Shown: in pieces, positions 1-64,000 of the stretch | Layout: each line of letters begins with the position of its first letter | How positions within the stretch are numbered: position 1 is the first letter of the stretch | Assembly (NCBI GenBank): GCA_001314905.1 | Contig: LJZT01000005.1 | Location: forward strand, 1 to 64,000 | DNA: 64,000 nucleotides | Source: Phormidium sp. OSCR | GTDB lineage: Bacteria; Cyanobacteriota; Cyanobacteriia; Cyanobacteriales; Geitlerinemataceae | Direction: 5' to 3' | Program-made: the position numbers and the translations under genes | Notes under the pieces: model-generated | Told to the model about the DNA's origin: nothing | The model's input: only the letters and a program-made list of their open reading frames with translations | The model's database searches: none

Positions 1-84
1 AATGGCGCTCGTGGGATATTCTTGCGGGCTTTGGTAGATACACCCTGGATGCGACAGCATCTTGCATTTGTTAATGAACGTTAG
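1..84 (+). CDS. C-terminal end of an unrecognised protein (cut by window start)
   Basis: Frame 1 is open from the first base to a TAG at 82-84 and encodes 27 residues ending in QHLAFVNER. The start lies outside the window. The ATG at 74 of the next gene sits inside this frame, so the two genes overlap by 11 bases, a usual sign of translational coupling. The fragment is too short for a family call. It may be chance coding, but the overlap with a real gene makes a true gene end more likely. Confidence 0.4.
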   Translation, partial: NGARGIFLRALVDTPWMRQHLAFVNER

Positions 85-700
85 CAAAAAAGTATCGGTT
101 CATACGACCGAAGAACTCATTGATATCCTTGCCGCTGAACATCAGGCTTGCCTGAGGGGAGAACGGCTTAACCTGTCCGCCAATCCCTATATCGGCAATA
201 TCGCCGTCGATAGCCTCCTGAAACCCGATGCGATGCAGCGGTTCTCGGCGTATCAGGATTTTAAATCAGCAATTCACCAGTATCAGCAAGACTACGGCGT
301 TTCAGGGATTGTCTGGCGTGACTTGACGCTGAAGGGGCAAACCTTACACTATCCCCAAGTTCATGAGCGTTTGATTGCCCTTGAACGGGATTTAGAGATT
401 TTACGACAGGCTAAACCCCGGATTCTTAAGTTTTGGGAGCGGGTGACGCCGGAGATGGATTTGTATTTGAGCGTGAACCAGGGGAAAGACTACGAACCCC
501 TGACGTTGGCTGAGGTATCCGCGTTGATTCCGCGAACTGATTGGGCCAATATCTGGAAATGGGAAAATCAAACCTTCCTCGAAGTCGTCTTACAACTCGG
601 TTGGGGACAACCCCATGATGCTCACTATCGCCGAGGTTCCCTAGCGGCGGGAAGTGAGTACATTCATGGGGTTCCTGTGGGTTGTCAACCGATTGGCTAG
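74..700 (+). CDS. Conserved-looking hypothetical protein, about 208 aa
   Basis: I do not recognise this family. The ORF track opens at a TTG at 62; I prefer the ATG at 74 (MNVSKKVSVHTTEELID). The protein is soluble, with no signal peptide or membrane segment. It has a mixed-charge helical middle (HERLIALERDLEILRQAK) and a tryptophan-rich stretch (TDWANIWKWENQTFLE). Its stop overlaps by four bases the end of the convergent antiporter gene. The overlap with the preceding partial frame suggests a two-gene transcript with an unknown partner. No function can be assigned. Confidence 0.65.
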   Translation: MNVSKKVSVHTTEELIDILAAEHQACLRGERLNLSANPYIGNIAVDSLLKPDAMQRFSAYQDFKSAIHQYQQDYGVSGIVWRDLTLKGQTLHYPQVHERLIALERDLEILRQAKPRILKFWERVTPEMDLYLSVNQGKDYEPLTLAEVSALIPRTDWANIWKWENQTFLEVVLQLGWGQPHDAHYRRGSLAAGSEYIHGVPVGCQPIG

Positions 701-2247
701 AGGTTTCCTTGCAAGAAGGGGGCCAGTTCTTGACTCAATTGCCCCGATTTGACAAACTCGGCGTAGGTGTCAGCTTCAATGGCTAGGAGTTGATCCTTGA
801 GCATTTGACTGGCGTAATCTTTTAAGTCAGGGTCTTCTTTCTGAAGTTTCTCTAACTGTTGCCCCAACTGCTTGAGTTCACCTTGGATGAGAGAGGTTTG
901 ATACTTGTGAAAATCCTGGGGAATATCAGAACGGGTATCTTGCTGTTGCAGATGGCTCAAGACTCGTTCTAAGGCGGCTCGACGGGCTACAACTTCAGCA
1001 TACTCCTGTTTGTGGGAGTTCTCGTCGAGTAAGGAGAGATTCTGGAGTAGGGATTTCGTCGTTAAGCCTTGCACCAAGAGGGTAAATAACACCACACCGA
1101 AGACAATGCCGATGACGTCATCCCGTTCCGGAAGCATGACGGGAACGCTCAAGGCTAAGGCGATGGAGACGGAACCCCGCAACCCTCCCCACCACAAGAC
1201 GGTTAATTCTGATGGTTTAATGCCGGATTTGGCGGTGAGGTTACTGAAACTCCCTAAGCCAAAAATGGCGATCGCCCGCGTGAGTAATAAGCCCCCAATG
1301 GCAATGCCAATGGGAATTAGGCTGTCTTGTAGGCTTTCAAATTGGACGCGATCGCCAATCAATAAGAACACAATGGAGTTAACGAAAAAGGCGATAAACT
1401 CCCAAAACTCCGTCACCAATAGGCGAGTTCGGGGATTCATGCCAATCCGAGAGCCAAAATTACCCAAAATTACCCCCGTCGTCACCACCGCAATTACCCC
1501 GGAACCGCCGAGATTTTCCGTAATGACATAGGTTCCATAGGCAGCCACCAACGTCAGAGACTGTTCGACGAGGGGTAAGTCAAACCGTTGAGTGAGATAG
1601 GAAATCCCGAAACCAATGGCACTTCCCACTCCCACGCCAACCCCCACAAACACGGCAAAATCGGAAATCGTCGCTTGTAGGGAAAATTCCTGGGTTCCGG
1701 TGGCTAAGCCAAGCAGCAAGCCAAACGCCACAACGGCAACGCCATCATTAAACAGACTTTCCCCTTCCATCAGTGTTGTCAGCCGTTCCCCCACTCCCAA
1801 CTCGCGAAATAGGGCAATCACAGACACGGGATCGGTAGCCGAGAGACTCGCCCCCACCAACAAGCAGACAGGTAGGGGAATGGCGGTGAAACTGGCTAAC
1901 ATCCAGCCGATGCCGAAGATGGAAATCATCACCCCAACGATCGCAAACAAGGTGACGGGGAATAAATCTTGTTTGAGGTTCTTCCAATGGAGGTTCCAGC
2001 CGGCTTCAAAGAGCAAGGGGGGCAGGAAAATCTCCAAAATGAGTTCCGGCGACAAATTCACCAAACGGACATCTTCAAAGGCGAGGAAGACCCCAACGAT
2101 GACCAATAAGAGGGTGTAGGGGATCTGCCGCATCCAACTAATGGTTCGCGACAGGGTAGCAACGGTAAGGGAGACCGAGAGAACTAAGAGGAATTTCTCT
2201 AAGTTATTTTGGATAAGAGCTTCGCTCGCTGTCACTTCGAGGGACAT
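697..2247 (-). CDS. Na+/H+ antiporter, CPA1 (NhaP/NhaS) family
   Basis: A 516-residue protein with about a dozen hydrophobic segments, typical length for CPA1 exchangers. These swap cytoplasmic Na+ (or K+) for protons across the membrane in pH and salt homeostasis. The core motifs are present: ATDPVSVIALF with the transport aspartate, and GESLFNDGVAVVAF, where the ND pair is characteristic. The last 110 residues are hydrophilic and helical, probably a cytoplasmic regulatory tail. The start at MSLEVTASEAL lies 26 bases downstream of the hisE stop on the same strand, so co-transcription is possible though not functionally obvious. Which ion it carries, and which cyanobacterial NhaS paralogue it matches, cannot be told from sequence alone. 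Confidence 0.9.
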   Translation of the reverse strand: MSLEVTASEALIQNNLEKFLLVLSVSLTVATLSRTISWMRQIPYTLLLVIVGVFLAFEDVRLVNLSPELILEIFLPPLLFEAGWNLHWKNLKQDLFPVTLFAIVGVMISIFGIGWMLASFTAIPLPVCLLVGASLSATDPVSVIALFRELGVGERLTTLMEGESLFNDGVAVVAFGLLLGLATGTQEFSLQATISDFAVFVGVGVGVGSAIGFGISYLTQRFDLPLVEQSLTLVAAYGTYVITENLGGSGVIAVVTTGVILGNFGSRIGMNPRTRLLVTEFWEFIAFFVNSIVFLLIGDRVQFESLQDSLIPIGIAIGGLLLTRAIAIFGLGSFSNLTAKSGIKPSELTVLWWGGLRGSVSIALALSVPVMLPERDDVIGIVFGVVLFTLLVQGLTTKSLLQNLSLLDENSHKQEYAEVVARRAALERVLSHLQQQDTRSDIPQDFHKYQTSLIQGELKQLGQQLEKLQKEDPDLKDYASQMLKDQLLAIEADTYAEFVKSGQLSQELAPFLQGNL

Positions 2248-2273
2248 AGACAGATAGGATCTCCGGCAGTAGG

Positions 2274-2555
2274 TTAGCGTCGGCGGGCTTCGAGGTGCTG
2301 ATAGACCGCATCGACATCTACATTATGATGTGCCATGGCGACAAGGGTATGGTAGAGCAGATCGGCGACTTCTGAGGCGATCGCATCGGGGTCATCATCT
2401 TTACAAGCCATGACCACTTCGGCGGCTTCTTCACCGATTTTCTTCAAAATCTTGTTGTCTCCCCCGGCGAGGAGTTTACAGGTATAGGATTGCTCGTTGG
2501 GATTGTCGCGGCGATCGCAGATGGTGGAGAAGAGGTGTTGTAGGGGATCAGACAT
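2274..2555 (-). CDS. hisE: Phosphoribosyl-ATP pyrophosphatase (HisE)
   Basis: HisE hydrolyses phosphoribosyl-ATP to phosphoribosyl-AMP and pyrophosphate, the second step of histidine synthesis. The 93-residue protein carries the all-alpha MazG-like signature: KKIGEEAAEVVMACKDDD followed by ASEVADLLYHTLV, with the acidic metal ligands in place. The track ORF runs on to 2855, but that extension translates a repeat island and the antisense of a tRNA; the start is MSDPLQHLF at 2555. In many cyanobacteria, Synechocystis among them, HisE is the C-terminal half of a HisIE fusion. Here it stands alone, with no HisI domain nearby. Its leader lies directly against a heptamer repeat array. Confidence 0.92.
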   Translation of the reverse strand: MSDPLQHLFSTICDRRDNPNEQSYTCKLLAGGDNKILKKIGEEAAEVVMACKDDDPDAIASEVADLLYHTLVAMAHHNVDVDAVYQHLEARRR

Positions 2556-2561
2556 GGGGGA

Positions 2562-2675
2562 AGGCAAGAGGCAAGAGGCAAGAGGCAAGAGGCAAGAGGC
2601 AAGAGGCAAGGGGCAGAACCCACCCCGCCCTCCGGGCACCCCTCCTGGGAGGGGATGGCAAGAGGCAAGAGGCAA
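2562..2675. repeat. Repeat island: GGCAAGA heptamers around a GC-rich palindromic core
   Basis: About five tandem GGCAAGA units are followed by AACCCACCCCGCCCTCC, a GGGCACCCCTCCTGGGAGGGG core, then more GGCAAGA units. The same composite recurs at 39402-39594 and, in the other orientation, at 4412-4530 and 54462-54665. It fills the leader of hisE. It carries no plausible gene; the ORFs called here are low-complexity reads of the repeat. Confidence 0.85.
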
Positions 2676-2729
2676 CGTAGGAGCAATCCCTTGTGGTTGC
2701 CCGCTTGTGGTTGCCCGCCTTGTGGTTGC
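2675..2729. repeat. Dispersed hairpin repeat (CAATCCCTTGTGGTTGCCC type)
   Basis: The unit CAATCCCTTGTGGTTGCCC is followed by two partial tandem copies of CTTGTGGTTGC. Its reverse complement, GGGCAACCACAAGGGATTG, recurs at 58455-58480. In the 58 kb copy GGGCAA and TTGCCC can pair as a small hairpin. It probably belongs to a family of short interspersed elements. Confidence 0.7.
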
Positions 2730-2805
2730 TATCCACCAAAAAAGGGATAGCTGAACAGCTATCCCTTTCTTAGAATCTGTTGAGGTACAGATGGGTAGAT
2801 TGCAA

Positions 2806-2887
2806 TGCGGATGGCGAGACTCGAACTCGCAAGGATTGCTCCACACGCCCCTCAAGCGTGCGTGTCTACCAATTCCACCACATCCGC
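2806..2887 (-). tRNA. trnL-GAG: tRNA-Leu (anticodon GAG)
   Basis: On the minus strand the sequence folds as a class II tRNA: a GCGGATG/CATCCGC acceptor stem, a GGTGGAATTGGTAGACAC D-arm typical of tRNA-Leu, an anticodon stem CACGC/GCGTG around loop TTGAGGG (anticodon GAG, reading CUC/CUU), a short variable arm and GTTCGAGTC in the T arm. The 3' CCA is not encoded. No intron is present. Confidence 0.95.
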
Positions 2888-3042
2888 GTGGCGCTTGTAC
2901 CGCTAACCTTGGTTAACCGCACTATGATAACTTAGCATAACTGTGGACAGTTGCGCCACATTTGATGAAAAATTTTTTTCCATTTTTTTCATCCGATCCT
3001 GCTGCGGTTGTTTTCGTTCCCCGTTGCCCCAGACACTCAAAG

Positions 3043-4398
3043 ATGCAGTTCTCGAAAATTCTCATTGCCAACCGAGGTGAAATTGCCCTCCGTATCCTCC
3101 GAACCTGCGAGGAGATGGGCATTGCCACCGTTGCTGTTTACTCGACGGTCGATCGCCACGCCCTCCATGTGCAACTGGCCGATGAAGCCGTTTGCATTGG
3201 CGAACCGTCGAGTAATAAAAGCTATCTCAACATTCCTAACATCATCTCAGCGGCCCTAACCCGCAATGCCACGGCCATTCATCCCGGCTATGGCTTCCTG
3301 GCGGAAAATGCCCGTTTTGCCGAGATTTGCGCCGATCATCAAATTGCCTTTATCGGCCCCTCTCCCGACTCGATGCGACAGATGGGAGACAAATCCACGG
3401 CCCGAGAAACCATGAAACAGATCGGGGTTCCCACGGTTCCGGGAAGTGATGGACTCATCGAGGATGAAAAAGAAGCCCTGGCCCTGGCCGACAAGATCGG
3501 CTATCCGGTGATGGTAAAAGCGACGGCTGGCGGGGGTGGCCGAGGAATGCGCTTTGTCCGTCATGCGGGAGAGTTGCCGAAGCTATTTCTGGCGGCCCAA
3601 GGGGAAGCTGAAGCCGCGTTTGGTGATCCAGGGATTTATGTAGAAAAGTTTATCGAACGACCGCGTCATATTGAGTTTCAGATTCTCGCGGACCAACATG
3701 GCAATGTGATTCACTTGGGGGAACGGGATTGTTCGATTCAACGACGACATCAGAAACTCCTCGAAGAAGCCCCCAGCCCCGCCCTCGATCCCAAGTTACG
3801 GCAACGGATGGGTAAAGCGGCGGTGAAGGTGGCGAAGGCCATTAACTATGTGGGGGCGGGAACGGTGGAGTTTCTCCTCGATGGTTCGGGAAATTTCTAT
3901 TTTATGGAGATGAACACCCGGATTCAGGTAGAACACCCCGTCACAGAGGCGATTTGTGGCTTAGATCTAATTGCGGCTCAAATTTTGGTGGCCCAAGGGG
4001 AAAAACTGCCGGTGAATCAGAATCAGGTGGAGTTACGGGGCCATGCGATCGAATGTCGCATCAATGCCGAAGATCCCGATCGCAATTTCCGGCCTCATCC
4101 CGGCCGCATTAGTGGCTATCTCCCCCCCGGCGGGATTGGGGTACGGGTCGATTCTCATGTCTATACGGATTATGAGATTCCCCCCTATTATGATTCCCTC
4201 ATCGGCAAGCTCATTGTCTGGGGCTTAACGCGCGAACAGGCGATCGCCCGCATGAAACGCGCCCTCCGAGAATGTGCCATCACCGGGATTCCCACCACCA
4301 TCGGCTTCCACCAAAAAATCCTCGACAGCCCCGAGTTTCTCGGTGGCACCGTCTACACCAATTTTGTGGAACAGTTTATGGCCAAGGATCGCGATTAG
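3043..4398 (+). CDS. accC: Biotin carboxylase subunit of acetyl-CoA carboxylase
   Basis: AccC uses ATP and bicarbonate to carboxylate biotin on the carrier protein AccB, the first half-reaction of malonyl-CoA synthesis for fatty acids. I start it at [18 protein letters not shown] (3043), giving 451 residues, the family's usual length; the track's 5' extension is not conserved in type. Order: Rossmann-like N-domain (1-114), ATP-grasp domain with the glycine-rich loop [14 protein letters not shown], the [15 protein letters not shown] catalytic stretch, and the C-terminal domain. No accB lies next to it, so the complex is encoded at scattered sites, as is common in cyanobacteria. A repeat island follows its stop. 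Confidence 0.97.
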
Positions 4399-4411
4399 GG
4401 AAAAAGAAGGG

Positions 4412-4530
4412 AACACCGGAACAGGGAACAGGGAACAGAGAAGCCCCCCTTTTGCCTCTTGCCTCTTGCCATCCCCTCTTGGGAGGGGTTAGGGGTGGGT
4501 TATGCCTCTTGCCTCTTGCCTTTTGCCTTC
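4412..4530. repeat. Repeat island: GGGAACA heptamers, TCTTGCC heptamers and palindromic core
   Basis: Between accC and the convergent YggT gene lie GGGAACA units, then TCTTGCC units flanking CATCCCCTCTTGGGAGGGG and TTAGGGGTGGGTTATG. By eye, about 50 bases are identical to the island at 54540-54595. It separates two convergent genes, so the hairpin core could also help end transcription. Confidence 0.85.
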
Positions 4531-4542
4531 TTCTCCCCTTCT

Positions 4543-4827
4543 TCAACGCATCATCGTGATTAACCCCTGTTGCCCCAACAACAGTTCTCGGATGAGGCTG
4601 AAGATTCCCACCCAGATAATGGGAGAAATGTCAACCCCTCCTAAGGGGGGAATGAGTTTGCGGGTGGGAATCAGGAAAGGTTCTGTGGGAACGCCGATCA
4701 GGTTGAAGGGGAATTTGTTGAGTTCCGCTTGGGGATACCAGGTGAGAATGATGCGGAAAATCATCAGAAAGGTCATCAGACCGAGGAGAATGCCAAGGGT
4801 CCAACTGGTTAAGGTGAGAGTCGTCAT
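4543..4827 (-). CDS. YggT family membrane protein
   Basis: A 94-residue protein with two hydrophobic segments, one N-terminal (LGILLGLMTFLMIFRIILTW) and one C-terminal, joined by the conserved PFLIPTRKLIPPLGGVDISPI. This matches the YggT/Ycf19 family. Relatives are linked to osmotic shock resistance in bacteria, and to thylakoid or nucleoid membrane organisation and cytochrome maturation in chloroplasts and cyanobacteria. Which role applies here cannot be told. It is convergent with accC across a repeat island. Confidence 0.85.
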   Translation of the reverse strand: MTTLTLTSWTLGILLGLMTFLMIFRIILTWYPQAELNKFPFNLIGVPTEPFLIPTRKLIPPLGGVDISPIIWVGIFSLIRELLLGQQGLITMMR

Positions 4828-5049
4828 CGCTTGATTTAGGCTGAAATGTTAAGGTTTGTAACTTTTGGCTGAGACCATTGTATCTCGATCGCCGGGGTGG
4901 CGATCGCCGCCATTGCCCTCTTGTCCGGGGCTAAACCCAGCATTGCAGCATCTAGGTAAATCTGAGAGTTGCCTTCCCAAGCGGCGCAGAAGTCGTTACA
5001 CTGAGTGAAGCAATATTTCTGATCGTTTCGTTTTAAGGAAGCGAATAAT

Positions 5050-5169
5050 ATGACCCCTTCTTTGATGAACTTTTTCTATAGCCTCTTGGCTGGTGGAATT
5101 ATCGTGGTAATTCCGGTCGTCGTGGCTCTGATTTTCTTGAGCCAACAAGACAAAGTCTCTCGGTCTTAG
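5050..5169 (+). CDS. psbX: Photosystem II protein X (PsbX)
   Basis: This is a small gene missing from the supplied ORF track. ATG at 5050 to TAG at 5169 encodes 39 residues, MTPSLMNFFYSLLAGG onward, with one transmembrane helix and a C-terminal SQQDKVSRS. Length and layout match PsbX, a single-helix subunit at the edge of photosystem II near the QB site and cytochrome b559. A Shine-Dalgarno-like AAGGA lies about 10 bases upstream. It is monocistronic, followed by a hairpin at 5231-5258. Confidence 0.88.
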   Translation: MTPSLMNFFYSLLAGGIIVVIPVVVALIFLSQQDKVSRS

Positions 5170-5230
5170 ATCCGTTCTTGATGGCGATCGCAGCAGGTGA
5201 ATCAAGTCTATCCAACAAAACCTAGCTTCT

Positions 5231-5258
5231 TCTCCAGGGTCGCGAACGTCCCTGGAGA
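5231..5258 (+). terminator. Hairpin downstream of psbX
   Basis: TCTCCAGGG and CCCTGGAGA form a perfect 9-bp stem around a 10-base loop, 60 bases after psbX. There is no U-tract, so it may be a 3' stabilising structure or a factor-dependent terminator rather than a classical intrinsic one. Confidence 0.5.
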
Positions 5259-5306
5259 TTCGCCTCGTAAGTCGCTAAGATGGGGACTGAAGTAGGAGAG
5301 AGGCTA

Positions 5307-6407
5307 ATGGTAAACATCGGACTGGGCTTAAGCAGCCTGCTGCACGCAATCAACACTCCCCCCGTCCTAGCTCAAGTCGCCTACGGCTTTGGCTGGGGCA
5401 GCTTAATGGGCATTGCCCTTGTCTTGTGCGGTGTTGCCCTATATTTGCTACGGACAACCCGACCCAACTTGGCACGGGATCACGATATCTTTTTTGCCGC
5501 CGTGGCCTTGCTTTGTGGCGGTATTCTCTTTTTCCAAGGCTGGCGACTTGACCCGATTCTGCAATTTGGTCAGTTTCTCATGACCGGTTCAGCGGTCTTT
5601 TTTGCCGTCGAAAGCATCCGCATGAGAGGGATTGTCACCCAACAGGCGAAACGCAACGCGCCGATTGTGGATGACGAGCGGGATGTGAGTCCCGACTATC
5701 AGTCTTACGAGTACGAAGCCGAACTCGAAGAACTCGAACCCTACGAACCCAATCCCCCCACTCGTCGTATTCCCGGAAGCCGAGACGTTCCCCGTCGATC
5801 GCCGCGAGAGACCTATAGCGATGAACCCCGTCGTCCTCCCACACGGCGTAGTCCAGGGAGTCCCCCCAGCGGTCGTCGTCCCCCCAGTGAAGGACCTCCG
5901 TCGCGCAAACGCCGACCTCGGCCCGATGCCAAAAGTCGTCAGGTGGACTTGAAATACAGTAATTGGAACGACGACGAGACCTATGATGCCCCCTACGGCG
6001 ACACGGTAGCTGGACCGCGTCCAGCCCGTCGTCCCCCCAGCCGCAGTTCAGGACCGGCGAGTAAAACCGATGCAAGTCGTCGGCGATCGCGTCCCCCCCA
6101 AGACCGTCCCGTACGTCCGAAAAAACAAGTTGAAGCGCGTTTAGATGACAGCTACGGCGATGACAGCTACAGCGACTTTTACGCCGATGAGCCAAGTCCG
6201 GCCCGTTCGCCCAACCTAGAGACTGACCGAGGAGATGACAGCGATTATGACGTTTATGATCGCACCCCCAATCTGCGGGATCAGGCACCTCCCGTCGTCT
6301 CCGATGACCCTCCGTTTCCCGACGATGACGAATATGGCGATCGCTTCGGTCCTAATCCCTATGACGACGAACTCGAAGACGATAACTCCAATCAGTTTGA
6401 TCGCTAA
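5307..6407 (+). CDS. Ycf66 family protein with long acidic/arginine-rich tail
   Basis: The start chosen is MVNIGLGLSSLLHAI at 5307, preceded by GTAGGAGAGAGG as ribosome binding site; the track's upstream ATG adds nine residues. Residues 1-120 hold about three hydrophobic helices and match Ycf66, a thylakoid-lineage protein of unknown function also encoded in some plastids. The remaining roughly 245 residues are disordered: rich in Arg, Pro, Ser, Asp and Tyr, with DDSYGDDSYSD-like repeats. That tail is longer than the conserved domain and will be poorly conserved. A TolB-like lipoprotein gene begins 24 bases after its stop. Confidence 0.82.
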   Translation: MVNIGLGLSSLLHAINTPPVLAQVAYGFGWGSLMGIALVLCGVALYLLRTTRPNLARDHDIFFAAVALLCGGILFFQGWRLDPILQFGQFLMTGSAVFFAVESIRMRGIVTQQAKRNAPIVDDERDVSPDYQSYEYEAELEELEPYEPNPPTRRIPGSRDVPRRSPRETYSDEPRRPPTRRSPGSPPSGRRPPSEGPPSRKRRPRPDAKSRQVDLKYSNWNDDETYDAPYGDTVAGPRPARRPPSRSSGPASKTDASRRRSRPPQDRPVRPKKQVEARLDDSYGDDSYSDFYADEPSPARSPNLETDRGDDSDYDVYDRTPNLRDQAPPVVSDDPPFPDDDEYGDRFGPNPYDDELEDDNSNQFDR

Positions 6408-6431
6408 GGCGATCGCAGCCAAACCCGAATT

Positions 6432-6992
6432 GTGGTGAATCGGAGACGAGAACAACGACGATGGCGATGGAACTGGCGACGGCGACTCAAACCCGTGGCC
6501 CTATCCGTCGCCATCAGTTTTGGCTTAGGTGGACTCAGCGGCTGCGTCGGGAGAGGTCCCCAACCCCCAGCCGCCCTCGATAGCTATTATCGCGACCAAC
6601 AACCGGCCCTCAGTGGCGATGGACGCTTACTAGCCTTCGTCTCCGGTCGCGATGGAACCCAAAATATCTTGCTGTATAACCTACAGCGACAGCAATTTAT
6701 TAACCTGCCCAACTTGAACCGGGATGACGCGATCGCCGAGTCCCCCAGCCTCAGTTATAGCGGACGGTATATCGTTTACTTAGCCAGCGATCGCGGTCGC
6801 CCCGAAATCGAACTCTACGATCGCATCACCCGCCGTACCCAAGTCCTCAGCAGCGGCTATCGCGGTTGGATTCGCCACCCCAAAATTAGCCCCGATGGTC
6901 GTTACATCGTCTTTCAAACCGGACGACGGGGACAATGGGATATCGAAATCCTAGACCGTGGTCCCAACGTCGAACTCGATCGCCGTCAATAA
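6432..6992 (+). CDS. TolB-like (PD40) lipoprotein, copy 1
   Basis: A 186-residue protein starting at GTG (6432, or GTG 6435). An arginine-rich N-terminus leads to a hydrophobic segment ending in the lipobox LSGC, so it is probably a lipoprotein. The body has three TolB/PD40-type beta-propeller blades: LSGDGRLLAFVSGRDG, LSYSGRYIVYLASDRG and ISPDGRYIVFQTGRRG, each followed by an xxLYDR-type strand. Full TolB has about six blades plus an N-terminal domain, so three blades cannot close a propeller alone. It is followed by a paralogue, suggesting the two might pair. Role unknown; periplasmic or outer-envelope location inferred. Confidence 0.7.
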   Translation: MVNRRREQRRWRWNWRRRLKPVALSVAISFGLGGLSGCVGRGPQPPAALDSYYRDQQPALSGDGRLLAFVSGRDGTQNILLYNLQRQQFINLPNLNRDDAIAESPSLSYSGRYIVYLASDRGRPEIELYDRITRRTQVLSSGYRGWIRHPKISPDGRYIVFQTGRRGQWDIEILDRGPNVELDRRQ

Positions 6993-7030
6993 TAGTGAAT
7001 AGTGAATAGTGAATAGTTAATCGTGAATAG
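6990..7030. repeat. GAATAGT heptamer array overlapping a start codon
   Basis: About four to five units of AATAGTG/AATAGTT run from the TAA of the first TolB-like gene through the GTG start of the second. The start codon and the following AATAG are themselves part of a repeat unit. Related heptamers occur at 22393-22428, 39402-39520 and 58812-58948. Confidence 0.8.
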
Positions 7031-7565
7031 TTTTCGGGTGTTTGGTATTTTGCGTTTGGGGTTGTGCGGTGTTTTGGTTGCAGCCTTGAGTGGTTGTGCC
7101 GCTTATCCCCGTTTAATTAATAGCCCTGTTGACCCCGGTGGCCGGGGGTTGAACTCTCTGGCCGCTGACCTGTCCCCGTCCATTTCTGGCCGTTATATTG
7201 CCTTTGTCTCTGAACGAGAACAACGACAGGACATTTATCTCTACGACCGACAAAGCCAACGGACGATTGCCCTCCCCGGACTGAACTCCCTCGATACCAT
7301 CGCCGAAAGTCCCAGCGTCTCCAGCGACGGTCGTTATATCGTTTTTGCCGGAAATCGCCAGGGTCGCTCAGGAATCTTTATTTATGACCGAGAAACCCGA
7401 CAATTGCGGAATCTGACCGAAAACCTCAACGCAACCGTGCGTAACCCGACCCTCAGTGCCAATGGTAGCACTGTCGCCTTTGAAGCCAACCTCAATGGCC
7501 AGTGGGATATTCTGGTCTATAACCGCAACGGACAACCCCTAGATTTACCCACCCCTGTTCGTTGA
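7023..7565 (+). CDS. TolB-like (PD40) lipoprotein, copy 2
   Basis: A 180-residue paralogue of the preceding gene: MNSFRVFGILRLGLCG leads to the lipobox LSGC, then three PD40 blades (LSPSISGRYIAFVSERE, VSSDGRYIVFAGNRQG and LSANGSTVAFEANLNG). Both proteins end with a similar GQWDI strand. The GTG start lies within a heptamer repeat array and has no clear Shine-Dalgarno sequence. Tandem duplication is the simplest origin. Possibly the two half-propellers assemble, but nothing in the sequence proves it. Confidence 0.7.
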   Translation: MNSFRVFGILRLGLCGVLVAALSGCAAYPRLINSPVDPGGRGLNSLAADLSPSISGRYIAFVSEREQRQDIYLYDRQSQRTIALPGLNSLDTIAESPSVSSDGRYIVFAGNRQGRSGIFIYDRETRQLRNLTENLNATVRNPTLSANGSTVAFEANLNGQWDILVYNRNGQPLDLPTPVR

Positions 7566-7598
7566 GTTCCCCCTCATCCTTTTCCCCGACCTTGTATC

Positions 7599-9026
7599 AT
7601 GAGTGCTTTTTGGTTCCGCTATGGCATTTCGAGTCTTCTGACCGCCGGAGTTCTCACAGGAGTGGTGGTTCCCTTGCCGCAACTGGCCCTCCAGCCGGCG
7701 ATCGCCCAAAACCAAGACGAACAGACCAACATCCGAGTTTACGACCAAGCCAGCCCCGCCGTCGTCGCCATCATCGCCGGCAACTCCAGCGGGAGTGGCA
7801 GCATCATCACCCCCGATGGCCTCGTTCTCACCAACGCTCACGTCGTCCAACAAGCCTCCGGGCGAACCGTCACCGTCCGCCTCTCCAACGGCGACGAATA
7901 TACCGCCGACATCCTCGGCTTTGATCCCAACGGCCAAGACCTAGCGGCCCTACAACTTCGTAACGCTCGCAACCTGCCCACCATCGACATTGCCAGCCCC
8001 GACTCCGTCCGCGTCGGTCAGCGGGCCTTTGCCATTGGTAGTCCCTTTGGCCTAGAAACCACCTTCACCGTGGGGATTATCAGCCGCATCGACCCCGACG
8101 AAGGAACCATCCAAACCGATGCCGCCATCAACCCCGGCAACTCCGGCGGGCCTCTCCTCAACTCCAACGCCGAAATGGTCGGAGTGAACACCGCCATCTT
8201 CTCCGTCGGCCGGGAAGGCGGCAATATCGGCATTGGTTTCGCCATCCCCATTACCGACGTACAACCCTTCCTGAGTGCCATTCGCCAAGGACAGGGGTCT
8301 GAAACCGCCAGAACCGGCAGTCGCCTCCCCGGTTCCCAAGCCCCCCGTCCCGTGGAACTCAACGGCTCACCGATTCGCGGCACATTGGGACCAGACTCCA
8401 ATGTTTTACCGGGAGATAACAGTTATTTCAACGCCTACAGCTTTGAAGGACAGGCCGGACAAACAGTGTCATTAGATCTCACCTCAAATGACTTTGACGC
8501 CTATCTGATTTTGCTCGACTCCAACGGGAACTCCGTCGCCCAAGATGACGATAGTGCCTCAGGAACCAATGCCCGCATTGTCACCCAACTGCCCGAGACC
8601 GGTACCTATATTCTGCTGGCAAACTCCTTCCGGGGTGGCGAGTCTGGTGACTACGAACTCACACTCCGCAGTCAACGTGGTCAAGGGAGTGCGAGTCGGG
8701 GTCGTCTGTTGCTCGATGAAACGGGAGTCTTGCGTACAGGCGATCCCAGCTTGCCCGAGGATGGCAGTCTTTTCCATCAATATGAATTTTCAGGACAAGC
8801 TGGACAGTCGATTACCATTCGCCTCGAAAGCTCAGAATTTGATACCTATTTGCTCCTGTTTGATAATGAGGGGAATCTGATTGATCAAAATGATGATATC
8901 CGTCCGGGGAATACCGACTCTGAGTTAAGGGTGCGTTTACCCGAAACCCGAGGCTATGTGGTGATTGTCAACAGTTATGACCACACAGGACGGGGACGCT
9001 ATCGGTTAACGGTTGAGCAGAATTGA
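7599..9026 (+). CDS. Secreted trypsin-like serine protease with two PPC domains
   Basis: A 475-residue protein. A signal peptide (hydrophobic 8-30, likely cleavage after AIA) precedes an HtrA/Deg-type trypsin domain (about 45-225) with the triad visible: His in LTNAHVV, Asp in GQDLAALQL, Ser in NPGNSGGPL. Deg proteases normally continue into PDZ domains. Here the C-terminus is instead two bacterial pre-peptidase (PPC) beta-sandwich domains: SYFNAYSFEGQAGQ onward (about 265-360) and SLFHQYEFSGQAGQ onward (about 385-475), each with a FDAYLILLD/FDTYLLLFD core and an acidic QDDD/QNDD loop. It is probably periplasmic or extracellular. PPC domains usually assist secretion or surface binding; the loss of PDZ suggests no classical Deg oligomer or substrate recruitment. 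Confidence 0.88.
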   Translation: MSAFWFRYGISSLLTAGVLTGVVVPLPQLALQPAIAQNQDEQTNIRVYDQASPAVVAIIAGNSSGSGSIITPDGLVLTNAHVVQQASGRTVTVRLSNGDEYTADILGFDPNGQDLAALQLRNARNLPTIDIASPDSVRVGQRAFAIGSPFGLETTFTVGIISRIDPDEGTIQTDAAINPGNSGGPLLNSNAEMVGVNTAIFSVGREGGNIGIGFAIPITDVQPFLSAIRQGQGSETARTGSRLPGSQAPRPVELNGSPIRGTLGPDSNVLPGDNSYFNAYSFEGQAGQTVSLDLTSNDFDAYLILLDSNGNSVAQDDDSASGTNARIVTQLPETGTYILLANSFRGGESGDYELTLRSQRGQGSASRGRLLLDETGVLRTGDPSLPEDGSLFHQYEFSGQAGQSITIRLESSEFDTYLLLFDNEGNLIDQNDDIRPGNTDSELRVRLPETRGYVVIVNSYDHTGRGRYRLTVEQN

Positions 9027-9033
9027 GACCTAG

Positions 9034-9172
9034 CGGGAGCCAGACACTCGGTTTCTGTGAGAAACCGGGTGTCGAATTTTTGGGTAAGGGATAGCTGGGA
9101 GCCAGACACTCGGTTTCTGTGAGAAACCGGGTGCTCGGTTTCTGTGAGAAACCGGGTGTCGAATTTTTGGGC
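9034..9172. repeat. Triple hairpin repeat between convergent genes
   Basis: CGGTTTCTGTGAGAAACCG occurs three times. CGGTTTCT and AGAAACCG are perfect inverted repeats around GTG. Copies 1 and 2 also share the flank GGGAGCCAGACACT, and copies 1 and 3 share GGTGTCGAATTTTTGGG. The array lies between a plus-strand gene ending at 9026 and a minus-strand gene ending at 9185, so it could serve as a two-way transcription stop. Similar AGAAACCGGGT palindromes are familiar from other filamentous cyanobacterial genomes. Confidence 0.85.
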
Positions 9173-9184
9173 AATAATGGGCAG

Positions 9185-9388
9185 TTACATCAACCCCATC
9201 CAACTGAGAAAGGTTTGCCCCGTGACCGCTTCTAGGATAAGCAAGGCCACAAAGCCAATCATGGCAAAGCGGCCATTGATTCGCTCAGCATACAGATTCC
9301 AGCCAAAACTCGGGGTCTTGCTGGATTCCGCCTCGGACTGAGGTTGAGAGTCTGGCTGGGATTGGGGGGTTTGTTGTTCGTCTGACAT
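9185..9388 (-). CDS. High-light-inducible protein (one-helix chlorophyll-binding family)
   Basis: A 67-residue protein. A hydrophilic Gln/Ser/Pro-rich first half is followed by the chlorophyll a/b-binding signature [19 protein letters not shown], a single helix with the ExxNxR chlorophyll ligands. Hlips associate with photosystem II assembly intermediates and chlorophyll synthase and protect against excess light. The N-terminal tail is long for the family and low in complexity. The gene is monocistronic and its 3' end abuts the hairpin repeat. Confidence 0.92.
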
Positions 9389-9485
9389 AAGCTAAGCAGC
9401 AATTACGGTCAAAGTTAATACTGTAGAGGATTTTGCCGTCGGCTGACAGGGAGACAAACCTTCACGCCAACATCTCGGCTGCCAG

Positions 9486-9929
9486 TTAGCCAAACTCCTG
9501 TTCCACGACCCGCCAACGAACCGCAATCACACTCGGTTCTAAGCTAATACGGCTAATGGCTTGTTCGAGGAGTTCATCATCGCGAGTTTGGGTGACGAGT
9601 TTAGCTTTTACCTCAACTCGACCCTTGTGGGTTTCGAGATCTTCACTGTGGAGCGATCGCAGCCGCATATGACCCAAACTCAACGATTGCAGCAACAAGG
9701 CCCGAACCCGAGCCGCGTCCTCCTCCAAACAGACCAAGGAACAGTGATAACACAGTTCCACCGACAGCATCACAAACAGGGACGCACCTGTGGCGACCAG
9801 AGCATTCGTCCGTAGGCCAGCCATTCGCTGTCGCCATTGCCGCTCCAAACCAATGGCAGACCCCAATAGGAACGCCACCAAAAGGCGAATTGCAAACTCA
9901 GTCCAGTCCATTGGCCATTTCCCAAGCAT
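9486..9929 (-). CDS. MgtC/SapB family protein with a large internal deletion
   Basis: A 147-residue protein whose two ends belong to MgtC/SapB. The N-terminus reads FAIRLLVAFLLGSAIGLERQ and AGLRTNALVATGASLFVMLSV. The C-terminus is the ACT-like domain, from YHCSLVCLEEDAARVRALLLQ to SLEPSVIAVRWRV. Members are normally about 220-240 residues; the central block (DPTR…GIGFLGAG…REG…GLNTAATLW…, three membrane helices) is absent. The join after LSV is in frame. Family role: membrane factor for growth at low magnesium, inhibitor of the F-ATPase in some pathogens. This copy probably cannot form the normal membrane fold and may be a decaying gene. It lies 19 bases after tatC on the same strand. A second possible start is ATG at 9911. 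Confidence 0.72.
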   Translation of the reverse strand: MLGKWPMDWTEFAIRLLVAFLLGSAIGLERQWRQRMAGLRTNALVATGASLFVMLSVELCYHCSLVCLEEDAARVRALLLQSLSLGHMRLRSLHSEDLETHKGRVEVKAKLVTQTRDDELLEQAISRISLEPSVIAVRWRVVEQEFG

Positions 9930-9948
9930 TGATTGAGGGCATTATGGA

Positions 9949-10725
9949 CTATTTCCCCATGGCTTTGACCAAACCAATGCCACTGAAGTACAACATGGCC
10001 ACGGCTCCCCCGAGCAAACTTTGAGTCAGCGGGTCCGTTGACGGGGTCAACACAGCCCCCAAAACGGCGGCCGTGAGAATCACATATCGCCAACCTGAGA
10101 GCATCTGCGAGGACGAGACAATCCCTAAGCCGCCGAGAATGGCTTGCAAGACGGGGACTTGGAAGGCAATGCCGGTACTAAACAGCAGCAGCAAAATGGT
10201 TTTGAAGTATTCATCAATGGACCATTGCTGAGCCACCACCCCTTCACCGAAGCTGACAAAAAACTTGAGAGCCGCCGGAATTAAGGCCACATAGGCAAAG
10301 ACTAACCCGACCAGAAACAGTACACTGGAGCCGAGAACGACCGGAGCAATCAGTTTCTGTTCCCGTCGCGTTAGGCCCGGCAGCACAAAGCGGACAATTT
10401 GATAGAGGATAAAGGGAGTCGCTAGGAGTAAGCCGCTGTAGCCGGCCACTTCGATGGAGACGAAGAAAAACTCCCCTGGACGAATTTGAATAAAATCTAC
10501 CCCATTGGCGGGAGCCTCTAGGAGCCGCACAATTGGCTTGACGGCAAGGAAACAGCCAATGATGGCAATGAAAACGGCGATGATGGAATAGAAAATCCGC
10601 TGTCGTAGTTCTTCGAGGTGATCGAAGATGGACATCTCTACCTCAAAGGGAGCTTCATCGAGATAGCTGTCATCCTGTTCGGGCGGTTTGGGGTCAATTT
10701 TGGGAGTTTCCGGGGGCGAAGTCAT
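9949..10725 (-). CDS. tatC: Twin-arginine translocase subunit TatC
   Basis: TatC is the receptor of the Tat pathway, which exports folded proteins with RR signal peptides across thylakoid and plasma membranes. The 258-residue protein shows the family hallmarks: [11 protein letters not shown] before helix 1, the loop with [29 protein letters not shown], and six hydrophobic segments. The 30-residue acidic, proline-rich N-terminal extension is common in cyanobacteria. No tatA lies nearby. The truncated mgtC-like gene follows on the same strand. Confidence 0.96.
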
Positions 10726-10891
10726 GAAATCAATCGAGACAATGAATCCAAAGCTGTCGTTGAGCTGTGCCTTACATTCTAAACCGCCTCGGTTCGGTCA
10801 GTGGGGGAAACTCGCCTGCGATCGCCCGTGAAGAACCCCAAAACATGACTTAAAATAGATAACTGTGATTTGTCTTACCAGGTCTTTTACT

Positions 10892-11632
10892 GTGCTACGA
10901 TCGCTCATCGCCGATTTTCGCATCATCTTTGATCGCGACCCCGCTGCTCGTAACTGGGTGGAGGTTTTATTCTGCTACCCCGGTTTGCAAGCATTGGTGT
11001 TCCACCGCTTCGCCAACTGGCTGCATCATCTGGGACTGCCCTTTTTTCCCCGTCTGATTTCCCATTTTGCCCGCTTCATCACCGGAATTGAGATTCACCC
11101 CGGTGCAACCATTGGCCAAGGCGTGTTTATCGACCACGGGATGGGAGTCGTCATCGGGGAGACGGCGATTCTCGGCGATGGCTGTCTAATTTATCAAGGG
11201 GTCACCCTCGGCGGAACCGGTAAGGAAACCGGCAAACGTCACCCGACTCTCGGTGAAGGGGTCGTGGTTGGAGCGGGAGCCAAGGTTCTCGGGAATCTGC
11301 AAATCGGCAATAATGTCCGTATTGGAGCCGGTTCTGTGGTGCTACGGGATGTCCCCTCAGACTGCACGGTTGTCGGCGTTCCTGGGCGCGTTGTGTATCG
11401 CTCCGGGGTCCGCGTCAATCCCCTCGAACATGGCCAACTCCCTGACTCAGAAGCTCAGGTCATTCGTACCCTCGTCGATCGCATTCAAGCCCTAGAAAAA
11501 CACGTCGAGGTTCTCGAAAAGCAGGGCCAGTTAACCTCACAGCAACTCGAGCGCGTCGGAGCCGTCGCCGCTCCCAATTGCAATTTGAGCGAGCATACCC
11601 TGCAAGACTTTTTTGATGGAGCTGGCATCTAA
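10892..11632 (+). CDS. cysE: Serine O-acetyltransferase
   Basis: CysE transfers acetyl from acetyl-CoA to serine, the entry step to cysteine. I start at GTG 10892 ([16 protein letters not shown]) because family members begin here; the track's nine extra residues are not typical. The 246-residue protein has the N-terminal helical domain (to about 60) and the left-handed beta-helix of hexapeptide repeats with the catalytic stretch [14 protein letters not shown] and [17 protein letters not shown]-terminal helix, [17 protein letters not shown], is longer than in E. coli CysE. An intrinsic terminator follows at 11677. Confidence 0.95.
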
Positions 11633-11676
11633 TCCGCCATTTCATCTCTTAACCGTTCCGGCCATCTCAGGAACTA

Positions 11677-11713
11677 ACCCGTTGAGTGACAGTTGCTCAA
11701 CGGGTACTTTTTT
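11677..11713 (+). terminator. Intrinsic terminator after cysE
   Basis: ACCCGTTGAG and CTCAACGGGT form a perfect 10-bp stem with a nine-base loop, followed by AC and six T residues. This is a textbook Rho-independent terminator, 45 bases after the cysE stop. Confidence 0.9.
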
Positions 11714-11833
11714 GGCGTTCAACTTAGGAGAAGATTATCAAACTCGGTGAGGTTGGCGGAACGACCTCTCAACCCAGTGTAAACAGAGTCGAGGGAAGTC
11801 TTGGCCCGAATGTTCTTTACCCGGCTAAAATCC

Positions 11834-12695
11834 ATGACAGAGTCAGTCCCCTTAAAACTCAAAGTGGCTAAAATTTTGGATCTCGCTGAGCCAGATGATC
11901 GAGTTGGTAAATTAATCGATCTCTTCATTTTAGGGCTTATTTTCCTCAATACCGTTGCTGTTTCCCTAGAAACAGTTAACCCGATTTTTGAACACTATTA
12001 TCGAGAGTTTAGACGTTTTGAATAATTCAGTATCTTTGTGTTTACGATTGAATATTTGCTGCGGCTTTGGAGTTGTACGATCATCCCTAAATATCGGCAT
12101 CCGATTTTAGGACGACTCAAATTCATGTTTACGCCCTTAGCGATGATTGACTTATTAGCGATTCTACCTTTTTTTTTGTCGTTATATCTGCCGTTATTTT
12201 CGCCACAATTCCGCCTGGGGCGAAGTGTGCGGCTGATACGCTTCTTTCGTGTCTTAAAATTAAATCGCTATACCGACTCACTTTCGATTTTGGTGAGAGT
12301 CTATCGCTTGAAAAAAGAGGAATTGTTTATTAGTTTTTTTTGTTTTAGTGATCTTGTTGTTTATTTCTTCAACGTTGATCTATTTGATAGAAAGTCCCGC
12401 CCAGCCGGAGGTTTTCTCCAGTATTCCGGCTGCGATTTGGTGGGGAACCATTACCCTCACCACCGTCGGCTATGGTGATGTCTATCCAGTGACGATTCTC
12501 GGACGAATCATCGGAGGGATTTTAGCCATTCTTGGGATTGGCTTATTTGCTCTCCCCGCTGGTATTTTAGCCTCTGGATTTTCGGAAGAACTGGCGGCCC
12601 GCAAAGCTAAAAAACGGGGCCGGGATGTGATTATCTGTCCCCATTGCGGCCAGGATATCAATAGTCCTCCTCATCACGAACACCCCTCCGATTAA
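11834..12695 (+). pseudogene. Voltage-gated K+ channel gene broken by a stop codon and a frameshift
   Basis: Three ORF-track pieces make up one six-helix channel. From the ATG at 11834, helix S1 (FILGLIFLNTVAVSLETV) is followed by a TAA at 12023-12025. The same frame continues directly into S2 (FVFTIEYLLRLWSC), S3 and the S4 voltage sensor RLGRSVRLIRFFRVLKLNR. After LFISFF the frame shifts by one base at a run of eight T (12334-12341); with seven T it would read on into S5 (VLVILLFISSTLIYLIES), the pore TLTTVGYGDVYP with selectivity filter, and S6. The gene ends with a zinc-knuckle-like CPHCGQD. Two separate lesions favour a pseudogene, though a homopolymer sequencing error could explain the second. 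Confidence 0.85.
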
Positions 12696-12806
12696 CGCCT
12701 CGAACTTAACGCCTCGAATCTCTCAACTCTCGATTCATGGCTGTACAACCTAGGAAGTCCGGTGTTCGGACGTTTCCTGTTCTCTCTAGGGATTTTAGCT
12801 TGGGAC

Positions 12807-12837
12807 TTGACATTATACTAAGGTATAGAGTTTAACC
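12807..12837 (+). promoter_or_regulatory. MerR-type promoter and operator
   Basis: TTGACA (12807-12812) is followed at an over-long spacing of 20 bases by TAACCT (12833-12838, resembling a -10). Between them is the dyad TATAC-N4-GTATA (12814-12827). A stretched -35/-10 spacing with a central dyad is the arrangement that MerR-family activators untwist. It lies just upstream of the MerR-fusion gene, fitting autoregulation. Confidence 0.6.
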
Positions 12838-12861
12838 TAGAGTCAAGGACGAACAGCGAAG

Positions 12862-13524
12862 ATGTTGAACGTTAGTCAAGTCGCCAAGCAACTTGGGGTC
12901 AACAACCAAACCCTCTATTTTTATGAGCGGATTGGTTTAATCCCTAGCCCCCAGCGAAGTTCCAATGGATATCGCGTGTTTAGCGATCGCGATGTCGAAC
13001 GGTTAAAATTCATTGTTCACCTGAAACGTTTGGGACTGTCTCTGCAAGAGATTCGCGAGATTCTGGCCTTGCAGGAAAACGATCGCCTCTCATGCGATCG
13101 CGTCTATCAACATCTCAAACTCAAGGAACAAGAAATTGACTACAAAATCCAAGAACTACAAGCGTTAAAGTCCCAACTCTTGCCCTTAATTGCAATCTGT
13201 CAAGACAGACTTAAGTCAAGGGACACTCAAGCCTGTTCAGTCCTCAATGATGTCCAACCGATTCACTCACCCACAACTCCTATGGATACCTACAAAATCG
13301 AAGTTCTCGGAACCGGCTGTAAAAAATGCCATCAACTCGAAGCCAATGCTAAAGAAGCCATCAGTCACTTAGGTGTTGACGCAGAAATTAGCCATATTAC
13401 AGACATGATGGAAATTACCAAGCGGGGGGTGATGAAAACACCGGCCCTGGTGATTGGCGATCGCGTCATGACACAAGGAAAAGTCCCCTCCGCCGCCGAA
13501 ATTGAAACCTTGATTAACGGCTAA
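12862..13524 (+). CDS. MerR-family regulator fused to a thioredoxin-like (TM0996-type) domain
   Basis: A 220-residue fusion in one open frame. Residues 1-70 are a MerR winged helix (VSQVAKQLGVNNQTLYFYER, then SSNGYRVFSDRDVERL); 75-125 is the dimerisation coiled coil; 141-220 is a small thioredoxin fold with CxxC in VLGTGCKKCHQLE and a cis-Pro-type KTPALVIGDRV. Stand-alone versions of the second domain, called redox-active disulfide protein 2, are found next to ArsP/DUF318 permeases, and such a permease is the next gene here. MDTYKIEVLG at residue 141 looks like the old start of a separate gene, supporting recent fusion. Ligand unknown: the CxxC might bind metal or arsenical, or sense redox state. 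A MerR-spaced promoter lies upstream. Confidence 0.85.
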   Translation: MLNVSQVAKQLGVNNQTLYFYERIGLIPSPQRSSNGYRVFSDRDVERLKFIVHLKRLGLSLQEIREILALQENDRLSCDRVYQHLKLKEQEIDYKIQELQALKSQLLPLIAICQDRLKSRDTQACSVLNDVQPIHSPTTPMDTYKIEVLGTGCKKCHQLEANAKEAISHLGVDAEISHITDMMEITKRGVMKTPALVIGDRVMTQGKVPSAAEIETLING

Positions 13525-13560
13525 CCGAACCCAACACCTAGCCTTTCATTCAGTCCCCGT

Positions 13561-13589
13561 AGGGATTCTTAACCAGAATCCCTAGTTTT
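13561..13589 (+). terminator. Hairpin between the MerR fusion and the permease
   Basis: AGGGATTCT and AGAATCCCT form a perfect 9-bp stem around TAACC, followed by AGTTTT. The T-tract is short, so it could be a weak terminator that lowers permease expression relative to the regulator. Confidence 0.55.
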
Positions 13590-13609
13590 CTCCATTCTGG
13601 ATCACCGCC

Positions 13610-14932
13610 ATGAAAGCCGCCTCATTTTGGAAAGAAGAAAGAAACATCCTCCTGGCTGTGGTGGGAATTTTCCTGCTTTGCTTTTATCTTCCCATCGAAG
13701 CCCTACAACAGTCAGAACGCCTTGAAAACGCCTTCTGGGAATCCTTGCATCTTGTGCGTTGGTACGCTCAAGAACACGTCTTACTCTGCCTAATTCCCGC
13801 CTTTTTTATCGCCGGGGCGATCGCCGTCTTTATTAGCGAAGACTCGGTGATTAAATACCTCGGGGCCAAAGCCAACCCCATTATCGCCTACGGTGTGGCC
13901 TCCGTGTCCGGTTCAGTCTTAGCCGTCTGTTCCTGTACCGTATTGCCCTTATTTGCCGGAATTTACCGCATGGGGGCCGGGTTGGGGCCGGCGATCGCCT
14001 TCCTCTATTCCGGTCCCGCCATCAACGTCTTAGCCGTGATTCTCACCGCCCGCATTTTAGGACTTCCCCTAGGAATCGCCCGGGCCGTGGGGGCGATTAT
14101 CTTCAGTCTCATTATTGGCGGAATTATGGCCTGGCTGTTTCGTCATGAAGACTTAGAACAGATCGAATCACAACTCGATGACGACTCCCAGAGCGATCGC
14201 AGCCTCGGACAAAACGCCCTGTTCTTCGCCATTCTGGTGGGGATTCTCGTCTTCGCCAACTGGGGAGAACCCGAAAGCAGCCAGGGACTCTGGGCGGATA
14301 TTTACAACAATCGCTGGTGGTTCACGGGAGGCTTGGGTGTTGCCCTGGCGGTGATCTTAAACCGTTGGTTGAGAGTCCCTTGGGGTAAAATTCTGCTGGT
14401 GGCGATCGTGACCTTGGTGTTAGCGATACGCTTCCGGGAAACCCCTCTAGCGGCCTTTTCCTTCGCCTCTGTCGGCCTCTCCTGGCTCACCCTCACCACC
14501 CCCGGCGAACCCCAAGAATGGTTTACCGCCAGTTGGGATAACGCCAAACAAATCCTCCCCCTACTGTTGATGGGAGTCTTCATCGCCGGAGCCTTACTGG
14601 GCCGTCCCGGCCACGAAGCCCTGATTCCCTCGGACTGGGTGGCTCAACTGGTGGGTGGAAACTCCCTACAAGCCAACTTTTTTGCCTCCTTTGCTGGCTC
14701 GCTGATGTATTTTGCCACCCTCACGGAAGTCCCTATTTTACAAGGGTTAATGGGGAATGGCATGGGCGATGGGCCGGCCCTGGCCCTATTACTGGCCGGG
14801 CCAGCCTTATCGTTGCCCAATCTGCTCGTGATTCGGCAAATTATCGGCAATCAGAAAACCCTCGCCTTCCTAGTTTTGGTGGTAATTATGGCCACCCTCA
14901 GCGGCGTGATTTACGGGACGTTTTTTGCCTAA
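13610..14932 (+). CDS. ArsP/DUF318-type permease
   Basis: A 440-residue membrane protein of the YraQ/ArsP_1 (DUF318) permease family, with about ten hydrophobic helices in two halves. Family landmarks are [20 protein letters not shown], where the Cys pair matches the metalloid-binding region of ArsP, and the pseudo-repeat [20 protein letters not shown] with [15 protein letters not shown]. ArsP proteins export trivalent organoarsenicals; other members are uncharacterised. It follows the MerR-thioredoxin fusion after 85 bases, probably in one unit. Its stop overlaps by four bases the end of the convergent hpnH gene. Substrate is inference only. Confidence 0.85.
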
Positions 14933-15951
14933 CGGGCCATGCCGAAAACACTACCGAGGGAACGAGCCATATTAGCCGGTTCCATCGCATCCATAGCCGC
15001 CGTGGGTTCATAGCCACAATGGACCATACAATCGGCACATTTGGGATTACCACTTTTGCGTCCGTACTGACTCCAGTCGGTGTTTTCGAGCAACTCCTTG
15101 AAGCTGTCATAATGACCTTCATCGAGGAGATAGCAGGGTTTCTGCCAGCCTAAAACACTGTAACTGGGGCTGCCCCAAGGGGTACATTCGTAGTCTTTGT
15201 CTCCCATTAGGAAGTCCAAAAACAGGGGATTGTGGTTAAAGTCCCATTTCTTTTTACCGGCTTTGAAGGGCGATAAAATCTCCCGAAATAGAGCTTTTGT
15301 CTGTTCCCGTTTCAAGAAATTATCTTGATCGGGAGCTTTTTCATAGCTATAGCCTGGAGAAATCATCATGCCATCGACTCCTAACTCAGTCAAAAAGTCG
15401 AAGAACTCTTGCATTTCTTTGGGGTCTGTGCCTTCAAACACGGTGGTGTTCGTTGTGACCCGAAAACCTTTGGCTTTGGCGGCTTTGATGGCATTTACTG
15501 CGATATCAAATACCCCTTTGCGATCGACACATTCATCATGTTTGTCTCGCAAGCCATCGAGGTGAACACTAAAGGTTAGATAGGGTGATGGGGTGAATTT
15601 TGAGAGGGTTTTTTCCAGTAAAATGGCGTTGGTACAGAGATAGATAAATTTCTTGCGAGCGACTAAACCGGCGACAATTTCATCAATTTGGGGATGTAGG
15701 AGGGGTTCTCCACCGGGAATAGACACCACGGGGGCACCACATTCATCGACGGCTGCGAAACATTGTTCGGGGGTTAGATTGCGTTTGAGAATTTCTGTGG
15801 GATGCTGGATTTTACCGCAGCCGGAACAGGCTAAGTTGCAGCGATAGAGGGGTTCAAGCATTAAAACGAGGGGAAATTTTTTGCGCCCTCTTAACCGCTG
15901 TTCAACGAGATATTTACCAACGGCAACCGCCTGCTGAATTTGAATAGCCAT
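14929..15951 (-). CDS. hpnH: Adenosyl-hopene transferase HpnH (radical SAM)
   Basis: HpnH joins the 5'-deoxyadenosyl group of SAM to diploptene, giving adenosylhopane, the first step of extended (C35) hopanoid side chains. The 340-residue protein has the radical SAM cluster [11 protein letters not shown], the GGEPLLHP segment, and C-terminal cysteines ([12 protein letters not shown]). The length is that of the family. Its product would act in the membrane fraction. No shc or other hpn gene lies in the window. The gene is convergent and overlapping with the permease; the 158 bases upstream hold its promoter, which I cannot pin down. Confidence 0.92.
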
Positions 15952-16109
15952 ATGTGTTGTTTTCCTCTCACCAATAACACATCAATGGAAACCAGAAACT
16001 GGGTTAGCCTGGTTGATGTTTTGACTCGCTAGATATGGGAAATACCTAGGGCCACTATTGTAACGGAAAGCGTTGGAGTTGGCCGGGGAGATTGGCAAAA
16101 TGGAGGGGA

Positions 16110-17057
16110 TTAGGGGGAGGTGATTTCGTAGCGATCGGGGAAGGGAGTGACGTTGAGGGTTCCGGCGTCGCCGTCGAGTTCGGCGATGACACCGACGGGG
16201 AGGGCGGCGTTAACGCCGTCATGGCCGAAGGGTAAGTCGGAGACGATGGGAATGTTGAGATCTTCGAGGCGATCGCGCAACACCTCGGCTATGCTAAAAC
16301 TGGGCGTTCCTGGGGCAACCTCGCCGCGACTAAACCGCCCTAGGGCGATCCCAGCAATATGTTTGAAGCGGCCGGACATTCGCCAATGGGTGAGGAGGCG
16401 ATCGAGGCGATAGGGGAGTTCGCCGGTATCTTCAAAGGCCAGGATCGCCCCGGTTAAGTCCGGTTCGTGGGCGGTTCCAATCAGATGGGTGGCGACGGTG
16501 AGATTACCGGGAAATAAGCGTCCGACACAGCTTCCACCGCCCCAGCCTTGACCTTGGATGGGGCCGATCGCCCGCCCAGAAACCCACTTAAACAGCCGTT
16601 GTTGAGACCAATCGGGTTCGGCCGCCAAAGTGGTCAACAAGGGGGCGTGTAGCCCCGATATGCCCTCGTTGGATAAACTCCAGAGGAGGGCGGTAATATC
16701 GGAAAAGCCAATCAGCCATTTCGGGGGTAGATGGACACCCCAGTTCCAAGTTTCTAAAAGTCGGGTAGCCCCATAGCCACCGCGAAGACAGAGAATCCCC
16801 TTCACGTCGGGATCATGGAAACTGTCGTAAAGTTGTTGTCGCCGTTGGGAATCCCGGGCTGAGAGATAGCCATGTTGGTGATCCCAGCCGGGGGTGAGGA
16901 CTAGATTGTAGCCGCGATCGCGCCAAAGTTGCAGTCCCTGTTCACAAGCGGTTGTTTCTCGGAGTCCGCCACTGGGGGCGATAACATGAAGGGTATCTCC
17001 GGCTTGTAGGGATGGGGGACTTAATAAACGCAAGTGCATAGGCTTTGAGGGGGACAT
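16110..17057 (-). CDS. LD-carboxypeptidase (S66, muramoyltetrapeptide carboxypeptidase)
   Basis: Peptidase family S66 removes the terminal D-Ala from cytoplasmic muropeptides during wall recycling. From M36 of the track ORF (17057, MSPSKPMHLRLLSPPSLQAG; ATG 17039 is the alternative) the protein has 315 residues, family length. Visible features: HVIAPSG near the start, RGGYGATRLLE, the nucleophile motif IGFSDITALL, the acidic residue in LAFEDTGELPYRLDR, and the C-terminal His in SDLPFGHDG. The track's longer start overlaps the aminotransferase gene and is unlikely. It sits 16 bases after that gene on the same strand, so it is probably the last gene of the cobamide-type operon, with no obvious functional link. 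Confidence 0.9.
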   Translation of the reverse strand: MSPSKPMHLRLLSPPSLQAGDTLHVIAPSGGLRETTACEQGLQLWRDRGYNLVLTPGWDHQHGYLSARDSQRRQQLYDSFHDPDVKGILCLRGGYGATRLLETWNWGVHLPPKWLIGFSDITALLWSLSNEGISGLHAPLLTTLAAEPDWSQQRLFKWVSGRAIGPIQGQGWGGGSCVGRLFPGNLTVATHLIGTAHEPDLTGAILAFEDTGELPYRLDRLLTHWRMSGRFKHIAGIALGRFSRGEVAPGTPSFSIAEVLRDRLEDLNIPIVSDLPFGHDGVNAALPVGVIAELDGDAGTLNVTPFPDRYEITSP

Positions 17058-17073
17058 TGAGGCGATCGCATCC

Positions 17074-18132
17074 TCAAGTGTACTGGTTCTTGCCGAAAAT
17101 GACCTCCAGGGCAGACACGAGACGGCGATTTTCCGGGGGACGTTTGACGGCGACACGGACAAAGCGATCGCCCAATTCCTGGAAACTCAAGCAATCTCGG
17201 ACAAAAATCCGTTGTTCTCGCAACAACAACCGTTGTAACTGATCTCCGGGCATCTGGGTTCTCACCAACAAGAAATTGGCCGCCCCCCAGTCAGCCGACA
17301 AGCCGGGAATGGCGTTAATCGCCTCCCATAGTTTCCGTTTACTCGTCTCCAACCAGTCATAGGTTCGCGCCTGAAACGCTGTATCCTGTAATACTGCGAC
17401 CCCCGCCGCAGCGGCTAAACTATTGACTGACCAAGGATCACGCCAATCCTGCCAACGTTGCAATCGGTCTGGGTGAGAAATGGCGTAGCCTAACCGTAGG
17501 CCCGGAAGCGTGTAAAACTTGGTCAGCGATCGCAAGATAATCAAATTGGGAAACTCCTCAACCCAATCAATCAGGCTTTCCTGGGATTCTGGGCGGAGAA
17601 AATCCATAAACGCCTCATCGGCCACCACTAACTTAGCTGTTTCCAAGATGGCCCGAAAACGCCAACGGGGCCAAAGTTGTCCCGTGGGATTATGGGGATT
17701 GTTAAACAATAACCCCTCTCCCGAACCGATCTGCCAAAGGGGTTGATTCCAAGCAGATACCGGACGAATCGCCGCCCCAAACGTCCGTAAGGCCCGGCCA
17801 TAATCGGAAAAGGCTGGTAGGGGCAACAAGACGCGATCGCACCCAGACAGTTCTAACCCCGCCCAGGTTAGCAGTTCAGCGGCCCCATTTCCCGGTAACA
17901 CCCAAGCTGGGTCGATATGGTGGACGTGGGCGATCGCCTCCCGCAACGGGCGATACTGAGGATCGGGATAGTTACGCAGATGCTTCAAGGCCCCATCAAT
18001 GGCCACCAACGCTGAAGCCGGAGGCCCCAGGGGGTTGATATTGGCTGAAAAATCGAGAATTTCTTCAGGTTGACATCCGGCTAGAGATGCCGCCCAAGCT
18101 AAATTTCCACCATGAATTGGAGGGTGAGTCAT
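17074..18132 (-). CDS. Aminotransferase-fold L-threonine-O-3-phosphate decarboxylase (CobD/CobC type)
   Basis: A PLP enzyme of the aminotransferase I/II fold, 352 residues from MTHPPIHGGNLAWAA (18132; the track adds five). HGGNL…ILDFSANINPLGPP at the N-terminus is typical of CobD/CobC and separates it from HisC. LLFNNPHNPTGQLW and the PLP lysine in RSLTKFYTLPGLRLGY are present. The enzyme makes (R)-1-amino-2-propanol phosphate, the arm linking the corrin ring to the nucleotide loop of cobamides. The next gene upstream, cbiB, attaches that arm, which strongly supports the call over histidinol-phosphate transaminase. Confidence 0.88.
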   Translation of the reverse strand: MTHPPIHGGNLAWAASLAGCQPEEILDFSANINPLGPPASALVAIDGALKHLRNYPDPQYRPLREAIAHVHHIDPAWVLPGNGAAELLTWAGLELSGCDRVLLPLPAFSDYGRALRTFGAAIRPVSAWNQPLWQIGSGEGLLFNNPHNPTGQLWPRWRFRAILETAKLVVADEAFMDFLRPESQESLIDWVEEFPNLIILRSLTKFYTLPGLRLGYAISHPDRLQRWQDWRDPWSVNSLAAAAGVAVLQDTAFQARTYDWLETSKRKLWEAINAIPGLSADWGAANFLLVRTQMPGDQLQRLLLREQRIFVRDCLSFQELGDRFVRVAVKRPPENRRLVSALEVIFGKNQYT

Positions 18133-18155
18133 GAAAGGATGATGCAAGAGCAGTA

Positions 18156-19193
18156 TTAATGGGCTGAATTGAAGGACAACAGTGAAGACCCCAACTCATG
18201 GCTGTAGCGTACCCAGATCAACAATACTCCTATGACGGCCCCCCCGACCAGTAGACGACGGCTGAGGGTCAAGGCCTCGCGGACAACAACTGGGGTAATG
18301 GGCCGCCGAGATACTCCCAAGCGGGGTTTCTCAATCACCACCCCTTGATAAGTGTTGACACCTCCTAACTCAACCCCCAAGGCGATCGCATACGCCGATT
18401 CACTCCAACCAGAATTGGGACTAGGATCGAGGCGGGCCTGCTGGCCACAGTCTCTCCAGAAACGGCGGGGATGCCCCGAACCGAGGGCTAAACTAGCCAC
18501 CGTGAGACGACAGGGAAGCCAGGTTAAGACATCGTCCATGCGTGCACTACAACAGCCCAGGTCAGTATAGGGCGGGCGTTTATACCCCACCATGGAATCC
18601 AGGGTGCTAACGGACTTGTAGGCCAAAGCCACCACAGCCGCGCCCCCTGGAGAGATAATTGACCCAACAATTGCGTAGAATAACGGAGCCGTGACCCCAT
18701 CGACCGTATTTTCGGCTACCGTCTCTAAAACGGCCCGTAAAACTTCTTCTTCTGAGAGGGTATCGGTATCCCGGCCAACATAGTTTTTGAGTCGTTGGCG
18801 GGCCTGCTGGATATCCCCAGCGAGTAGGGGAGTTAAGACATCTTCGGCGGCTTGGCGTAAACTGCGGGCCGCGAGACAGGAGGCGAGGATAATCATAGCC
18901 ACCGCGACTCCCAGCAGGGGATGAATCCAGCTTCCTAGGGCAATCATGGCCCAGGCCATGGCCCCACTTGCAGCTATCATCAACAGCGTCAACCCGACTC
19001 CTAACCAACGTAAGCCTCGCGGTGAGTTGGTGAGGTTCAGGGCCATCTGAGTATAGGCGGAAATGAACCAACCCATGACTTGAACGGGATGCAGCCAATG
19101 CCAGGGATCGCCGATGAGTCTGTCTAATAGTAAGCCTCCGATGAGGATCGTGATGGCCAAATCCCCCTGGGATATGGAATCTCCGAGGTTCAT
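18156..19193 (-). CDS. cbiB: Adenosylcobinamide-phosphate synthase CbiB
   Basis: CbiB amidates the corrin propionate with aminopropanol (phosphate) to give cobinamide (phosphate) in the membrane. The 345-residue protein has the signatures LLLDRLIGDPWHWLHPVQVMG, VAENTVDGVTAPLFYAIVG, YKSVSTLDSMVGYKRPPY and NSGWSESAYAIALGVELGG, and four to five membrane helices. I start it at ATG 19193: this ATG overlaps the TGA of the HAD gene as ATGA, a classic coupling signal. The track start at 19223 lies inside that gene. (In other nomenclature this enzyme is called CobD.). Confidence 0.95.
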   Translation of the reverse strand: MNLGDSISQGDLAITILIGGLLLDRLIGDPWHWLHPVQVMGWFISAYTQMALNLTNSPRGLRWLGVGLTLLMIAASGAMAWAMIALGSWIHPLLGVAVAMIILASCLAARSLRQAAEDVLTPLLAGDIQQARQRLKNYVGRDTDTLSEEEVLRAVLETVAENTVDGVTAPLFYAIVGSIISPGGAAVVALAYKSVSTLDSMVGYKRPPYTDLGCCSARMDDVLTWLPCRLTVASLALGSGHPRRFWRDCGQQARLDPSPNSGWSESAYAIALGVELGGVNTYQGVVIEKPRLGVSRRPITPVVVREALTLSRRLLVGGAVIGVLLIWVRYSHELGSSLLSFNSAH

Positions 19194-19927
19194 GACTTGA
19201 CTTTTGCCTCTAACCATTGCCACAGTCTCTCACTGCAGAAGTCGGCAATGGCAAACTCGGCCCCCGCGTCTTGTAATACTTCTGGAGAGTGAGTGGTGGA
19301 CATACCAATGGTGACGACACCGGCCCCAACTGCACTGCGAATCCCGAGGGGGGTATCTTCAAAGGCGATCGCCCCCTCAGCCGCAATCGATAAGCGTTCT
19401 AAGGCGGTTTGGTAGGGGAGTGGATGGGGTTTTCCCTGGGGCAATTCGTCGCTGATGACGACGGTGTCAAAGCAATGGTTTAAGTCGAGGGCGGTTAACA
19501 TCATCTCGGCGTTGTCCCGAGGGGCGTTGGTGACGACGGCGGTGGCGAGATGGTGGTGCGATCGCCAACTCAGAAGCTCGTTTAAGCCCTCTAATCGCTT
19601 CATTTGACCCCCTCGTTCACGAAATAGGGCTTCTTTGCGGTTCGCGAGGTTCATGCCGGCTTCCTGGGACAAATGACCTAAAACGTCACGGACGATCGCC
19701 TCGTTGCGATGTCCCACCATATACTCGTTATAGAAGGGGCGATCGATGGGTTTTCCTTGTTCCCTGAGAAGTTCTTGCCAAATGGCAAAATGCAAAATAT
19801 CAGTATTAACAAGGGTTCCATCGAGATCGAACAGAATCGCGTTTAGCACAAATGTTAGAGTTCCCTCGTTGGTGAAAATGGTCGCTGTACCATTGTTGCA
19901 GACTGCAACGGAACCGTCAGCGTCCAT
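19190..19927 (-). CDS. HAD-superfamily hydrolase (subfamily IA)
   Basis: A 245-residue HAD hydrolase of the beta-phosphoglucomutase-like branch. Motif I is AILFDLDGTLVNTD, motif II VVTNAPRDN, the lysine region DELPQGKPHPLPY, and motif IV FEDTPLGIRSAVGAG; a helical cap lies between I and II. The start at 19927 has GAGG upstream; a GTG at 19849 (VLNAILFDLDG) would remove an atypical 26-residue lead and is a fair alternative. Coupled to cbiB by an ATGA overlap, it may be a phosphatase or phosphomutase tied to cobamide assembly, but substrate cannot be read from sequence. Confidence 0.88.
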   Translation of the reverse strand: MDADGSVAVCNNGTATIFTNEGTLTFVLNAILFDLDGTLVNTDILHFAIWQELLREQGKPIDRPFYNEYMVGHRNEAIVRDVLGHLSQEAGMNLANRKEALFRERGGQMKRLEGLNELLSWRSHHHLATAVVTNAPRDNAEMMLTALDLNHCFDTVVISDELPQGKPHPLPYQTALERLSIAAEGAIAFEDTPLGIRSAVGAGVVTIGMSTTHSPEVLQDAGAEFAIADFCSERLWQWLEAKVKS

Positions 19928-19960
19928 TGCAGTCCTCTACCGATTCACAGATAACCATTC

Positions 19961-20986
19961 ATGACTTCCTCAATTCCCAGTTTTGGCGATCGCGCCCACA
20001 GTGCCATCGAAACTCATGTTAAGCATATCCTCAAGCATGAAGAGGAGGTGTTGGGCGATCGCGATCCTGAAGCCCTCCATCAGATGCGGGTGGGGATGCG
20101 ACGTTTACGCAGTGACACAGTCGGGTTCGCCGCAGCGGTGATTCTCCCGAAACCGGCCCAAAATTCCAAAATCGGCAAGATGGCCCGAACCCTCGGGGTA
20201 TTGCGGGATATTGATGTGATGCAGGCCTTGCTAGACGAGGATCTCTTGCCCAATTGTCCCCAAAAGGAACGCGATCGCCTACAACCGGCCCTGAAAACCC
20301 TCGCCAAACGTCGCAAAACGGCCCGCAAGGATGCTGAAGCGTTACTCCTGGGTAAGTCGTACAACAAGTTCAAAGGGGCGATTCAGGAATGGTTACAACA
20401 TCCTCAATACAGCCCCTACGCCACCCTACCCATTGCAACGGTTTTGGCGGATGTCTTACTCCCGAGTGTGAGTCGTCTCCTCCTAGAACCTGGGTGGTGG
20501 GTGGGTTTGTCTGCTGAGACATCTGCTGAGACATCTCCTGAAGCATCTCCTGAAGCATCTTCTGAGACATCTTCTGAGACATCTCCTGAGACATCTCCCC
20601 AAATTAGCCGTGAGGAAGTGGAGGACATACTGCTACAACAGGGCAAGGATCTCCATGAATTGCGTAAACAAACCAAGCGTGTTCGCTATCTCATGACGAT
20701 CTTCGCGGATCTCTATAGCCCCACCTATCAAGCCTATCTGGCAGACATGAAGGAGTTGCAAGAAATCTTGGGACATCTGCAAGATAGCTATGTTATGGGA
20801 GAATTTCTCAGTGAGGCGTTAAACAAAGATTTTGCGAAAGTCGCCCCGGAGTTAGCCCAACAACTTCGAGAAACCCGCTATCAGAACTGGTTGCGTTGGC
20901 AAGGTCTACAACGTCGCTATCTCTCGCCGCCGATTCGCCAAGTGTTCCGTTCTGAAGTCCTCAACGGCTACCAAGCCCAGAGTTAA
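19961..20986 (+). CDS. CHAD domain protein with a tetrapeptide-repeat insertion
   Basis: CHAD domains are helical, histidine-rich folds that bind inorganic polyphosphate. In this 341-residue protein the halves are clear: HEEEVLGDRDPEALHQMRVGMRRLRSD near the start with the conserved histidines and arginines, and DLHELRKQTKRVRYLMTIF later. Between them, residues about 183-212 are a low-complexity spacer of [AE]TS[APS]E-type tetrapeptides encoded by a 12-base tandem repeat. The repeat does not interrupt a conserved motif, so the fold can stay intact. It is divergent from the HAD gene across 33 bases. The neighbouring caspase-fold gene has a similar 12-base repeat. Confidence 0.9.
   Translation: MTSSIPSFGDRAHSAIETHVKHILKHEEEVLGDRDPEALHQMRVGMRRLRSDTVGFAAAVILPKPAQNSKIGKMARTLGVLRDIDVMQALLDEDLLPNCPQKERDRLQPALKTLAKRRKTARKDAEALLLGKSYNKFKGAIQEWLQHPQYSPYATLPIATVLADVLLPSVSRLLLEPGWWVGLSAETSAETSPEASPEASSETSSETSPETSPQISREEVEDILLQQGKDLHELRKQTKRVRYLMTIFADLYSPTYQAYLADMKELQEILGHLQDSYVMGEFLSEALNKDFAKVAPELAQQLRETRYQNWLRWQGLQRRYLSPPIRQVFRSEVLNGYQAQS
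20509..20597 (+). repeat. 12-base tandem repeat inside the CHAD gene
   Basis: About seven imperfect copies of a 12-base unit such as ACATCTCCTGAG, with ACA/GCA and TCT/CCT/GCT variants, encode SAET/SPEA/SSET tetrapeptides. Being a multiple of three, copy number can change without breaking the frame. Confidence 0.85.
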
Positions 20987-21057
20987 GCTCAATTCGGCTC
21001 ATTCTCGGGGATTGGCCCGCCCCGATTCTCTCACTCACCTACCTCGCACATTCTCCT

Positions 21058-22377
21058 ATGGGCAACCTGGTTTTGCTTGCTGTCGGCCTCGACCATTATG
21101 ACTATCTTCAGCCCTTGCGGTTTGCCGTGCAAGATGCCCAGGGGTTGGCGAATCATCTGTTGCAAGCGGGTTTCTTGCGGCCCAAAGATCTGGCCCTGCT
21201 GACGGAACAATCGCCGCCAACGGAAGATGGGGTCGAGACACACCCCAAGGCGGCGACGTTAGGGCGATTGCTGAGTGAGTGGCTTCCTCGTCATGTGGGG
21301 AATGAGGATCTGCTGTGGCTATTTTTTAGTGGTTATGGTCTCAATCATCAAGGCCAGGACTATTTTCTGTTGCGAGATAGTGATCCCCAACGACTCCCGC
21401 AAACGGCGGTTGCGGCCCAAACGGTGTTTGAGCATCTCGCGGCCCTCGATAGCCAGCATATTACCCTATTTTTGGATATCCGCCGCCCCACAGCCCCCGA
21501 GTTGGGACAAGCGATTGGATCGCAGGTGGTTCGTTTGGCTGAGTCGGCGGGGATTCCGGTGTTGTTGAGTTGTCAGTTGGATCAGCGATCGCGCGAGTCT
21601 CGGGATTTACGGGGTGGCCTGTTTACGACGGCGTTGATTGGGGCGTTACGCTATCACCGCGATCGCACATTGGCGGATGTAGAGGCGGAGTTACGTCAGG
21701 TTTTGCCCCCCCTCGCCGATCAATGTCGCCAACCGCCTCAAACGCCACTCCTGATTGCCTCGACGGGCCAGCAAGGGCGATCGCTGTTTGTTAACGAGAT
21801 TCCAGAGTCCACTCCTGAAGCCACTCCTGAAGCCACTCCTGAAGCCACTCCTGACCCCACTCCTGACCCCACTCCTGACCCCACTCCTGACCCCACTCCT
21901 GACCCCAAACCCGCCTCAACCGCCGCCACGGGGAGTCTCTGGCAATTGATTGGAGTGTTGGGGGCGATCGCCTCGTTTTTAATGTTAGGGGTGTTTAGTT
22001 CCCCAGGAGACCCGGATATTGAGGAGTCCAACCCTATAGCAGAAACGCGCTCAGAGCCACCAGAATCGTCCATAGACCCCAGTGAAAGCCAAAAAATACT
22101 TGAACAAGCCCAAGCCCAGATTGACCCCGGACAAGCCTCATCGTACTGGCGGGCGATCGAACAAGTCCGACAAATTGACCCCAACCAACCCCTGTATACT
22201 GAGGCTCAAGAGGCGATCGCCCGTTGGAGTCAAGATATTCTCGATTTAGCCCAACAGCGGGCCGAAAATGGACAGATTCAATTTGCCATCGACGCAGCCC
22301 GCCTAATTCCCGAAACCAGTCCCCTCCACGACACCGCCCAACAACGAATTGCCACCTGGGAAAACCAACGCCCCTAA
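21058..22377 (+). CDS. Caspase-fold (C14/orthocaspase-like) protein lacking the catalytic dyad
   Basis: Residues 1-240 have the caspase-hemoglobinase fold order: LVLLAVGLDHYDYLQPLRFAVQDAQ, DLLWLFFSGYG, ITLFLDIRRP and LLSCQLDQRSRE…GGLFTTAL. In active members the two central motifs read FSGHG and DxCHSG. Here the histidine is Tyr (about residue 93) and the cysteine position is Ile (about 141), so it cannot be a cysteine protease by the usual mechanism. Residues 250-282 are TPEA/TPDP repeats, followed by one membrane helix (LWQLIGVLGAIASFLMLGV) and a roughly 120-residue tail of helices resembling TPR-like repeats. It is probably a scaffold or sensor anchored in a membrane. Orthocaspase homologues with Tyr in the His position are known in cyanobacteria. 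Confidence 0.82.
   Translation: MGNLVLLAVGLDHYDYLQPLRFAVQDAQGLANHLLQAGFLRPKDLALLTEQSPPTEDGVETHPKAATLGRLLSEWLPRHVGNEDLLWLFFSGYGLNHQGQDYFLLRDSDPQRLPQTAVAAQTVFEHLAALDSQHITLFLDIRRPTAPELGQAIGSQVVRLAESAGIPVLLSCQLDQRSRESRDLRGGLFTTALIGALRYHRDRTLADVEAELRQVLPPLADQCRQPPQTPLLIASTGQQGRSLFVNEIPESTPEATPEATPEATPDPTPDPTPDPTPDPTPDPKPASTAATGSLWQLIGVLGAIASFLMLGVFSSPGDPDIEESNPIAETRSEPPESSIDPSESQKILEQAQAQIDPGQASSYWRAIEQVRQIDPNQPLYTEAQEAIARWSQDILDLAQQRAENGQIQFAIDAARLIPETSPLHDTAQQRIATWENQRP
21808..21906 (+). repeat. 12-base tandem repeat (TPEA/TPDP) inside the caspase-fold gene
   Basis: Three to four copies of ACTCCTGAAGCC are followed by five of ACTCCTGACCCC. They encode (TPEA)n(TPDP)n just before the membrane helix. 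Near-perfect copies suggest recent slippage; unit length keeps the reading frame. Confidence 0.9.
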
Positions 22378-22392
22378 TCCCCACCCCTCCTC

Positions 22393-22428
22393 CACTATTA
22401 ACTATTCACTATTAACCATTCACTATTT
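22393..22428. repeat. Heptamer array forming the moeA leader
   Basis: CACTATTAACTATTCACTATT and AACCATTCACTATTT run without a break into the ATG of moeA. The units are the complement of the AATAGTG/AATAGTT heptamers seen at 6990 and 58812. No Shine-Dalgarno sequence is visible in this leader. Confidence 0.8.
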
Positions 22429-23658
22429 ATGTTATCTGTTGCCGACGCTGAACGTTTAATAGTTGACGCGGTTCATCCCCTCACCGACACCGAGGGCGTT
22501 CGCCTCCCCGACGCCACGGGGCGGATTCTGGCCACCGCCGTTCGCAGTCAATTAGACTTTCCCCATTGGGATAACTCCGCGATGGATGGCTATGCGGTTC
22601 GCTTTGACGATGTAGCCGCCGCCTCCGGGCAAAGCCCCGTTTGTTTAGACGTGATCGAAAACATCGCCGCCGGAACTCCCCCCCAGAAAACCGTAAAATC
22701 GGGGCAAACGGCCCGCATCTTCACCGGGGCGATGCTTCCGTCGGGGGCGGATACGATTGTGATGCAGGAAAATACGCGACGAGACGGCGATCGCATCGAG
22801 ATCTTACAACCTCCCAAAGCCTTGGGGGAGTTTGTCCGTCATCGCGGCCGCTTTTATCAAGCCGGAACCCCCCTTCTCAATCCAGGGATTCGCCTACAAG
22901 CGGCGGAGATTGCGGTGTTGGCGGCGGCCCAATGTAATGTGGTTAAAGTGATTCGTAAACCCCGCGTGGCGATTCTCTCGACGGGGAGTGAGTTAGTCGC
23001 CCCAGATCAACCTCTGAAACCGGGACAAATTGTTGATTCTAATCAATACGCATTAGCGGCCTTTCTGCATCAATTCGGTATTGAAGCCCTACGGTTGGGA
23101 ATTGTCGCCGATACCCCGCCAAGCCTACGTCAAACCATCAAGGAAGCCTTGCAATGGGCGGATGTGGTCATCTCGACGGGAGGGGTTTCTGTGGGCGATT
23201 ATGATTATATTGAGGGGATTTTGGAGGAATTGGGGGGGGATATTCAGGTGCGATCGGTGGCAATTAAGCCGGGAAAACCGTTGACGATGGCGAGTTTTGC
23301 TAAGTTGCGATCGCTCTATTTTGGCTTACCGGGAAATCCAGTTTCAGCCTTAGTCACGGCTTGGCGATTTGTGCAACCGGCCTTACTCAAACTCTCGGGT
23401 TTATCTCAAGGTTGGCAGCCGCAATTTGTGGAGGCGACAACGGCGTTGGACTTACCCGCCGCCCCCAGCCGAGAAACCTATATTTGGGGACAAGTTGCGA
23501 TTCGTGACGGACATTTTCATTTTAATTGTGCTGGGGGCAGTTTTAGTTCTGGGAATTTGGTTAATTTGGCCCAAACGAATGCCTGTGCGGTGATTCCGGT
23601 GGGCAGTTCTGGGATTGCGGCAGGAGAACGGCTGTCGGTGCTTCTATTACAATCTTGA
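22429..23658 (+). CDS. moeA: Molybdopterin molybdotransferase MoeA
   Basis: MoeA inserts molybdate into adenylylated molybdopterin, the last step of Moco synthesis, needed for nitrate reductase among others. The 409-residue protein has the family order: N-terminal lid with FPHWDNSAMDGYAVR, the beta domain with RIFTGAMLPSGADTIVMQE, the MoaB-like domain with ILSTGSELV and STGGVSVGDYDYI, and the C-terminal LFGLPGNPVSALV-type motif (here YFGLPGNPVSALVTAW). All catalytic acidic residues of the MoaB-like part appear present. Its 5' leader consists wholly of heptamer repeats. Confidence 0.95.
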   Translation: MLSVADAERLIVDAVHPLTDTEGVRLPDATGRILATAVRSQLDFPHWDNSAMDGYAVRFDDVAAASGQSPVCLDVIENIAAGTPPQKTVKSGQTARIFTGAMLPSGADTIVMQENTRRDGDRIEILQPPKALGEFVRHRGRFYQAGTPLLNPGIRLQAAEIAVLAAAQCNVVKVIRKPRVAILSTGSELVAPDQPLKPGQIVDSNQYALAAFLHQFGIEALRLGIVADTPPSLRQTIKEALQWADVVISTGGVSVGDYDYIEGILEELGGDIQVRSVAIKPGKPLTMASFAKLRSLYFGLPGNPVSALVTAWRFVQPALLKLSGLSQGWQPQFVEATTALDLPAAPSRETYIWGQVAIRDGHFHFNCAGGSFSSGNLVNLAQTNACAVIPVGSSGIAAGERLSVLLLQS

Positions 23659-23802
23659 GAGCCTAACTGGTTTGTTGATAGCAATTGAAAGGGCATTTGA
23701 CCTGTGAATGACGATGTTTTTTCTACAAATGGCAGTTGCCAACTCTGTTGACATAAAACAAAAATTACGGTTTACAACATATCAAAAAAGCAAGGAGATT
23801 CT

Positions 23803-24048
23803 ATGAAGAACAAGGTTGAAGATATCTACAGTGAGATTATTTCTAGTTTACCTCCAAAAGAACGGTTGCAGTTAGCAACTCTCATTCTAAATGGACTAGC
23901 GAAACAACAAATACGTCGTGAGATAAATTTTGTTGATGATGTTGATGATAGTGATGTCTGGACCCAGGAGGATCAAGACGACTTAGCTCTATTTGCATTC
24001 CAACATGGTGTTGCTTATTTTTCACAAGAGGAGGATGAAACGGAGTGA
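23803..24048 (+). CDS. Putative antitoxin of a MazF/PemK-type module
   Basis: An 81-residue acidic protein. The N-terminal helices (KVEDIYSEIISSLPPKERLQLATLILNGLA) resemble the short helical antitoxins that pair with cyanobacterial MazF-type toxins; the second half is very acidic (DDVDDSDVWTQEDQDDL), suiting a toxin-masking tail. Its TGA overlaps the GTG start of the toxin gene. The segment 23660-24050 is visibly richer in A and T than the flanking genes, which suits horizontal acquisition. There is no recognisable AbrB or ribbon-helix-helix DNA-binding motif, so autoregulation is uncertain. Confidence 0.75.
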   Translation: MKNKVEDIYSEIISSLPPKERLQLATLILNGLAKQQIRREINFVDDVDDSDVWTQEDQDDLALFAFQHGVAYFSQEEDETE

Positions 24049-24374
24049 GTGTTAATCCGGGTGATATCGTGACTGTTGATTTTCCTGGAGTTACAGGAAT
24101 TAAACGCCGTCCGGCTGTTGTTCTATCGTCGGCGACGTATCATGCCAACCGCCCGGATGTCATTATTGGACTCATCACATCCCAGAGAAAACGATTGGGA
24201 GTCACGGACTATGTCCTTCAAGACTGGCAAGCCGCAGGTTTGCGGGTTGCTTCTGCCTTTCGCAGCTTTATCGTTACCTTGCCCCCTTCCGCAAACCTAG
24301 TTCGGATTGGACATCTCTCTGAACGAGACTGGCAAGGGATTCGGGACTGTATTAACCTGGCGTTAGAGCGTTAA
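24045..24374 (+). CDS. MazF/PemK-type toxin (endoribonuclease)
   Basis: A 109-residue protein starting at GTG 24045. The SH3-like barrel features of MazF/PemK are present: VNPGDIVTVDFPGVTGIKRRPAVVLSS at the N-terminus, IIGLITSQ in the middle, and LRVASAFRSFIVTLP with the active-site Ser/Thr region. MazF toxins cut mRNA at short sequence motifs; the paired antitoxin keeps them off. The overlap with the antitoxin gene ensures coupled synthesis. Cut site cannot be predicted from this sequence. Confidence 0.88.
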   Translation: MSVNPGDIVTVDFPGVTGIKRRPAVVLSSATYHANRPDVIIGLITSQRKRLGVTDYVLQDWQAAGLRVASAFRSFIVTLPPSANLVRIGHLSERDWQGIRDCINLALER

Positions 24375-24492
24375 GGAGCGTTTGATTGAGGTTCTATAGC
24401 ACTCACCCAGTCACATAAAAATCTGTGAAATGAGTCAATTTTTTCTAGGTTTTCAGAATACATGGTGCAAGTTGTTGCCTTGGACACCAAAT

Positions 24493-24545
24493 TGTAGGGG
24501 AACCCACCCCTAACCCCTCCCAGGAGGGGATTTTTCGCCCCTACA
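24493..24545. repeat. Palindromic element TGTAGGGG…CCCCTACA, copy 1
   Basis: A 53-base element: TGTAGGGG and CCCCTACA form its inverted ends, and CCCCTCC/GGAGGGG forms an inner hairpin. A second copy of nearly the same sequence sits at 35649-35704. The inner hairpin is the same as in the larger repeat islands. It lies between mazF and the GH3 gene. Confidence 0.85.
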
Positions 24546-24629
24546 GCAACGGATGTAATCTGTCATAAATTGTCCTGATCACCCTGAACCTAGGAAACCC
24601 TTTTTTCGATTGTTCATTCTCCATTATTA

Positions 24630-26222
24630 ATGTTTAATCCCTCGGACTTATCTCTACGTCGTCTTGTTGCCCAAATGTTTGTCGTTCGGGCCTCGGGGCA
24701 TCTGTTTGATTCACAAATTCGCTATCGGGCCTGGGAACCGGAGTGGCAGAGATTGCAACATTGGCTTCAGGATTGGGGGATTGGTGGCGTGTTGCTCATT
24801 GATGGCAGTGTCAGCGAGTTGCGGCTGCGAACTCAGCAGTTGCAAGAGTGGGCCGAGATTCCCCTGTTACTCTGTGCCGATATTGAGGAAGGGGTGGGGC
24901 AACGCTTTACGGGGGCTACCTGGTTCCCACCGCCGATGGCGTTGGGAGAGATGGCCCGGGAGGATTTGCCTCAAGCCCAGGTTTTGGCCCGAGAGATGGG
25001 GCAATGGTTGGCGTTAGAGGCGGTTGCAGCAGGGTTGAACTGGATTTTAGCCCCGGTGGTGGATGTTAATAATAATCCCGATAATCCGGTGATTAATGTG
25101 CGATCGTTTAGTGACAATCCGGGGATCGTGACGGCTTTGGCAACGGCGTTTCTTGAAGGAACTCAAAGCCAGCCGGTTTTAACCACCGCTAAACATTTTC
25201 CCGGCCATGGAGATACCAGTGTCGACTCCCATTGGCAATTGCCCCAATTGCCTCATGATGCTCAGCGGTTGGAGGCGGTGGAGTTGGTTCCCTTTCGCGG
25301 GGCGATCGCCGCTGGCGTTGATGCGGTGATGACGGCTCATGTGCAGGTTCCCCTCTGGGATGAGGCTGCCCCCGTTACCCTCTCGCCTCGGGTGTTAGAC
25401 GAGCAGCTACGGGGTGCATTGGGGTTTAATGGCTTGGTGGTGACGGATGCTTTGGTGATGGGGGCGATCGCCAACCAGTATGATGCCCGTGAGGCGGCGG
25501 TGTTAGCCGTTGAGGCGGGCAATGATATTGTCTTGATGCCCGAGGATCTCCCCGGTGGGATTGAGGCGGTGTGTCAGGCGGTGGAGTCGGGGCGAATTCG
25601 CCGCGATCGCATCCTGGCTTCGGTGCAACGGATTGCTCGGGCGAAGGCCAAGATCACCCCCAGCAACCGCTCTCCACTGGAGGATTTAGCCCAAGTCGGC
25701 TCTGATGAAGCCAAACAACTCGGCGATCGCATCCTGCGAGCCTCGGGAACCGCTCGCCCTGGCTCGGTTGCCACGGTTGAGTCGGGCTATAATTTGGTCG
25801 TCGTCGATGACCTGTTACGTAGCCGCTATCTCGATCACCACTCCCCTGCTATTGCCCTGCCGAAACAGCAGGGATATCAGCCCTATTTGCTGGATCTCAA
25901 CGGGGATCAATCCCCCAGTTCGGCGATCGTTTCAGCCCCGACAATTATGCAGGTTTTTATTCGCGGCAATCCCTTTGGAAGTAGCCTCGCTTTGGCTCAA
26001 CTGAGCGAAAAATGGCTTAACAAATTATTAAGAGATGGCGATCTTCGGGCGATCGCCATTTATGGTAGTCCATATAGTCTCAAACGATTCTTGCGCCAGA
26101 TCCCTACATCTGTCCCTTATGCGTTTTCCTTTGGACATATGGCCGCAGCCCAAGCGATCGCCCTTAATCAGTTATTCCCAGATTTGCGGCTAGATTGGTC
26201 ATCCTTGACCCCCTTAGCCTAA
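24630..26222 (+). CDS. Glycoside hydrolase family 3, beta-N-acetylhexosaminidase (NagZ-like)
   Basis: A 530-residue GH3 protein without a signal peptide. The NagZ-type signature KHFPGHGDTSVDSHWQLP carries the His-Asp general acid/base pair, and VVTDALVMGAI carries the nucleophilic Asp. NagZ removes N-acetylglucosamine from muropeptides in wall recycling. Residues 1-345 are the barrel; the extra C-terminal 180 residues (YNLVVVDDLLRSRYLDHHSP onward) form a second alpha/beta domain as in two-domain GH3 enzymes. It is cytoplasmic by sequence. Together with the S66 peptidase at 16-17 kb it suggests muropeptide recycling, though the genes are apart. Confidence 0.9.
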   Translation: MFNPSDLSLRRLVAQMFVVRASGHLFDSQIRYRAWEPEWQRLQHWLQDWGIGGVLLIDGSVSELRLRTQQLQEWAEIPLLLCADIEEGVGQRFTGATWFPPPMALGEMAREDLPQAQVLAREMGQWLALEAVAAGLNWILAPVVDVNNNPDNPVINVRSFSDNPGIVTALATAFLEGTQSQPVLTTAKHFPGHGDTSVDSHWQLPQLPHDAQRLEAVELVPFRGAIAAGVDAVMTAHVQVPLWDEAAPVTLSPRVLDEQLRGALGFNGLVVTDALVMGAIANQYDAREAAVLAVEAGNDIVLMPEDLPGGIEAVCQAVESGRIRRDRILASVQRIARAKAKITPSNRSPLEDLAQVGSDEAKQLGDRILRASGTARPGSVATVESGYNLVVVDDLLRSRYLDHHSPAIALPKQQGYQPYLLDLNGDQSPSSAIVSAPTIMQVFIRGNPFGSSLALAQLSEKWLNKLLRDGDLRAIAIYGSPYSLKRFLRQIPTSVPYAFSFGHMAAAQAIALNQLFPDLRLDWSSLTPLA

Positions 26223-26564
26223 ATTTGGCAGCGTTGGACGTCACACTCCCCCTGGGTTCGGATTTGTTAGGATGGCGTTGAGAACCACCACTCCGACCTG
26301 CAACGGGATGTTTCCGTCCCGAGGACGATGACCGACTTCATGAAAATTCATTAAACTTGAGTATAATTGAGGTGTCCATACCTCAAGGACGGTCAAATGT
26401 TTGTATAGAAGGTTACAGCTTCCTCGATCATTTGTCCGAATCCCGTTAGCAGGCCCTAACTCAAGCTTAGATTTAACCGAGCAACGATTCACGAGAGCAA
26501 GCTCGCTCTAAATCCTGTTTACAGTTTCTACAGTTCAGCTCACTCTATATCACAGGGATATATT
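26223..26564. other. Gene-free stretch with one hairpin
   Basis: 342 bases with no supportable gene. GGGATGTTTCCGTCCC (26301-26316) can form a short hairpin, and the minus-strand ORF of 83 residues here resembles no protein I know. The AT-rich last 60 bases probably hold the DUF4327 promoter. The region could be debris of a mobile element, but I cannot identify one. Confidence 0.4.
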
Positions 26565-26792
26565 ATGACTTTCACAACCACCACCCGGTACAGTATTGAA
26601 ACCATCGAAGAAGAGGCTCGCCATTTGGTGCAGAAGGGAGCCGTTAGCCGCCAGCAGCCGATTTACACCCTCTGCGTCCATATTCCGGCGCGTCATTGGA
26701 CGTCTGTCGAAATTGAACTCGAGAAGCACGACTATCTGCTACGCGATCGCATCGGCGACCTCGTTGGCCCCGAGACCTGGGAAAACGACTAG
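26565..26792 (+). CDS. DUF4327 family protein
   Basis: A 75-residue protein close to the cyanobacterial family DUF4327: TRYSIETIEEEARHLVQKGAVSRQQPIYTLCVHIPARHW, then ELEKHDYLLRDRIGDLVGPETWEND. The family is small, soluble, cyanobacteria-specific and of unknown function. The gene stands alone, with an AGGGATATATT leader and a strong hairpin 150 bases downstream. Confidence 0.85.
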   Translation: MTFTTTTRYSIETIEEEARHLVQKGAVSRQQPIYTLCVHIPARHWTSVEIELEKHDYLLRDRIGDLVGPETWEND

Positions 26793-26945
26793 AGCGTCTG
26801 AAGTCCTGTCCGCTTCTCCATACCACGACTATTTAAACAAGGTAGAGGCGATCGGGTCGTAACCCTTGTTACCGTTTTGTGAATTTTCGCCAAAATTGGT
26901 AACGAATTATCACGATTTCGCTTAACTCCTTCACCGTCGAGGCCC

Positions 26946-26984
26946 AACAACGGCGAACTGTAACAGCTACAGTTCACCGTTGTT
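26946..26984. terminator. Long hairpin between DUF4327 and the convergent minus-strand gene
   Basis: AACAACGGCGAACTGTA pairs with TACAGTTCACCGTTGTT: a 17-bp stem with one mismatch and a five-base loop. Because it lies between convergent genes (26792 plus, 27029 minus), it can act as a two-way terminator. Confidence 0.75.
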
Positions 26985-27028
26985 CTCGTGGCTGGGTTCC
27001 CCTGGGATGGGATCGATCGCCGACACCC

Positions 27029-27409
27029 CTAAGTGTCAGATTGGGACTGTCGCAGTTGTTCCAACTCCTGACGTAACGAGGCCACCATTTCCGAGAGAGC
27101 TTCTAACTCTTCTTCGGTTGCGGGTTCAGCGGTTGACTCCTCCGCGTCTCCCGTCACATCAACGGTTCTGGGGCCATCGGGAGATTGACTGCCGAGGAGT
27201 TCATCGACAAAGCGACGTGCTTCGAGTTCGGTGATCTCTCCTTTTTCCGCTAAGCGTTGTACCACAGCCTCCCAATCCTGATTTTGCAGGGCCTGTAGAT
27301 TTTCTTCGCGTTTCTGAGCATCTTGTAAACTTTCTAGGGCAGTCGATGCCGCGCCTACGGTAGCACGGAAACTGGTTTGTAATGACTGCATCAACGTGTC
27401 GGGGTTCAT
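27029..27409 (-). CDS. Phasin-like/cyanobacterial conserved hypothetical protein
   Basis: From MNPDTLMQSLQTSFRAT (27409; the track adds eight residues) the protein has 126 residues. It is entirely helical and hydrophilic: a first helix pair up to LQNQDWEAVVQRLAEKGEITELEARRFVDELL, an acidic Thr/Glu spacer, and a C-terminal coiled coil SEMVASLRQELEQLRQSQ. The pattern resembles small phasin-like or polyhydroxyalkanoate-granule-type proteins seen in cyanobacteria, but the match is weak. No membrane segment. Function not assigned. Confidence 0.6.
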   Translation of the reverse strand: MNPDTLMQSLQTSFRATVGAASTALESLQDAQKREENLQALQNQDWEAVVQRLAEKGEITELEARRFVDELLGSQSPDGPRTVDVTGDAEESTAEPATEEELEALSEMVASLRQELEQLRQSQSDT

Positions 27410-27549
27410 AGGACTCAACTGGTAAAGGGGCAAGGGTTTGACTGTATGTTAACAAAGGTGAAGGGCGATCGCGCAAAAACCAGACCCGAGACCCCAACGC
27501 CGCCGATGTCAAGCCGCCCGTGATCGTCCGAGAATCCCAGTCTCGACCC

Positions 27550-28779
27550 TCAGGACCGAGGACGACAAATGCCGAACACCGACGTATAGCCATGTAAAAA
27601 AGTTGATCCGCCCACCGGCCCGATTTCTCCATTACAGAAAAAGCCACTCAGCGGTAGATTGGGCAAATAGCGATGGAATAGTCGCGAGTCAAAATTCCCA
27701 TCTTTGTATAAGCCAAGGCCTCGGCCGAGACAGGCAAACATCAAGGCCCCCAAGGGCTGGGATTGCCCCGCTGAACCCTCACAATAGCGTTGGAGTAGGG
27801 TGTCGAGGTCATCAGCGGAGGTTTGAGCATCCCGTAAGTGAAACTGAATCCGCTGGCCCGGGCGAACCCGATCGCCGATGGCGATGGCCCCGGCTTGGGG
27901 ATCAACCCCGACAAGATTACGAATCAGAAAATCCCCCGCTTCGAGGCGTTGCTTAAACTCATCACGCACCACACCGATAAACAGAGACTGTTGGGCTAAC
28001 TCGCGATCGCTCTGGCTTAACTGAGTGATCAACTCTCGCAGCAACTCCAGGGGAGGGCGAGGGCTGTCCGTTTCCCCCAAATCATCCAGGGCCAAAATGA
28101 TATTGCGTTCCCCCGAGGCGACACGATAAGGCTTGCCAATGGGACGACATCCCTGGGCGACGATGGTATCGAGTTGCACATTTCCAGATAGGGCCAGGCC
28201 CACGACTCCTTCTGCTAAGGCGCGATCGCCATAAAACAAACTCCCCCCATTGAGAACCCCTCCACTGGAAAGTCCCCCCACCTTCGGAGCATTGGGATAG
28301 GCATAATCGAGGCCCTGAAGACAATCAGTAATGCCCGTCATCAAGGGATCGGCCAAGAGAATCAGTTGGGGATCATCCGCTGGATTAACGCCGATGGCCT
28401 CGATCCAGCGATCGGGAGGGCTATCGAGATCCGGCAGATGTTCCAACGAGAGATAAAAGTCCTGAATCTTCACCCCCGGTAGGTGCGCGAGGGTTAAGCT
28501 GATGCCAATATCGCCCTCGATTTCCACTGTCTCAATCGACTCTGTCCCTGTTTGACGATTACCAATCACACCTCCACCACCACAGCCAATCAGGGGAATA
28601 TCTGGGAGTTGTTCTCGCAGTAGGGGCAACACCCGAGGGTAATCCGTCGCGAAGGCCGAGGAGATAAACACTAACCCTAGATCCGGCGGCTTCGACAGGC
28701 CTTCAAGAGCAGCCTGACTCACCTCCGTAATGGCGGCTTCGAGGGATGGACGAGTTGATAGGGAATTAACCCACTCCAT
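27550..28779 (-). CDS. FIST domain sensory protein
   Basis: A 409-residue protein from MEWVNSLSTRPSLEAAI (28779); the track's 48 extra residues run through the non-coding leader. It consists of FIST-N (LGLVFISSAFATDYPRVLP, LIGCGGGGVIGNRQ; about 25-220) and FIST-C (about 240-400: FIGVVRDEFKQ, FLIRNLVGVDPQAGAIAIGD and LSGFFCNGEIGPVGGSTFLHGYTSVF). FIST modules are thought to bind small ligands, perhaps amino acids, and often sit on kinases or methyl-accepting proteins; here the module stands alone. It is divergent from bioF over 344 bases. Confidence 0.88.
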   Translation of the reverse strand: MEWVNSLSTRPSLEAAITEVSQAALEGLSKPPDLGLVFISSAFATDYPRVLPLLREQLPDIPLIGCGGGGVIGNRQTGTESIETVEIEGDIGISLTLAHLPGVKIQDFYLSLEHLPDLDSPPDRWIEAIGVNPADDPQLILLADPLMTGITDCLQGLDYAYPNAPKVGGLSSGGVLNGGSLFYGDRALAEGVVGLALSGNVQLDTIVAQGCRPIGKPYRVASGERNIILALDDLGETDSPRPPLELLRELITQLSQSDRELAQQSLFIGVVRDEFKQRLEAGDFLIRNLVGVDPQAGAIAIGDRVRPGQRIQFHLRDAQTSADDLDTLLQRYCEGSAGQSQPLGALMFACLGRGLGLYKDGNFDSRLFHRYLPNLPLSGFFCNGEIGPVGGSTFLHGYTSVFGICRPRS

Positions 28780-29123
28780 AGCAGTTTCTCTCACGAAGAT
28801 AGGGGGGACAAGGTGGAGGCTTGAGAGGGAGACGAGGCAAATCTCAAGGTGACGATCAAGTTTTGCTGTCACCGCCTCATAGTCCGATATCGGTGATCCT
28901 ATCAAGAAGCGACCCCGACTCAAGGTCTAATCTGCGAGTCCTTGGGGGAGTCTCCGTTGAACTTAGCCTACGCTCACCCCGGTCTCGTTCGCTCATCTGC
29001 GTCCTGGACAGCCCGTCGGTCATGTTAGGATGCCCCGAGGGGGAGGGGTTATCAACGACCCAAAACACGAGATGTTCTCCAACGGGTTTGCTAACGGGTT
29101 TGCTAACGGGTTTGTACGATGTC
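28780..29123. promoter_or_regulatory. Divergent intergenic region FIST/bioF with a 12-base tandem repeat
   Basis: This 344-base region holds the promoters of both flanking genes, though I cannot assign clear boxes. AACGGGTTTG occurs three times at exact 12-base spacing (29081, 29093, 29105), ending nine bases before the bioF ATG. The phase is close to one helical turn, so it could be an operator array, or a slippage repeat in the leader. Confidence 0.5.
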
Positions 29124-30305
29124 ATGAGTCCCTATTCTTGGATCGAGCGATCGCTGGCCACAATTGACAAAGCCAATTGGTATCGGCAGGTACAACCCCT
29201 GGCCGGACGCAGTGGTGCCGAGGTGAGTCTGCAAGGAACCCCAGTCCTGAATTTTGCTAGCAACGACTATTTAGGTTTGTCCGGCGATGACCGGCTGATT
29301 GAGGCTGCGGTGGCGGCGACGCGGGAGTATGGAACTGGGAGTACGGGATCGCGCCTGTTGAGTGGTCATCGTCCCCTGCACCGAGACTTAGAAATGGCTA
29401 TTGCTCGGCTTAAACAAACCGAGGATGCGATCGTCTTTAGTTCCGGGTATTTGGCAAATTTAGGCACGATTTCCGCCCTAGTCGGTCCTCGTGATGGGAT
29501 TTTTGCCGATGCCTATAATCACTCCAGTTTACGCCAAGGCAGTCGTCTGTCTGGGGCAAGGGTACAGGAGTATCCCCATGGAGATATGGTGGCCCTGCGG
29601 CAACAGTTGCAACAGCAGCGATCGCAGGTTCGCCGCGCCCTCATTGTCACCGATGGGGTGTTTAGTATGGATGGAGATCTCTGTCCCCTGCCGCAACTGC
29701 TGGATTTAGCCCAAGAGTACGAGGCGATGCTGTTAGTCGATGATGCTCATGGAACCGGGGTTCTCGGGAGTCGGGGCGCGGGAACCGTCGCTCATTTTCA
29801 CTGTGGCGATCGCCCCCTGGTTCAGATGGGAACCCTCAGTAAAGCCCTAGGCAGTTTGGGGGGCTATGTCGCCGCCTCCGCCTCGCTAATCGACTATCTC
29901 CGCAATCGCGCCTCTACCTGGATTTACAGCACCGGACTCTCCCCAGCCGATACAGCGGCGGCCAAGGCGGCGATCGCGATCGTTGAGGCTGAACCCCAGC
30001 GACGACAGCAGCTCTGGACTCATCAGACCTATCTCAAGCAGCGACTCCTTAGCATACTAAGTCAAAAAAGTCAAGCTAAAATCGGGCCACTTCTGCCTTC
30101 GCAGTCTCCCATCCTCTGCATCCAACTCGCGGACGCCGCCCAAGCCGTGACTCTCGGGGCGAGTTTACGAGAGGCCGGAGTCTTCCTCTCGGCCGTACGT
30201 CCTCCCACCGTCCCCACCAGTCGCCTACGCATCACCCTCATGGCGACCCATGAGCGAGACCATCTCGATCGCCTCTGTGAGTGTTTAGCCAGCTTAGCCG
30301 CGTGA
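29124..30305 (+). CDS. bioF: 8-amino-7-oxononanoate synthase
   Basis: BioF condenses pimeloyl-ACP with alanine, the first committed ring-forming step of biotin synthesis. The start is [17 protein letters not shown] at 29124; the track's 101-residue extension reads through the intergenic repeat. The 393-residue PLP enzyme shows [48 protein letters not shown] and the PLP lysine in [14 protein letters not shown]. No bioC/bioH/bioD adjoin; bioB is at 53 kb. Biotin supply links it to accC at 3 kb. Confidence 0.93.
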
Positions 30306-30569
30306 TCAACTCCCTTGAGGGCGACGGTTTCAGCTAAGCTAGATCATACCGTCAACGTCGGCCCGAAACGGTCAGCGATGAAAACCTACTTCGGTTATGT
30401 GCTTCACAAATAATCCTGTGCTGCTTTGAGGTCAACACAAGGTTCAACCCAACCCAGAGAAACCCCTCGTGACCCCCTAATTGATCCCTTACGAGTTCCT
30501 GTTCACTGTTCGCTGTTACCTTACCGATAACGACAAGCGGATGCTACACGCCAAACGGTTCAATCATCC

Positions 30570-32651
30570 ATGAATGTCAAAACGTCCGTTTTGGAGGATT
30601 TGTTGCAGGCGCAGCCTCACCTGCGATCGCAAACATACTTTAAATCTTCCCTCATTGCCCTCTCCCACGCGATGGAAGATCAGGTCTTGGCGGGAGAAAA
30701 CTCACCCCTCGTCATCGCCAGCTTCCAAAAAGAACGCTTCTATCGCATGGAAGCAAGCCGATACAAGCGCATCGCCCAAGCCAGCGAACACGTCTATGTT
30801 CTAGCAGCCCCAGAAAGTGATTTCAGCAACCAGTCAGGCCATTATGAAACCATCGCCTTCAGCGGCGACGAACCCCTCAGCCAAGAATGGAACCTGGTCA
30901 TTCTTAGCCCCAATTATGGAACTTGTCTCGTCTGTCAAGAACAAAACATTCCTGAAGGAGAAACTCGCTGGCTCGGAGAAACAAGCCTAGAAATTGACAC
31001 AGCACGGCGGTTTGAGGGCATTTGGAGCTTTGACCACGACCTAAGCCGTTTTGTCGCCGAACAGCTTTTACAGCGGATTTTGCACTATCGCCCGGAACTG
31101 GCCGACAAAGTCGCCCAAGCTCGTCGCAACTACGGCCTAGATGGCCAGCCTCTCGAACCCCAAGTGACCCCAGTCGTTGAACCTTTAGGAATGAACCCTG
31201 GCCCCTTTGCCGAGCGACTGATTACCTATTTGCAAGCCGGTCAGTATAAACTCATCAAAGCCTACCGCTCCATCGCCGCCCAGGAAGAACAAGAGCGCTT
31301 AGTCAACTCCATCACCACCGCCATTCGCCAATCCCTGGACCCCCAAGAAATCCTCAAAGTTGCCGTGCGCGAGTTAGGTGAGGTCTTAGATGTCTGTCGT
31401 TGTTTGGTCTACCGCTGTAAAGAAACCGACGCCACCGCTACCATCGTCCATGAATACGCCGCCCCAGGCATTCAATCGTTAGTGGGGGAAACCTGGGCCT
31501 TATTGGATAACCCCTTATTTCAAGAAGCCATTGAACGCCAATCGGGGGTCTTCCTCGAAGATACTGAACATCCCCAGCAGACGAGAATGGAGAGTTTGGC
31601 CTCGCTGTTAGAACAGCCAACGGCCCGCGATTGGTTAGCCCAACAGGTCCAACGCTGGAAAATTGGGGCTTGGTTAATGATGCCGATTCTCTATCGAGGT
31701 AAACTGTTGGGAATTTTGGAGTTACATCACTGTCAGGGATGCGCTCACCATTGGTCGAACGATGAAGTGGCCTTAGTCAATACCATTGCCATTCAGATGG
31801 GAACGGGGTTAATTCAAGCGGAAACCTACGCTCACCTCGAAGATCTCAATCAACAACTCGAAGCCCTCGAACGGACACGCAGCAATTTGATTGCGATTAC
31901 CGGCCATGAGTTGCGAACCCCCCTGTCCACGATTCAAATTTGCCTCGAAAGTCTGGCCAGTGAACCGGATATGCCCGAAGAGTTACAGAAGGTCATGCTC
32001 AATACGGCGTTAGTGGATGCTGAACGATTACGGGAACTGGTGCAAGACTTTCTCACCCTGTCTCGTTTTGAGAGTGGACGGGTGGAATGGAATTTAGAAC
32101 CGCTCTCGTTGCAAGAATGTATTGATTTAGCCATGAGCGGGGTGAGAGCGCGTTACGGAGGAGAGTATGGAGGAGAGTCGTTGCCGGAGTTGGTGGTGGA
32201 TATTCCCCCAGATTTACCGTTGGTTCAGGCTGATGGGGAATGGTTGGTGCAGGTGTTGGGGAAACTGCTCGATAATGCCTGCAAGTTTACCCCCAGTGGT
32301 GGCTCGATTACGGTTCAGGCTACGCCGATGGGCTATCGTCTGCTTAAGGTGACGGTGGCGGACACGGGACGAGGGATTGAACCGGCTCGGGTTGAAGATA
32401 TTTTTGAGCGCTTCTACCAGGAGGAAGGGGCGCTACGACGCACGACGGGGGGAACTGGCTTAGGGTTAGCCATCTGTCGGCAAGCGGTTCAACGCTGGGG
32501 AGGCCAGGTTTGGGCTGAATCAGAGGGGAAAGATCGCGGCAGTCGCTTCCATTTCACGATTCCCCGCCTCGACGATGAGGCGACGTCAAGTTCGACCTCA
32601 AGTTTGGCGGGGGGCCTGTCGGCACTTCCCAAACGTCGGCGATCGCGTTGA
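30570..32651 (+). CDS. DICT-GAF sensor histidine kinase
   Basis: A 693-residue soluble kinase. Residues 1-200 are a DICT domain (TYFKSSLIALSHAMEDQVLAG, VIASFQKERFYRMEASRYKRIA), a sensory module typical of cyanobacteria and linked to light signalling. About 240-420 is a GAF domain (SLDPQEILKVAVRELGEVLDVCRCLVYRC) with a CRC cysteine pair but no clear bilin-lyase context. HisKA follows with phospho-acceptor histidine in ITGHELRTPLSTIQ, then HATPase with DNACKFTPSGG and GTGLGLAICRQAV. No response regulator adjoins, so its partner lies elsewhere. The gene is single, flanked by a 264-base upstream gap in which I see no clear signals. Confidence 0.92.
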   Translation: MNVKTSVLEDLLQAQPHLRSQTYFKSSLIALSHAMEDQVLAGENSPLVIASFQKERFYRMEASRYKRIAQASEHVYVLAAPESDFSNQSGHYETIAFSGDEPLSQEWNLVILSPNYGTCLVCQEQNIPEGETRWLGETSLEIDTARRFEGIWSFDHDLSRFVAEQLLQRILHYRPELADKVAQARRNYGLDGQPLEPQVTPVVEPLGMNPGPFAERLITYLQAGQYKLIKAYRSIAAQEEQERLVNSITTAIRQSLDPQEILKVAVRELGEVLDVCRCLVYRCKETDATATIVHEYAAPGIQSLVGETWALLDNPLFQEAIERQSGVFLEDTEHPQQTRMESLASLLEQPTARDWLAQQVQRWKIGAWLMMPILYRGKLLGILELHHCQGCAHHWSNDEVALVNTIAIQMGTGLIQAETYAHLEDLNQQLEALERTRSNLIAITGHELRTPLSTIQICLESLASEPDMPEELQKVMLNTALVDAERLRELVQDFLTLSRFESGRVEWNLEPLSLQECIDLAMSGVRARYGGEYGGESLPELVVDIPPDLPLVQADGEWLVQVLGKLLDNACKFTPSGGSITVQATPMGYRLLKVTVADTGRGIEPARVEDIFERFYQEEGALRRTTGGTGLGLAICRQAVQRWGGQVWAESEGKDRGSRFHFTIPRLDDEATSSSTSSLAGGLSALPKRRRSR

Positions 32652-32652
32652 G

Positions 32653-32750
32653 AAGGCAAAAGGCAAGGGGCAAAAGGCAAAAGGCAAGAGGCAAGGGGCA
32701 AGGGGCGTACCTTTAGGGTTGCCCTGTTCCCTTCTCTTGCCTCTTGCCGT
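32653..32750. repeat. Repeat island: GGCAAAA/GGCAAGG/GGCAAGA heptamers
   Basis: Heptamers of the GGCAAGA type with A/G variation run from just after the histidine kinase stop, followed by TAGGGTTGCCC (related to the GGGCAACC hairpin repeat) and TCTTGCC units in the other orientation. The palindromic core of the other islands is missing. It lies between the kinase gene and psaD. Confidence 0.75.
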
Positions 32751-32862
32751 CTATCCCCCGTTCCCTAACAAACTGTTACATTTGTTGACGAGATGGCTCA
32801 CCTGACCCCGCTGCAATGATAGGATGCCCATCAAGCTCTTTAATCTCGTTCAATTTAAACTT

Positions 32863-33291
32863 ATGGCAGAAGAACTGACTGGAAAAACTCCGATTTTCGG
32901 TGGTAGCACCGGTGGTTTGCTTTCGGCGGCCGAACGTGAAGAAAAGTATGCCATCACCTGGACTAGCCCCAAGCAGCAAGTGTTTGAGATGCCCACCGGC
33001 GGTGCGGCGATCATGCACGAAGGTGAAAATCTGCTGTACTTGGCTCGCAAGGAACAGTGTTTGGCTCTCGGAACCCAACTGCGGACGAAGTTCAAGCCGA
33101 AACTCGAAGATTTTAAAATCTATCGGATTTTCCCCAACGGTGAAATGGAATATCTCCATCCCAAAGATGGTGTGTTCCCCGAGAAAGTGAACGAAGGTCG
33201 TCCAATGGTCAACACCATCGATCGCAATATCGGCAAAAACCCCGAACCCGCTAAACTCAAGTTCAGCGGCAAACAACCCTACACCGTTTAA
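32863..33291 (+). CDS. psaD: Photosystem I reaction centre subunit II (PsaD)
   Basis: PsaD sits on the stromal (cytoplasmic) face of photosystem I, stabilises PsaC and docks ferredoxin. The start is [20 protein letters not shown] at 32863 (142 residues, family length), not the upstream ATG of the track. [41 protein letters not shown] and [27 protein letters not shown] are the conserved core. Monocistronic, followed by a hairpin terminator. A TTGACG at 32785 may be part of its promoter. Confidence 0.98.
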
Positions 33292-33329
33292 ATCGGTTCC
33301 GCTTGTCACGGACGTTAGGTCATCTTCCC

Positions 33330-33372
33330 AGAGAATGTAGAATGTGTTAGCATCTGCATTCTCTTTCTCTTT
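33330..33372 (+). terminator. Terminator after psaD
   Basis: AGAGAATGTAGA pairs with TCTGCATTCTCT (12 bp including one G-T pair) around an 11-base loop, followed by TTCTCTTT. Position 38 bases after the psaD stop and the T-rich tail fit an intrinsic terminator. Confidence 0.75.
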
Positions 33373-33478
33373 GCTGGGGAGCGGCTGTCGCTGTTAAGGG
33401 GTAACTAGGGTGAGACTCCCGAGGGTGAGACTCCCGAATTGTCCGAGTTCCACTGTGTAATTCTTAATCATCAGACCT

Positions 33479-35011
33479 GTGATCTTTCCGGATTTAGAGC
33501 AATTTCGTCAACTGGCGCAAACCGGTAATTTTGTCCCGGTGTATCAGGAGTGGGTGGCGGACTTGGATACGCCGGTGTCAGCCTGGTATAAGGTCTGTGC
33601 AGGTCAACCCTATAGTTTTTTGCTCGAGTCAGTCGAAGGGGGAGAGCGACTTGGACGCTATAGTTTTTTGGGCTGTAATCCCCTTTGGGTGCTAGAGTCT
33701 CGGGGTGAGGAAACGCTACAAACTCATCGCGATGGCCGAGTCGATCGCTTTTATGGAGACCCGTTTAAGATTGTTGAGGACTGTCTAACTCCCTATCAGC
33801 CGGTGCAGTTACCGGAACTTCCCTCGGGGATTGGGGGCTTGTTTGGTTTTTGGGGCTATGAGTTGATTCACTGGATTGAACCCCGCGTTGCGGTGCATCC
33901 GCCTCAGGAGGGGGATTTACCGGATGGGGTTTGGATGCAGGTGGATAATCTGCTGGTGTTTGATCAGGTGAAACGGAAGATTTGGGCGATCGCCTATGGG
34001 GATTTACGCGATCCCAAGGTGACGGTTGAGGCGGCGTACCGTCAGGCCTGCGATCGCGTTTCGGGATTGGTAGATAAGCTACAACATCCTCTCAGCAGCG
34101 AGGAGACGATGCTGGAATGGACTCCGCCGCATCTGAATGAGGAGCAACCCCTAGCGACATCGAGTAACACCACGCGAGACCAATTCTGCGAGAGTGTCCG
34201 CAAGGCTAAGGACTATATCAAAGCTGGGGATATTTTTCAGGTGGTGATTTCGCAACGGTTATCGGCGGCGTTTGCGGGCGATCCCTTTTCTCTCTATCGC
34301 TCGATTCGTCTGATCAATCCCTCGCCCTATATGGCCTATTTCAACTTTAAGTCTTGGCAGGCGATCGGGTCGAGTCCGGAAGTGATGGTGAAGGCCGATC
34401 GCCTCGATGATGGAACTCGCCTGGCCACGGTACGGCCCATCGCCGGAACTCGTCCGCGCGGGAAAACGGCCTGGGAGGATGGGGAACTGGCGGCGGAGTT
34501 GCTGGCCGATCCCAAGGAAGTGGCGGAACACGTGATGTTGGTGGATTTGGGCCGCAATGATTTAGGCCGCGTCTGTGAACAGGGAACCGTCACTGTCGAT
34601 GAGTTGATGGTCGTCGAGCGCTATTCCCATGTCATGCACATTGTCAGTAATGTGGTGGGGAAACTGGCCCCCTCCAAGTCGGCGTGGGATTTGCTGAAGG
34701 CCTGTTTCCCGGCCGGAACTGTTAGCGGTGCGCCTAAGATTCGGGCTATGGAGATTATCGCTGAGTTAGAACCGAGTCGCCGGGGTCCCTATTCGGGGGT
34801 CTATGGCTATTATGATTTTGAGGGACAGTTGAATACGGCGATCGCCATTCGCACGGCGATCGTGCAAGCCGATGAGTCGGGCCAAAACACGGTTTCTGTG
34901 CAAGCGGGGGCTGGGTTGGTGGCGGATTCTGATCCGGAAAACGAGTATCAAGAAACTCTCAATAAAGCCCGAGGTTTGTTAGTGGCTATTCGCGCTTTAA
35001 TGGGTCAATAG
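33479..35011 (+). CDS. trpE: Anthranilate synthase component I
   Basis: TrpE converts chorismate to anthranilate with ammonia from TrpG, the first step of tryptophan synthesis. The 510-residue protein (GTG start) has the N-terminal feedback region with LLESVEGGERLGRYSF, where LLES binds tryptophan in sensitive enzymes, and the chorismate-binding C-terminal half with IFQVVISQRLS, RPIAGTRPRGKT, HVMLVDLGRNDLGRV, FPAGTVSGAPKIRAM and RRGPYSGVYGYYDF. No trpG fusion or neighbour is seen. It could be confused with PabB or isochorismate synthase, but the LLES region and length favour TrpE. Confidence 0.93.
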   Translation: MIFPDLEQFRQLAQTGNFVPVYQEWVADLDTPVSAWYKVCAGQPYSFLLESVEGGERLGRYSFLGCNPLWVLESRGEETLQTHRDGRVDRFYGDPFKIVEDCLTPYQPVQLPELPSGIGGLFGFWGYELIHWIEPRVAVHPPQEGDLPDGVWMQVDNLLVFDQVKRKIWAIAYGDLRDPKVTVEAAYRQACDRVSGLVDKLQHPLSSEETMLEWTPPHLNEEQPLATSSNTTRDQFCESVRKAKDYIKAGDIFQVVISQRLSAAFAGDPFSLYRSIRLINPSPYMAYFNFKSWQAIGSSPEVMVKADRLDDGTRLATVRPIAGTRPRGKTAWEDGELAAELLADPKEVAEHVMLVDLGRNDLGRVCEQGTVTVDELMVVERYSHVMHIVSNVVGKLAPSKSAWDLLKACFPAGTVSGAPKIRAMEIIAELEPSRRGPYSGVYGYYDFEGQLNTAIAIRTAIVQADESGQNTVSVQAGAGLVADSDPENEYQETLNKARGLLVAIRALMGQ

Positions 35012-35208
35012 AGATGAGATTTAAGGATAATGTTAGGTCGGGGAGGCGATCGCCAAATTGGGAAGGTCGGTTCCCAAAATCTGTTTCCAGGGATCACCTC
35101 GACAGCCCCTCCCCGAATCGAGTATAATTTTGACCGACTCGCCTGAGTTTCAAGACCTACGATTACACCAAATTTTCGATTATTTGTTGTTAACTTACCC
35201 CAAGCCCT

Positions 35209-35619
35209 ATGTCAGCCTATCCTTGGACAGCCCTCGTCACTGTCGCCGCCCTAATTCTCTATTTTGTCGTCACCATCAACGTCGGGCGAGCCAGATTCAA
35301 ATATGAAGTTGCCCCCCCGGCAACGTCCGGGAATCCTGATTTTGAGCGCGTGTTTCGTGTTCAGCAAAACACCGTTGAACAGATTGTTTTATTCATTCCC
35401 GCCCTGTGGCTATTTTCGGTATTTGTGAGTCAAGTTTGGGGTGCGAGTTTAGGGGCAGTTTGGGTGATTGGTCGTATTCTGTTTGCCTGGGGGTACTATC
35501 AAGCCCCGGAAAAACGCGCCGCTGGATTTGGCATGAGTTCGTTAGTGACGATGGCGTTGTTAGTTGGTTCTTTGGTGGGTGTTGCCTTGACGCTGTATTC
35601 AGGGTTGTCTAACAGCTAA
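35209..35619 (+). CDS. MAPEG family membrane protein
   Basis: A 136-residue protein with four hydrophobic helices. FERVFRVQQNTVEQIVLFIPALW is the MAPEG signature (R-x-x-x-N-x-x-E), which includes microsomal glutathione transferase 2/3 and leukotriene C4 synthase; GRILFAWGYYQAPEKRAAGFGMS follows. These enzymes conjugate glutathione to hydrophobic electrophiles or reduce peroxides at membranes. In cyanobacteria a role in lipid-peroxide defence is likely but unproven here. Convergent with secA across a palindromic element. Confidence 0.85.
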   Translation: MSAYPWTALVTVAALILYFVVTINVGRARFKYEVAPPATSGNPDFERVFRVQQNTVEQIVLFIPALWLFSVFVSQVWGASLGAVWVIGRILFAWGYYQAPEKRAAGFGMSSLVTMALLVGSLVGVALTLYSGLSNS

Positions 35620-35648
35620 AACCCAAAAGCACCAAAACCCGCAACGGC

Positions 35649-35704
35649 TGTAGGGGCATAACCCACCCCTGGCCCCTCCCAGGAGGGGATTTTTCGCCCC
35701 TACA
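35649..35704. repeat. Palindromic element TGTAGGGG…CCCCTACA, copy 2
   Basis: Fifty-six bases nearly identical to the element at 24493-24545, including the inner CCCTCCCAGGAGGGG hairpin and GATTTTTCGCCCCTACA end. Located between the convergent MAPEG and secA genes, where the hairpin could end transcription from both sides. Confidence 0.85.
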
Positions 35705-35755
35705 TTTTGGTATTCCAGCTAACCAATTCCAGCCGATACCTGAAGAGCCAATTGT

Positions 35756-38569
35756 TTAACTCTTGACCGTGGTTTGTTGCACCTGGGGTTGGAACTGGAA
35801 GAGAGAGAAGACCACATCGCGGCGGATATCAATCATCATCTCTAAGAACAGTTCATAGCCCTCACTCTTATATTCAATTAGGGGATCTTTCTGGCCATAA
35901 CCGCGTAGACTCACCGACTCGCGCAAAGCATCCATCTGTTGCAAATGTTCCCGCCAGAGGGTGTCAATCCGTTGCAGAATGAAGAACCGTTCCGCCTGAC
36001 GCATTAACCCTGGCTGGATTTTATCGACTTGGGACTCTTTCATGTCGTAGGCGATATGGACCTGTTCATGGAGGAAGGTTTTAATCTCATCAACGGCCAT
36101 ATCTTCGAGTTGACTCGGTTGTAACTCCTCCAAGAGATAGACAAACTGTTTGACTTTGTTGACGAGTTTATCGAGGTTCCATTCCTCTGAGGGCAGTTCC
36201 GGGTTAATGTAAGCGTCAACGATGTCATCCATCGTCATTTCTGCATATTCAATCACCCGTTGCTTGAGGTTTTGTCCTTCCAACACCCGGCGGCGTTCAG
36301 CGTAAATTGCCCGACGTTGATTGTTCATCACTTCGTCGTACTCAAACACCTGCTTACGGATGTCGTAATAGTAGGTTTCGACCTTACGTTGCGCCCCTTC
36401 GAGCGATCGCGTCAACATCCCGGACTCAATGGGCATATCCTCTTCAACCCGGAAGGCGTTCATTAGGCCCGCCACGCGATCGCCGCCGAAAATCCGTAGT
36501 AAATTATCCTCCAAGCTGAGGAAAAAGCGCGTCGAACCGGGGTCTCCCTGGCGGCCCGCCCGGCCTCGCAACTGGTTATCCACCCGGCGAGACTCGTGGC
36601 GTTCAGTACCGATGACATGCAAGCCACCCCGTTCAATCACCGCATCATGTTCTTTCTCGGTGTAACTCTCATAATGTTTCAAGAGATTCTGATAAACATC
36701 CCGTAATTGCATCACCACGGGGTCGTCTGTGGGGGCTTTCTCGGCCGCGATGGCGATGCGTTCTTCAGCATCCAACTCCGGTAAACTGCGCTCACCATAC
36801 TTCTTCACCGCCGTATCGACCATGGACTTGAGTTGTGTTTCCAACTCGGGGGTGAGTTCCACCGGGAAAATTTGCGGTGAGGCCTTCCAGGTTTTGGGTT
36901 TAGACACCGTATCAAACCCCTTACCTTTGCTGCGACTGCGACTGGCTAACGCTTTGGGCTTAGCCAAACTTGCTTCATCTTCGGGTTTAACTAAACGGGG
37001 CATAAAATACTCCCGTAGCTTCAGCCGGGCCATATAATCAGCGTTCCCGCCGAGGATAATATCCGTTCCCCGTCCCGCCATGTTGGTGGCGATGGTGACG
37101 GTTCCTCCTCGTCCGGCTTGGGCGACAATTTCCGACTCCCGTTCGACATTCTCGGGTTTGGCGTTGAGGAGGTTGTGGGGAACCTTGAGTTGACTCAGCA
37201 GTTGCGAGAGGACTTCGGATTTCTCCACGCTGGTGGTTCCCACCAACACCGGGCGGCCCGCTTCATGTTTCTCGGCACATTCTTCGGCGACCGCTTTCCA
37301 TTTAGCCACCTCAGTTTTATAGACCACATCGGGTAAATCCTTCCGCAACAGAGGACGGTTGGTGGGAACCACGGTCACCCGCAACTTATAGATTTTCTCA
37401 AATTCCGACTCTTCGGTTTTGGCCGTTCCCGTCATCCCCGCTAACTTAGGATAGAGCAGGAAGAAGTTTTGATAGGTAATCGTCGCCAGAGTTTGGGTTT
37501 CGGGTTGAATTTCTAGGTGTTCCTTGGCTTCGATCGCCTGGTGCAATCCATCACTCCAGCGTCGTCCCGGCATCACTCGGCCGGTAAACTCATCGACAAT
37601 GACCACATCTCCGTCGCGGATGATGTAGTTGACATCCTTGACAAAAAGTTCTTTGGCTTTGACAGCGTTGAAGACATAATGCGCCCAGGGGTCTTCAGGA
37701 TCGTATAAATCCGTCATTCCTAGGAGTTCTTCGGCCCGGGCGAAGCCTTCATCGGACAGCAGCACATTCCGGGCTTTTTCGTCCACTTCGTAATCTTGGG
37801 GGTCGTCTTCGGTCCCTTTCAGCAGTTGGGAGGCGACTTCAGCAGCGCGGCGGTATTTTTCGCTGGGACGTTCGACTTGGCCCGAGATAATCAGCGGCGT
37901 GCGGGCTTCGTCAATGAGAACCGAGTCCACCTCGTCGATGACGCAATAGTTAAAGGGCCGTTGCACCACTTCCTCGATGGAGGTGGCCATGTTGTCTCGT
38001 AGATAGTCGAAGCCTAATTCGGAGTTGGTGCAATAGGTGATGTCGCAGTTGTAGTTTTTGCGCCGTTCGTCGGGGGTCATTCCCTGTTGAATTAGGCCGA
38101 CGGACAGGCCGAGGAAGCGGTGAACTTGTCCCATCCACTCGGCATCGCGGCGGGCCAGGTAGTCGTTGACGGTGACGATGTGAACCCCTTTACCGCTGAG
38201 GGCGTTGAGATAGGCGGGAAGGGTGGAGACGAGGGTTTTCCCTTCTCCGGTCTTCATTTCGGCAATTTCGCCGCTGTGGAGGACGATTCCGCCGAGGATT
38301 TGTACGTCAAAGTGGCGCATTCCCAGGACGCGGTTGGAGGCTTCGCGGACGACGGCGAAGGCTTCGGGGAGAATCTCGTCGAGGATTTCGTCTTCTTCTT
38401 CTCGCGATCGCGCCTTGGACAACTGTTCGCGAAACTCAGCGGTCTTGGCCACCAACTCCTCATCGGTTAAGGGTTGGATATCTGGCTCAAGAACTTTGAC
38501 GTCAGCCACGAGTGGCTCAATTTTCTTGAGTTTCCGGGTGTTGGGGTCGCCGAACAGTCGTTTAAGCAT
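35756..38569 (-). CDS. secA: Preprotein translocase ATPase SecA
   Basis: SecA drives unfolded preproteins through SecYEG using ATP. The 937-residue protein is complete: Walker [18 protein letters not shown], the DEAD-type [21 protein letters not shown], preprotein cross-linking domain, the second motor domain with [16 protein letters not shown], and the helical scaffold/wing. An insertion of about 40 residues rich in Lys and Ser ([18 protein letters not shown]) follows the GRGTDI region and is typical of cyanobacterial SecA. The C-terminal zinc-binding SecB tail of proteobacteria is absent, as expected. It is monocistronic. Confidence 0.98.
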
Positions 38570-38697
38570 AGGAGGAGCGGGAAGCGTCTATAACAAGAGT
38601 TGGCGATCGCACGCTTGGGGTCCAAAGCGTCGGCATCGCATTCACTACAATGGATTGAAATCAGTGTCTTTATGTTAATCCTACCACTGCAACTCGG

Positions 38698-39363
38698 CTA
38701 CTGGACGGGGGTGGAATCTCCCTTGAGCAATACGGGGTAGTCGAGACAGGGAAAGTTGACGACATCGGCGGGGGTTTGCCGGGATGGGTTAATCTCTGAG
38801 TCAATGACGCCGGCAACGCGCAGGGCTTTGCTGACCAATTCTGAACAAAACAGCCGTGAGAGGTCTTCTGGCCCCGAGAGTCCCAACCGTTCCCAGAGCT
38901 TAATCCCGGCCCCCATGACTTGGATACTATCGTAGGTGACTCGTTGGCTATGGGTTTCTCGTAACCAGGCTTCCATTGCCGAGCGACCTTCGGGGGGAAG
39001 GGGGTCTTTGAGGGGGAACCACCAGACGGCTCCATCGTACATTAAGGCCCGTTTGGAGAGCCAGTTCATCTGAACGCCTTTGATTAACTCTTGTCCCTCT
39101 TTTGAGGCGACTTGATGGCTGGTTTCGGTGGTGGATTCGACCACGAGGACGCTATCGCCAAAGCCACCCCCCATGCTGCTTTTGAGAACAATGCCCACAT
39201 GGGAGTACATGGAACCTGTTCCCCATTTGATTACGTCAGAGAAGCCAGTGTTGCCCGAAAAGCCGATGACATCTCCGGTTTTCATTTGGGGACGATGTTG
39301 TTCATAGCGGGACAAAATGCTTTCCCGTCGTAAGGCGTTGCCAAAGGCTGATCCAATTCCCAT
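38698..39363 (-). CDS. YiiX/DUF830-like (permuted NlpC/P60) cysteine hydrolase
   Basis: A 221-residue soluble protein. MKTGDVIGFSGNTGFSDVIKWGTGSMYSHVGIV has the His motif (YSHVGI), and LSRLFCSELVSKALRVAGVI has the Cys motif (FCSEL): His before Cys is the circularly permuted order of YiiX/YebB-type amidases. Such enzymes act on lipid-linked or peptidoglycan amide bonds; the substrate here is unknown. No signal peptide is seen. A heptamer array starts 40 bases upstream of its ATG. Confidence 0.78.
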   Translation of the reverse strand: MGIGSAFGNALRRESILSRYEQHRPQMKTGDVIGFSGNTGFSDVIKWGTGSMYSHVGIVLKSSMGGGFGDSVLVVESTTETSHQVASKEGQELIKGVQMNWLSKRALMYDGAVWWFPLKDPLPPEGRSAMEAWLRETHSQRVTYDSIQVMGAGIKLWERLGLSGPEDLSRLFCSELVSKALRVAGVIDSEINPSRQTPADVVNFPCLDYPVLLKGDSTPVQ

Positions 39364-39401
39364 TTGCGAGATCCTCTACTCGTCCTTCGTCCTGATAATA
39401 C

Positions 39402-39594
39402 CTTAGGGGGGAAGGGAACAGGGAATAGTGAATAGTGAATAGTGAATAGGGAATAGGGAACAGGGAATAGGGAATAGGGAACAGGGGGGAGAAGGGGGGA
39501 GAAGGGAATAGGGAATAGGCAGAACCCACCCCGCCCTCCGGGCACCCCTCCGGTGGAGGGGAAGGCAAGAGGCAAGGGGCAAGGGGCAAGAGGG
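39402..39594. repeat. Repeat island: mixed heptamers, palindromic core, GGCAAGA units
   Basis: From left to right: GGGAACA, GTGAATA (three units), alternating GGGAATA/GGGAACA, GGGGAGAA, then GAACCCACCCCGCCCTCC, GGGCACCCCTCCGGTGGAGGGG and GGCAAGA/GGCAAGG units. This is the fullest copy of the composite family and shows that all its heptamers can occur in one island. Confidence 0.88.
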
Positions 39595-39620
39595 GGCGAT
39601 CGCAATTTGGAGGATGATTT

Positions 39621-40988
39621 ATGAGCCGATTGACTAAACCTTTGACATTCATGAAAACCCTAGACCAATGCAGACACTGGCGTTATCCTTTGTCTGTGCT
39701 GCTGTTGGGGACGGTTTTGGCGACGGGGGCGATCGCCGCTCAGGTTTTTGGGACTTCGGGACGAGATGGGATGCGGGGTCGAGATGGGCGATCGGGTGAA
39801 CGGGGACCGGACCAAATGTTGGTGGTGGATGGCCGGGGGCGATCGCTACAACTGATGGGAACGTCGGGCCGGGATGGGGAGGATGGACGGCGCGGTGAGG
39901 ATGCGTACAACTGTTCTCAGCCGAGTCGTCCGAGTGATCACTTGCGTGGGGCTGATGGCGGTGATGGGGGATCTGGCGGTGATGGCGGTGATGGGGGCGA
40001 TGGGGGCAACCTGACGTTGTATTACTCGCAGTTGGACGAGTTACGAGAGATTTATGTGGATGCTCGTGGCGGTGAGGGCGGCTATGGCGGCTATGGTGGC
40101 TATGGTGGACGGGGTTGTTCTTGTCGTCGTGGTAGTTGGACGGTTGACAATGAGCGTTATTACTGCACGAGCGGTCACTCAGGGCGGCGGGGAGGCAATG
40201 GACGGGCGGGAAATGAGGGGGACCCTGGCCAGTTGCGAATCGTGGCGGGAACGACCCCTCTGGAGCCGGAACAGCCTTCGGTGGAATTGCCGCTCTCGCT
40301 GTTGATCGATCGCCCCATTGATGGCCCCGTTGATTTGTCGAAAAATGTCTGGCTGCGTCGGCGGGGGGCGCGATCGCTGCTGGGATCGGGTTCGGTGATT
40401 GCTGATGAGTATGAGGAGTTTGTGGAGCGGTTGGAGCGAGCGGTGGCGTTAGCTTGGAATAGCGATCGCCGGCCCTCGGATTTTGCCGATCTTGAGGTTC
40501 GTGTCAGTTTGCATGATGATGGGTCGGTGGTGATGACGTTTCCTGAAGAGCTTTGGATTCAGGGATCTTGGCAGGAGGAGGGGCCGGTGAGTACCTATTC
40601 TGTTGATTACAGTTTACGGCGCAGTGAGGCGACGGAGTTGGCGATCGCCGATGCCAATCGCAATCCTCGGGAGTTCAACATTGCTGTAGTTGATACCGCT
40701 CAACAGTCGGAGGTGTTGGAGACTGAATTTGCAGTCAAGATTCGCTCAACTCGATCTCGGGCTGGGTTCCGTCATGTCCGGGACTATCAAACTCGCTATG
40801 AGGGAGAGCTTCCGGCGCATTTGGTGTCGCGGGATTATAATCGTTTTGTACTGGATTTGTCCCGTTTACCTTTAGAGGCCCGAGATCTGACGTCTCGCAG
40901 TCAAGTCGAGGTAGAACTGATTGTGACTCGTCGTTTGGGAGACTATGAGGCGCAACAAACTCTACTCTGGCAAGGGCAACTCGATTGA
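39621..40988 (+). CDS. Secreted glycine-rich protein with collagen-like repeats
   Basis: A 455-residue protein (ATG 39621, or 39651 for MKTLDQCRHW). A hydrophobic segment YPLSVLLLGTVLATGAIAAQ serves as signal peptide or anchor. Residues 45-130 have collagen-like G-x-y runs (GRDGMRGRDGRSGERG, then GGDGGSGGDGGDGGDGG), and 150-175 is GGEGGYGGYGGYGGRG followed by CSCRRG. The remaining 270 residues form a beta-rich region (LRIVAGTTPLEPEQ, VRVSLHDDGSVVMTFPEEL) that I cannot place. It is probably a surface or matrix protein. Codon choice in the Gly stretch varies (GGC/GGG/GGT), so it is not a recent simple expansion. Confidence 0.7.
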   Translation: MSRLTKPLTFMKTLDQCRHWRYPLSVLLLGTVLATGAIAAQVFGTSGRDGMRGRDGRSGERGPDQMLVVDGRGRSLQLMGTSGRDGEDGRRGEDAYNCSQPSRPSDHLRGADGGDGGSGGDGGDGGDGGNLTLYYSQLDELREIYVDARGGEGGYGGYGGYGGRGCSCRRGSWTVDNERYYCTSGHSGRRGGNGRAGNEGDPGQLRIVAGTTPLEPEQPSVELPLSLLIDRPIDGPVDLSKNVWLRRRGARSLLGSGSVIADEYEEFVERLERAVALAWNSDRRPSDFADLEVRVSLHDDGSVVMTFPEELWIQGSWQEEGPVSTYSVDYSLRRSEATELAIADANRNPREFNIAVVDTAQQSEVLETEFAVKIRSTRSRAGFRHVRDYQTRYEGELPAHLVSRDYNRFVLDLSRLPLEARDLTSRSQVEVELIVTRRLGDYEAQQTLLWQGQLD

Positions 40989-41169
40989 GGATCAACGGAG
41001 GATCAACAAACGTCGGGATAACGTTAGACGACCATTGCTTTTTTGAATAGATTTTGCTGTATTGGTGTAATTTTTTTGTTAACAATAACCATTGAGTCGT
41101 GTTTTTTCTGGTAATCCTTCTTCACAGTTAAACCGATTATCTCAAAGCAATTATTCATGGGGTTAGGCG

Positions 41170-41643
41170 ATGTTACTTCAGCAAATTTGGCGCTATCTCA
41201 AAACCGTAATGGGCATCATTTTTCGCCACCCTATCACCGGAACAACCGTGGTTGCCGAACTCATAGAGGGAGAGGATGCGGGGAAATTAGTCTTGATTCA
41301 GCGGCGGGATACCGGCCGTTGGGGACTGCCTGGTGGGATTATTGATTGGGGGGAAGATCTGCTGACGGCAGCCCGGCGAGAACTCTATGAGGAGACGGGA
41401 TTGGAGTTGCATGAATTGGGACGATTAGTGGGGGTATATTCCCACCCCGATCGCGATCCCCGGATTCACTCAATTTCCATTGTTGTGGCGGCCCGAGTCA
41501 GGGGAACCTTTAACCCTCAAGATACTCAGGAAGTTTTAGCTGTACGAGCCTTTAAGCCAGAGGAAATCCCCTATGATGATCTGTGTCACGATCATCAACA
41601 GCAACTACAAGACTATTTGGCCGGAACCACGGCGATCGCCTAA
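41170..41643 (+). CDS. Nudix hydrolase
   Basis: A 157-residue protein with a perfect Nudix box, GGIIDWGEDLLTAARRELYEETGLE (G-x5-E-x7-REL-x-EE-x-GL), on a beta-rich scaffold (FRHPITGTTVVAELI, LVLIQRRDTGRWGLPGG). Nudix enzymes cleave nucleoside diphosphates linked to another group; ADP-ribose, oxidised dNTPs or dinucleotides are all possible. GGTTAGGCG precedes the ATG. It is 85 bases before the DUF427 gene on the same strand and may open the signalling transcript. Confidence 0.9.
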   Translation: MLLQQIWRYLKTVMGIIFRHPITGTTVVAELIEGEDAGKLVLIQRRDTGRWGLPGGIIDWGEDLLTAARRELYEETGLELHELGRLVGVYSHPDRDPRIHSISIVVAARVRGTFNPQDTQEVLAVRAFKPEEIPYDDLCHDHQQQLQDYLAGTTAIA

Positions 41644-41728
41644 ACCGAAACTGACCCTAGCCGTTTGTCTCTCCCATCGTTAGGCTAAAGAAACTCCAGA
41701 TAAAAGGCAATTTTAGGAGATTACCCTC

Positions 41729-42229
41729 ATGTTGAATCGACCGCAACGCATCGAACCGAAACCTGGACAAGAATCGGTGTGGGACTATCCTCGTCCCCCT
41801 CGCTTAGAACCGGTTTCAGGTCGTCTCTGGATTGTCTTCAACGGCGAGATCATTGCCGATAGCGAACGAACCCAGCGAGTCCTCGAAACGAGCCATCCTC
41901 CCGTCTATTACTTCCCTCCCGAGGATATCAAAAGCGACTGTCTGATCCCCTCATCCCGACAAACCTTTTGCGAATGGAAAGGGGCCTGTCGCTATTACAG
42001 CGTTCAGGTCGGAGATAAACGAGCCTCAGATGTGGCTTGGTACTATCCTAATCCAGTGCCTGATTTTGCGGCGATCGCCAACTATGTGAGTTTTTATGCC
42101 AGTCAAATGGACGCCTGTTATGTGCGAGGGGAACAGGTGGACGCCCAACCTGGGGACTTTTATGGCGGTTGGATTACTCAAGACATTGTTGGGCCGTTTA
42201 AAGGGATTCGAGGCAGTTGGGGCTGGTAA
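41729..42229 (+). CDS. DUF427 domain protein
   Basis: A 166-residue protein of the DUF427 family: SGRLWIVFNGEIIADSERTQRVLETSHPPVYYFPPEDI, TFCEWKGACRYYSVQ, VAWYYPNPVPDF and a C-terminal tryptophan-rich end. The family is a small beta fold of unknown function, found widely in bacteria. GGAG lies upstream of the ATG. Only one base separates its TAA from the ATG of the hybrid kinase, so the two are surely co-translated; this ties an unknown protein to a signalling operon. Confidence 0.85.
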   Translation: MLNRPQRIEPKPGQESVWDYPRPPRLEPVSGRLWIVFNGEIIADSERTQRVLETSHPPVYYFPPEDIKSDCLIPSSRQTFCEWKGACRYYSVQVGDKRASDVAWYYPNPVPDFAAIANYVSFYASQMDACYVRGEQVDAQPGDFYGGWITQDIVGPFKGIRGSWGW

Positions 42230-42230
42230 C

Positions 42231-45200
42231 ATGAAACGTCCCTTCAAGTCTGCGGACATTCTGGCCCCAAGATGCCCGCCACGAGTCCGTCAAACGCGCC
42301 GGGGGATTCCCTTACGGGCGGTTTTAGTGGCGCCGTTTGCCTTACAAATTGCCTTAGCTGTGGGAGTCACCGGTTGGCTGATTGCTCGCAACAGTCGTGT
42401 GGCCAGTGAGACTATGGGACAGGCCCATCAACAGCAAGTTAGCGAGATGGCCCTTCATGATCTCGAAGAACATCTCCAAGAGCTGATTCAGGTCTCCCAT
42501 CTCAATCGCCGCCATCTCGAAAGCCAACTTCTCGATCCCGCTTCGATTGACTATATTGAAGCCCTGTTGTGGCATCAGTTACAAACCTTTCCCCTAGTCT
42601 CAGCCATTGGCTTTGTCAACGTCAATGGAGATGGGATGGGGGTGATTCAGGGAGGCGGCGATCGCAGTTTAACGCTACAACGGCGCAATGGCCGCCTACG
42701 GGCGTTATGGGTGGATGAAACGGGGGCTGAGATTGAAGAGGATGAAACCTTGAGGGACTTTAACCCACAAACGATTCTGAGCTATCAGACTACCTTACGT
42801 CGCGCTACAGCCGGCTGGAGCGAGGTGGTGGTGTCTCCTCTACCTCCGTTGACTCCCTTGATTACGTTTTCAGAACTCGTCGGGCCTGAGGATAATCCCA
42901 TGGGAGTGATGACCGTGGCCCTGGAACTGACGAGCCTCAATCATCTGTTGCGTCATCATCATCTTGGCGACAAAGGAGAGTATTTCTTAGTCGATCGCCA
43001 AGGAGGACTTCTGGCCACATCCTTGGCGACATCTGATGAGAACCGAGAGCTATTTTTAGACGAAATTAAGCAGAATCGGTCGGCCCAGGACAGTCAATTT
43101 TCTACAATTGCCCAGGTTAGTGCCGGAGTCCAGGCCAAGATGGGCTCTTGGCAAGGTGTGAATGAGTCTGAACGCCTGAGGTTGAGTTTGAATGATATTC
43201 CCCATTTTGTGACCATTACCCCGTTTCAAATGGATGGGGGCATTGATTGGTTGCTGGTGACGACGATGCCTCAGTCCCAGTTTTTGGGTCATCTCGAGGC
43301 CAGTAGTCGTCAAACCTTGATGATTTGTTTGGTCGCCATTGCTGTGGCGGCAGGGCTAGGTTGGTGGGCCTCTCACTGGATTGCTCGTCCGGTGAAGCGA
43401 TTACAGCAGGCGGCCCGAGATGTGGCTGATGGTAATTTTGCGCGGCGGGTTCAGGTGCGGCAACCGCAGGAAGTGGCGGATTTGGCTGATTCGTTTAATC
43501 TTATGAGTGAGGATTTGGAGCGATCGCACCTGCATTTAGAAGCCACAGTCGCCGAACGCACTCAGGAACTCAAGCAAGAAATTCAAGAACGACAGGCGAT
43601 TACTGCTGAACTCCATCGCTCAGAAACCCGCTATCGTCTCTTGGCTGAAGGCACTCAGGAGGCGATCGCCCTGCTGCATGAAGGACACTTTAGTGATTGT
43701 AATCATGCGGCGTTGGAGCTGTTCGATGTGGCCAGCAAAGAGGAGTTTTATGGTCTAACCCCCTGGGGTCTCTCCCCACCCTATCAACCGGATGGTCGTT
43801 CCTCCCAGGAGGCGTCCCAAGATTGGATTAACAAGGTCTTAGAGTCGGGTTCACAACGGTTTGAGTGGGTTCACCGACGGCTTGATAACCGTTCCTTCTT
43901 TGCCGAAGTTTGTCTGAGTGCCATTGAAGTTGAAGATAGCATTCTCATCCAAGCCGCCATCCGCGATATTAGCGAAACCAAACAAGCTGAGGCTGAACTA
44001 CGGGCGAGAGAGGAGCAGTACCGAACCCTCGTCGAAACGGCCAACTCGATCATCTTGCGTTGGAACCTCGAAGGCACAATTACCTTCATCAATCGTTACG
44101 GTGAAGCCTTTTTGGGCTACGGGCAGGATGAGTTACGAGGACAATCGCTGTCGGTGATTATTCCCGAAACCGGAACCACCTTTAACTGGCGACAGTTCGC
44201 CCAGGAGTTAGCTGACAATCCTGATTGTCGGACTACTCGCGAAGATCCCAATGTCTGTCGGGATGGAACCTGGGTTTGGGTTCTCTGGACGAATCAGCCC
44301 ATCTTTAATCCCGATGGGACGTTATTGGAGATTCTGGCGGTTGGTAATGATTGTACTGAGCGTAAACGGGCGGAGGTGGAATTGCGAGAGGCCAAGGAAG
44401 CGGCTGATTTGGCAAACCGGGCCAAAAGTGAGTTTATCTCGAATATGAGTCATGAGTTGCGAACGCCTCTTAATGGCATTCTCGGGTATAGTCAGATCTT
44501 TAAGCGTCAAACCCATCTTCCTCCGGCGGTTCTCAATGGGGTGGAGGTGATTCATCAATGTGGAACCCATTTATTGACGCTGATTGAGGATATTCTCGAT
44601 TTTTCCAAGTTGGAAGCCCAGCGGATGACCCTGGTGGATAATCCTTTTGCTCTAGGCCAGTTCTTAAACACGGTGGTTCAGATGTTTGAACTCAAGGCGG
44701 CTCAGAAGCGGTTGACGTTTGTCTGTGAGGCGGCAGAATCCCTGCCAATGGCGATTATTGGTGATCAAAAGCGTTTGCGTCAGGTTCTGATTAATCTGTT
44801 GGGGAATGCGATTAAGTTCACCGAGAGGGGAGAGGTGACGTTTGAGGTGTCCCTGGTTCAGTCGGCCTCCTCCGCGACAGGCGATCGCTGTCTGATTCGT
44901 TTTGCGGTGCGCGACACGGGGATTGGGATGAGTGCTCAACAACTCTCGCGGGTTTTTCTGCCGTTTGAACAGGTCAGTGATCCTAGCTACCATTCTCAGG
45001 GGACCGGCTTGGGGTTAACGATTAGCCAAAAAATTGTCCATCAGATGGGAGGACGGTTGGAGGTTGAGAGCCAGTTGGGCCAGGGAAGTTGTTTTTCGTT
45101 TGAGTTATGGTTCCCTCAAGCCTCGACGTGGTTGGAGGAGAAGCAACCTACATTGGCTCTATGTCATGGGTATACTGGACTCCGCCGTCGTCTGTTGATT

Positions 45201-45812
45201 GTTGATGACACAGGGGCGAATCGTTTGACGCTGTGCCAGTTGTTAGGAGATTTGGGGTTTGAAGTCCTAGAGGCGAACCATGGAGATGAGGCTCTCAGGC
45301 TGGCTCTGGAGCAATCGATTGACCTGGTGGTGACGGATTTGCAGATGCCGGGCCTCGATGGGGTTGAGTTGATTCGTCGCTTTCGGGCTATTCCTGCTTT
45401 GGCTCAGGTGCCGATTTTTGTGGCCTCGGCGAGTCTGTTGGTTGAGGAGCGCGATCGCTGTTTGGCGGCGGGGTGCAATGATGTTCTGGACAAACCGATT
45501 GAGACGGAGATCTTGTTGGCACGCTTGCAGGAGTATCTCAATTTAGAATGGGTTGATGAGTCGGACAGTCACCTCACGGATGTGGCTGAGATGTCAACGG
45601 TTTCTGATCTAGAGCCGATGGTGTTTCCAGACTCTCAACAGCTCGATGAGTTGACTCATTTGGCGAAACGGGGCAGCCTGAAGCGGTTAATTGAGGTAGC
45701 GGACCAATTTAGGCTCGATAATCCTCAATTAGAACCGTTTGTGCAATACCTGAATCAGCTTGCTCGTAGCTATCAAGATAAAGCTATCTTAGAGCTATTG
45801 AATCGGTCTTAA
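42231..45812 (+). CDS. Membrane hybrid sensor histidine kinase (Cache-HAMP-PAS-PAS-HisKA-HATPase-REC)
   Basis: Starting at MKRPFKSADILAPRC (42231; the track start lies inside DUF427) the protein has 1,193 residues. TM1 about 27-50; periplasmic Cache-like sensor to 360; TM2 LMICLVAIAVAAGLGWWA; HAMP 385-435; PAS1 463-580; PAS2 596-713; HisKA with FISNMSHELRTPLNGIL; HATPase with GTGLGLTISQKIV; receiver (RRLLIVDDTGANRLTL, phospho-Asp in VVTDLQMPGLDG, Lys in DVLDKPI); and a 90-residue tail. It senses an unknown periplasmic ligand and can relay phosphate internally or to the two downstream receivers. No Hpt domain is visible. Confidence 0.93.
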   Translation: MKRPFKSADILAPRCPPRVRQTRRGIPLRAVLVAPFALQIALAVGVTGWLIARNSRVASETMGQAHQQQVSEMALHDLEEHLQELIQVSHLNRRHLESQLLDPASIDYIEALLWHQLQTFPLVSAIGFVNVNGDGMGVIQGGGDRSLTLQRRNGRLRALWVDETGAEIEEDETLRDFNPQTILSYQTTLRRATAGWSEVVVSPLPPLTPLITFSELVGPEDNPMGVMTVALELTSLNHLLRHHHLGDKGEYFLVDRQGGLLATSLATSDENRELFLDEIKQNRSAQDSQFSTIAQVSAGVQAKMGSWQGVNESERLRLSLNDIPHFVTITPFQMDGGIDWLLVTTMPQSQFLGHLEASSRQTLMICLVAIAVAAGLGWWASHWIARPVKRLQQAARDVADGNFARRVQVRQPQEVADLADSFNLMSEDLERSHLHLEATVAERTQELKQEIQERQAITAELHRSETRYRLLAEGTQEAIALLHEGHFSDCNHAALELFDVASKEEFYGLTPWGLSPPYQPDGRSSQEASQDWINKVLESGSQRFEWVHRRLDNRSFFAEVCLSAIEVEDSILIQAAIRDISETKQAEAELRAREEQYRTLVETANSIILRWNLEGTITFINRYGEAFLGYGQDELRGQSLSVIIPETGTTFNWRQFAQELADNPDCRTTREDPNVCRDGTWVWVLWTNQPIFNPDGTLLEILAVGNDCTERKRAEVELREAKEAADLANRAKSEFISNMSHELRTPLNGILGYSQIFKRQTHLPPAVLNGVEVIHQCGTHLLTLIEDILDFSKLEAQRMTLVDNPFALGQFLNTVVQMFELKAAQKRLTFVCEAAESLPMAIIGDQKRLRQVLINLLGNAIKFTERGEVTFEVSLVQSASSATGDRCLIRFAVRDTGIGMSAQQLSRVFLPFEQVSDPSYHSQGTGLGLTISQKIVHQMGGRLEVESQLGQGSCFSFELWFPQASTWLEEKQPTLALCHGYTGLRRRLLIVDDTGANRLTLCQLLGDLGFEVLEANHGDEALRLALEQSIDLVVTDLQMPGLDGVELIRRFRAIPALAQVPIFVASASLLVEERDRCLAAGCNDVLDKPIETEILLARLQEYLNLEWVDESDSHLTDVAEMSTVSDLEPMVFPDSQQLDELTHLAKRGSLKRLIEVADQFRLDNPQLEPFVQYLNQLARSYQDKAILELLNRS

Positions 45813-45824
45813 CTGAAATTTCTG

Positions 45825-47831
45825 ATGAATGCAATCCTGACGGCAACTCAATCGATTCTTATTGTGGATGATGATCCGGCTAATTTAGAGGTTCTCTCTA
45901 ATTTGCTAGAACGATCTGGATATGAGGTCCTGATTGCTCGGGATGGCTATAGTGCGATCGAACGAGCTCGGTATGATCCGCCGGATTTGATTTGTTTGGA
46001 TGTGATGATGCCGGGGATTGATGGATTTGAAACCTGTCGCCGTTTGAAGAATCAGGCGGAAACGGTGGATATTCCGGTGATTTTCATGACGGCGTTATCG
46101 GATATTGAGCATCAGGTGATGGGGTTAGGGTTGGGGGCGGTTGATTACATCCCCAAGCCATTTTATGAGGATGTGGTCTTGTCGCGGGTGCAGTTACATC
46201 TCAAGTTACGCCGTTTAACGGATTCTCTGGCGAACCAGAATCAGCAGTTGGAACGGTTAGTCGGCGATCGCACGCATCAACTCCAAGACACGATTCATCA
46301 ACTGCAAGTGACGCAACGAGAGTTGGAACAACGGGAACAGCAGTTAGCTCATGATGCACTCCATGATTCGCTGACGGGACTCCCGAACCGGGTTTGGTTG
46401 ATGAATCGGATCAATACGCTGCTCCAGAATACGGCTAATTCTTCGGAATTTGCGGTGTTATTTTTAGACCTCGATCGCTTTAAAGTCATTAATGACAGTT
46501 TGGGACATTTGGCGGGGGACGCGTTACTTAAAACCGTGGCTGGACGACTTCTAGAAATCCTTGGACATGATCCGCAAACTTTGGATAGTTTGAGTCCTGA
46601 TTTTCCTGAGACGGGATGGAGTACAGTCTCTCGTTTAGGGGGCGATGAATTTGTGGTTCTTTTAGAAAATGTTGCTGGCTTAGATGATGTGTTAGAGGTC
46701 GCTCGTTGCATTCAACGTCAGTTTTCGCTGCCGTTTCATTTAGCGAATAATTACGAAGTCTTCACGAATGCTAGTATTGGTATTGCTCTTAAGAATACTC
46801 AGTATCTCCATTGCGAAAATGTTTTGCGAGATGCGGACATTGCCATGTATCAAGCCAAACAGGCGGGTCGGGGACGGTATGCAATTTTTAATCCGCAAAT
46901 GCAGGCTCGGGCTAAGTTACGTTTGGAGTTAGAAAATGATTTACGCCATGCCGTTGAACATAAACTGCTGATTCGGGAACCTTGGCAAGACAGTCATGAC
47001 CGTCAGAATTTAAGGGGCCAGAGGAATAATGAGTTTAGTTTGTATTATCAGCCTCTTGTTTGTTTGCAAACCGGTAGGATTCGTGGTTTTGAGGCGTTGC
47101 TGCGTTGGCATCATCCGAAAAAAGGTTTGATTTCTCCGGTAGATTTTATCCCCATTAGTGAGGAGATTGGGTTGATTCATGAATTGGGAAGTTGGGTGTT
47201 TTGGGAGGCTTGTCAGCAATTGTCAGATTGGCGATCGCAGTTTCCGCACTTACAAGATTTAACCCTAAATGTCAACCTCTCTACAATTCAATTGATGCAA
47301 CCTCAGTTAGTGGAGTTAATCGAAAATGCTTTAATGGGAGTACAACTGCCCCAAGGCTGCATCAAACTCGAAATCACGGAAACCTGTTTACTCCAAAGCA
47401 ATGCCCAAGTTTTTGATATTCTCCGAAAACTTCAAGAATTAGGATTATCTCTTTGTATTGATGACTTTGGCACGGGATATTCGTCCTTAAGCCGTTTACA
47501 TGAGTTTCCCGTCCATACCCTCAAGATTGACAAAGCCTTTGTTGCTCGTTTACAAGAGAAGTCAAACGGAGTCTCGGAAAATGGCAATGAAATCGTCCAT
47601 ACCATTATCACTCTGGCTCATGCTCTGGGGATGGATGCCGTGGCGGAGGGGATTGAAACCCCCACGCAGTTGGCTATTGTGCGAGCCATGGGCTGTGAAC
47701 TGGCTCAGGGCTATCTGTTCTCTCGTCCACTTCCCCCCCAGGAGGCTGAGACGTTTTTGGTTACGCCAGAACGATTTACAGCTTGGCTGACCGCGGCGAT
47801 TCATCATTCAACGCCCTCTTCTACCACTTGA
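45825..47831 (+). CDS. REC-GGDEF-EAL response regulator (cyclic-di-GMP turnover)
   Basis: A 668-residue protein. Receiver (5-125) with SILIVDDDPANLEVL, phospho-Asp in LICLDVMMPGIDG and Lys in DYIPKPF; coiled coil; GGDEF (about 180-360) with intact SRLGGDEFVVLL; EAL (about 400-650) with FEALLRWHHPKKGLISP, LEITETCLL and IDDFGTGYSSLSRL. Both catalytic centres look complete, so it may make and degrade cyclic di-GMP. The RxxD inhibitory site expected just before GGDEF is missing, and an insertion of roughly 15 residues lies there instead. Twelve bases after the hybrid kinase, it is the likely output of this operon. Confidence 0.93.
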   Translation: MNAILTATQSILIVDDDPANLEVLSNLLERSGYEVLIARDGYSAIERARYDPPDLICLDVMMPGIDGFETCRRLKNQAETVDIPVIFMTALSDIEHQVMGLGLGAVDYIPKPFYEDVVLSRVQLHLKLRRLTDSLANQNQQLERLVGDRTHQLQDTIHQLQVTQRELEQREQQLAHDALHDSLTGLPNRVWLMNRINTLLQNTANSSEFAVLFLDLDRFKVINDSLGHLAGDALLKTVAGRLLEILGHDPQTLDSLSPDFPETGWSTVSRLGGDEFVVLLENVAGLDDVLEVARCIQRQFSLPFHLANNYEVFTNASIGIALKNTQYLHCENVLRDADIAMYQAKQAGRGRYAIFNPQMQARAKLRLELENDLRHAVEHKLLIREPWQDSHDRQNLRGQRNNEFSLYYQPLVCLQTGRIRGFEALLRWHHPKKGLISPVDFIPISEEIGLIHELGSWVFWEACQQLSDWRSQFPHLQDLTLNVNLSTIQLMQPQLVELIENALMGVQLPQGCIKLEITETCLLQSNAQVFDILRKLQELGLSLCIDDFGTGYSSLSRLHEFPVHTLKIDKAFVARLQEKSNGVSENGNEIVHTIITLAHALGMDAVAEGIETPTQLAIVRAMGCELAQGYLFSRPLPPQEAETFLVTPERFTAWLTAAIHHSTPSSTT

Positions 47832-47846
47832 CAGTATTAGCTCGGT

Positions 47847-49193
47847 ATGAACTCACAACAGCTCGACTACGGCACGATTCTGATTGTCGATGACAATCCC
47901 GCTAATTTGGATGTTTTGTCGGATTTTCTCGATAGTTCGGGATTTGAGGTGTTGGTGGCTCAAGATGGCACGAGTGCTATCGATAAGGTCAACTATGCTC
48001 CGCCTCATCTGATTTTGTTGGATATTATGATGCCGGGAATTGATGGGTTTGAAACCTGTCGCCGCCTCAAAGCTAATCCCGACACTCAGGAGATTCCCAT
48101 TATTTTTACCAGTGCTTTGGCCGATACGGTGGATAAGGTGAAGGGCTTATCCCTCGGAGCGGTCGATTATATCACAAAACCCTTTCAACAAGAGGAGGTT
48201 TTAGCCCGAGTTCGTCTGCATCTGAAGCTCTATTTTATTGGGCAAGAGTTGGCACAACAAAATCTGTTGTTGGAGCAACGGGTGAGTGAACGGACGGCAA
48301 AACTCAATCAAGTGATTCAGGAGTTGCAAACGGCTCAGGTCCAATTGATTCAGAGTGAAAAAATGTCGAGCTTGGGGCAATTAGTCGCAGGTGTTGCTCA
48401 TGAAATTAACAACCCGGTTAACTTTATTTTCGGTAATTTAACTCATGCTAATGACTATACATCAAGTTTGCTAGAAATCATTAAAACCTATCAAGATAAG
48501 TATCCTGAGCCTGATGACGAGTTGCAAGAAGTTCTGGAAGAATTGGAACTGGATTTCTTGATTGAAGATTTGCCTAAGTTGCTGCGATCGATGCAGGTGG
48601 GAGCGGAGCGGATTCGCGAGATTGTTTTGAGTTTACGGAAGTTTTCCCGCATTGATGAGGCAGATTTAAAAGCCGTCGATATTCATGATGGCATTGATAC
48701 CACTTTGATGATTCTCCATAACCGCATTAAAGTGCGCTCAAGTAGCCCCGCGATTGAGATTATTCGTGATTATGGGGAGTTGCCCGATGTTGAATGTTAT
48801 TCGGGACAACTGAATCAGGTGTTTATGAATTTGCTGGCTAATGCCATTGATGCTCTCGAAGATAAACGGGAACGGGGGGAATCGACTTCAATTACGATTA
48901 GCACTCGTCGGCTGGCTGAGAATCGGGTGCGTATCTCCATCGCCGATAATGGTTTAGGTATGGAGGCGGAGGTTCGGGATAAGATTTTCAATCCCTTTTT
49001 TACCACAAAACCGATTGGGAAAGGCACAGGAATGGGGTTGGCGATCGCCTACTCCATTGTGGTTGAGAAACATAATGGCTCCTTAGTGTGTCTCTCGCAA
49101 CCGGGCCAGGGGACGGAATTTGTCATCGAAATTCCGGTTGTCCAAGAGACTCGCACTGCTGCGACTCCTGAAGTGGAAAAGGTGTCAGGTTAG
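47847..49193 (+). CDS. REC-histidine kinase response regulator
   Basis: A 448-residue protein in which the receiver precedes the kinase: REC (10-130; TILIVDDNPANLDVL, LILLDIMMPGIDG, YITKPFQ), coiled coil, HisKA-type region with phospho-His in LGQLVAGVAHEINNPVNFIFGN, and HATPase with NAIDALED, ISIADNGLGM and GTGMGLAIAYSIV. The receiver is very similar to that of the preceding gene, suggesting duplication. It lies 15 bases after the REC-GGDEF-EAL gene. Such REC-HK proteins in cyanobacteria often extend a phosphorelay. Its stop overlaps by four bases the end of the convergent M20 gene. Confidence 0.92.
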   Translation: MNSQQLDYGTILIVDDNPANLDVLSDFLDSSGFEVLVAQDGTSAIDKVNYAPPHLILLDIMMPGIDGFETCRRLKANPDTQEIPIIFTSALADTVDKVKGLSLGAVDYITKPFQQEEVLARVRLHLKLYFIGQELAQQNLLLEQRVSERTAKLNQVIQELQTAQVQLIQSEKMSSLGQLVAGVAHEINNPVNFIFGNLTHANDYTSSLLEIIKTYQDKYPEPDDELQEVLEELELDFLIEDLPKLLRSMQVGAERIREIVLSLRKFSRIDEADLKAVDIHDGIDTTLMILHNRIKVRSSSPAIEIIRDYGELPDVECYSGQLNQVFMNLLANAIDALEDKRERGESTSITISTRRLAENRVRISIADNGLGMEAEVRDKIFNPFFTTKPIGKGTGMGLAIAYSIVVEKHNGSLVCLSQPGQGTEFVIEIPVVQETRTAATPEVEKVSG

Positions 49194-50413
49194 GGGCGAT
49201 CGCCAAAGGTTTCAAGACAACGAATAAACATCTCCACTCCCATTGCCAAAGCCGTTTCATCAAAATCAAAGCGGGGGTGATGGTGAGGATAATCAAGTTG
49301 TTTGTTGGGATTCGCTGAACCGAGGAAGAAATAGCAACCGGGAACCGCCTCTAGGAAAAAGGACATATCCTCGCCGCCCATGGTTTGACAGTTGGGAACC
49401 ACCCCAGCGGAGGTTTCAACCACCCGTTCGGCGACACTGCGGACCAACTCTGCCATGTCAGGGTTGTTAATGGTAGCCGGATAGAGCTTCCAATAGTCGA
49501 GTTGATAACTCGCTCCGTAGGCTTGGGTAATCCCGGCTAGGGTTTCATCGATGCGGCGAGCAAAAAAGCCGTCATAGTCTGGTTTAAAGTAACGCACCGT
49601 TCCGCCCAACTCTGCTGTATCGGCAATAACATTCAGGGCGGAACCACTGTGAAACTCTCCGACGGTGACGACGGCGGCGTTGATGGGGTCTACATTACGG
49701 GAGACGATCGCCTGCAAGGCATTCACCACTTGCGCCCCGACGACAATGGCATCAACGGTTTGATGGGGAATGGCCCCATGACCCCCCTTACCGAGAATTT
49801 TAGCTCGGAACAGTTCGACGGCTCCCATGAGCGCCCCGGAACGAACCCCCACTGTGCCGAGGGGCAAGCTATTCCACAGATGCAGGCCAATGATGGCATC
49901 TACATCAGGATTCTTCAGCACCCCGGCCTCAATCATGGGTTTTGCGCCCCCTGGGCCTTCCTCTGCGGGCTGGAAAATCAGTTTAACGGTTCCGGGGAAG
50001 TTTCGATGCTGACTGAGGTAATAGGCGGTTCCTAGGGCGATGGTGGTATGGCCGTCATGACCGCAGGCGTGCATTTTACCGTCGTGACGGGATTTGTAGG
50101 GAACCTCGTTTTCTTCTTGAATTGGCAAAGCATCCATGTCGGCCCGAATGGCTAAAACGGGTCCGGGTTGGGTTCCTTCGATGACGGCCACAATGCCGGT
50201 TTTGGCAATCCCGCTTTGATAGTCAATGCCCCAATGACTGAGTTTTTCGGCCACAAACTCGCTGGTGAGGTGTTCTTGAAACCCCAGTTCAGGCCGTTGG
50301 TGTAGATGTCGCCGCCATTGCACCAGTTGCGGTTGGAGAGCGCGAATCTCGGGCCGCAGACGCTGGTGAAGCATGGCGGGGGAGGGGATGGAAAGGGAGG
50401 TTGAAGCTGTCAT
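49190..50413 (-). CDS. M20 family amidohydrolase
   Basis: A 407-residue metal-dependent amidohydrolase of the M20D group, which contains hippurate hydrolase, IAA-amino-acid hydrolase and N-acyl-amino-acid deacetylases. Landmarks: RRHLHQRPELGFQEH, AIRADMDALPI, the Cys/His metal motif HACGHDGHTTIALG, FQPAEEGPGGAKPMIEAG, IIGLHLWNSLPLGTVG, and the late His in YPHHHPRFDFDE. Length and motif spacing are normal. The substrate cannot be decided between these options. No signal peptide, so cytoplasmic. Single gene. Confidence 0.92.
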   Translation of the reverse strand: MTASTSLSIPSPAMLHQRLRPEIRALQPQLVQWRRHLHQRPELGFQEHLTSEFVAEKLSHWGIDYQSGIAKTGIVAVIEGTQPGPVLAIRADMDALPIQEENEVPYKSRHDGKMHACGHDGHTTIALGTAYYLSQHRNFPGTVKLIFQPAEEGPGGAKPMIEAGVLKNPDVDAIIGLHLWNSLPLGTVGVRSGALMGAVELFRAKILGKGGHGAIPHQTVDAIVVGAQVVNALQAIVSRNVDPINAAVVTVGEFHSGSALNVIADTAELGGTVRYFKPDYDGFFARRIDETLAGITQAYGASYQLDYWKLYPATINNPDMAELVRSVAERVVETSAGVVPNCQTMGGEDMSFFLEAVPGCYFFLGSANPNKQLDYPHHHPRFDFDETALAMGVEMFIRCLETFGDRP

Positions 50414-50698
50414 AGATGGAGGTATTCAAGGGAAATGTGAGATGGGTTTGAGGAGAGAGATGCCCCGTTTTCCCAGTTTAGGTGATTTTTTTGAGGATGT
50501 TTTGAATCTGGGTTTTAGGGAGGGGTTTGTGATGGGGCGATCGCCCGAACGGGAGCGGTTTGCGTCAAAAGGATGGGGGTATTGGGTTCGATATTGCTCT
50601 ACAATTGGGCGATCGCCTGTGGCATTGTTGAGGCAAAATGCCAAGATAATGGCAGTCTTGATCCTGTTTATCTGCTCCCTCGCTCGTTTCTGCTACTC

Positions 50699-52690
50699 AT
50701 GCGATCGCCTAATCAACTCGAAGTTGCTGAATATCTCTGCTGGCTGAGTGCTGTCATCGGAACCCTGGTGGCGGCCGTGTCGAGTCGAATTGTCTTTGCT
50801 GGGGTTCCGCTGTCGCTGTCGTTATTACTGAATTTGATCAATCGCCGCCGTTTGGAGGTGATGCTCAATCATCGGGCGATGACGGCGGTGATGCAATTAC
50901 AAGATCAAGTGGGCCAGGAGTTTGATCTACTCTATGGCTCTATGGCTGAGTCGAGGAGGGGGTCGTCTGCGTCGTCTCGGGGGGGGTCGCCGCAACCGTT
51001 GGATTTGTCGGCCCGGCCAACTGACGCGAGGCTACAGGAGGTGAGTCAGCAGTACCATCAGCTTCAGGAGCATTATGATCGGCTACACGTGACGTTAGCT
51101 GAGACGATTGATTATCTTAATCATTCGCCGGTTCCTCAACGTCTTGATGGGTTGGAGACTCGTTTAACTCAGTTATCTCGGGAGTTGGACCAACTGCGAC
51201 AGCAGTGGCAGACGACGATTCCAATTGAGGTGCCGATTCAGGTGAGTCAGGAGTCGGAGACTTCTAAGTCAGAGACGTCACAGACAACGGTGGAGACCTC
51301 TCAAGCGCGTTCAGAGCGCTCTCGGGGGTCAGCGAGTCCGGTGAATTTGCCCTTCCCGACCCATCGAGACACCCCGGGCCGAGAGAGGGTGCCGAGTCCG
51401 ACACCGGCCCCGGTTCCCACCTTTTCGATTGAAGGCCGGACGGGAAAACGAGATCGAGTCGAGGCCCCTTCGTTGCCGTTGCAGCATGGCGTTTCCCCGC
51501 CGGGTCCGTCAGGGACGACGATTCCCAGTTCGGCGGCTGGTTCTTCGGTGAGGGATTCAGCGAGGGATGCGGTGCCCTCTCCGACAATTTCTCCTAAGAT
51601 TCATCGGCCTGAGAGAGACAAGACGGAGGAGACTGCGACTGATGTGGCTTCTGGCCGGGAGGTGGGCCTACCGCAGTTTCAGTCTGGGTCGGGGTCTGAG
51701 GGCTTGCCGCAACAGGTGTGGGATTGTCTGTTTACCCTTGATCAGTGTCAGGATTGGGTGAGTGATTTGTTGATTACGCCGGATGGGGAGTTGTTGATTG
51801 CGGCTAGTTTTGATAAGACGATTCAGGTTTGGCATCTGAAAACTGGGGAGTTGTTGGGAGCGTTGATGGACCATGAGAGTCCGGTGTGTAGTTTGGCGTT
51901 GAGTCCTGATGGGTCGTTGTTGGCGAGTGGGAGTTGGGATAAGACGGTGAAGTTGTGGGATCTTCAGGGGTTGCGTGAGTTTCGTCCGACGGCGAAGAAG
52001 CCTTGGGATGGGATGTTGTTTTTAGGGGAGACTTTGGTGGATGAGACGGAGACGGCGGGGTCGGTGCGATCGCTGTCGATGAGTGCTGATAGCCGCTTTG
52101 TGGCCAGTGGTTGGTTTGAGGGGGATGTGCAGATTTGGCAGGTGCGAGTGTCTCCGAAGCGTCGTCGTATTAGTGCGACGCTATGCGATCGCGCTGAGGT
52201 GGGCCAGGGCCGGGTTGAGGCGGTGTGTTTTACCCCCGATGGTAGGGGGATGGTGACGGCGGGGGCTGATGGTTCGATTGTGGTGTGGAGCTTTGAGAGG
52301 GAGACGGGCCGCTTTCATCGCGATCGCCAGTTGACTCAGCTTGCGGTTCCGGTGAATGCGATCGCTTTGGCGGCGGAGGGGACGTTGCTGGTGAGTGGGA
52401 GTCGCGATCGCACCCTTGCGGTTTGGGATCTAGCGACTGGGGAGTTGCTCGGGGTGCTAGAGGGTCATGCTGGCTCGGTGACGACGTTGGCGGTCTGTCC
52501 AGATGGGGATACGGTGGTCAGTGGCAGTTCTGATGGCACGGTGAAGCTCTGGAGTCTGTCCCAGCAGGGGGCGATCGCCTCGTTCTGTGATGGGAGTGAT
52601 GCGGTGATGGCGGTGGCGGTGAGTCCCGATGGCCAGGCGATCGTGAGTGGGACGGCTGATGGGACGGTCAAGGTCTGGCGGCGGGGGTGA
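50699..52690 (+). CDS. Membrane-anchored WD40-repeat protein
   Basis: From MRSPNQLEVAEYLCWL (50699) the protein has 663 residues; the track's extra 42 residues come from upstream non-coding sequence. An N-terminal hydrophobic pair (LCWLSAVIGTLVAAVSS, VPLSLSLLLNLI), a coiled coil at about 110-180, a Ser/Pro/Thr-rich linker to about 330, then about six WD40 blades (LALSPDGSLLASGSWDKTVKLWDL, LAAEGTLLVSGSRDRTLAVWDL, VSPDGQAIVSGTADGTVKVWRR). WD40 propellers are protein-docking platforms. Its partner is unknown. Blade 3 (WFEGDVQIWQ) is divergent. Confidence 0.88.
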   Translation: MRSPNQLEVAEYLCWLSAVIGTLVAAVSSRIVFAGVPLSLSLLLNLINRRRLEVMLNHRAMTAVMQLQDQVGQEFDLLYGSMAESRRGSSASSRGGSPQPLDLSARPTDARLQEVSQQYHQLQEHYDRLHVTLAETIDYLNHSPVPQRLDGLETRLTQLSRELDQLRQQWQTTIPIEVPIQVSQESETSKSETSQTTVETSQARSERSRGSASPVNLPFPTHRDTPGRERVPSPTPAPVPTFSIEGRTGKRDRVEAPSLPLQHGVSPPGPSGTTIPSSAAGSSVRDSARDAVPSPTISPKIHRPERDKTEETATDVASGREVGLPQFQSGSGSEGLPQQVWDCLFTLDQCQDWVSDLLITPDGELLIAASFDKTIQVWHLKTGELLGALMDHESPVCSLALSPDGSLLASGSWDKTVKLWDLQGLREFRPTAKKPWDGMLFLGETLVDETETAGSVRSLSMSADSRFVASGWFEGDVQIWQVRVSPKRRRISATLCDRAEVGQGRVEAVCFTPDGRGMVTAGADGSIVVWSFERETGRFHRDRQLTQLAVPVNAIALAAEGTLLVSGSRDRTLAVWDLATGELLGVLEGHAGSVTTLAVCPDGDTVVSGSSDGTVKLWSLSQQGAIASFCDGSDAVMAVAVSPDGQAIVSGTADGTVKVWRRG

Positions 52691-52798
52691 GATGGTTGCA
52701 TATCATAGTTTGTCTCTGTTTTGTGGTTTTGGTCACAAAAGTTTAAAAATAAAGCGCTAGAATTGCCATAGACCTCATCACTCAGGATAGTTCTAACG

Positions 52799-53245
52799 AT
52801 GGCTCTTGTACGACAGGTTGAAATCCGCACTTTGGACTCGTTTCAGGGGGGAATGGCGCAGTTCTACACGCCCCAGTCTAGCCATGAGACGATGTTGGTG
52901 CAGGTGGCACCTCAGACGATTGACGATTTGTTTGTCCACCATGGTCAAAGCGACCAATTGCTGGTGGTTCGGGGCAGTTTAGTGTTGGTAATTTTGCAAA
53001 ATCGCCGTTATCGCTATATTGCGCTGAGTCAGCAACAGCCTCAGGTGGTACAAATTCCGCCGGGGGTTCCCCATGGGGCGATTAATTTGAGCGATGACCC
53101 CTGTGTGTTGGTGAATGCGGTGTTGCGTCATGGGGACCCTCATCCTCGGGATTATCGGCCGTTAAAGCTACCCTTTCCCTTTGATTTAGGGGCGGCGAAG
53201 CAGGCGTTAGATCAGTTGGCAACTCCTGTTATTGCCTCGGTGTAG
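52799..53245 (+). CDS. Cupin-fold protein
   Basis: A 148-residue single-domain protein with a RmlC-like cupin core: VHHGQSDQLLVVRGSLVLVIL (first motif), then VVQIPPGVPHGAINLSDDPCVLVNAVLRHG (second motif). Histidines at HH and PHG could bind a metal. Related cyanobacterial proteins are annotated as dTDP-4-dehydrorhamnose epimerase-like, but the catalytic features of RmlC are not evident. The end is DYRPLKLPFPFDL. No neighbour suggests a pathway; bioB follows after 77 bases. Confidence 0.78.
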   Translation: MALVRQVEIRTLDSFQGGMAQFYTPQSSHETMLVQVAPQTIDDLFVHHGQSDQLLVVRGSLVLVILQNRRYRYIALSQQQPQVVQIPPGVPHGAINLSDDPCVLVNAVLRHGDPHPRDYRPLKLPFPFDLGAAKQALDQLATPVIASV

Positions 53246-53322
53246 GGATGGGCGGCTCCCATGAGGTTTCGCTGGGATGGTAGAATCGGCAAGGCTCCCG
53301 TAGAAGGAGCTGACCGCGCTGC

Positions 53323-54423
53323 ATGGAGAGATTGACTGTGGTTCATACCCCCCTGACGAAAACTGATTCCATTCCCACTTTAAGCCCCAATTCTGCGAGC
53401 GATCGCACGGCGTTGGAGGTTTGGTTAAATCAACTAGCTGATAGCATCATCGCCGGAGAACCCCTCGATCGCGAGACGGCGCAGCAGTTAACGGAGATTG
53501 AGGGAACCGAGAATATTCTCTTGCTTTGTGCTGCTGCCGATCGCGTGCGTCAAGAATGCTGCGGTAATGTGGTGGATTTGTGCAGTATTGTCAATGTTAA
53601 ATCGGGCAGTTGTTCGGAGAATTGCGGCTTTTGTTCCCAATCAGCCCATCATCCGGGTAAAGAGTCTCCGGTGTATGGTCTGAAGTCTCCTGAGGAGATT
53701 TTAGCTCAGGCTAAGTCGGCGGAATTGGCAGGGGCGAAACGGTTTTGTTTGGTGTCTCAGGGTCGGGGGCCGAAGTATAGTAGTCCCAAATCCCAAGAGT
53801 TTGAGCAGGTTTTAGAAACCGTGCGCCGCATTATTGCCGAAACTCAGATTAAACCCTGTTGCGCCCTCGGGGAAGTGACGCCGGAACAGGCCCAGCAATT
53901 GGCTGAGGCTGGGGTGACACGCTACAACCATAATTTAGAAGCCTCAGAAAACTTTTTCCCCGAGATTGTCAGTACCCACAGTTGGCGCGATCGCGTGCAG
54001 ACGGTAAAAAACCTCAAAGCGGCTGGTATTCAAGCCTGTACGGGGGGTATTTTGGGCATGGGTGAGTCCTGGGGCGATCGCCTGGATTTAGCCTTCGCCC
54101 TGCGCGAGTTGGAGGTGGAGTCGATTCCGCTGAATTTACTCAATCCTCGGGAGGGAACGCCATTGGGCGATCGCGATCGTCTCGATCCCTATGAGGCCCT
54201 CAAGGCGATCGCCCTGTTTCGTCTGATTCTGCCGACGCGCATTCTCCGCTATGCCGGAGGACGAGAAGCAGTCATGGGTCAGTTACAGGCATTAGGTCTC
54301 AAATCGGGGTTAAATGCCATGTTAATCGGGCATTATCTAACAACGATGGGGCAACCCCCAGAAAAGGACAAAGAAATGCTCGAATCCCTCGGTTTAGAAG
54401 GAGGAGAAGCCCCAGTCAATTAG
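53323..54423 (+). CDS. bioB: Biotin synthase (radical SAM)
   Basis: BioB inserts sulfur into dethiobiotin, the last step of biotin synthesis. The 366-residue protein has the radical SAM cluster CSENCGFCSQSAHH, the auxiliary [2Fe-2S] ligands, VSQGRG, YNHNLEAS, GGILGMGE and LTTMGQPPEKDKEML near the end. The N-terminal 40-residue extension before the core is longer than in E. coli. GTAGAAGGAGC lies upstream. With bioF at 29 kb it suggests a full biotin route with dispersed genes; product feeds AccB, the substrate of AccC at 3 kb. Confidence 0.95.
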   Translation: MERLTVVHTPLTKTDSIPTLSPNSASDRTALEVWLNQLADSIIAGEPLDRETAQQLTEIEGTENILLLCAAADRVRQECCGNVVDLCSIVNVKSGSCSENCGFCSQSAHHPGKESPVYGLKSPEEILAQAKSAELAGAKRFCLVSQGRGPKYSSPKSQEFEQVLETVRRIIAETQIKPCCALGEVTPEQAQQLAEAGVTRYNHNLEASENFFPEIVSTHSWRDRVQTVKNLKAAGIQACTGGILGMGESWGDRLDLAFALRELEVESIPLNLLNPREGTPLGDRDRLDPYEALKAIALFRLILPTRILRYAGGREAVMGQLQALGLKSGLNAMLIGHYLTTMGQPPEKDKEMLESLGLEGGEAPVN

Positions 54424-54461
54424 CCCCTTGGCGGAAGAGGGCGACCATAAAGGTACGCCCC

Positions 54462-54665
54462 TACGTTCCCCTCTTGGGAGGGGTGCCCAGAGGGCGGGGT
54501 GGGTCCTTCCCCTGTTCCGGTGTTCCCTTCCCCTTCCCTCTTGCCTCTTGCCATCCCCTCTTGGGAGGGGTTAGGGGTGGGTTATGCCTCTTGCCTTCTC
54601 CCCCCTGTTCCCTGTTCCCTGTTCCCTGTTCCCTTCTCTTGCCTCTTGCCTCTTGCCTTCTTCTC
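54462..54665. repeat. Repeat island: palindromic core, TCTTGCC and TGTTCCC heptamers
   Basis: GTTCCCCTCTTGGGAGGGG and GCCCAGAGGGCGGGGTGGG (one core), TCTTGCC units, then a second core with CATCCCCTCTTGGGAGGGG and TTAGGGGTGGGTTATG identical to that at 4412-4530, then about four TGTTCCC units and more TCTTGCC. It ends directly before the Fur-box promoter of the porin. Confidence 0.87.
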
Positions 54666-54669
54666 CCCC

Positions 54670-54704
54670 ATGAGATTGACTCTCATTGTCAATTAGCTTA
54701 GAAT
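54670..54704 (+). promoter_or_regulatory. Fur box and sigma-70-type promoter of the iron porin
   Basis: ATGAGA-N5-TCTCAT (54670-54686) and ATTGAC-N7-GTCAAT (54675-54693) are two overlapping perfect inverted repeats resembling a Fur box. TTGACT (54676-54681) and TAGAAT (54699-54704) at 17-base spacing form a good promoter. The Fur site covers the -35 box, so iron-loaded Fur would block transcription. Confidence 0.75.
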
Positions 54705-54742
54705 TAAACGATATTTAACCGTGTGGGAGTGTCGAAACGTCT

Positions 54743-56329
54743 ATGTCTAAATTATGGTGGACTGCTTTAAGTGGAGGACTGAGTGCCTTGGGGCTGCTAA
54801 CCTTCGCTGACCTAGCCCAAGGTCAAGACCTATCGAGTAAACAGCTTGACGGCGGCGATCGCCCCATGTTACTGAGTCAAGTGACCTCCGTGTCGCAACT
54901 GTCCGATGTGCAACCGACGGATTGGGCCTTTCAAGCCTTACAGTCCCTAGTCGAACGCTATGGCTGTATCGCCGGGTATCCAGACGGAACCTTTCGCGGC
55001 AACAACTTCATGACTCGCTACGAGTTTGCCGCTGGCTTAAATGCCTGTTTAGATCAGATTGTGGCTATTGTCGATGGTGGGGATAGTCTCGATCCGAGTG
55101 ACTTAGCGACTATCCGTCGTTTACAAGAAGAATTTGCCGCCGAGTTAGTCACCCTACGGGGTCGTGTGGATGGCTTAGAGTCCCGGACTGCGGAACTCGA
55201 AGCCAATCAATTCTCCACAACGACTAAGTTGGAAGGCGAAGCCATCTTTGCCCTCTATGGAATTGCGGCTGGGGATGATTTCGCGGGCAATGACATTGAC
55301 CAGATTCCCTCTTTTGGCTATCGTAGCCGTCTGGAGTTCCACACGAGCTTTACGGGAGAAGATTTACTGCTGACTCGTCTGCAAAGTAGCAACATTCCCG
55401 CCTTCTCAGATGTATCCACGGGATATCCCGAAGGGGATTTGTTCTTTGCTGATGATAGCGGCGGTGCCGTTGATGTGGATGCCTTGGTGTATCAGTTTCC
55501 TTTAGCAGGGGCCAATGTGGCCCTAATTGCCAATGCGGGGGCCGCTGATGATATCGCCTCGACGGTGAATCCCTTTTTGGATGGCGATGGCGGTAGCGGG
55601 GCGGTCTCTCGTTTTGGCACTCGCGCCTCGATGTATTATCTCATGGATGGGTCTGGAATTGGGGTCGAGTATCCTATTAGTGATGCCCTCTCGTTGAGTG
55701 CGGGGTATTTGGCTGGGGATAGTAGCAATCCCAATCGCGCGGCGGGCCTGTTTAATGGGTCTTATGGTGCCATGGCCCAGTTAACCTTTACTCCGAGCGA
55801 TCGCGCCGAGTTTGCCCTAACCTATATCAATGCCTATAACCAGGAGATGAACACCGGTAGTGTTCTGACGAATCTGCGACGGGCGACCGATGATGCGATT
55901 CCGACGTTGAGTAATGCCTATGGCTTGCAGGGGTCGTTCCAGGTGTCGGATAATTTTGCCCTCGGGGGTTGGGTGAATTATGTGAATACGCAAACTCTCT
56001 CGACCTTGGGAGGACAGATTGATCGCGGCAGTTTCGATAATTGGAACTGGGCGGTGACGCTGGCGTTTCCTGATTTGCTTCTGCCGGGAAATTTGGCGGG
56101 AATTGTGGTTGGACAGGAACCGAAAGTCACGGGAGTCAGTTCTAGTTTACGCAATTCAGGACTCGGTGATGACCCGGATACATCGCTGCATGTTGAAGGG
56201 TTCTATTCCTTGCAACTGAATGAAAATATAACGGTCACGCCGGCGTTGATTTGGCTGACGGCACCGAATCATAATGCGGATAATGATGATGCCCTCATTG
56301 GTGTTATTCGTACAACGTTCAGTTTTTAA
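54743..56329 (+). CDS. Iron uptake porin (SLH domain, OprB-like barrel)
   Basis: A 528-residue outer-membrane protein of the cyanobacterial SomA/SomB-like family. Signal peptide (1-27, ending LAQGQ), SLH domain (about 48-110: VQPTDWAFQALQSLVERYG, IAGYPDGTFRGNNFMTRYEFAAGL), coiled coil (120-150: RRLQEEFAAELVTLRGRVDGL), then a beta barrel to the terminal aromatic residue in RTTFSF. SLH anchors the protein to peptidoglycan; the trimeric barrel passes inorganic iron. The Fur-box promoter directly upstream supports an iron-starvation role. Confidence 0.92.
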   Translation: MSKLWWTALSGGLSALGLLTFADLAQGQDLSSKQLDGGDRPMLLSQVTSVSQLSDVQPTDWAFQALQSLVERYGCIAGYPDGTFRGNNFMTRYEFAAGLNACLDQIVAIVDGGDSLDPSDLATIRRLQEEFAAELVTLRGRVDGLESRTAELEANQFSTTTKLEGEAIFALYGIAAGDDFAGNDIDQIPSFGYRSRLEFHTSFTGEDLLLTRLQSSNIPAFSDVSTGYPEGDLFFADDSGGAVDVDALVYQFPLAGANVALIANAGAADDIASTVNPFLDGDGGSGAVSRFGTRASMYYLMDGSGIGVEYPISDALSLSAGYLAGDSSNPNRAAGLFNGSYGAMAQLTFTPSDRAEFALTYINAYNQEMNTGSVLTNLRRATDDAIPTLSNAYGLQGSFQVSDNFALGGWVNYVNTQTLSTLGGQIDRGSFDNWNWAVTLAFPDLLLPGNLAGIVVGQEPKVTGVSSSLRNSGLGDDPDTSLHVEGFYSLQLNENITVTPALIWLTAPNHNADNDDALIGVIRTTFSF

Positions 56330-57294
56330 GGGTTAGCTAAACGGTTCAATAGGGCAGATAAGTTGGGGGCTGAATCTGTCCTATTGGACCGGAGTTTTGA
56401 GGATTGGTGCAAGCGATTGTATTCAGTCCAAAAGGCTTGTTTAATCGAGTTAAGGTCGGCGGTTTCTGCTAGGGAAATTCGGACTAATAAGCTACCGTCT
56501 TTTTGTTGTTCTAAGGCTTGGGGCTTGACGGCGTGATGGTCTTGGCTAAGACTCTCTAAGCTGGTTAATAAGGATTTAAAACAAATTGCTTCTGAGAAGA
56601 TTAGGTCTAAGGTAATCGACTTGGGATTGAGGCAATTTATGAGTTCTCCGGGGGCAAGAAATTCGTGTTCTGAGGCGGGATACCGCTGGAGAAATTTGTT
56701 GTCCCAGATGTTATAACTGCGATAAAAGTATTTACAAATAACGCTATCGAGTTGGGTGAGGCTGTCGGTGTGCCAGTCTTGAAGACAGGTTCCGGTGAGG
56801 TCGGCGTTGTCGAAGTTGGTTCCATAGACACGGGTGGATTTGAGGAAGGCGTAACTGAAGTCACTGTCTTGACAGTTGGCTTGGCTGAGGTTGGCTTCGG
56901 TGAAACTGGTGTGGGCGAGGTTGGCTTGGCTGAGGTTGGCTTTGGTGAGGTCGCTGCGTCCAAGGCGGGCCTGTTGCAGTTGGCTATGGCTGAGGTTGGC
57001 CCGATAGAGGTTGGCCCGACAGAGGTAGGCTTGTTGTAGGTTGACTGATTGCAGGTTGGCCCGGAAGAGGTCGGCTTCGTAGAGGTCGGCTTGGAAGAGG
57101 TTGGCCCCTTGCAGATGGGCGAGGCTGAGGGAGGTTTTACCGAGGACAACTCGGCTGAGGTTGGCCCCTTGTAGGGGATAATTGCGCAGGTCTGCGTCGT
57201 AGAGGTCGGGAATTAGATGAGGGTTTATTTCTCGCCATTGGTTCCAGGTCTCGACTCCTTGTCTCAGGATGGAGAGGTGTTCTAAGTTCGCCAT
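56326..57294 (-). CDS. Pentapeptide-repeat protein
   Basis: A 322-residue protein with about 25 pentapeptide units of A(D/N)Lxx between residues 38 and 165 (ANLSRVVL, ANLFQADLYEADLFRANLQ, ANLSQANLAHTSFTEANL), which fold as a right-handed quadrilateral beta helix. The C-terminal 150 residues (ITLDLIFSEAICFKSLLTSLE, LLVRISLAETADLNSIKQAF) form a separate alpha/beta domain that I do not recognise. Function is unknown; pentapeptide helices are often docking or DNA-mimic structures. Its stop overlaps by three bases the porin stop (convergent). Confidence 0.9.
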   Translation of the reverse strand: MANLEHLSILRQGVETWNQWREINPHLIPDLYDADLRNYPLQGANLSRVVLGKTSLSLAHLQGANLFQADLYEADLFRANLQSVNLQQAYLCRANLYRANLSHSQLQQARLGRSDLTKANLSQANLAHTSFTEANLSQANCQDSDFSYAFLKSTRVYGTNFDNADLTGTCLQDWHTDSLTQLDSVICKYFYRSYNIWDNKFLQRYPASEHEFLAPGELINCLNPKSITLDLIFSEAICFKSLLTSLESLSQDHHAVKPQALEQQKDGSLLVRISLAETADLNSIKQAFWTEYNRLHQSSKLRSNRTDSAPNLSALLNRLANP

Positions 57295-57427
57295 GAATCG
57301 CCCACTCTACATATCTCTCTAGTAGTATCACAAAAAAAGTGGTGGCTTGTGGGGGGAAATGAAGGTTTGGGGGTCAAGATGGGGTGTCAGGGGGACTATT
57401 GTTAGGAAATGCTAATTTTTGAGGTTT

Positions 57428-58333
57428 ATGTTAAATCAGGGTTGGACGTATACTGACCGCCTGGGTTCGGTTCGATCGGGGCTGACGGTTTTAGACTATT
57501 ATGCCCAACGCTATCGCCATTCGACGCGGGGGATGTGGCGCGATCGCATTCTCCGAGGTCAGATCTATCTCAATGATACGCCCACAACGCCGGATACACC
57601 GCTACAACCGGGTCAATGTCTTACCTATCATCGCCCTCCTTGGGAGGAAGCGGAGGTTCCGTTGGGGGTGGATTATCTCTATGAGGATGAGGATGTGCTG
57701 TTGGTGGGGAAGCCGGCGGGCTTACCGGTTCTCCCTGGGGCGGGGTTTTTGCAGAATACGCTGTTGTTTCAGTTACGGCGAGAGTATCCACAGGTTTCCC
57801 CGATTCATCGTTTGGGACGGGGAACGTCGGGGATTATGCTGTGGGCGAGGTCGTCTCGGGGGCGTGTGCGGTTGAGTCAGCAACTGCGGAATCGCCAGAT
57901 GGTTAAGGTTTATCGGGCTTGGGTGGGGGATTGGTCGCATGAGGATGATCTCAGGATTGAGCAACGGATTGGGAAACTCCCTCATCCGACGTTGGGAACG
58001 GTTTATGGGGCGACTGATGCGGGACGGCGATCGCAAAGTCGGGTGACTGTGGTTTCGCGACGGGAGGATGGGGTTCTCTTGCAGGTGAGAATCGCTACGG
58101 GACGACCCCATCAAATTCGCATTCATTTGGCGGCGGTGGGTCATCCTCTAGTGGGAGACCCACTCTATTCTCCGGGGGGTGGGTTGAATTTGACTGTTAA
58201 TCCTGAGACTCAAACCTATCCGGTTCCGGGGGATTGTGGCTATTTTCTGCATAGTTTTCGGCTGGGGTTTCATCATCCCAGTTCGGGTGATTGGCAATGT
58301 TGGGATTGTTCGCCGCCTGAGCGATTGAGGTGA
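57428..58333 (+). CDS. RluA-family pseudouridine synthase-like protein
   Basis: A 301-residue protein from ATG 57428 (MLNQGWTYTDRL; the track uses a TTG). S4-like N-terminal RNA-binding stretch (SGLTVLDYYAQRYRHSTRGMWRDRILRGQIYLND) then the synthase domain: YEDEDVLLVGKPAGLPV, SPIHRLGRGTSGIMLWARS, TGRPHQIRIHLAAVGHPLVGDPLY. In RluA enzymes the motif is HRLDxxTSG with catalytic Asp; here it reads HRLGRGTSG, with Gly. The same Gly variant is found in plant and cyanobacterial homologues, so it is a subfamily trait rather than decay. Whether it is active is uncertain. Confidence 0.85.
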   Translation: MLNQGWTYTDRLGSVRSGLTVLDYYAQRYRHSTRGMWRDRILRGQIYLNDTPTTPDTPLQPGQCLTYHRPPWEEAEVPLGVDYLYEDEDVLLVGKPAGLPVLPGAGFLQNTLLFQLRREYPQVSPIHRLGRGTSGIMLWARSSRGRVRLSQQLRNRQMVKVYRAWVGDWSHEDDLRIEQRIGKLPHPTLGTVYGATDAGRRSQSRVTVVSRREDGVLLQVRIATGRPHQIRIHLAAVGHPLVGDPLYSPGGGLNLTVNPETQTYPVPGDCGYFLHSFRLGFHHPSSGDWQCWDCSPPERLR

Positions 58334-58454
58334 GGTTTTTTGGGGGAAATTTTATTGAAAAATCCCTTGACATTTGGCGGCTCTTGACGTACCATTAAAT
58401 AATGGGAAAATGTGCCGCCATATATATAGGGTTGGTGAGTGAAAAGGAAGAAAC

Positions 58455-58480
58455 GGGCAACCACAAGGGATTGCCCTACG
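58455..58480. repeat. Dispersed hairpin repeat GGGCAACCACAAGGGATTGCCC
   Basis: GGGCAA and TTGCCC pair around CCACAAGGGA, followed by TACG. A related copy in the other orientation lies at 2675-2703. It is intergenic here, between the RluA-like and Mpo1-like genes. Confidence 0.7.
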
Positions 58481-58503
58481 TCGTTTTGAGTTGAGCGAAG
58501 GTA

Positions 58504-58809
58504 TTAGAAGGGAACTTTGCCGGTTAGCATATCTCGATACATGAGAATCCCGCCTTTGAAGCTATAGAACGGGTGGCCAAAGGTGGCGGGGACGTTTTTA
58601 CCGAAGATTCCATGACTTAGCCAGGCGCAAGGATAGCCGAAGCCGGGGGCGATCGCCAAGGTCCACCAGGTTTGCGTAATAATAGAGTAGAGAATGGCCC
58701 CGATGGCGACGACAAGCCCTAAAACATGGAGTCGGCGACAAATGGGGTTTTCATGGGCTTCGAGGTAGTAGGGGTAAAAGGCTTCAAAGGAGTTGAATTT
58801 TTGGGTCAT
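58504..58809 (-). CDS. Mpo1-like (DUF962) membrane protein
   Basis: A 101-residue protein: FEAFYPYYLEAHENPICRRLHVLGLVVAIGAILYSII, then LAIAPGFGYPCAWLSHGIFGKNVPATFGHPFYSFKGG. The YLEAHENPICRRLH and HPFYSFKGG histidine motifs define the DUF962/Mpo1 family. Yeast Mpo1 is an Fe-dependent 2-hydroxy-fatty-acid dioxygenase (alpha-oxidation); the histidines are its metal ligands. Two to three membrane helices. The ATG is preceded directly by a heptamer array, and the rhomboid gene lies on the other side of it on the same strand. Confidence 0.85.
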   Translation of the reverse strand: MTQKFNSFEAFYPYYLEAHENPICRRLHVLGLVVAIGAILYSIITQTWWTLAIAPGFGYPCAWLSHGIFGKNVPATFGHPFYSFKGGILMYRDMLTGKVPF

Positions 58810-58811
58810 AA

Positions 58812-58948
58812 GAAGGGAATAGTTAATAGTGAATAGTTAATAGTGAATAGTTAATAGGGAACAGGGAACAGGGAACAGGGAACAGGGAATCGGGAATCGG
58901 GAACAGGGAACAGGGAATCGGGAATCGGGAATCGGGAATCGGGAATCG
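58812..58948. repeat. Heptamer array of graded units (AATAGTT, GGGAACA, GGGAATC)
   Basis: About 19 heptamers: AATAGTT/AATAGTG units, four GGGAACA, then GGGAATC blocks interleaved with GGGAACA. The array covers the whole gap between the rhomboid stop (58953) and the ATG of the Mpo1-like gene (58809). Clusters of identical units show expansion by slippage. Confidence 0.9.
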
Positions 58949-58952
58949 GTGG

Positions 58953-59651
58953 TTAGTCGCGGCGGGAGAAGAGTCCGAATAGGGGGCCGAGTAATGCACC
59001 AAAGATAAAGCCTCCAGCGTGTGCCCAGTAGGCGATACCGCTTTCCATTCCACCTGAATTGACTTGGGCTTCTAGGCTGGAAACGCTGTTAAAGGCCTGT
59101 TGTAAAAACCAAAAGCCGAGGAAGAAAATTGCTGGAACTCGGACGGTAAACCAAAAGAATCCGAGGGGGATTAGGGTGACAATTCGGGCTTGGGGGAAGC
59201 GAAAAATATAGGCTCCCATAATCCCGGCGATCGCACCACTGGCCCCCAATGTGGGTATCATTGAATCGGCATCAAATACATATTGGGCGAGGGAGGCGAG
59301 TACGCCACAGAGAAGATAGAAAATCAGATAGCGAGATGACCCCATTTCTTCTTCAATGTTATTGCCGAAAATCCAGAGATACAGCATATTGAAGACGACA
59401 TGGAGGACACTTCCATGGAGGAATTGCGAGGTGACAAGGGTTAAGGGTTCGGGGATTAAATCGCCGCTGCTTGCTCCTTGGAGACTTTCGGAGAGTTGAC
59501 CGGGAATAAAGGCAAAGTCTTGTAGAAATGCCTGAAGTCCGGGAGTTCCGAGGCTCAGTTCATAGAGGAAAATGAGAATGTTGGCAACAATTAAGACATA
59601 GGTGACAATTGGGGTAATTTGAATCGGATTTTCATCGTTTAAGGGAACCAT
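58953..59651 (-). CDS. Rhomboid-family intramembrane serine protease
   Basis: A 232-residue protein with six hydrophobic helices. The catalytic serine lies in TLGASGAIAGIMGAYIF (GxSG) and the histidine in YWAHAGGFIFGALLGPLFG. An FLHGSVLHVVFNMLYLWIFGNNIEEEMG motif with HxxxN is also typical. Rhomboids cleave substrates within the membrane; the targets here are unknown. TAA at 58953-58955 abuts the heptamer array. Single gene. Confidence 0.93.
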   Translation of the reverse strand: MVPLNDENPIQITPIVTYVLIVANILIFLYELSLGTPGLQAFLQDFAFIPGQLSESLQGASSGDLIPEPLTLVTSQFLHGSVLHVVFNMLYLWIFGNNIEEEMGSSRYLIFYLLCGVLASLAQYVFDADSMIPTLGASGAIAGIMGAYIFRFPQARIVTLIPLGFFWFTVRVPAIFFLGFWFLQQAFNSVSSLEAQVNSGGMESGIAYWAHAGGFIFGALLGPLFGLFSRRD

Positions 59652-59757
59652 TGAATTTTAGGAATCGCTAGACAATCGCGGACAACTCGAAACGGTGGGG
59701 TGAGGATGTTGAATCAATCGAGAGATTCGAGAGATTCGATTCGTTAATGTTAGATTA

Positions 59758-60966
59758 CTATTCTCCCTCCTCAACGGAACGTTCAACGGGACTCTCAAAG
59801 CTGATATTCCCGTCAGGAGTGAGTTGGGGGCGAATCATTTGGGAACGGGGACGGATGAAGGGACGAACTGGAGGTGGTGTGGGAGGACTATTTCGTTGTT
59901 GATAGCCATAGCCGGCGGCGGGTTCGCTGTAGCCATAGCCGTCACCGACGTGTTCGTTGCGGTGAAGGGGGGGAATGGGGGGTTCGTCTTGTTTGATGAG
60001 TTCCCAGTTGGGTTGAGTCTGTTGCGGCTGGATGTCTTCTGGGAGGTTGGCGGATGTGAGGCTGGGGGGTTGGGCTGGGGAAACGCCTTGGCTGGCGGTT
60101 TGGATGATGGCTTTTCCGGATTCGCTGGGGGTGGGGGTGGCGGTGGCGTTGAGGGGAATTAGGGGAAGGGAGAGGGAGGCGAGTACGGCGGCGACACGGC
60201 TACGGGAGGCGGTGGGCCTGGGTTTGAGGATAAATCGCCCTTGTTGGACTTGCAGTTGTAGGGTGTCTTGTAATCCCCGACGACGGAGGGCGTTGTTGAT
60301 GGCACATTGCGATCGCGCCTGTTGTAAACTGGCTTGGGAGCGAGAGGCGTTTTCGGGATGGTGGCGGTAGTGATAGAGGGGTTCGCGAAGATGGTAGATG
60401 TCGGTGAGTTCGGAGATGCGTAAACACAGGTCGTAGTCTTCGGCGTATTCGAAGGCGGGATCGATTCCGCCGGCTTGGTTGTAGATGTCGCGACGCATTA
60501 GGCGGAAGTGAAAGGTGATAAAGTCGGTCAGGAGGCGATCGCGACTGTAGGGAATCCGACAGCGATACCCTAAGCCGAGGGGGGTTCCCTGACGGTCGAT
60601 GTCGAGATAGTCGCTGTAGACCATCCCGATTTGGGGCTTCTCATTGAGGATGGCGGCGGTGCGTTCGAGGGCGTTGGGAAGTAGGATATCGTCTCGATCA
60701 ATCCAGCCGAGATAATCTCCGGTTGTGGCAGAGATTGCGGCTTTGAGGGCTTCTCCTCGACCTCGGTGGGGGGCGGCGATGACCCGCACTCGTTCATCGG
60801 TGGCGGCGAGCGATCGCGCGATGTCTAAGGAATCGTCGCTGGACCCGTCATCCCAGATTAAGAGTTCAAAGTCGGGGTAGGTTTGTTGTAAAACACTCTC
60901 GATGGCGAGTTGGAGATAGTGGGAGGGATTATAACTATTGAGGATGAGGGAAATTTTAGGAGACAT
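59758..60966 (-). CDS. GT2 glycosyltransferase with a secretion-signal-like hydrophobic segment and Pro/Gln-rich tail
   Basis: A 402-residue protein. Residues 1-235 are a GT2 GT-A domain: KISLILNSYNPSHYLQLAIES, LLIWDDGSSDDSL, GDYLGWIDRDDILLPNAL (DxD-like), EYAEDYDLCLRI (catalytic ED). After a basic segment come 20 apolar residues VAAVLASLSLPLIPLNATAT, then 120 residues rich in Pro, Gln, Ser with YGYSEPAAGYGYQQ. The apolar stretch plus ATATPTPS looks like a signal peptide placed inside the protein, as if a secreted low-complexity protein had been fused in frame. Glycan target unknown. It lies 36 bases after the next GT2 gene. Confidence 0.82.
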   Translation of the reverse strand: MSPKISLILNSYNPSHYLQLAIESVLQQTYPDFELLIWDDGSSDDSLDIARSLAATDERVRVIAAPHRGRGEALKAAISATTGDYLGWIDRDDILLPNALERTAAILNEKPQIGMVYSDYLDIDRQGTPLGLGYRCRIPYSRDRLLTDFITFHFRLMRRDIYNQAGGIDPAFEYAEDYDLCLRISELTDIYHLREPLYHYRHHPENASRSQASLQQARSQCAINNALRRRGLQDTLQLQVQQGRFILKPRPTASRSRVAAVLASLSLPLIPLNATATPTPSESGKAIIQTASQGVSPAQPPSLTSANLPEDIQPQQTQPNWELIKQDEPPIPPLHRNEHVGDGYGYSEPAAGYGYQQRNSPPTPPPVRPFIRPRSQMIRPQLTPDGNISFESPVERSVEEGE

Positions 60967-61002
60967 GGCTGAATCCAGGGGTGAGGGGCGTTAGGGCAGA
61001 TT

Positions 61003-63228
61003 TTAGCACAAGGAATCGCGGCGGGGTTTAGGGGACTTTTGGGCGAGTTTAAGTTTTTTTAAAATCTCTTGACGAAAGTCTAAATCTGTTGCCAATTTTT
61101 TGGCGAGTTGAATGTAGTCTGAGTCTTGCTGGGCGATCGCCTCTGGGGGAATTGTCCCGGAAAAGGCATTCACGCTGGTTTGCGATCGCCGAGTTTTGCC
61201 GAAATACAAGACAGGAACCTGATTTTTTCTTAAGGCTATCTGGACGGTTTGCGGGGAATTGATGGGGAAACTATCTAAGTAGATATCTCCGAGATGCCAC
61301 CAGAGGGGTTGCTGTCGCCAATTTTGAGGATTCACGATAATTAACTGTTGCCGAGAAAGTGCGAATTTTGTCCAGGTTTCTGTGAGGCGATCGCGGCTGG
61401 AAATCCCTAGATTCGACTGTTCATCGTTTTTTGATAGCAACAGAAGTAACACCGATTGGGGACAAGATTGGATAATTCTTGCCCAAGTGTCTCGCAATTC
61501 AACGGTTAAGTCATCGGGGGAAACTACGCTAAAAAAAATGACGGTCGCTGAGGCGATATCCAGTCGTTGCTTAACGTCTAAAATTTCTGGGTCTGGGGCT
61601 TGACCTAAATGAGCAGTCGTGGTAGGGTAAATGCTAGGGGTCAAACCTATGGGCAAAAAAGCCGTTTCGTCTGAGGTTTCCGAGAGCGGTAAGTCCCAAA
61701 ACGCCCTCTGAGAGCGGGCTAACTGATGTAACTCCAGAAAGGCGATCGCTCCAATCTCGCCCACTGAGTCTCCCCAGAAATGCAACTCGTCTAAATTTTC
61801 CTCTCGCAGCCGCTGGATTTGTCCCCGCAAGTCTGGCGGTAATTGAATCCAATCCCCGCCAGGCCAGGATTTTGGCGGCGGTTGGGGAGAATAGATGGTT
61901 TTGCTGGTTTCTGGGAGATGGCCGGGATAGCTGTCCAGATAAACTCCCGTTTTTCCGGAGTTTGGTGACGGAAATTGCCAATCAAGGCGATATCCCTGGG
62001 ATTGGAGAAAGAATTGTCGGATTTGCCGCTGCTGCTGTACGAGTTCGTCTAAAGAGACATCATGATAATAGGTTGGCAAGAGACTCGCCTGCAAGGCATA
62101 GACTTGGGCAGCGTCTTGCCAGTGTTGCGGCTGGTCTTGAATCTGGGCCAGGAGATAGTCGGAGATGGCCATTAGTCCTTGAGTATAGGCTTTGGCGTCG
62201 CCGCGATCGCGCCATTGGGGGAGTTGCGACAACATCTGTTGCAACCAATCGGGCCACAAGGAGGGGGGAATCTCTTGCAGATGCGATCGCCAATCCTGAC
62301 ATCGCCAATCTTCCTGTTGCAACCAATGCCATGTGGCTTGTTGTCGGATTTCTTGAGAAAAGATGGGATTTTGGGCAATCTTGAGGAAGAATCGCCCTTC
62401 ATCAAACTTCCCCGCCAAGGCATTTTTCACCGTTTGTTGCTGAGAATGAAGACGAAACACCGCCAGAGGTTCATCGACAAATCCCACGGAAGCCGTCGCC
62501 AACAGCCGCCACCACAAGTCCACATCCACCAACTGCGATAAGTCTGGGTCAAAGCCTCCCACGGCCTCGACGGCTGATTTGCGCAACAACACCGCTGTCG
62601 GTTCACCAATTTTGTTGAGGGGAAACGTCCAGAGTTGGCAATCGGCTAAGAGAGTTGTCCCCGCTTGGCAAGGGTTGAGGTGACGCCAATACTGATGAAC
62701 CTGGCGACAGCGTTGAGCAACAATTTGCAAAATCTCAATTCCGGCTGCGTCATCGGTGATCTCAAGGCGACGGGGACAAAAAACGAGTCCGATATCGGTA
62801 TCGGTTTCGGCCAAGTTGACCAGTTTGCGAATACAATCGGGGTCGAGGCGATCGTCTTGGAAGAGGAATTTGATATACATTCCCCTGGCTTGTTGGATGC
62901 AAAAATTCCAATTGTTCACCATTCCCCGTTGGGGGTTGCGGTAAATTCGACAAGGATGGGGAGATGTGGCCGCAAAGGCGTTTAATTGGTCTAGGGTTCC
63001 ATCCTGGGAACCGTCGTCGGAGAGGATAATTTCTAAGTTGGCATAGGTTTGCTGGGCCAGACTGGTTAAGGCGTCTCCTAAAAACCGCTCACCGTTATAG
63101 GTGGGAACACAGACGCTAACTAAGGACTGCGGCGATCGCGCTGAGGTGACGTTTGAGTTCGGGGTTGAATGGCTCACGTTATGTCGCCTTACCTGAGCGA
63201 ATCCTTTTTTTGTGCGCACCTTTTCCAT
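61003..63228 (-). CDS. Two-module glycosyltransferase: GT2 plus GT41-like C-terminal domain
   Basis: A 741-residue protein from MEKVRTKKGFAQVRRHNV (63228; the track start is 14 residues earlier). N-terminal GT2 (50-290): VSVCVPTYNGERFLGDALTS, ILSDDGSQDGT, FLFQDDRLDPDCI, GGFDPDLSQLVDVDLWWRL. A helical linker (300-460) follows. The last 260 residues resemble the C-terminal part of SPINDLY/O-GlcNAc-transferase-type GT41 domains: VIFFSVVSPDDL, then LWWHLGDIYLDSFPINSPQTVQIALRKNQVPVLYFGKTRRSQTSVNAF. Two sugar-transfer activities in one chain are suggested, as in surface polysaccharide assembly. The GT41 call rests on pattern only. Confidence 0.78.
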   Translation of the reverse strand: MEKVRTKKGFAQVRRHNVSHSTPNSNVTSARSPQSLVSVCVPTYNGERFLGDALTSLAQQTYANLEIILSDDGSQDGTLDQLNAFAATSPHPCRIYRNPQRGMVNNWNFCIQQARGMYIKFLFQDDRLDPDCIRKLVNLAETDTDIGLVFCPRRLEITDDAAGIEILQIVAQRCRQVHQYWRHLNPCQAGTTLLADCQLWTFPLNKIGEPTAVLLRKSAVEAVGGFDPDLSQLVDVDLWWRLLATASVGFVDEPLAVFRLHSQQQTVKNALAGKFDEGRFFLKIAQNPIFSQEIRQQATWHWLQQEDWRCQDWRSHLQEIPPSLWPDWLQQMLSQLPQWRDRGDAKAYTQGLMAISDYLLAQIQDQPQHWQDAAQVYALQASLLPTYYHDVSLDELVQQQRQIRQFFLQSQGYRLDWQFPSPNSGKTGVYLDSYPGHLPETSKTIYSPQPPPKSWPGGDWIQLPPDLRGQIQRLREENLDELHFWGDSVGEIGAIAFLELHQLARSQRAFWDLPLSETSDETAFLPIGLTPSIYPTTTAHLGQAPDPEILDVKQRLDIASATVIFFSVVSPDDLTVELRDTWARIIQSCPQSVLLLLLSKNDEQSNLGISSRDRLTETWTKFALSRQQLIIVNPQNWRQQPLWWHLGDIYLDSFPINSPQTVQIALRKNQVPVLYFGKTRRSQTSVNAFSGTIPPEAIAQQDSDYIQLAKKLATDLDFRQEILKKLKLAQKSPKPRRDSLC

Positions 63229-63357
63229 TATGCTTATAGTACAAGTCAAGGGGTCGCTTGTCAATAGCAAGTTGCGAGAAATTTGCCAGAAATTCCACGG
63301 AGATTGAGAACCGTGATTAGAATAGATCTAGATCCTGTAACGCAACCTTAAAATGCC

Positions 63358-63678
63358 ATGAAATCTTCCGCCAAACTCTCCCCGGATCTCCTAACCCTGG
63401 GGTTTCGTGCATTGAGTGATCCTCTCCGGTTACAGATTATTGACCATTTGTGCGATCGCGAGCTTTGTGTCTGTGACTTGTGCGATCGCCTCGACACCCC
63501 CCAGTCCAAACTCTCCTTTCATCTTAAAGTCTTAAAAGAAGCACAACTGGTACATCCTCGACAGGATGGCCGCTGGATTTACTACCGCCTTAACCTGACT
63601 CAAATTCAGCAATTAGAACAGTTCCTGCAACGCCTCAACACCCCGAACGCAAAGATTTCCGCTTCCCACTGCTCCTAA
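63358..63678 (+). CDS. ArsR-family repressor, arsenic-type
   Basis: A 106-residue winged-helix repressor. ALSDPLRLQIIDHLCDRELCVCDLCDRLDTPQSKLSFHLKVLKEAQLV holds the HTH, and ELCVCDLC is the classical As(III)/Sb(III) site of ArsR proteins. HPRQDGRWIYYRLN forms the wing. It would release its operator on binding arsenite. The neighbour downstream is a sensor-like gene, not an ars gene, so its target may lie elsewhere or be only itself. TAGATCTA upstream (63322-63329) is a short palindrome that may be part of the operator. Confidence 0.9.
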   Translation: MKSSAKLSPDLLTLGFRALSDPLRLQIIDHLCDRELCVCDLCDRLDTPQSKLSFHLKVLKEAQLVHPRQDGRWIYYRLNLTQIQQLEQFLQRLNTPNAKISASHCS

Positions 63679-63865
63679 TGTTCAACATCTTCTTGTATCT
63701 TCCAATTTCGGAAAATAGGACTAGATTCCCATTAAATCTTGACAGCATCTGTACTTAAACATTCAGGTTCCTTTCAGACCAACGAGAATCCCCCTTAAAA
63801 CCTCGGTCATCACACATCAACATATCATAACTGCTCAAATTACCACCTTGGTTGACCTTAAAAAG

Positions 63866-64000
63866 ATGTTTACCATGTTACAACTTCAATCAGCAAACCT
63901 ATTTTCTTACTGGAATAATCTATCCTTTCGTCAAAGGGGAACCCTAATTATTGGCATTCCCATAACCTGTTTAATTATCACCCTCATTGCCTTCAGCTGG
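63866..64000 (+). CDS. Start of a membrane sensor protein (cut by window end)
   Basis: ATG at 63866 (or 63875) opens 45 codons to the window edge: MFTMLQLQSANLFSYWNNLSFRQRGTLIIGIPITCLIITLIAFSW. The basic loop followed by an apolar helix, preceded by SFRQRG, resembles the first membrane segment of cyanobacterial CHASE3-type histidine kinases or chemoreceptors. The rest is out of sight, so family is a guess. Confidence 0.5.
   Translation, partial: MFTMLQLQSANLFSYWNNLSFRQRGTLIIGIPITCLIITLIAFSW

Follow-up and report, generated by a model that had tools for sequence, protein, structure and literature searches.

The gene at positions 21058-22377 of the window, that is, of the whole 64,000-nucleotide stretch of Phormidium sp. 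OSCR DNA analysed here (all features given below lie on the forward strand), is a real open reading frame. Its 439-residue product, read from an ATG start, classifies by its sequence as a membrane-anchored pseudo-orthocaspase of the YN clade, in which a Tyr-Arg pair stands in place of the His-Cys dyad and the Asn of the clade's Cys site has become Arg. The model we propose, and consider probable, is that this dead orthocaspase is a tethered, non-catalytic scaffold or relay that would take part in stress or envelope signalling. The part of the model that can be read in the sequence comprises a caspase fold, the replacement of the dyad by Tyr93 and Arg142, a predicted membrane helix, a TPR-like tail and purifying selection. 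The caspase domain, presumably cytoplasmic, would bind a protein or a peptide without cutting it, and the bound partner would perhaps be basic, since both S1-pocket Asp residues are retained in the window protein. The membrane helix would hold the caspase domain at the membrane, and the tail, lying across or beside the membrane, would bind a second protein. The whole protein would then serve signalling and not proteolysis, a view that is based on the Tyr found throughout, on a Cys site drifting between Asn, Arg, Ser, Lys and Asp (Cys in L006, an ortholog from a congener) and on the lack of a conserved His-Cys pair.

The caspase-like (p20) domain covers residues 1-235 (21058-21762). The Pfam Peptidase_C14 profile (PF00656) matches residues 7-228 with an E-value of 8.2e-11 and 42.5 bits for a cut-off of 21.4, which places the protein in the caspase-like superfamily, while the NCBIfam matches are all sub-threshold, caspase_w_EACC1 reaching 42 bits vs the 140 needed. 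The AlphaFold2 model, computed with 46 aligned sequences as input, gives most p20 blocks a pLDDT above 90 and contains a helix at residues 294-313 and five helices at residues 341-435 (about 88-98). A single-sequence search of solved structures returned weak matches (E 0.11), and structure comparison was used instead: with Foldseek, the best PDB matches of the p20 model are the MALT1 paracaspase (E 4e-11) and metacaspases (to about 1e-8). The model and these matches support a caspase-hemoglobinase fold, in agreement with the first-pass annotation, which had called the fold intact. The matched proteins (PDB 7qp1, 4f6p, 3v4o) resemble the window protein in fold but differ in being active His-Cys enzymes, at about 10-17% identity. 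Among phage records, a single 27% match was found, so that nothing points to a phage origin.

The motifs FSGYG and LDIRRP are present as that annotation quoted them, and both dyad residues are indeed lost. Tyr93 (21334-21336) occupies the position of the catalytic His and, when D140-I141-R142-R143-P144 is aligned on DxCHSG in the 46-row alignment, I141 falls on the x and Arg142 (21481-21483) on the catalytic Cys, so that the His-Cys pair of active orthocaspases is missing. The Ile earlier assigned to the Cys position was therefore a one-residue misreading, and the further departure claimed there is in truth the Tyr-Arg state, already present on published cyanobacterial lists (PMC8283722, PMC7889975, PMC7475262). 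In the alignment the His site is Tyr in 46 of 46 rows and the Cys site is Asn in 40, Arg in three and Asp, Ser and Lys in one each. In a larger set of 81 homologs (80 named loci and the window), Tyr is found in all 81, a count that is partly selected because the genome contigs were searched with patterns, one of which contained FSGY; the dyads are Y-N in 72, Y-R in four, Y-S in two, Y-K in two and Y-D in one. The search of 39 genomes with the whole protein again gave Tyr at the His site, with the sole exception of L024, where His is kept and paired with Asn. The Cys site in this set is Arg in six of the seven genus members and Cys in the other (L006), Asp in L008, Ser in L010 and L011 and otherwise Asn; L027, L028 and L030 fall outside the clade and are orthocaspases of the ordinary His-Cys kind. 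The search for an alternative His-Cys pair, suggested by the first reading, revealed none that is conserved: no His or Cys column of the 46 rows is invariant or 90% conserved, the commonest being C172 (38/46, Ser in the other eight), and no full-architecture protein that was read combines His with Cys.

The two residues that align with the S1 pocket of metacaspases, Asp26 (21133-21135, also aligned to metacaspase-1) and Asp140 of the DxC motif (21475-21477), are invariant across the 46 rows. In farther relatives of unchanged layout, the His site becomes Cys, Val or His and Asp26 becomes Asn or Phe. L126-L128, L131, L133, L134, L138 and L144 share this layout and have lost more of the active site, their His site now holding Cys or Val. 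L126-L128, from a single family of the order, keep the architecture but lack Asp26 and thus one or both of the S1-pocket Asp residues, so that the binding of a peptide in S1 is not a general requirement.

The literal Tyr-Asn dyad is missing in the window protein and Asn fills the Cys site in 72 of the 81 homologs; membership of the YN clade follows from the tree, where the protein is nested among YN-clade proteins. In this maximum-likelihood tree (IQ-TREE) it groups with Phormidium willei, then with the other genus members (100/100), Baaleninema (Y-D; 98/87), Geitlerinema BBD (Y-N; 100/100), L049 and L074 (99/98) and the rest of the clade, the fork uniting the whole clade having a support of 92/88. 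The His-Cys and Tyr-Ser paralogs of the same genome fall outside. Searching the 39 related genomes with the protein brought up relatives in every other genome of the genus (67-93% identity) and more distant ones order-wide, with one ortholog in each of the seven genomes of the genus. The kind of protein is an ordinary one, being one lineage's version of a published family with a known but rare dyad. Tyr-for-His orthocaspases were rightly given by the first-pass annotation as known, since their clade has been in the literature since 2019 (PMC6426788); the count in PMC8283722 includes 37 pseudo-orthocaspases that carry membrane helices. The YN proteins described (Klemencic et al. 2019, PMC6426788; Bhattacharjee and Mishra 2020, PMC7475262; a 2021 survey, PMC8283722) share with ours the Tyr at the His site, a non-Cys residue at the Cys site, a conserved Trp a few positions ahead of the Tyr, the p20 domain and a filamentous cyanobacterial host; they differ by Asn instead of Arg at the Cys site and by two tail units instead of one.

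The YN proteins have been stated to be restricted to nitrogen-fixing multicellular cyanobacteria. Across 196 genomes of the order, in which the clade profile scores fall into two separate groups and the clade was called at an E-value of 1e-80 or better, the clade is present in 110. This restriction is not upheld, because nifD is missing from 65 of these 110 genomes (present in 45); in seven genomes that lack it, the Y-N dyad was read directly (G014, G015, G021, G023, G026, G032 and G033). Conversely, 23 genomes have nifD without the clade, and the association between the two gives a Fisher p of 0.049 for 196 genomes that are not independent. The window genome itself carries nifD.

The caspase domain is followed by a TPEA/TPDP low-complexity stalk, encoded by a 12-bp tandem array (21809-21907; 8.2 copies, 97% matches), by the predicted membrane helix at residues 294-313 (21937-21996) and by a tail of five helices at residues 341-435 (22078-22362). 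These three parts were named by the earlier reading, but they were not gained by this gene: a membrane helix is predicted after the caspase domain in 79 of the 79 homologs that extend past it, so that the helix and the tail are the standard architecture of the clade. The tail unit of about 95 residues is present once in the window genus and twice in most relatives. Modelled alone it is confident (pLDDT 87); the proteins that Foldseek ranks highest are mostly TPR proteins, none of them reaching significance (best E 0.027, TM about 0.42); Pfam TPR profiles match neither the window protein nor L051. The tail can accordingly be described as TPR-like on the basis of the model, not as a proven TPR. 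The caspase domain would be cytoplasmic, judging from the missing signal peptide and the folded N-terminal domain; the Lys plus Arg counts flanking the helix across the clade are even (28 vs 30), and positive-inside counting favours neither orientation.

Other membrane proteins encoded by these genomes bear the tail as well, and in ten genomes from three families (G028, G031, G055, G057, G095, G111, G127, G142, G159 and G179) a strong tail match (E <1e-45) occurs without the clade caspase domain; the tail is thus also met alone with a membrane helix. Three of these loci were read as tail open reading frames without p20 (L035 in G028, L036 in G031 and L139 in G159), and a search for p20 remnants at two of the three found none. 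Such loci, together with active-site positions that drift freely within the clade, would be expected if the tail and helix were the functional parts and the caspase domain a dispensable or vestigial passenger. We regard this explanation as rather unlikely, since the caspase domain keeps its invariant residues outside the dyad and its dN/dS (Nei-Gojobori) is 0.16-0.25 within the genus. The same calculation, which the first reading had proposed for the p20 domain, gives 0.10-0.19 for the tail within the genus and, in the comparison with Baaleninema where dS is saturated, 0.23 for the caspase domain and 0.27 for the tail. The stalk lies above both (0.32-0.81). These ratios indicate that the caspase domain and the tail are under purifying selection.

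The neighbourhood offers a candidate partner for the tail. In 33 of the 80 loci the upstream neighbour is divergently oriented and encodes a small protein that begins like a signal peptide (L053, L064, L069, L084, L089 and others have it directly upstream). Of 112 clade genomes, 41 have this small secreted protein next to the clade gene, head-to-head in all 41, a figure that is partly selected for adjacency, the profile having been built from adjacent copies. It has no Pfam or NCBIfam match above cut-off. A tentative extension of our model, which we hold to be doubtful, is that the clade supplies one of the two halves of a so far undescribed signalling unit in the membrane of filamentous cyanobacteria, in which the dead caspase would be cytoplasmic and connected across the membrane to the TPR-like tail, the tail would meet the head-to-head secreted protein, and some lineages would have lost or lack the caspase and retain the membrane helix and tail. 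The head-to-head link is not directly applicable to the window genome, because its relative of the secreted protein sits on another contig (G000:C120; L123:1964-2776), unlinked to the caspase gene. The genes that do surround the latter are a CHAD-domain gene (19961-20986), 71 bp upstream and retained with an upstream HAD-like gene in near relatives, and moeA downstream (22429-23658), retained within the genus; neither is known to have a functional link with the caspase gene. The CHAD gene also carries an in-frame 12-bp repeat of the ETSPE type (20510-20598) resembling the stalk of the caspase gene, and a PemK/MazF-like toxin gene (24045-24374), with an overlapping antitoxin-like open reading frame ahead of it, lies farther downstream (23803-24374).

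A dead caspase domain could also act on its active homologs, by pairing with His-Cys orthocaspases or by hiding their substrates in the manner of cFLIP and caspase-8. Possible partners exist, as at least three proteins of the genome (L038, L041 and L042) are orthocaspases with a dyad of the His-Cys type and another (L040) is a YS pseudo-orthocaspase. This tally covers the loci whose dyads were read, L039 not among them, and comes from a PF00656 scan that omitted the window's own gene and so gives too low a number of divergent members. The retained S1 Asp residues are in keeping with such a role. On the other hand, these proteins are distant in the tree and are not neighbours, and the S1 Asp residues are gone in some clade relatives, so that we find this inhibitory function unlikely. 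An altered chemistry, with a working site formed by Tyr93 or by the Y-C pair of one congener, finds some support in the Tyr invariant in the main alignment and in the LDICRP motif of L006 (genome G002), and is nevertheless highly improbable, since a Cys site that may be Asn, Arg, Ser, Lys, Asp or Cys is incompatible with any single chemistry and Val, Cys or His replaces the Tyr in some clade relatives. Finally, a decaying gene heading for loss, as both missing catalytic residues and an expandable repeat in the stalk might suggest, is hardly credible given the intact frame, the ortholog in each of the seven genus genomes, the purifying selection and the order-wide clade. The proposal of the first-pass annotation that the protein is a pseudoenzyme and not a gene in decay is thus borne out by the frame, by 7/7 genus genomes and about 110/196 genomes, by the dN/dS ratios and by the want of another conserved His-Cys pair. 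Its suggestion that the protein serves as a sensor or a scaffold is plausible.

The literature offers a single functional hint, from SyOC (sll0148) of Synechocystis PCC 6803, the pseudo-orthocaspase for which a knock-out phenotype is described: its deletion raises H2O2 tolerance (PMC7889975). SyOC is a different but related protein whose His site likewise holds Tyr, with a Y-G dyad and a unicellular host. TbMC4 (TbMCA4) of Trypanosoma brucei is also a caspase homolog that has lost catalysis and is cited as having a biological role (PMC6426788, PMC8283722); it is a eukaryotic metacaspase with a Y-S dyad.

In conclusion, the single gene adds little, since Tyr-at-His pseudo-orthocaspases, the Y-R dyad and the membrane helices have all been published. 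It is at the level of the family that the observations may matter: a membrane helix and a helical, TPR-like tail are predicted as a shared layout where the describing paper found no identifiable C-terminal domain in the YN group (PMC6426788), and the published link with nitrogen fixation fails in 196 genomes. Furthermore, the secreted neighbour and the caspase-less tails provide concrete partners and constructs with which the function of a dead prokaryotic caspase may be probed.
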